This document shows positions 1 through 19,684 of a stretch of 19,684 nt of DNA, piece after piece (position 1 is the stretch's first letter; each line of letters starts with the position of its first letter). A program made the translations under genes and the position numbers. The stretch comes from an uncultured Eubacteriales bacterium (GTDB lineage Bacteria; Bacillota; Clostridia; Oscillospirales; Acutalibacteraceae), in the NCBI GenBank assembly GCA_900321905.1, contig ONXZ01000003.1:1-19684 (forward strand). The letters are read 5' to 3'. A model generated the notes under the pieces. The model had not been told where the DNA came from. It did no database searches and was given only the letters and a program-made list of their open reading frames with translations.

Positions 1-2
1 CT

Positions 3-224
3 GTTGATACACGCACGGAAGCGCATATCGAACACGGTATGGACAGACTTATGATTGGCAGAACGGTGTTTGTAATTGCTCACAGACTTTCAACAGTTCG
101 CAACTCAAACGCTATTATGGTGCTTGAGCATGGCGAAATTATCGAGCGTGGCGACCACGCGGACCTGCTTGCACAAAAGGGCAGGTACTACGAACTTTGC
201 ACAGGCAAGGCACAACTGTCGTAA
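3..224 (+). CDS. ABC exporter ATP-binding protein, C-terminal fragment (5' end outside window)
   Basis: This is the last 73 codons of an ABC transporter nucleotide-binding domain, open at the left edge of the window. The reading frame starts with VDTRTE, the D-loop that follows Walker B, and then has the switch histidine in the H-loop IAHRLSTV. The tail, with LEHGEIIERGDHADLL, is typical of the ABCB/MsbA/LmrA-like half-transporters whose ATPase is fused C-terminal to a membrane domain. Those proteins hydrolyse ATP to export lipids, peptides or drugs across the cytoplasmic membrane. The substrate cannot be told from this part. The stop is TAA at 222-224, and no convincing terminator follows it before the next promoter at 305. 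Confidence 0.9.
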   Translation, partial: VDTRTEAHIEHGMDRLMIGRTVFVIAHRLSTVRNSNAIMVLEHGEIIERGDHADLLAQKGRYYELCTGKAQLS

Positions 225-304
225 ACGCTATTTTGTGTGAGATTTGACGGAATACACAACATTTTGGCAATATTTTACACTCAAAAAATTTATTGCAAAA
301 ACAC

Positions 305-333
305 TTTACAAAACAAACCAATCGTGCTATAAT
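305..333 (+). promoter_or_regulatory. Sigma-A type promoter for the SPKTG surface protein
   Basis: A -35 box TTTACA (305-310), a 17-bp spacer and a perfect -10 box TATAAT (328-333) preceded by TGC give an extended -10 promoter. It lies about 50 bases before the start codon at 387, in an AT-rich gap. Confidence 0.75.
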
Positions 334-386
334 TTATTTGATTATAATGATATAAATATCTAATGTTATATTTTGAGGTGTTTAGA

Positions 387-884
387 ATGAAAAAAGTTAT
401 TTCAATTATCCTTTCACTCGTACTTCTCGCTTCTGTATCTGCAGTTACAACAGTTCCTGCATTTGCAGCAAAAGTTCAGAGCATTGAAAGCACAACAGAA
501 GAGGGACCAAACATCACAGGTGAAGTTAACGGTAATCCGTCATCTGACGTAGTTTACGAAAAGGACCCTCAGGACCCTACCAAAATCACATTCACCTACA
601 CCGGTGACGGTGAACTCACAGGTTGGGAATTTCCGGGCATGACCGAAGGTAAGGATTACATCATCGTTTCACGTGACGGTAACTCAATCACAATCCAGCT
701 TCTTAACGGTTACGACGGCGACGTTGTTGCAAACGCAATTGTTAAAGAGACTACTACCGGTCAGACTCCAAAGAAGAATGGCGACAACAAGTCACCTAAA
801 ACAGGCGCCGCAACAGCAACTGCTGCTGTAGTTGCAGGCGCAGGTATTGCAGTGCTTGCTGCAGTTAAAAAGAAGAACGACTAA
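387..884 (+). CDS. Small secreted cell-wall-anchored protein with C-terminal SPKTG sorting signal
   Basis: This is a 165-residue precursor of unknown function with a complete export-and-anchor layout. Residues 1-27 are a signal peptide (charged MKK, hydrophobic core, probable cleavage after PAFA). Residues 28-130 are an acidic, Thr/Gly/Asp-rich soluble region in which no known domain is recognised. Residues 136-140 are SPKTG, followed by an Ala/Val-rich membrane segment (141-160) and the charged tail KKKND. That is the tripartite signal sortases read, with cleavage expected between Thr and Gly. The start at 387 is chosen because GAGGTG (375-380) sits six bases upstream and the signal peptide begins there; an in-frame ATG at 363 would add eight residues with no reason for them. 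A sortase gene follows after one hairpin. Confidence 0.85.
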   Translation: MKKVISIILSLVLLASVSAVTTVPAFAAKVQSIESTTEEGPNITGEVNGNPSSDVVYEKDPQDPTKITFTYTGDGELTGWEFPGMTEGKDYIIVSRDGNSITIQLLNGYDGDVVANAIVKETTTGQTPKKNGDNKSPKTGAATATAAVVAGAGIAVLAAVKKKND

Positions 885-908
885 TAATTAAATAAACAGC
901 CCGTGGTA

Positions 909-950
909 GGGGCACCCTATTTGCGTAGGGTGCCCCAGCGTGTTTTTATT
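909..950 (+). terminator. Hairpin terminator between the surface protein and sortase genes
   Basis: GGGGCACCCTA (909-919) pairs perfectly with TAGGGTGCCCC (926-936) around a six-base loop, with a T-rich run at 942-950. It should end or attenuate transcription of the abundant substrate before the sortase. The left arm begins with GTAGGG (906-911), like the hairpin near 13931, so it may belong to a small palindromic repeat family. Confidence 0.8.
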
Positions 951-976
951 ATGTTTTGAACAGAAAGACTGATTTA

Positions 977-1780
977 ATGAGCGACAAAACCAAAAATTCG
1001 CAACAAGACGAACAGCGCAAAAAAGAACGCAGAATTATAATAGTTTTACTTATCATTTTATTTGTTATTGTTGGCTCTGCGTTCCTCGGTTATTATCTCT
1101 ATACGCAGTATGACGCAAGGCAAAACGATGAGTATGCGTCAAGAATTGCTGCCACAACGCAGAGCGTTGACGAACATATTGCAAAAAATCCGATTGATTT
1201 TGATTCAATCAGGTCGAGCAATCAGGATATATACGCCTGGGTCAAAGTACCCGGCACAAATGTTGATTACCCTGTAGTTCAGCACCCGAGCGACGATTAT
1301 TTTTATCTTAAGCATGAGGCGTATAACAAAACCTGGAGTTCAAGCGGCTCCGTGTATGCGGAACTCGGCAACACAAAGACGTTCAGGGACAGGGTGACGG
1401 TGCTTTACGGCCACAACGGATATGGCGACACAATGTTCACCACGCTGCATAATTTTGAGTCAACGGAGTTCTTTAACAAGCGCGACAAGTTTTATATCTA
1501 TATGCCCCAGCGCAAACTGACTTACAAAATTGTATCAGCGTTTAAATATGATGACAGACATTTGCTCAATTGTTTTGATTTTAACGACACAACAGTTTAT
1601 CGCGATTTTATCAAGATGATTCAGGCGCCTGACACAAATAATAAAAATGTCAGGGAAAATCTTGGCAGGGTGCTCACAACTAACGACCATATTGTGGTGC
1701 TGTCAACCTGCTTTACAAATCAAAGAAGTAACAGATATTTAGTATGCGGAGTATTGATTAAGGATGAAAAGACAAATTGA
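977..1780 (+). CDS. srtB: Class B sortase (transpeptidase)
   Basis: This 267-residue membrane-anchored cysteine transpeptidase would join sorting-signal proteins to the peptidoglycan cross-bridge. A cytoplasmic lysine/arginine-rich start is followed by one membrane helix (about residues 20-43) and the extracellular sortase fold. The catalytic triad is visible: His146 in LYGHN, Cys245 in VLSTC and Arg253 in SNRYLV. The YxWVxVPGTNVDYPV segment before the His and the long stretch between His and Cys are typical of class B rather than class A, C or D. A TTG at 956 could extend the frame by seven residues. ATG 977 is preferred, though its ribosome site is weak (AGAAAG, 962-967). Clostridioides difficile SrtB is known to use (S/P)PxTG signals, matching the SPKTG protein just upstream. 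The 3' end overlaps the next gene by 17 bases. Confidence 0.92.
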   Translation: MSDKTKNSQQDEQRKKERRIIIVLLIILFVIVGSAFLGYYLYTQYDARQNDEYASRIAATTQSVDEHIAKNPIDFDSIRSSNQDIYAWVKVPGTNVDYPVVQHPSDDYFYLKHEAYNKTWSSSGSVYAELGNTKTFRDRVTVLYGHNGYGDTMFTTLHNFESTEFFNKRDKFYIYMPQRKLTYKIVSAFKYDDRHLLNCFDFNDTTVYRDFIKMIQAPDTNNKNVRENLGRVLTTNDHIVVLSTCFTNQRSNRYLVCGVLIKDEKTN

Positions 1781-3116
1781 CCCCAATCTTTCAGCGCTTG
1801 AGAGTGATGATATTTTAAGCAGTATCGGCGCGGACAAGCCGTCTGAGCCCGAGGTTAAGCCTGAGCCGCAGCCAAAACCTGAGCCGCAGTTGGACGAGCC
1901 TTTTACCGAACTCAAAGAGGATATCAAGAGTTATCAGGAGGCGCGCGCCGAGGCTGAACGTGAACGCAGTGAGAGTAGTCACCATCATCACCATCACCAC
2001 CATCACCATCATCACTCGTCAGGCAAAAAACATTCAGGTTCACACCATCACTCTTCATCATCAAGCAACAAAAAGAGTAAAAAAGACAAGAAAAAATTGC
2101 CGACAGCGCTTAAAATTGCAATCATTATTTTGCTTGTACTTGCGCTTGCAATCGGCACGGTTTTCGGTACGTTTATGTTCCTTCGCTACAAGGGCAAAAA
2201 GGACATTATGCCTGTCACAACAGGCGATGTGAAGTATGAGGAAATAATTGAATACGGCGGACATAAGTATAAGTATAACGAAGACGTTGTTGCGCTTGCA
2301 TTTATCGGCGTTGACCAGCGTACGCTTGAAAGCAGCACAAACACAGACTTTGTGGGTTGCGCCGACGCAGATATCGTTATTGCGGTTGATACAAACACGG
2401 GCAAAACGAATGTTATCGCAATCCCGCGTGATACAATGGTTGATATTGACCGCTATAGCGCAGATACAGGACTGCTGATAAACAGTGAAACCTCGCAACT
2501 TTGCCTTGCGTACGCTTACGGCGACGGTGAAGAACTGAGTTGCCAGAACACAGTTGACGCTATGAGCAGAATCCTCAACAATGTCCCGATTCAAAAGTAC
2601 TTTGTGCTTGACCTTGACGGTATTGCGCCGCTCAATGACGCAATCGGCGGCGTAGAGATTTCAAACTCGCTTTACGATTTTCCTGACGAGGGTATCAAAG
2701 TGGGCGACTCGGTAATGCTCAAGGGCGATATGGCTGAAAAATATGTAAGGTCGCGTAATATGGACAACGTTGAAGCGTCGCTCAACCGTACAGACCGCCA
2801 GATTCAGTACGTCAGAGCATTTGCAACACAGGCGCTTCCTGCGGTTGTGCGCGATTTCTCAACAGTTTCAAAACTGTACAACACGTCAAAAAATTATTCA
2901 AAAACAAACCTGTCAATGTCAAACGCAACGTATATGGCTTCGCTGTTTTTGCAGAAGAATATACGCGATTTTGAAGGCACAACACTCAAGGGTAAGATGC
3001 AGGCATCCGCAGACCCTAACCCCGAATTTGCAGACGTTGTGCATGCTGAGTTTTATCCCGACAAAGACTGCGTAATGCAGGCGGTACTTAAAGCGTTCTA
3101 CACGCAAATAGATTAA
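1764..3116 (+). CDS. LytR-CpsA-Psr (LCP) family wall-polymer ligase with histidine-rich N-terminal tail
   Basis: This 450-residue type II membrane protein should transfer undecaprenyl-linked polymers such as teichoic acids or polysaccharides to peptidoglycan outside the cell. Residues 1-110 form a long cytoplasmic tail: a Pro/Glu repeat region (about 27-46), an acidic helix, twelve consecutive histidines (73-84), then Ser/His- and Lys-rich stretches. One membrane helix follows (about 114-140). The LCP domain runs from about 171 to 355, with the arginine motifs of the family: IPRD at 220-223 (Arg222) and the VRSRN...LNRTDRQ segment (328-346) that holds the pyrophosphate-binding arginines. The start overlaps the sortase end by 17 bases, so the two genes are probably co-transcribed and translationally coupled. 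A terminator follows immediately. Confidence 0.9.
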   Translation: MKRQIDPNLSALESDDILSSIGADKPSEPEVKPEPQPKPEPQLDEPFTELKEDIKSYQEARAEAERERSESSHHHHHHHHHHHHSSGKKHSGSHHHSSSSSNKKSKKDKKKLPTALKIAIIILLVLALAIGTVFGTFMFLRYKGKKDIMPVTTGDVKYEEIIEYGGHKYKYNEDVVALAFIGVDQRTLESSTNTDFVGCADADIVIAVDTNTGKTNVIAIPRDTMVDIDRYSADTGLLINSETSQLCLAYAYGDGEELSCQNTVDAMSRILNNVPIQKYFVLDLDGIAPLNDAIGGVEISNSLYDFPDEGIKVGDSVMLKGDMAEKYVRSRNMDNVEASLNRTDRQIQYVRAFATQALPAVVRDFSTVSKLYNTSKNYSKTNLSMSNATYMASLFLQKNIRDFEGTTLKGKMQASADPNPEFADVVHAEFYPDKDCVMQAVLKAFYTQID

Positions 3117-3120
3117 TGAA

Positions 3121-3149
3121 AATCGGTGTCAGATGACACCGATTTTTTT
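3121..3149 (+). terminator. Rho-independent terminator after the LCP gene
   Basis: AATCGGTGTC (3121-3130) pairs with GACACCGATT (3135-3144) across a four-base loop, followed by seven T (3143-3149). It separates convergent genes. The - strand side has only four T after the stem, so bidirectional action is weaker. Confidence 0.9.
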
Positions 3150-3558
3150 AATGCTTATTTGCTTTTCTCTTTTCGTTTTTCATCTTGATATGCCCAAACA
3201 GAATTCCGATTATTGCCGCAAGTGCAAAAAACAGGAACATCGGTATATCGGCAGCATCGTAATATGTCACTATTTCTTTAACCTTAAAGCCGCTGTTAAG
3301 TATAGGAAACGCGGCGGCACACAGCATATTCATTGCGCCAAAAAACAGCGCCGCAAGCCACTTTTTTTGCGAGTGCGATACATATCCTATCACCGCGCCT
3401 ACGCATATAGACGCTATTGGCAGCACAACATACATTGTCATAAACGCTATTCCGCCGTCGTCGTGCGGCGACATAAGTATTGCTAAAAAACATATTACCC
3501 ACACTGCAAGATATGCAATCAGCGCGGTTTTTTTAGATTTTTCAGTTAACTGTTTCAT
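3148..3558 (-). CDS. Four-helix membrane protein of unknown function
   Basis: This is a 136-residue hydrophobic protein that I do not recognise. Four likely membrane helices are visible: TALIAYLAVWVICFLAI, MYVVLPIASICVGAVIGYV, WLAALFFGAMNMLCAAA and IPMFLFFALAAIIGILFG. Charged ends (MKQLTEKSKK and KMKNEKRKANKH) suggest that both termini are cytoplasmic. The start at 3558 is chosen because ATGA overlaps the stop of the upstream GH3 gene (stop at 3555-3557), the classic mark of translational coupling. An ATG seven codons earlier (3579) also exists. Coupling to a cytoplasmic glycosidase hints at a role in sugar uptake or regulation, but nothing in the protein itself shows that. Confidence 0.7.
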   Translation of the reverse strand: MKQLTEKSKKTALIAYLAVWVICFLAILMSPHDDGGIAFMTMYVVLPIASICVGAVIGYVSHSQKKWLAALFFGAMNMLCAAAFPILNSGFKVKEIVTYYDAADIPMFLFFALAAIIGILFGHIKMKNEKRKANKH

Positions 3559-5969
3559 AATTTCAAATCCATTGCGCATTTCAGCACGTTCATTGCACTG
3601 CGCTGAATTTCGCCAAGAGTAATTCCAAACGGTTTGCCGAGCGATGACAGCAGTGTTTTGTCAGGCTTGCGGTTTGTAACTCTTGCGCCGCCCGGCATAA
3701 ATACGTCAATCTGCGCTCTTACGCGGTAAGCCTGGTCTTTGACCGCAGGGTTTTCAGGACTTTTTTCGCTCTGCATCCACCAGTCGGTCATAACGTTACC
3801 TTCGTAACCCCACTCGCCGCGCAGGATAGTTGTGCAAAGGTCGTAGTTGTAGTGACCGTACACGCCGTTAATGCGGTTGTAGGAAGTCATAATATTTTTC
3901 GGTTTCGCCTCTCTTACGCAGATTTCAAAACCTTTAAGGTAGATTTCACGCAGGGCGCGTTCGGACAGTCGGCTGTCGTTTTTAGTGCGGCGCATTTCCT
4001 GATTATTGCAGGCAAAATGTTTAGGACAGGCGGAAGCGCCCTGGCTCTGTATGCCGCGAACTGCAGCCGCTGCCATCTTACCCGTAATGTACGGGTCCTC
4101 GCTGTAATATTCAAAATTCCTGCCGCAAAGCGGATTGCGGTGTATGTTCATGCCGGGTGCCAGAAGTACGTCGGTGCCGCGCTCTTTCATCTCTTTTGCA
4201 AGTTCGGTGTGAATAGCCTCAACAAGTTCCGTATCAAAAGTGCATGCGAGCAGAGTGCCAATCGGAATGAGTGAGCAGTATGCAAAAAGACGAATACCTG
4301 ACGGACCGTCGGTTGTGATAACCGCAGGCACGCCTTTGTCGCGCAGTGACTCAAGCACGCCTGCAAACGCGCCCGCATTGCCTTTCGCACCGAGTTTGCT
4401 GTCCATTGTGTAGTCGCCGCGAGTGATGGCTTCAAGTTCAACAAGGTCAAGTTGAGCAACAAATTCTTCCATAGTGCATTTGCCGTTTTTAACGTCGATT
4501 AACTTGAGCCCTTTGTCGCCTGTCATTTCAATATCTTCAGGCAAATTGTTGTTTATGCGTGTAGCAAGGTCAAACTTCTGTTTAGCAACTGCTTTTTTGC
4601 GCAGTACGGTTTTGCCGTCAACAACTTCCGCGTGCAGCACTTCAAAATGCTGCTGAGGAGCAGCCGCCTGGCGCAGTTGCTCGTAAACTTCAGTTTCCTC
4701 CTGGTAATATGAGAACACTCTTTTTGCCTCACGCACATTTTCACCGAGGTAGAAGGAATATTCGCCCTCCTCGGCAACGTATGCGCCTGCGTGGTTTGTT
4801 GAGCCGCAGTCGTCATATGACGTGAGTTGATAGTCGCCAACCCACATTTTAACCTCCTCGCACTCACTCGGTGCGAGGTCTTTTGTTTTTGTGAAAGCAA
4901 CAAGTTCACGCGCAGGATTGCCGAGTTTACCGCACGGCTTTTCAGCATATAACTGAATAACCTGTCTGCCGCTTCGCTTGCCTGTATTAGTAACTTTTGC
5001 GGTGATTTCAAATCCGTCGTCAAAAGCCTCGGTATCTATGTATTCAATATCAAAATCGGTGTAACTGAGTCCGTAGCCAAAAGGATAAACAACGTTGCTT
5101 TTGTCAAAAGACTCAAAGTAGCGGTAGCCTACAAAAATATCTTCCTCATAGTTGTTTACGTTCCTGCCTGCAAAGTTTTCGCTTGACGGGTAGTCAAAAT
5201 AATTTTTAGCAACGGTGTCGGTGAGTCTGCCGCTCGGGTTAACCTTGCCGCAAAGGACGTCCGCAACGGCGTTGCCGCTCTCCATACCGCCTTGAAAAAC
5301 GTACATAACGGCGGAGAGTTTGTCGCCGTATTTTTCAACCCACGACATATCCATAATGCCGCCTGTGTTAAGAAGGACTATAACCTTGTCAAAGTTTTCG
5401 CATACAAGGTCAAGCATAGCGGTTTCGCTCTTGCTGAGCAGATAGCAGCCTTCTTCGTAAGCGGAATCTCTGTCCTCGCCTGCGGCTCTGCCAATAGTTA
5501 CAACTGCAGTGTCGCTTGCACCCTTGTTTTGTTGCAGGGTTATGATGTCAAGCGGCATTTCCTTCTGACTGTACGGCCACTGACCCCATACGCCGTGATT
5601 TGGCGGGCATTCCTTAACCCAGGAAGCGTAAACCTCTGCAAGTTTTTCATTGAGTTCAAGTTCCTCGCAGTTTCTTATTCCGTCAACAAGATTGATTTTG
5701 TCAGGGCAGTTAACGTCGCCGCCGGAGCCGTATCCAACGTAAAACCAGTCAATCTGTGTGCGTGAAAAAAGCGACACAACCGTGCCTTTTTCAAGCGGAA
5801 GCGTGCCGTCATTTTTTACAAGCACAATACCCTCTGCCGCAGCTTGTCTGCAAAGGCGTTTCATTTCATCGGTGATTTCGCCCGTTGCTGTGGCACCCGC
5901 GTTTTCAGCCTGTGATACGTCAGATATAACATCGCTGACTTTGCTTTTTATCTTGTCCATTAAACTCAT
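3555..5969 (-). CDS. Glycoside hydrolase family 3 beta-glycosidase with reversed domain order
   Basis: This 804-residue retaining exo-glycosidase probably removes terminal beta-linked glucose or a similar sugar from oligosaccharides. Usual GH3 enzymes run TIM barrel, then alpha/beta sandwich, then Fn3-like domain. Here the sandwich comes first (about 40-290), then the Fn3-like domain (about 300-430, with PFGYGLSYTDF and RELVAFTKTKDLAPSE), and the TIM barrel last (about 490-800). The nucleophile is Asp729 in VMTDWW. The likely acid/base is Glu165 in GRAAGEDRDS, comparable to the SGEG glutamate of Thermotoga GH3 enzymes. The substrate-binding KHF motif and the TDGPSGIR loop are present. Reversed order is known in Ruminococcus albus and Butyrivibrio beta-glucosidases. 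There is no signal peptide, so it acts on imported sugars. The start is set by AAGGTGGT (complement of 5973-5980). Confidence 0.92.
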   Translation of the reverse strand: MSLMDKIKSKVSDVISDVSQAENAGATATGEITDEMKRLCRQAAAEGIVLVKNDGTLPLEKGTVVSLFSRTQIDWFYVGYGSGGDVNCPDKINLVDGIRNCEELELNEKLAEVYASWVKECPPNHGVWGQWPYSQKEMPLDIITLQQNKGASDTAVVTIGRAAGEDRDSAYEEGCYLLSKSETAMLDLVCENFDKVIVLLNTGGIMDMSWVEKYGDKLSAVMYVFQGGMESGNAVADVLCGKVNPSGRLTDTVAKNYFDYPSSENFAGRNVNNYEEDIFVGYRYFESFDKSNVVYPFGYGLSYTDFDIEYIDTEAFDDGFEITAKVTNTGKRSGRQVIQLYAEKPCGKLGNPARELVAFTKTKDLAPSECEEVKMWVGDYQLTSYDDCGSTNHAGAYVAEEGEYSFYLGENVREAKRVFSYYQEETEVYEQLRQAAAPQQHFEVLHAEVVDGKTVLRKKAVAKQKFDLATRINNNLPEDIEMTGDKGLKLIDVKNGKCTMEEFVAQLDLVELEAITRGDYTMDSKLGAKGNAGAFAGVLESLRDKGVPAVITTDGPSGIRLFAYCSLIPIGTLLACTFDTELVEAIHTELAKEMKERGTDVLLAPGMNIHRNPLCGRNFEYYSEDPYITGKMAAAAVRGIQSQGASACPKHFACNNQEMRRTKNDSRLSERALREIYLKGFEICVREAKPKNIMTSYNRINGVYGHYNYDLCTTILRGEWGYEGNVMTDWWMQSEKSPENPAVKDQAYRVRAQIDVFMPGGARVTNRKPDKTLLSSLGKPFGITLGEIQRSAMNVLKCAMDLKL

Positions 5970-5999
5970 ACTACCACCTTAAATATATAATATAAAACG

Positions 6000-6028
6000 A
6001 TTATATCATATATTGTAGGGGGTTACAA
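6000..6028 (-). promoter_or_regulatory. Sigma-A type promoter for the GH3 operon
   Basis: Read on the - strand: -35 TTGTAA (complement of 6023-6028), a 17-bp spacer and a perfect -10 TATAAT (complement of 6000-6005). The start codon lies about 31 bases downstream. It shares a 149-base divergent gap with spoIIE. Confidence 0.7.
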
Positions 6029-6054
6029 GACGGTTTTTTTATTCCTTACACAAT

Positions 6055-6087
6055 AAGACATTTTTCGCGTTTTGGCTTTTATATAAT
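6055..6087 (+). promoter_or_regulatory. Candidate Spo0A-dependent promoter of spoIIE (21-bp spacer)
   Basis: A perfect -10 TATAAT lies at 6082-6087. No good -35 exists at 17 bp, but AAGACA (6055-6060) lies 21 bp upstream. Bacillus subtilis spoIIE and spoIIG promoters are known for 21-22 bp spacers and depend on Spo0A with sigma-A. One near match to a 0A box, TAGCGAA against TGNCGAA, lies at 6090-6096. This is a weak call. Confidence 0.4.
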
Positions 6088-6118
6088 CATAGCGAATGAC
6101 AAATATGAGGATAGTAAA

Positions 6119-8233
6119 ATGGCTGTTATTAGCAGAATAAAAAACAGTAAGACAGAAGAAAAAAGTGTGTTAAAACAATACGGACTGTTTGCCGTCTACT
6201 TTGTTTTGGGTTTTGTGCTGAGTTTTGGCAAAGTAGTAGGCGACATCACGCCGTTTGGCGTATCAATCACAGCGGCGTCGCCAAAACGATATTTCCCTTT
6301 TGCGGCGGCAGGGGCGTTTATCGGCACGCTTGTCGGCGGAATAAACGCTCGCTCTGCGCGGTATCTTGCGGCAATAACTATTGCGCTGATAGGTGCGATT
6401 GCCGCGGCTTCGTTTGAACTCTATCACCGTCCCGCGTTTGTTATGACAATGGCGTTTCTGGCAGATTTTGCAAGCGGTGTTGTGCTGTGCCTCAACCTCG
6501 GCAGTGATTTTGGCGAATATGTGACTGTGGCGAGCGAAGCACTGCTTTGCAGTGGCGGTACATATTTTTTTTACAAAACGATTAATGCAAGTTATAAACG
6601 TTTGCGCTTCAGGGCGCTGCCCGTGTCTGACGTCGGCTGCGTTGTAATTTCGGCGGGGATTGTTGTTATGAATCTGTCGGCGTTGCGTATCGGCAGTGTA
6701 TGCCCTGCGCGTATAGCGGCAATGTTTATAGTTTTATGCGCTGTGCGGTATTCGGGCGACAGGCGTGCGCTGATACTTGCGCTGTCGCTCGGATTTTCAC
6801 TCTCAATTTCTAACAGCGGCGCTCTGTTTATTGTCGGCGCAATGGCGTTTTCGGCGCTTGTTGCATTACTGTTTCACGGCATTTCGTCATTTACAACAGG
6901 CGGTGCGTTTTTGTGTACGACAGGCTTTTTTGCCGCCGCTTCCGATAGCGAAATAGCGATGCCGTTTTTTATCGAGGCGCTTATTGCAACGGCTGTTTTT
7001 GTGCTTTTGCCGCAGGTCGTATGCGACAAACTTGAGCAGGCTTTTGCTTTTGGCGACAACGAGGCGCCTGACGGCTCACTGCGCCAGAACCTTGTGCTTA
7101 AACTGCGTTTCGCCTCCTCTGCAATGGCGGCAATCAGCGAGAGTGTAGACGCAGTGCGCGAGCGCATTAACGAACTTGCGCGCAAGAAAAATGACTACGA
7201 CCGCGAAATGCTGAGCGATGAGGAATATATCCGCCGTGAAATTGTGCTTGAAAAAACAAATCAAATCCGTATGGTTGCAAGCGACCAGTTTTTTTCAATC
7301 TCCGATATGCTCGGTGATTTGGCGTTTGAGTTTGACGAGGCGGAGATTTTTGACACTGCCTCCGCTGCGAAAATCCGCAGATTGCTCGGCGATTACAATA
7401 TTTTTCCGTCAAACGTTTCTGTTATTGAGGACAAGTTTTCGCGTGTTCGCGTCGAGGTGCTGACGGACGGTAACGCAGAGGCGTCAAACAACGGCAAACT
7501 CACAAATGAAGTCGGCAAAATACTCGGCAGATATTTTGATATGCCGCGAATAACTAATTTTAAAAACGAAACCATGATTGCCTATACCGAACGCCCCAAC
7601 TACCGCCTGACTGTCGGTTTTGCACAGCACAGCGCTCAGGGTAAACTCTGCGGCGATACGGTTAAGGTGATACAGGACGGCAGGGGGCATAGTATACTTA
7701 TTATCAGCGACGGTATGGGCAAAGGCTCTCGCGCTGCACTTGACGGAGCAATGGGTGCAGGACTGATTTCAAAACTCATCACAGCAGGTTTTGGTTTTGA
7801 TACGGCGCTCAAGGTTGTCAATTGCGCCCTGCTTGTCAAAAGCAACGACGAAAGCCTCGCAACGCTTGATATTATCAGTATTGACCTCTACACAGGCAAG
7901 TGCGAGATTTATAAGGCAGGAGCCCCTGCGAGTTATATTATAAAAAACAATAGCATTACAAAATGCGAACTCACCTCCATGCCTGCAGGTATTTTGCGCG
8001 GAATTGAGTTTGCAAAACGTACCGCTGTAATTGGTTGTGACGACAGTGTTGTACTGATGAGCGACGGAATAAGCGACCTCGGCAAAGAGTGGGTGGAGCA
8101 CACTCTGTCTGCGCTTAACGGTCTTGGCGTGCAGGAAACGGCTGACGCTGTTCTGACTCGCGCTCTTGCTGAATGTGAGGGCAAAAAGCATGATGATATG
8201 AGCATTATTTTTGCAAAACTTGAAAGGAATTAG
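6119..8233 (+). CDS. spoIIE: Stage II sporulation protein E, membrane PP2C-type phosphatase
   Basis: This 704-residue protein has the SpoIIE layout: about ten membrane helices in residues 18-300, a central cytoplasmic coiled region (about 320-480) and a C-terminal PP2C phosphatase domain (about 490-704). Metal-binding aspartates are in ISDGMGKGS (Asp531), LMSDGISD and HDDMSII (692-693). In sporulating bacteria SpoIIE assembles at the polar septum and dephosphorylates SpoIIAA, which frees sigma-F in the forespore. It is shorter than the 827 residues of B. subtilis SpoIIE, as is common in Clostridia. GAGG (6107-6110) lies eight bases before the ATG. It marks the organism as a spore former or a descendant of one. 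The next gene starts nine bases after the stop and is likely co-transcribed. Confidence 0.93.
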   Translation: MAVISRIKNSKTEEKSVLKQYGLFAVYFVLGFVLSFGKVVGDITPFGVSITAASPKRYFPFAAAGAFIGTLVGGINARSARYLAAITIALIGAIAAASFELYHRPAFVMTMAFLADFASGVVLCLNLGSDFGEYVTVASEALLCSGGTYFFYKTINASYKRLRFRALPVSDVGCVVISAGIVVMNLSALRIGSVCPARIAAMFIVLCAVRYSGDRRALILALSLGFSLSISNSGALFIVGAMAFSALVALLFHGISSFTTGGAFLCTTGFFAAASDSEIAMPFFIEALIATAVFVLLPQVVCDKLEQAFAFGDNEAPDGSLRQNLVLKLRFASSAMAAISESVDAVRERINELARKKNDYDREMLSDEEYIRREIVLEKTNQIRMVASDQFFSISDMLGDLAFEFDEAEIFDTASAAKIRRLLGDYNIFPSNVSVIEDKFSRVRVEVLTDGNAEASNNGKLTNEVGKILGRYFDMPRITNFKNETMIAYTERPNYRLTVGFAQHSAQGKLCGDTVKVIQDGRGHSILIISDGMGKGSRAALDGAMGAGLISKLITAGFGFDTALKVVNCALLVKSNDESLATLDIISIDLYTGKCEIYKAGAPASYIIKNNSITKCELTSMPAGILRGIEFAKRTAVIGCDDSVVLMSDGISDLGKEWVEHTLSALNGLGVQETADAVLTRALAECEGKKHDDMSIIFAKLERN

Positions 8234-8242
8234 GTGAAAAAT

Positions 8243-10009
8243 ATGAGTGGAATTTTTGCATTTGTCGGCGGAGAAAAGCCAAAGGAACTCCTGCTTAGCG
8301 GACTCGAAAATCTGCAGCATCGCGGCGGCGAGGTTTGCGGTATGGTAATTGCCGATAAGGACGGTTTTGCCACCGCAAAAACGGTAGGTACTGTGACAAG
8401 GCTTGCAGAGGATAATACAGGCTTTCTTCCTGACGGGTGCTGCGGAATTGCAAAAACGGATATTCAACTTCGTCTGCGCGGTGCTGCGTCTACTGTGCCT
8501 GCAGCAAACGAACTGTTTGCAGCCGCTTGCAGCGGATATATTGCTGATTTTGAGTCGCTTAAAAGATGGACGCGCTCACCGTTTGCAATTTCTACCGATG
8601 ACGACCTGCTGCTTGCGTGCCTTAGTATCTCAAACCGTGAAAACAGGGTTGAACTTGCAAACACAGTTGCTGCGGCGCTTACAGGCTCTCCGAGTTTTGT
8701 GTTTATGCCAAAAGGAGAAAACGAACTTTATGCACACGCAGGCAAAAATATGCTGTTTGCAGGGGTTGGCAAAATCGGTGCATTTTTGACTGACGAGTTG
8801 TCCGCTCTGCTGCTTTACTGTGACAAATACGCCGTTATTGAAAACGGCGAAACCGTGCGACTTCGTGCAGACAAAATCACTTTTTATGATGAAAAATGCC
8901 GCAAAATAAAAAAGGTATTCAATCCTGTTACCGGCAGAGTTTATGCTGACGGTCAGGCGTCGCTCGGCGATGAAATCCATTTTTGTGCGCGCGCAGCACG
9001 TGAAGTTTACTGCAATTTTGTAAAAAACGGTGCGCTGAATTTAGACGCGCTTAAACTCACCAAACGCGCAGTGGAGCGCATATCACGCATTGTTCTGGTG
9101 GGCGAAGGCAGTTCGTACAACGCGGCGCTTTTTGGCATGCGCTTGTTTGAAATGCTTAGCGATATTCCCTGCGCTGTTTACCGAAGCGGCGAGTTCATCT
9201 ATTCAAAATGCGTGCTTGATAAAAACACACTTGTTATCGCCGTTTCGCACCGCGGTGAAACGGCAGACACGCTATCCTGCGTGCGGCGCGCGGTATCTGC
9301 GCAAGCGCAGACTCTTGCTCTGACAAGCACAAAAACTTCTTCGCTATCTCTGATTTGCGAGCGTACTATGCTGACCGATAGTGATTACTACAACAGTTCT
9401 TCGCTTTGCTCGTTTATCTATAGCAGTATGTCGCTTGCTCTGCTTGCGCTATACATCGGTATGCGCGACTCTGTTGTGACGGATATATACCTTACTATGG
9501 CTCTGAAAATGGCTGAACTCCTGTCAGGCAAAATTGCCTCCGCCGTCAAAGATAACACCGCATATTCAGCAGCGGTCAACACCGTTTTGCAGTGCGAGCG
9601 CATTTATACCTGTGCAAATTCGGTAGATTATTCCGCCGCGCTTGAAACTGCCGACAAAATCCGTCGCGTGGCAAATAAGGACTGCACAGCCGTGCCAATA
9701 TCAGAAATCGTTACTTACCCTTCCGACCTTATTATGGGTGCGGCTGTGCTTGTTTTTGAAACCTCAAAAGTCAAAGGCGTTTTTTGCGAACTGCAACTCA
9801 GCCGCCTGCAGGCGCTCGGTGCAAAGATTATACTTTTTACTACGGAAAACCTTGAGGACGATATAAAGCATTATGACACAGTTATCAGCGTCAACGACAC
9901 ACTGCCGATATTTAACCCCATACCTTGCGCAGCGGCAGGTTACCGTCTTGCCGAACGATTGAAAAGAGCCTTAGAAGAAACTGAGGAAGAAAACCTTGCC
10001 GCATCATAA
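8243..10009 (+). CDS. GlmS-like protein with degenerate glutaminase and isomerase sites (probable pseudoenzyme)
   Basis: This 588-residue protein has the GlmS architecture: an N-terminal class II glutamine amidotransferase domain (1-225) and two SIS sugar-phosphate domains (about 240-575). The start aligns MSGIFAFVGG with MCGIVGY, so the catalytic Cys is replaced by Ser2 (codon AGT). The HTRWATHG glutamine-binding motif reads roughly KTDIQLRL (71-78), and the oxyanion HNG reads CSG (96-98). In the SIS part GEGSSYNA (287-294) and GETADTL (338-344) survive. However, the GTEIGVASTK motif is lost, KHGP reads TYPS, and the C-terminal PRNLAKSVTVE tail is absent. GlmS itself makes glucosamine-6-phosphate from fructose-6-phosphate and glutamine; this paralogue probably cannot. 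It may instead sense a sugar phosphate. AGGTG (8232-8236) supports ATG 8243, although a GTG at 8234 is also possible. No terminator separates it from spoIIE. Confidence 0.8.
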   Translation: MSGIFAFVGGEKPKELLLSGLENLQHRGGEVCGMVIADKDGFATAKTVGTVTRLAEDNTGFLPDGCCGIAKTDIQLRLRGAASTVPAANELFAAACSGYIADFESLKRWTRSPFAISTDDDLLLACLSISNRENRVELANTVAAALTGSPSFVFMPKGENELYAHAGKNMLFAGVGKIGAFLTDELSALLLYCDKYAVIENGETVRLRADKITFYDEKCRKIKKVFNPVTGRVYADGQASLGDEIHFCARAAREVYCNFVKNGALNLDALKLTKRAVERISRIVLVGEGSSYNAALFGMRLFEMLSDIPCAVYRSGEFIYSKCVLDKNTLVIAVSHRGETADTLSCVRRAVSAQAQTLALTSTKTSSLSLICERTMLTDSDYYNSSSLCSFIYSSMSLALLALYIGMRDSVVTDIYLTMALKMAELLSGKIASAVKDNTAYSAAVNTVLQCERIYTCANSVDYSAALETADKIRRVANKDCTAVPISEIVTYPSDLIMGAAVLVFETSKVKGVFCELQLSRLQALGAKIILFTTENLEDDIKHYDTVISVNDTLPIFNPIPCAAAGYRLAERLKRALEETEEENLAAS

Positions 10010-10014
10010 AACAA

Positions 10015-10043
10015 TAGACTTTTGCAACTGTGTATGATATAAT
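10015..10043 (+). promoter_or_regulatory. Extended -10 promoter for the GH27 gene
   Basis: A TAGACT -35-like box (10015-10020), a 17-bp spacer and TATAAT (10038-10043) preceded by TGA form an extended -10 promoter. It sits in the 63-base gap after the GlmS-like gene, 29 bases before the start codon. Confidence 0.65.
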
Positions 10044-10072
10044 TAACACAAATAATTTGCAGGAGTCAATTT

Positions 10073-11356
10073 ATGGAAAAATTTAAAACCTGGGCAACAA
10101 AACCGCCGCTCGGATGGAACAGTTGGGACTGCTTCGGTGCGGCTGTAACGGAACAGCAAATCCGCGAAAACGCTGACTATATGGCAAAGTATCTCAAACC
10201 GTACGGCTGGGAGTACGTTGTGTGCGATATTCAGTGGTATGAGCCAAAGGCGTACAGCAACGACTACAACAATTTTACGGAACTTGAAATGGACGAATAC
10301 GGCAGACTTATGCCTGCGGTCAACCGTTTTCCGAGTGCTGCAGACGGCAGAGGATTCACCACCCTTGCTGAGTATATTCATTCTCTCGGACTCAAGTTCG
10401 GAATTCACATTATGCGTGGCGTTCCGCGTCAGGCAGTGGCGCAAAACTGTCCGATTTACGGCAGCGACAGCACCTGCCGCGATATAGCGCACCATTTTTC
10501 CGTTTGCTCATGGAACACCGATATGTACGGCGTTAAAAACAGTGACGAGGCTCAGGAATATTATAACTCAATCATAAATATGTACGCTTCCTGGGGCGTT
10601 GATTTTATCAAGTGCGACGATATCTGCGTTACGGAATTCCGCCGCTGGGATAACCCGTACAGCGCTGATTATGAGATAGAGATGCTTCGCAAAGCAATTG
10701 ATAACTGCGGCAGGGAGATTGTGTTATCTCTCTCGCCCGGACCTGCTCTGCGCGATAAGGCTGACCACCTTTGCGCTAATGCCAATATGTGGCGGCTCAC
10801 AGGCGATTTCTGGGACGTGTGGGATAAACTGTACGATATGTTTGACAAGTGCAAACAGTGGGAGGGCGTAACCGATACAGGCAATTTCCCCGACTGCGAT
10901 ATGCTGCCGATTGGCAGGATTGCAAAAAACAGCACTTACTACGGCGCAAACAACCGTATGAGCCAGTTCACAAAGCCTGAACATTACACGCTTATGACTC
11001 TTTGGGGCATTTTCAGAAGTCCGCTGATGATTGGCGGCAACCTGCCTGAAAATGACGAATTCACTTTTTCGCTCCTCACAAACAGTGAGTATATGAAGAT
11101 GAACCAAAACTCAACTAACGCGCGCGAACTCTGCCGCGAGGGCGACAAGGTTATCTGGGTATCAGACGGCGACGGCTGCAAGTATGCGGCGCTGTTTAAC
11201 ACAGGCGATACCGAGCAGGAAGTTGCGCTAACATTTGACGAAAAAGGCGAATACTCTGTGCTTGACATATGGCAAAATGAGGAACTCGGCACAGTCAAAA
11301 ATACCCTCAAAGCGAGCGTCGCACCGCACGGCGCAAGGCTGTTCAAACTGGTTTGA
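10073..11356 (+). CDS. Glycoside hydrolase family 27 enzyme, probable alpha-galactosidase
   Basis: This 427-residue cytoplasmic enzyme belongs to the clan-D retaining glycosidases and probably removes terminal alpha-galactose from oligosaccharides. The N-terminal barrel opens with PPLGWNSWDCFG (11-22), the family signature. The nucleophile is expected at Asp182 in DFIKCDD, and the acid/base at Asp245 in MWRLTGDFWD, by comparison with the WRNFAD segment of human alpha-galactosidase A. A beta-sandwich makes up about the last 80 residues (VIWVSDGDGCKYAALFNTGD onward). Some GH27 members act on beta-L-arabinopyranosides or isomaltodextrans, so the substrate is not certain. There is no signal peptide. 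AGGAG (10061-10065) lies seven bases before the ATG. It is followed by an independent promoter for GH5, so it is probably its own transcription unit with some read-through. Confidence 0.88.
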   Translation: MEKFKTWATKPPLGWNSWDCFGAAVTEQQIRENADYMAKYLKPYGWEYVVCDIQWYEPKAYSNDYNNFTELEMDEYGRLMPAVNRFPSAADGRGFTTLAEYIHSLGLKFGIHIMRGVPRQAVAQNCPIYGSDSTCRDIAHHFSVCSWNTDMYGVKNSDEAQEYYNSIINMYASWGVDFIKCDDICVTEFRRWDNPYSADYEIEMLRKAIDNCGREIVLSLSPGPALRDKADHLCANANMWRLTGDFWDVWDKLYDMFDKCKQWEGVTDTGNFPDCDMLPIGRIAKNSTYYGANNRMSQFTKPEHYTLMTLWGIFRSPLMIGGNLPENDEFTFSLLTNSEYMKMNQNSTNARELCREGDKVIWVSDGDGCKYAALFNTGDTEQEVALTFDEKGEYSVLDIWQNEELGTVKNTLKASVAPHGARLFKLV

Positions 11357-11376
11357 TTAAATAAATAAAATATGTG

Positions 11377-11405
11377 TTGAATTAAAATAGCAGTTCGTAT
11401 ATAAT
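11377..11405 (+). promoter_or_regulatory. Sigma-A type promoter for the GH5-GH130 operon
   Basis: The -35 box TTGAAT (11377-11382), a 17-bp spacer and the perfect -10 TATAAT (11400-11405) predict a transcript start near 11412. The -10 box lies inside a long inverted repeat, so the promoter is probably regulated. Confidence 0.8.
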
Positions 11406-11426
11406 CAAGGTATACGAACTGCTATT
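11386..11426 (+). promoter_or_regulatory. Operator-like 16-bp perfect inverted repeat over the GH5 promoter
   Basis: AATAGCAGTTCGTATA (11386-11401) is the exact reverse complement of TATACGAACTGCTATT (11411-11426), with nine bases between them. The centre lies just after the -10 box, so a dimeric repressor bound here would block RNA polymerase. With transcription predicted to start near 11412, only the right arm would be in the GH5 mRNA, which argues for a DNA site rather than an RNA hairpin. A secondary role as terminator for the GH27 gene is possible, but no good T run follows. Confidence 0.7.
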
Positions 11427-11451
11427 ATTTGGCGTTTTTGGGAGAGAGTTT

Positions 11452-12924
11452 ATGGAAAAAATCAGAGCAAACAAACTTCGTTTTGTGGACTCAAAAGGCA
11501 GGACAAGGATTTTCAACGGTATGAATATCGACGATAAACTTGTTAACTGCGCGGAGTTTCGCTACAATCTTGACGAAGAGTTTTTTAAAAAGTACAAGGC
11601 TCGCGGCTTTGACATTATCCGCCTTGCGGTAACGTGGCAAAATCTTGAGCCGAAAATGGGCGAGTATAACGAGAGTTATCTGAAGTCGATTGACAGTATC
11701 TTTGCCCTTGCCGAAAAGTACGGCGTTTACATTCTGCTTGATATGCACCAGGATTTGTATTCGCAAAACGACGGCGAGTGCGTTGGCGACGGCGCGCCGT
11801 CCTGGGCTGCAATCACTGACGGCGCAAAGCCGAGAATGCCGATTTTTGTTTGGGCGGACGGCTACTTTATGGGCAAGTGGGTCAGAAATGAGTTTGATAA
11901 TTTCTGGAACAATACCGAAGTCGCAGGCAGAGGTTTGCAGGACAGATACTGCGATTTGTGGCAAATGCTCGCAAAGCGCTACGGCGAAAGTCCTGCACTA
12001 TTTGGCTTTGACCTTATGAACGAGCCGTTTCCCGGCTCATACAGCACCAAGATGTTTGCACGGCTTGTCGGCGGTGTTGCTAAAACGGTGCTGTTTAATA
12101 AAAAGGTCGACAGGGTAAAACTTATCAAATCTGCTGTCAAGCGCGACACACGCAGTATGCTCGACTGCATAGGTGGCGACGTTATCCGTGACGCGGTTTA
12201 CCGCATTGATAAGATTCAGCAGCAGTTTGACCAGGAAAAATACACGCCGTTTCTCAACAAAACGACTGCCGCTATCAGGGAGATTACACCCAACGGCATT
12301 GTGATGATGGAGCAGAGTTATATCTGCAACAGCGGCGTTAAGCAGTCCGCTTCGCCAATCAGTGTTAACGGCAAGCGCGAGGCAAATCAATGCTTCGGTC
12401 CGCACGCATACGATTTTTCTGTTGATACTCCGCTTTATCAGTATGCAAATTCAAGCAGAGTTAAGGCGTTTTTTGGCGAAATGCGCAAAACGCAATTACG
12501 CCTTGATGTGCCTGTAATTGTAGGCGAGTGGGGCGGTTGCAGTGACAACACGGATACTTCGTGGTTTGGTCACGCAAACGAACTTCTTGACTTTTTTGAC
12601 GAAATGCAGTGGGGTCAGATGTACTGGGATTACCATGGCGACGACCTTGACGCACCGCTTATGGATATGCTTTGCAGAACGCACCCGGTTGCGGTTGCCG
12701 GCAAAATCGAAAGTTACGGCATTGACAGAAAAAATAACATCTTTAACCTCAATTTCACCGCAGACGAAAAGGGTGAGAGCATTATCTACGTCCACAAGCC
12801 GTTTGAAGTTATTGAGGGCGCAAAGTGCAAGGTTATTGAAACGTACGACAGCGGCGCCAGCCTTATCAAAATCCCTGCAAAAAAGGGCGAGAATACAGTT
12901 AAAATCAAATTAATTTCTGATTAA
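11452..12924 (+). CDS. Glycoside hydrolase family 5 enzyme related to endoglycoceramidases
   Basis: This is a 490-residue retaining (beta/alpha)8-barrel glycosidase. The acid/base is Glu191 in FDLMNEPFPG, and the nucleophile is Glu359 in VIVGEWGG. LLDMHQDLYS (95-104) with VGDGAPSWA (111-119) is characteristic of the endoglycoceramidase branch of GH5, enzymes that split an intact glycan from the ceramide of glycosphingolipids. Family members also include beta-glycosidases acting on other aglycones, so the substrate remains open. The barrel ends near residue 410, followed by a small beta domain (INLNF-like strands to the C-terminus). Known endoglycoceramidases are secreted; this one has no signal peptide. 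GGAGAGAG lies directly before the ATG. The GH130 gene follows after 25 bases in the same operon. Confidence 0.82.
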   Translation: MEKIRANKLRFVDSKGRTRIFNGMNIDDKLVNCAEFRYNLDEEFFKKYKARGFDIIRLAVTWQNLEPKMGEYNESYLKSIDSIFALAEKYGVYILLDMHQDLYSQNDGECVGDGAPSWAAITDGAKPRMPIFVWADGYFMGKWVRNEFDNFWNNTEVAGRGLQDRYCDLWQMLAKRYGESPALFGFDLMNEPFPGSYSTKMFARLVGGVAKTVLFNKKVDRVKLIKSAVKRDTRSMLDCIGGDVIRDAVYRIDKIQQQFDQEKYTPFLNKTTAAIREITPNGIVMMEQSYICNSGVKQSASPISVNGKREANQCFGPHAYDFSVDTPLYQYANSSRVKAFFGEMRKTQLRLDVPVIVGEWGGCSDNTDTSWFGHANELLDFFDEMQWGQMYWDYHGDDLDAPLMDMLCRTHPVAVAGKIESYGIDRKNNIFNLNFTADEKGESIIYVHKPFEVIEGAKCKVIETYDSGASLIKIPAKKGENTVKIKLISD

Positions 12925-12949
12925 CTTCAGGAAGTTCAGGAGGTATATT

Positions 12950-13900
12950 ATGGCAAAAATTATTGGGCAGTCAATTCCGAATATCCCATGGCAGGACAAG
13001 CCTGAGGGTTATAGGTACCCTGTGTGGAGATATACGGAAAATCCTATTATTACAAGGGATGATTTGTTTTTTGCAAACAGTATTTTTAATTCCGCGGTTG
13101 TGCCTTACGGCGACGGCTTTGCAGGTGTTTTTCGCGTAGACGATATGACAAGATATCACACAATCGTTACAGGTTACAGCAAGGACGCTATTCACTGGGA
13201 ACTTGACGACAAGGTTATTTTCAACGGCTACGACCCGCGCCTTTGCGAGATTGAGGGCAAGTACTATCTGTCATGGGTTAACCTCACTCCAAACGGCACT
13301 ACAATCGGCATTGCCGCTACAGAGGACTTCAAGACATGGGAGCAGTTTGAGGATGCAACTTATCCCGTTGCACGAAACGGTGTTTTGTTCCCTAAAAAGA
13401 TTAACGGCGAGTATATGCTCCTTGTCCGTCCGTGCGACAGAGGCCACACACCGTACGGCGATATTTTTATCGAGCGCAGCAAGGACCTTGAATACTGGGG
13501 CAAGTACAGGTTTGTTATGAAGCCTGAGCAGTTTTGGGAAAAAACTAAAATCGGTGCAGGTCCTACTCCTATCGAAATTGATGAAGGCTGGCTTTTGTTC
13601 TACCACGGCGTGCTGACAAGTTGCAACGGCTTTACCTACAGTATGGGCGCTGCAATCCTTGACAAAGATGAGCCGTGGAAAGTATTGCACAGAGCGGACT
13701 CATTCCTCCTTGCACCTCACGAACTGTACGAAACAGTCGGCGACGTGCCTAACGTTGTGTTCCCATGCTCTGCTCTCGCAGACGCCGACAGCGGCAAAAT
13801 CGCGCTCTACTATGGCGCGGCAGACACAACAGTTGCACTTGCATTCACAACCGTTGACGAGGTTGTAAACTACATCAAAGAACACGATTTAATCAAATAA
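12950..13900 (+). CDS. Glycoside hydrolase family 130 protein, probable beta-mannoside phosphorylase
   Basis: This 316-residue single-domain five-bladed beta-propeller enzyme is cytoplasmic. GH130 members mostly phosphorolyse beta-1,4- or beta-1,2-linked mannosides, releasing mannose-1-phosphate; a few hydrolyse. Family features seen are YDPRL (94-98, candidate catalytic Asp95), GAGPTPIEIDEGWLLFYHG (202-220) and ALYYGAADT (285-293). The basic residues around Arg62, Arg68 and His70 (FRVDD, TRYH) and His219 fit the phosphate site of the phosphorylases, which makes phosphorolysis more likely than hydrolysis. AGGAGGT stands before the ATG. Sharing an operon with a GH5, and lying beside a GH27, suggests the last steps in using a mannose- and galactose-containing glycan. 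Confidence 0.85.
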   Translation: MAKIIGQSIPNIPWQDKPEGYRYPVWRYTENPIITRDDLFFANSIFNSAVVPYGDGFAGVFRVDDMTRYHTIVTGYSKDAIHWELDDKVIFNGYDPRLCEIEGKYYLSWVNLTPNGTTIGIAATEDFKTWEQFEDATYPVARNGVLFPKKINGEYMLLVRPCDRGHTPYGDIFIERSKDLEYWGKYRFVMKPEQFWEKTKIGAGPTPIEIDEGWLLFYHGVLTSCNGFTYSMGAAILDKDEPWKVLHRADSFLLAPHELYETVGDVPNVVFPCSALADADSGKIALYYGAADTTVALAFTTVDEVVNYIKEHDLIK

Positions 13901-13909
13901 CAAAAAAAC

Positions 13910-13935
13910 GGAGCGATGTAGGCATCGCTCCCTAC
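13910..13935. repeat. Short palindromic element of GTAGGG type
   Basis: GGAGCGATG (13910-13918) and CATCGCTCC (13923-13931) form a perfect 9-bp hairpin with a TAGG loop. It ends in CTAC, so the opposite strand reads GTAGGGAGCGATG. The hairpin at 909-936 also begins GTAGGG on its own strand. Similar intergenic elements are scattered in many gut Clostridia genomes. Confidence 0.5.
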
Positions 13936-13941
13936 AAAAAC

Positions 13942-13969
13942 TAAAAGGCTTGCCGCGGCAAGCCTTTTA
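13942..13969. terminator. Bidirectional terminator, 28-base perfect palindrome
   Basis: TAAAAGGCTTGCCG (13942-13955) is followed directly by its reverse complement up to 13969. Each strand ends the stem with TTTT. It lies between the convergent GH130 and M28 peptidase genes and can stop transcripts from both sides. Confidence 0.85.
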
Positions 13970-13980
13970 ATAATGCTGTT

Positions 13981-15240
13981 TTATGCCTTTTTCGGAAGAC
14001 CCTCTTTGTCGTACATACAAACAGTTTCAATCATAATCTCGATACCTGCTTCAATAGCCTCAGGACGGAGGTTTTCAGGATTATCAAGACGTGTGTGGTA
14101 GTATCTTGGCGGGTCAGGATTCATTGCAGCAAATCCTGTTGACGGGATACCCTGCTGTTCAAATGCAGCAGCGTCGCACGCGCCGATGTAGATTGATTCA
14201 AACTTGAGGTCGTAGCCGCAGTTTGCAGCAGCGTTTTTAACAAGGTTCTTTACGCCCCAGTCGTGCTGAAGTGTGCCTGAAAGGTCACGGTCATAAACCG
14301 CCATATCCTCGAGGTCTCTGAATGTGTCAAGACCAATGCAGATTGAAGGAATGTCTTTAAGTTCTTTTTGATGTCTTTTAGCGTAAGCCTTTGCACCGCG
14401 CAGACCTGCTTCCTCAGAACCTGAGCAGATAACCATAAGTTCAGTTTGCTCAAGTTCAACGCCTGCTTCACGCAGAGCCTTGAGTGTGCCGATACCAACG
14501 TAGCAACCTGAAAGGTTGTCGGAAGCGCCGGGTACAGATTTTGTCCAGCTCTGGAAGAAGATGAACGAAATCTCAAACGGAATAAAGATAATGCTTACAA
14601 TAAATAAAAGTTTAAAGAACCAAGTTGCGCTTGTGATGCCGTTTGCAGCGCCGCCCTTGCCAACAATAGCGCAAACGAGCGCAAAAATTGTCTGAATTAC
14701 AAGACCTACAACTGCAGGAATCTCAACGCCGAGTTTTGCCTGCAGACCGCCGAGATAGTAGTTAATCGGCCATTCAAACTGGCTGTCGGAGTGACCTACA
14801 AGTACGATTCTCTGCTTAACTTCACCCTTTGGCGCCTTTGTGCCGATAAGGTTGTGAGAAGTCTGCTTCGGGAAAAGGAAATCGTCAAATTCCTTGTACA
14901 TCAGGAATTCAAAGATAAGCGGAACAAACGCGAGAATACACATAATAAACGCAATCAGCGGTTTGCCGAACCAGTTAACAAATACTGACGCAACGCCCAT
15001 ACAAACCGTGAACGGAATGAATCCCATAAAGCCCTGACGGTGAAGTGTGAAATCTTCAATCTCAGTCTTTTCGCAGTATTTGTCAAGAATTCTCTGCATA
15101 AACTTTTGCGCCTTGAGTTCCTCAGGTGAACCGGGCTTACGCGGTCCGATGTTCTCGCAGATGTCGGTAATCTCTTTTACCGAAAAGTCGGTATTACCCT
15201 TAACATCATAACTCGGAGCGTATTCCTTAGCAATTTTCAT
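13981..15240 (-). CDS. Membrane-embedded M28-family zinc metallopeptidase
   Basis: This 419-residue protein resembles M28 aminopeptidases, which use two zinc ions to remove N-terminal residues. Ligand motifs are in order: His150 in LVGHSDS, Asp241 in GASDNLSG, Glu276-Glu277 in SGSEEAGLRG (base and ligand), Asp305 in GLDT and His382 in RYYHTRLDN. Two hydrophobic hairpins are present. One precedes the first ligand (about 71-90 and 94-114), and the other lies between His150 and Asp241 (about 174-193 and 208-230). They give four probable membrane helices and a peptidase domain facing one side. There is no signal peptide. The start is set at 15240, where AGGAG (complement of 15250-15254) has normal spacing; the upstream ATG at 15249 touches AGGAG directly and cannot be used well. 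Confidence 0.85.
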   Translation of the reverse strand: MKIAKEYAPSYDVKGNTDFSVKEITDICENIGPRKPGSPEELKAQKFMQRILDKYCEKTEIEDFTLHRQGFMGFIPFTVCMGVASVFVNWFGKPLIAFIMCILAFVPLIFEFLMYKEFDDFLFPKQTSHNLIGTKAPKGEVKQRIVLVGHSDSQFEWPINYYLGGLQAKLGVEIPAVVGLVIQTIFALVCAIVGKGGAANGITSATWFFKLLFIVSIIFIPFEISFIFFQSWTKSVPGASDNLSGCYVGIGTLKALREAGVELEQTELMVICSGSEEAGLRGAKAYAKRHQKELKDIPSICIGLDTFRDLEDMAVYDRDLSGTLQHDWGVKNLVKNAAANCGYDLKFESIYIGACDAAAFEQQGIPSTGFAAMNPDPPRYYHTRLDNPENLRPEAIEAGIEIMIETVCMYDKEGLPKKA

Positions 15241-15274
15241 AAAAAACATCTCCTGTATTTAAATAATATGGTTT

Positions 15275-15303
15275 ATTTTAACATATTTAACAAAGTATTT
15301 CAA
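15275..15303 (-). promoter_or_regulatory. Extended -10 promoter for the M28 peptidase gene
   Basis: Read on the - strand: TTGAAA (complement of 15298-15303), a 17-bp spacer and TAAAAT (complement of 15275-15280) preceded by TGT. It is back to back with the transketolase promoter; the two -35 boxes are 16 bp apart. Confidence 0.7.
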
Positions 15304-15319
15304 TATAAACTTAATATTA

Positions 15320-15348
15320 TTGAACTTTTTTTGTTTTTTTGTTACAAT
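15320..15348 (+). promoter_or_regulatory. Extended -10 promoter for the transketolase operon
   Basis: TTGAAC (15320-15325), a 17-bp spacer of mostly T, and TACAAT (15343-15348) preceded by TGT. The start codon is about 31 bases downstream. Confidence 0.75.
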
Positions 15349-15379
15349 GGTAAGGACAAAGTATAAGGAGCGTTTTCCT

Positions 15380-16222
15380 ATGGATAACAACAAAAAAAGA
15401 GAACTGCAAATCTTTGCAACTCAGATTCGTCTGGGCATTGTTGAAAGCACCCATGCCGCAAAGGCAGGTCATCCGGGCGGCTCGCTTTCTGCGGCTGATG
15501 TGTTTGCCTACCTTTATGGCAGCGAAATGCGTTATAAAACAGATGAGCCTAAGTGGGAGGACAGGGACAGATTTGTCCTTTCAAAAGGTCACTGCGCGCC
15601 CGGTCTTTACAGCGCGCTTGCATACAAGGGATTTTTCCCTGTGGAGGATTTAAAGACTCTGCGCCACATCGGCTCATACCTTCAGGGCCACCCGAATATG
15701 AACACTGTTCCCGGCGTTGATATGAGCACAGGCTCGCTCGGCCAGGGTATCAGCGTTGCGGCTGGCATGGCAAAGGCTGCCAAGTTTATGGATAAGGACA
15801 TTAATGTTTACACCCTGCTCGGCGACGGTGAAATTGAGGAAGGTCAGGTCTGGGAGGCAATGATGTTTGCCGCACAGTATAACCTTGATAACCTCTGCGT
15901 AATCATTGACTCAAACGGCTTGCAGATTGACGGTGCGTGCGAGGAAGTTATGAGCGCAGAGCCGATTGACGAAAAAATGAAAGCATTCGGCTTTGAAGTT
16001 GTTGTTATCAACGGCAACGACTTTGACGAACTTGAAAAAGCGTTTGACGCCTTCCATAAGTGCGAGGGCAAGCCTTTCGGTATTGTTATGAAAACAATCA
16101 AGGGTCTCGGCGTTTCGTATATGGAAAACGCTGTTGACTGGCACGGCAAAGCGCCGAATGATGACGAATGTAAAATCGCGGTTGACGAACTCACCGCTAA
16201 ACTCAAGGAACTGGAGGCGTAA
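15380..16222 (+). CDS. tkt: Transketolase, N-terminal (thiamine-diphosphate-binding) subunit
   Basis: This 280-residue subunit carries the pyrophosphate-binding half of transketolase. Together with the next gene it moves two-carbon units between ketoses and aldoses in the pentose phosphate pathway. AGHPGGSLSAAD (29-40) is the N-terminal family motif, GHPNMN and TGSLGQG follow, and the cofactor motif runs from GDGE (148-151) to DSN (177-179). Split transketolases are usual in Clostridia and archaea, where strict anaerobes use them to make ribose-5-phosphate and erythrose-4-phosphate from glycolytic intermediates. The frame is open 20 codons earlier, but AAGGAG (15365-15370) and alignment with the family both support the ATG at 15380. 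The next start is three bases after the stop. Confidence 0.95.
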   Translation: MDNNKKRELQIFATQIRLGIVESTHAAKAGHPGGSLSAADVFAYLYGSEMRYKTDEPKWEDRDRFVLSKGHCAPGLYSALAYKGFFPVEDLKTLRHIGSYLQGHPNMNTVPGVDMSTGSLGQGISVAAGMAKAAKFMDKDINVYTLLGDGEIEEGQVWEAMMFAAQYNLDNLCVIIDSNGLQIDGACEEVMSAEPIDEKMKAFGFEVVVINGNDFDELEKAFDAFHKCEGKPFGIVMKTIKGLGVSYMENAVDWHGKAPNDDECKIAVDELTAKLKELEA

Positions 16223-16225
16223 GAT

Positions 16226-17167
16226 ATGGCAGAAGTTAAGAATATCGCAACGCGCGAAAGTTACGGTAACGCGCTCAAAGAACTTTACAGCGAGGGTGCG
16301 GACAAACTCGTTGTGTTTGACGCAGACCTTTCAGCCGCTACAAAGACAGGTATTTTCAAAAAGGCATACCCCGAACGCCATATAAACTGCGGTATTGCAG
16401 AGGCTAATATGATGTGTATCGCCGCAGGTTTTTCAACAATGGGCTTTGTGCCTTTTGCTTCAAGTTTTGCAATGTTCGCCGCGGGCAGAGCGTTCGAGCA
16501 GGTGAGAAACTCTATAGGTTATCCTCACCTCAACGTTAAAATCGGCGCAACTCACGCAGGTATCAGCGTTGGCGAGGACGGTGCAAGCCATCAGTGCTGC
16601 GAGGATTTTGCGCTTATGCGCTCAATCCCCGGTATGGTTGTTATCTGCCCCGCAGACGATGTTGAAGCACGCCAGGCTGTTAAAGCCGCTTACTATCACG
16701 ACGGTCCTGTATATCTGCGCTTCGGCAGACTTGCAGTGCCTGTGTTCCACGATGATAATTATAAGTTTGAAATCGGCAAAGGCGAGGTTATCTGCGAGGG
16801 TACGGACGTTACAATCGTTGCAAACGGTCTTATGGTTGCCGAGGCTATCAGCGCCGCAGAACAACTGGGGACTGACGGTATCAGCGCTGAAGTTATCAAT
16901 ATCGCAACAATCAAGCCGCTTGACGTTGATTTGATTGCCGCTTCCGCAAAGAAAACCGGCAAGGTTATCACGGTTGAGGAGCATAACATCATCGGCGGTC
17001 TTGGCGAGGCTGTCTGCGCGGCTCTCGCTGAAAAATGCCCGACTCCCGTCAAGCGCATCGGCGTGAACGACGAGTTCGGTCATTCGGGACCTGCAAAGGA
17101 TTTGCTCAAGCAATTCGGTCTTTCGTCAGAAAACATTGTCAAAGTCGCAAAGGAGTTTGTTAAATGA
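16226..17167 (+). CDS. tkt: Transketolase, C-terminal (pyrimidine-binding) subunit
   Basis: This 313-residue partner of the preceding subunit contains the pyrimidine-binding domain (about 1-170) and the transketolase C-terminal domain (about 185-313). The glutamate that activates thiamine diphosphate is Glu59 in CGIAEANM. FASSFAMFAAGRAFEQVR (77-94) and GEDGASHQCCEDFALMR are conserved subunit motifs. It begins three bases after the N-terminal subunit stops (TAAG ATG), fitting tight co-translation of the two subunits in equal amounts. Its own stop overlaps the start of an unrelated exported protein by four bases (ATGA), which is unexpected. Confidence 0.95.
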   Translation: MAEVKNIATRESYGNALKELYSEGADKLVVFDADLSAATKTGIFKKAYPERHINCGIAEANMMCIAAGFSTMGFVPFASSFAMFAAGRAFEQVRNSIGYPHLNVKIGATHAGISVGEDGASHQCCEDFALMRSIPGMVVICPADDVEARQAVKAAYYHDGPVYLRFGRLAVPVFHDDNYKFEIGKGEVICEGTDVTIVANGLMVAEAISAAEQLGTDGISAEVINIATIKPLDVDLIAASAKKTGKVITVEEHNIIGGLGEAVCAALAEKCPTPVKRIGVNDEFGHSGPAKDLLKQFGLSSENIVKVAKEFVK

Positions 17168-18171
17168 AACGCATAATTAAAGTTTTAATATGCTGTATAC
17201 TTGCAGTCAGTATGCTTACGCCTATGACTGCGCTTGCTGCGTCAAGGCTTGCAACGCCGAAGAAGTTGCAGGTTGCTATGACCACTACAAGCAGCGTGAG
17301 CCTTAATTGGAACAAAGTCAAGGGCGCGGCAAAATACACGGTTCAGTACAGTACAAACAAGAAGTTTAAAAAAGCAAAAAAGGTTACTGTTTCCGCTAAT
17401 AAGGCTACAGTTAAAAAACTCGCCGCAAAAAAGGTTTACTATTTCCGCGTTCGTGCTACCAAAAAAGGCAGAAAAGCCAGTGCTTATACAAAGACCGTTA
17501 AGGCTAAAACTGTTTTTAATGTTGATAAAAAACTCAAAGGCTCTTGGGTTAACAGCGAATTTTATATGGGTACTGACGGTGTAACAATACTAAAATTCAA
17601 CGGCAAGGGCAAAGTAGCCGTAAGACGAATGACAAATGTTATTGATAAAAAGCAGACAGTGTCATACAAAAAAGGCAAAAACAACACCGTTACCTTTAAG
17701 GCAACGGGTATGTTGTACAGTATAAAGTGTTATCAGGATTCTGCTATGATTTATGTAGCGGAAAAAGACAATTATGGTACTTATCACACTATGTACACTA
17801 GATATACTGATTACAAAAAGAATTCGCAGAAAAAATTTGAGGATAATTTCCTTTATGGCGCATGGCGTTCTAACTATCTTACTTCGGAATTCAGCAAATA
17901 CTTAGGCTATACGGTTTATCCGGAAGTATATATGACAAAGTCAGACGGATATTTAATAACCAATTATTATGCAGACGGCTATACGGACGATTCAACTTGT
18001 TCTATTATAAAGAATAATATAATGAACTGTTATTTGAAACTCGGAAACTACAATTATTATATTTATGTTGAAAGAACGTCATTTTATGTAGCAAATGCGT
18101 TTATCTATAAATACAATTACGACACCGGTAAATACGTTTCGTTCAAAAAAGATACTTGGATATTAATGTAG
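17164..18171 (+). CDS. Exported Fn3-domain protein with unrecognised C-terminal region
   Basis: This 335-residue secreted protein has a signal peptide (1-26, cleavage after TALA), one lysine-rich fibronectin type III domain (about 30-116, with VSLNWNKVKGAAKYTVQYS) and a Tyr/Asn-rich C-terminal region (about 124-335) that I do not recognise. That region may hold two related modules, since LKGSWVNSEF (124-133) and LYGAWRSNYL (near 230) both begin a stretch of short beta strands. No sorting signal, membrane anchor or S-layer repeat is seen at the end, so it is probably released or held by binding. The start overlaps the transketolase stop as ATGA, with a strong AAAGGAG (17149-17155) eight bases upstream. 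The second half is richer in A and T than the transketolase genes. A terminator follows. Confidence 0.8.
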   Translation: MKRIIKVLICCILAVSMLTPMTALAASRLATPKKLQVAMTTTSSVSLNWNKVKGAAKYTVQYSTNKKFKKAKKVTVSANKATVKKLAAKKVYYFRVRATKKGRKASAYTKTVKAKTVFNVDKKLKGSWVNSEFYMGTDGVTILKFNGKGKVAVRRMTNVIDKKQTVSYKKGKNNTVTFKATGMLYSIKCYQDSAMIYVAEKDNYGTYHTMYTRYTDYKKNSQKKFEDNFLYGAWRSNYLTSEFSKYLGYTVYPEVYMTKSDGYLITNYYADGYTDDSTCSIIKNNIMNCYLKLGNYNYYIYVERTSFYVANAFIYKYNYDTGKYVSFKKDTWILM

Positions 18172-18181
18172 CAGACAGAAT

Positions 18182-18209
18182 AACGGCAAGGCGTAAGCCT
18201 TGCCGTTTA
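18182..18209. terminator. Terminator between the Fn3 and PHP genes
   Basis: AACGGCAAGGC (18182-18192) pairs perfectly with GCCTTGCCGTT (18197-18207) around GTAA. T/A follows on both sides, and it lies between convergent genes, so it may work in both directions. Confidence 0.75.
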
Positions 18210-18210
18210 A

Positions 18211-19095
18211 TTATGCTTCTTCTTTTTTAGCGGCTTCGCGCTCTTTGCGGCGCGCCGCTCTTTTTTTCTTAGCCTTATAGCCGAGCAATTTGTCAAGATG
18301 TTCCTGCGGCGTGGTGTACGAGCCGACAGTTACAGTATGCTCGCCGTATATGCCGTGAAAATCCGAGCCGCCTGTCATAAGTAACTTATGCTTTTTACAC
18401 AGAGCGCTCAGGGTTTTAATCTGCTCTTCAGAATTGTATGGCGACCAGACCTCAATACCGTCAAGCCCCATATCAACATAAGTTTCAATCTCGTCAAAAT
18501 TGTTAAACTTTGCAGGGTATGCCAAGACTGCAATACCGCCTGCGCCGTGAACTTCATCAATAACTTCCTTCACAGTCGGATATTTTGTCGGTGCAAGGAC
18601 GTTTGACTCGCTATCCTCCGAAAATAAGGTATTAAACAAGTCTCCGAAAATCTCGTCAGTGTAGCCTGCGTCCATCAGCGCATGCATAATGTGCTGCCTG
18701 TACAGGTTTGTTGAGCCGCTTGCGTGCGAAATAATGAAATCGCTTGTAATCGGGAAGCGTGCCGCGACTTTAAGCATCATAATCTGGCCTGCGCGTTTGC
18801 GAGCAACCGAGGTGCGTTTGCATATGCCCTCAAGTCTGTCAGGTGCGTCTGCAAGGTACGCAAGAATATGCACGTTCTTGCCTGCGTCGCTGTCAAAAGC
18901 CGAAAGTTCAACCCCCGGTATAACCGTGACTCCGTAACGTTTGCCGATAACCTGCCCACGGACAGTGCCTGCAATGCAGTCGTGGTCTGTTATGGCAATC
19001 GTGTCTACTCCGCTTTTATGTGCTATAACTATAAGATCTTCAATTCCGACAGAACCGTCGCTGAGTTTTGTGTGACAATGTAAATCTGCTGCCAT
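18211..19095 (-). CDS. PHP-domain phosphoesterase (nucleoside 3',5'-bisphosphate phosphatase / RNase AM-like)
   Basis: This 294-residue cytoplasmic metal-dependent phosphoesterase belongs to the PHP family. Visible metal-site residues are His6 and His8 with Asp13 (LHCHTKLSDGS), Asp37-His38 in AITDHD, Glu63 in GVELSA, His76 in VHILAY, and the closing GGSDFHG motif. Length and motif order match the TrpH/YciV group, in which E. coli RNase AM removes 5' nucleotides from RNA fragments and hydrolyses 3',5'-bisphosphates such as pAp. The exact substrate here is inferred. The C-terminus is a Lys/Arg/Glu-rich tail of about 24 residues (KAKKKRAARRKER...), which could bind nucleic acid or simply be a charged extension. 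CTCCT at 19103-19107 (AGGAG on the coding strand) is seven bases before the start. Confidence 0.88.
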   Translation of the reverse strand: MAADLHCHTKLSDGSVGIEDLIVIAHKSGVDTIAITDHDCIAGTVRGQVIGKRYGVTVIPGVELSAFDSDAGKNVHILAYLADAPDRLEGICKRTSVARKRAGQIMMLKVAARFPITSDFIISHASGSTNLYRQHIMHALMDAGYTDEIFGDLFNTLFSEDSESNVLAPTKYPTVKEVIDEVHGAGGIAVLAYPAKFNNFDEIETYVDMGLDGIEVWSPYNSEEQIKTLSALCKKHKLLMTGGSDFHGIYGEHTVTVGSYTTPQEHLDKLLGYKAKKKRAARRKEREAAKKEEA

Positions 19096-19146
19096 AACAC
19101 TTCTCCTTCCAGGTAAAGATTTGTATTTGCGATTTGCCTCAATGTA

Positions 19147-19175
19147 ATTTTAACACAAAAAGGGTAAAAATTCAA
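19147..19175 (-). promoter_or_regulatory. Extended -10 promoter for the PHP gene
   Basis: Read on the - strand: TTGAAT (complement of 19170-19175), a 17-bp spacer and TAAAAT (complement of 19147-19152) preceded by TGT. It lies in the 119-base gap after maf, so the PHP gene has its own promoter. Confidence 0.7.
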
Positions 19176-19214
19176 TAATTTTTTTAACAAATCAGCAAAT
19201 TAGACAAGTAAACG

Positions 19215-19684
19215 TCAAATGTCTGTTAGCAGTCGGCATAGCCTGCTGACAGGTAGTCCGACAACATTAAAATAGTCGCCCTCAATGCCTTTTACGAGCA
19301 GCGAGCCGTAGCCCTGTATGCCATATGCTCCTGCCTTGTCAAGCGGCTCGCCTGTAGCAATGTAACGTTCAATTTCATCATCAGTCAGTGGATAAAACTC
19401 AACCTTTGTTTCGCAGTAAAAAGTATGTTCCGCACCGTTTTTGATTACTGTAACGCCTGTAAAAACGCTGTGAGTTTTGCCGCTTAGTTCACCCAGCATA
19501 GCCGCTGCATCGGCTTTATCAGCGGGTTTTCCGAGTATTTTGCCGTCAATGGCAACCACCGTGTCGGCACCTATTACCGTGTCGCCGTCAGAGGCAAACG
19601 GACGCGCCTTTATTTTTGACAGATACATTACCGCCTCGCTCGGTGTAACGCCGTCAGGCAGAGTTTCGTCAACATCGCTGACTT
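19215..19684 (-). CDS. maf: Maf family nucleoside triphosphate pyrophosphatase, N-terminus outside window
   Basis: About 156 codons are visible of a protein usually near 190 residues; the start and the opening SxSPRR motif lie beyond the right edge. The frame stays open upstream of the first internal ATG (19628) through VSDVDETLPDGVTPSEAV, a segment conserved in Maf proteins, so that ATG is not the true start. Further motifs are the catalytic-site VIGADTVVAIDGKILGKP, SGKTHSVFTGV and GEPLDKAGAYGIQGYG. The last favours the YhdE/B. subtilis Maf type acting on dTTP and UTP over the YceF type. These house-cleaning enzymes hydrolyse non-canonical or excess NTPs to NMP and pyrophosphate and are linked to septum formation control. 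Confidence 0.93.
   Translation of the reverse strand, partial: VSDVDETLPDGVTPSEAVMYLSKIKARPFASDGDTVIGADTVVAIDGKILGKPADKADAAAMLGELSGKTHSVFTGVTVIKNGAEHTFYCETKVEFYPLTDDEIERYIATGEPLDKAGAYGIQGYGSLLVKGIEGDYFNVVGLPVSRLCRLLTDI

Follow-up and report, generated by a model that had tools for sequence, protein, structure and literature searches.

Apparent in-place conversion of a spoIIE-linked glmS into a sporulation-associated non-enzyme within one genus of Acutalibacteraceae

Regulators derived from enzymes are an already known kind of protein; in the HisZ-type regulators, an enzyme paralogue lost its catalysis and was retained for regulation. Among SIS-domain proteins, GKRP (GCKR) regulates another protein by contact and is responsive to fructose phosphates, according to PMC4109836. 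GlmR (YvcK) of Bacillus subtilis, which is not a GlmS, ties the level of a cell-wall sugar to protein contact, as stated in PMC7525490. For GlmS itself, PMC9272926 names Cys1, Glu488, His504 and Lys603 as catalytic residues. In the open-access literature, with subscription journals outside the scope of the search, we found no description of a spoIIE-linked degenerate GlmS of the kind reported below.

The window analyzed here is the whole stretch of 19,684 nucleotides from contig ONXZ01000003.1 of an uncultured Eubacteriales bacterium. In it, spoIIE is followed by a GlmS homologue, with these features:

6119 to 8233, plus strand: spoIIE, 704 aa (Pfam SpoIIE 1.8e-25, SpoIIE_N 7.1e-9; TIGR02865 235.9 bits)
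8234 to 8242, plus strand: 9-nt junction between spoIIE and the GlmS homologue, read from the sequence
8243 to 10009, plus strand: degenerate GlmS homologue, 588 aa plus stop, based on GlmS alignment and the genus series
8243 to 8914, plus strand: glutaminase-like N-terminal domain (about residues 1-224), aligned with GlmS and with the 1xff glutaminase domain
9083 to 9430, plus strand: first SIS domain (residues 281-396; Pfam PF01380, 2e-22)

The score of the spoIIE product against TIGR02865 is below the model cut-off of 490.8. An AAAGGA-like ribosome-binding stretch is located inside the 3' end of spoIIE, and the ORF list allows an upstream extension of the 588-aa frame only to an in-frame GTG at 8234. 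The original prediction placed the start nine nucleotides after spoIIE with no terminator between the genes; the gap is as described, and a sequence scan of the junction found no terminator-like site on the plus strand. Residues 2-570 of the protein align with the solved E. coli-type GlmS structure 4amv (E 9.6e-25, or 1.2e-57 when a 28-member family profile is used), and the GlmS layout of a glutaminase domain followed by two SIS domains is present over the full length. SIS is the only Pfam domain above cut-off, and the protein scores 171.8 bits against the GlmS equivalog model TIGR01135, short of the cut-off of 418.05.

A protein of GlmS shape in which both catalytic centers are lost had been proposed for this gene, and a comparison residue by residue agrees: none of Cys1, Glu488, His504 and Lys603 is kept. 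The N-terminal nucleophile Cys1 is replaced by Ser, HTRWATHG by KTDIQLRL and HNG by CSG, and the E(I/V)xVASTK stretch of the SIS part is missing; the predicted motif losses, including that of the PRNLAKSVTVE tail, are thus borne out. The 28-member profile alignment, which ends before Lys603, restores none of the catalytic residues that it covers. The positions concerned in the isomerase part are as follows:

9101 to 9124, plus strand: GEGSSYNA, retained, the counterpart of the GlmS loop at about residues 299-306
9245 to 9274, plus strand: SHRGETADTL, the counterpart of SQSGETADTL, with His at the Gln348 position and Arg at the Ser349 position
9665 to 9667, plus strand: Arg475, at the position of isomerase residue Glu488
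9713 to 9715, plus strand: Thr491, at the position of isomerase residue His504
9989 to 10006, plus strand: C-terminal ENLAAS where GlmS has the PRNLAKSVTVE tail, so that the Lys603 tail is missing

By its sequence, the window protein is a GlmS descendant that has lost its catalytic residues. An active GlmS enzyme is rejected on the four catalytic residues and on the scores. We also rejected PurF (amidophosphoribosyltransferase; 29.4 bits, cut-off 350) and a MurR/RpiR regulator, for which Pfam gives no HTH domain and the best model reaches 22.2 bits against 378.

The gene pair is not peculiar to the window. The genus set consists of 80 genomes, many of them fragmented and incomplete; the region 3' of spoIIE is readable in 75, and a usable spoIIE end is lacking in G003, G019, G072, G073 and G090. 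A GlmS-type gene lies directly behind spoIIE at 67 of the 75 readable loci, intact at 17 and degenerate at 50, seven loci have nothing GlmS-like there, and at the remaining one (G087) the contig breaks off. The pairing recurs often enough that a chance neighbor is rejected, and conservation of the pair within the genus is supported. The 17 intact genes comprise 14 of type C and three of type O, a divergent type at the spoIIE locus that is called E where the same type occurs elsewhere in a genome. At the loci concerned (L226, L227 and L228, in G032, G086 and G061), the E-type glmS replaces C while the flanking genes are the same. Degenerate copies fall into full-length class P (23 loci, including the window and the broken copy of G020) and copies without the glutaminase domain (27 loci: five of kind S1 and 22 of kind S2). 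Only two candidates for a degenerate copy away from spoIIE came to light, in G003 and G087, and both were rejected as such, their position at contig ends fitting split copies of the same locus.

Catalytic motifs are kept in the 33 aligned intact copies (14 C, 16 E, 3 O), the frame of G061 stopping before the last ones, and Cys1, HTRW, HNG, KHG and PRNLAK are kept in none of the 49 aligned degenerate copies. No Cys occupies the Cys1 position in the 20 scored full-length degenerate copies, and among the 48 degenerate copies that reach the isomerase positions none has His504, while the Glu488 position is still Glu in six.

Several features of the degenerate copies are recorded here as side observations. 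In G020 (L158), matches to residues 1-282 and 468-582 of the class P protein are adjacent in different frames. S2 copies (for example, L150:2341-3390 and L121:3159-4229) have a strongly basic N terminus in place of the glutaminase domain, followed by a KEIFTQ stretch that resembles the start of the GlmS isomerase domain; the median net charge of the first 14 residues is +5 in S2, +1 in P, -3 in S1 and 0 in C. Of 24 complete P and S1 copies, 22 have small residues (A, G, S, T or V) at their last two positions, as do only two of 21 S2 copies and none of the 14 intact C copies. Such an end resembles a proteolysis tag and could be a proteolysis signal in P and S1, which we offer only as a lead. 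A fixed pattern, DxxPxFNP, was not used as a shared motif, being patchy (15 of 22 full-length, 11 of 27 SIS-only and 0 of 17 intact copies).

A second glmS had been named as a check, and the genome of the window indeed has a separate intact copy at C71:2143-3945 (694 bits). Forty-six of the 50 genomes with a degenerate copy also contain a canonical glmS, whole or partial, at another site (P 21/23, S1 5/5, S2 20/22), and a second glmS is seen in none of the 17 genomes whose spoIIE-linked copy is intact; given the relatedness of the genomes, a small number of events explains this pattern of co-occurrence. The four degenerate-copy genomes that show no canonical glmS are G006 (73% complete), G014 (88%), G080 (92%) and G081 (97%), the last two in more than 400 contigs each. 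In addition, G084 (L107), which is 98% complete in three contigs, has spoIIE and SpoIVA and yet no glmS above the cut-off. Outside the genus, 41 of 58 genomes sampled from the order have glmS above the cut-off; in these, glmS and spoIIE are never side by side (contig ends being left out of the adjacency check), and the three genomes that have both on one contig keep them at least 65 kb apart. The neighbors of E-type glmS are common to G000, G068 and G034 and different in G013, G099 and G029 (L159, L231-L235), indicating that the genome position is not stable. Control by a glmS ribozyme was rejected, as Rfam at gathering thresholds gave no match in the 20 sources searched, which included the window, the glmS contig of G000 and several locus classes.

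Comparison with profiles of C, E/O and outgroup GlmS gives C as the best-scoring profile in 48 of 49 degenerate copies; in the exception, G085, the outgroup GlmS profile is ahead by 0.9 bit. In a tree of the isomerase domain (70 rows), a branch with an SH-aLRT of 100 separates the 46 degenerate rows from all others, in a quick analysis with long branches and some rows dropped. The GlmS tree groups C with some sequences from the order and the family (SH-aLRT 86, branch 1.16) and places E/O elsewhere (branch 1.51), with the three O copies nested inside E. On these comparisons, the window-type copies clearly descend from the spoIIE-linked type C. On a SpoIIE tree of 74 rows, the locus classes need seven changes, against a mean of 40.5 after shuffling. 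Within that tree, S1 is nested within P and S2 belongs to another clade, so that the glutaminase domain was probably lost twice in the genus.

Degenerate copies evolve faster than SpoIIE and are nonetheless constrained by purifying selection. Pairwise dN/dS values by the Nei-Gojobori method, which are rough because many dS values exceed 1, were 0.09-0.21 in 12 degenerate pairs (six P pairs 0.11-0.21, six S pairs 0.09-0.14; one further pair of each was saturated), 0.03-0.09 in five pairs of intact C copies and 0.02-0.11 for SpoIIE over the same 19 pairs. With its homologous fold, lost catalytic residues and purifying selection, the window protein would count as a pseudoenzyme, inactivity being read from the residues only. 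The distance to spoIIE also differs between the classes. The median gap from the spoIIE stop is 5 nt in P (22 copies, with two outliers, one due to a wrongly chosen start), -1 nt in S1 (5) and 3 nt in S2 (22), as opposed to 29 nt in intact C (14) and 76 nt in O (3). These short or overlapping gaps suggest translational coupling to spoIIE in the degenerate classes.

The original prediction further held that the protein binds a hexose or hexosamine phosphate through the retained GEGSSYNA and GETADTL motifs. Both motifs are present in the window protein and lost in most relatives outside its subclade, and the conservation of the site follows the same division. We expressed conservation as a mean entropy percentile (0, most conserved) over positions invariant in intact glmS. 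In class P, the values are 0.48 for the glutaminase site, 0.49 (average) for the phosphate site and 0.67 for the isomerase residues, and conservation of the phosphate site is poor in the two groups without the glutaminase domain (0.65 in S1, 0.65 in S2). In the subclade of the window (13 sequences out of the 28 in alignment A2), by contrast, the phosphate site is at 0.25; Glu288, Gly289, Ser291, Arg337, Gly338 and the equivalents of Glu481 and Lys485 are identical in all 13 sequences, with variation at the Glu488 and His504 positions. For the lineage of the window, where sensing is plausible, a pocket that may bind a ligand and performs no chemistry is a reasonable proposal; it does not extend to the family as a whole.

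The predicted sporulation setting fits the genus, which keeps sporulation genes: SpoIVA was found in 66 of the 80 genomes (47 of the 51 good ones), including that of the window. The gene itself is missing at seven loci and is therefore dispensable in places. Six of these genomes (G018, G028, G082, G084, G094 and G095), in which spoIIE is readable and has no GlmS-type gene behind it, retain SpoIVA, and a search of them with a single SIS-only query gave no relocated copy; the gene is thus unnecessary in some genomes that have sporulation genes. In the seventh, G075, spoIIE is interrupted and SpoIVA has no match.

Glycan-degrading enzymes frame the locus in the window, with a GH3 gene (3555-5969) on one side of spoIIE and GH27-like, GH5 and GH130 genes (10073-13900) on the other; behind the GlmS homologue, the order is an alpha-galactosidase gene, then GH5 and GH130. 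Further upstream, a LytR-CpsA-Psr family protein (1764-3116), whose gene overlaps the end of a sortase gene, has 12 consecutive histidines and another His/Ser-rich stretch close to its N terminus. Reporting of precursor supply to the sugar genes that follow had been suggested as an alternative; a link to these genes is not supported here, and the case for control of the downstream glycosidases is weak. A promoter-like site with a TG extension intervenes at 10015-10043, before the alpha-galactosidase gene, itself a weak candidate given that the region holds nine such sites and shuffled sequences 5.2. Moreover, an alpha-galactosidase gene follows only nine of 22 class P copies, some of them at contig ends, and also the contig-end fragment of G003.

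How did this gene arise, and what could its product do? Descent, loss of catalytic residues, selection and linkage to spoIIE all emerge from the comparisons above, which suggest that an intact spoIIE-linked glmS was converted at its own locus into a non-enzyme associated with sporulation. In an ancestor of the genus, glmS would have come to adjoin spoIIE; in one lineage, with another glmS (E) present elsewhere, the spoIIE-linked copy would have lost catalysis, and in the other lineage, an E-type gene would have displaced the linked copy in three species. We favor a non-catalytic GlmS descendant that serves as a SpoIIE-coupled binding protein, scaffold or sensor, a proposal in which we place about as much trust as doubt. 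The protein would be translated together with SpoIIE during sporulation and would act by binding rather than catalysis; its likeliest form would be a SIS dimer serving as a scaffold in contact with SpoIIE or with the machinery of the polar septum. Control of SpoIIE by capture and proteolysis is described for B. subtilis in PMC4714977. In the lineage of the window alone, the conserved SIS1 pocket may still bind hexose or hexosamine 6-phosphate, and the contact could then report cell-wall precursor supply when SpoIIE acts. We tentatively consider a more specific version, possible but doubtful, in which the spoIIE-linked GlmS already had a non-catalytic job in asymmetric division, the other glmS freed it from its chemistry, and it now couples the cell-wall precursor state to the activation of sigma-F by SpoIIE, with chemistry lost before the glutaminase domain and the sugar pocket were lost in two lineages. 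Conversely, the linkage to spoIIE could be an inherited position rather than a function, the genomes not being independent.

It seems unlikely that the dead copy instead regulates canonical GlmS, with mixed complexes lowering or gating glucosamine-6-phosphate synthesis at the onset of sporulation. Intact glmS accompanies most degenerate copies, and GlmS is a dimer that a partner can control, as illustrated by its stimulation by B. subtilis GlmR (PMC7525490); the partner here, however, would be an E-type enzyme of separate origin and about 20% identity to the window protein, and four degenerate-copy genomes show no canonical glmS at all. We disfavor as improbable the idea that the arrival of a second glmS freed the copy from catalysis and that it is merely decaying on its way out. 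Evolution faster than that of SpoIIE, domain loss in two groups, the break in G020 and the absence of the gene from seven of 75 loci would all be expected from decay; but the dN/dS values are low in all 12 pairs, those of the 50 degenerate copies that were read have an unbroken gene, G020 excepted, over divergence down to about 25% identity, and the distance to spoIIE shrank. More improbable still, in our view, is a glutaminase-like domain remade through Ser2 into another N-terminal-nucleophile enzyme. Ser can serve as an Ntn nucleophile, and 28 of 28 family members share Ser2 and Arg77, with Gly98 in 26 and Asp119 in 20. Against this, the Ser2 position is Asn, Gly or Thr in four of 20 scored full-length genus copies, the positions of Arg73, Trp74 and Thr76 vary freely, and the whole domain is missing from 27 copies.

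In conclusion, an intact relative and several stages of degeneration share one locus within one genus, so that the steps leading from an essential enzyme to a non-enzyme can be followed, and a gene locked to spoIIE provides a way to test whether the supply of cell-wall sugar is tied to spore formation. Compared with GlmS (TIGR01135), the window protein has the same domain order, a full-length alignment and descent from the spoIIE-linked intact glmS of the genus, and differs in that neither domain has its catalytic residues and the C-terminal tail is missing. HisZ-type regulators belong to a different enzyme and pathway. GlmR binds UDP-GlcNAc, has no known link to spoIIE and is not known to share the fold of the GlmS homologue. 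GKRP offers the likeness of a SIS-domain regulator acting by contact; it is an animal protein with a different partner and no glutaminase domain, and for the window protein both ligand and partner are putative.
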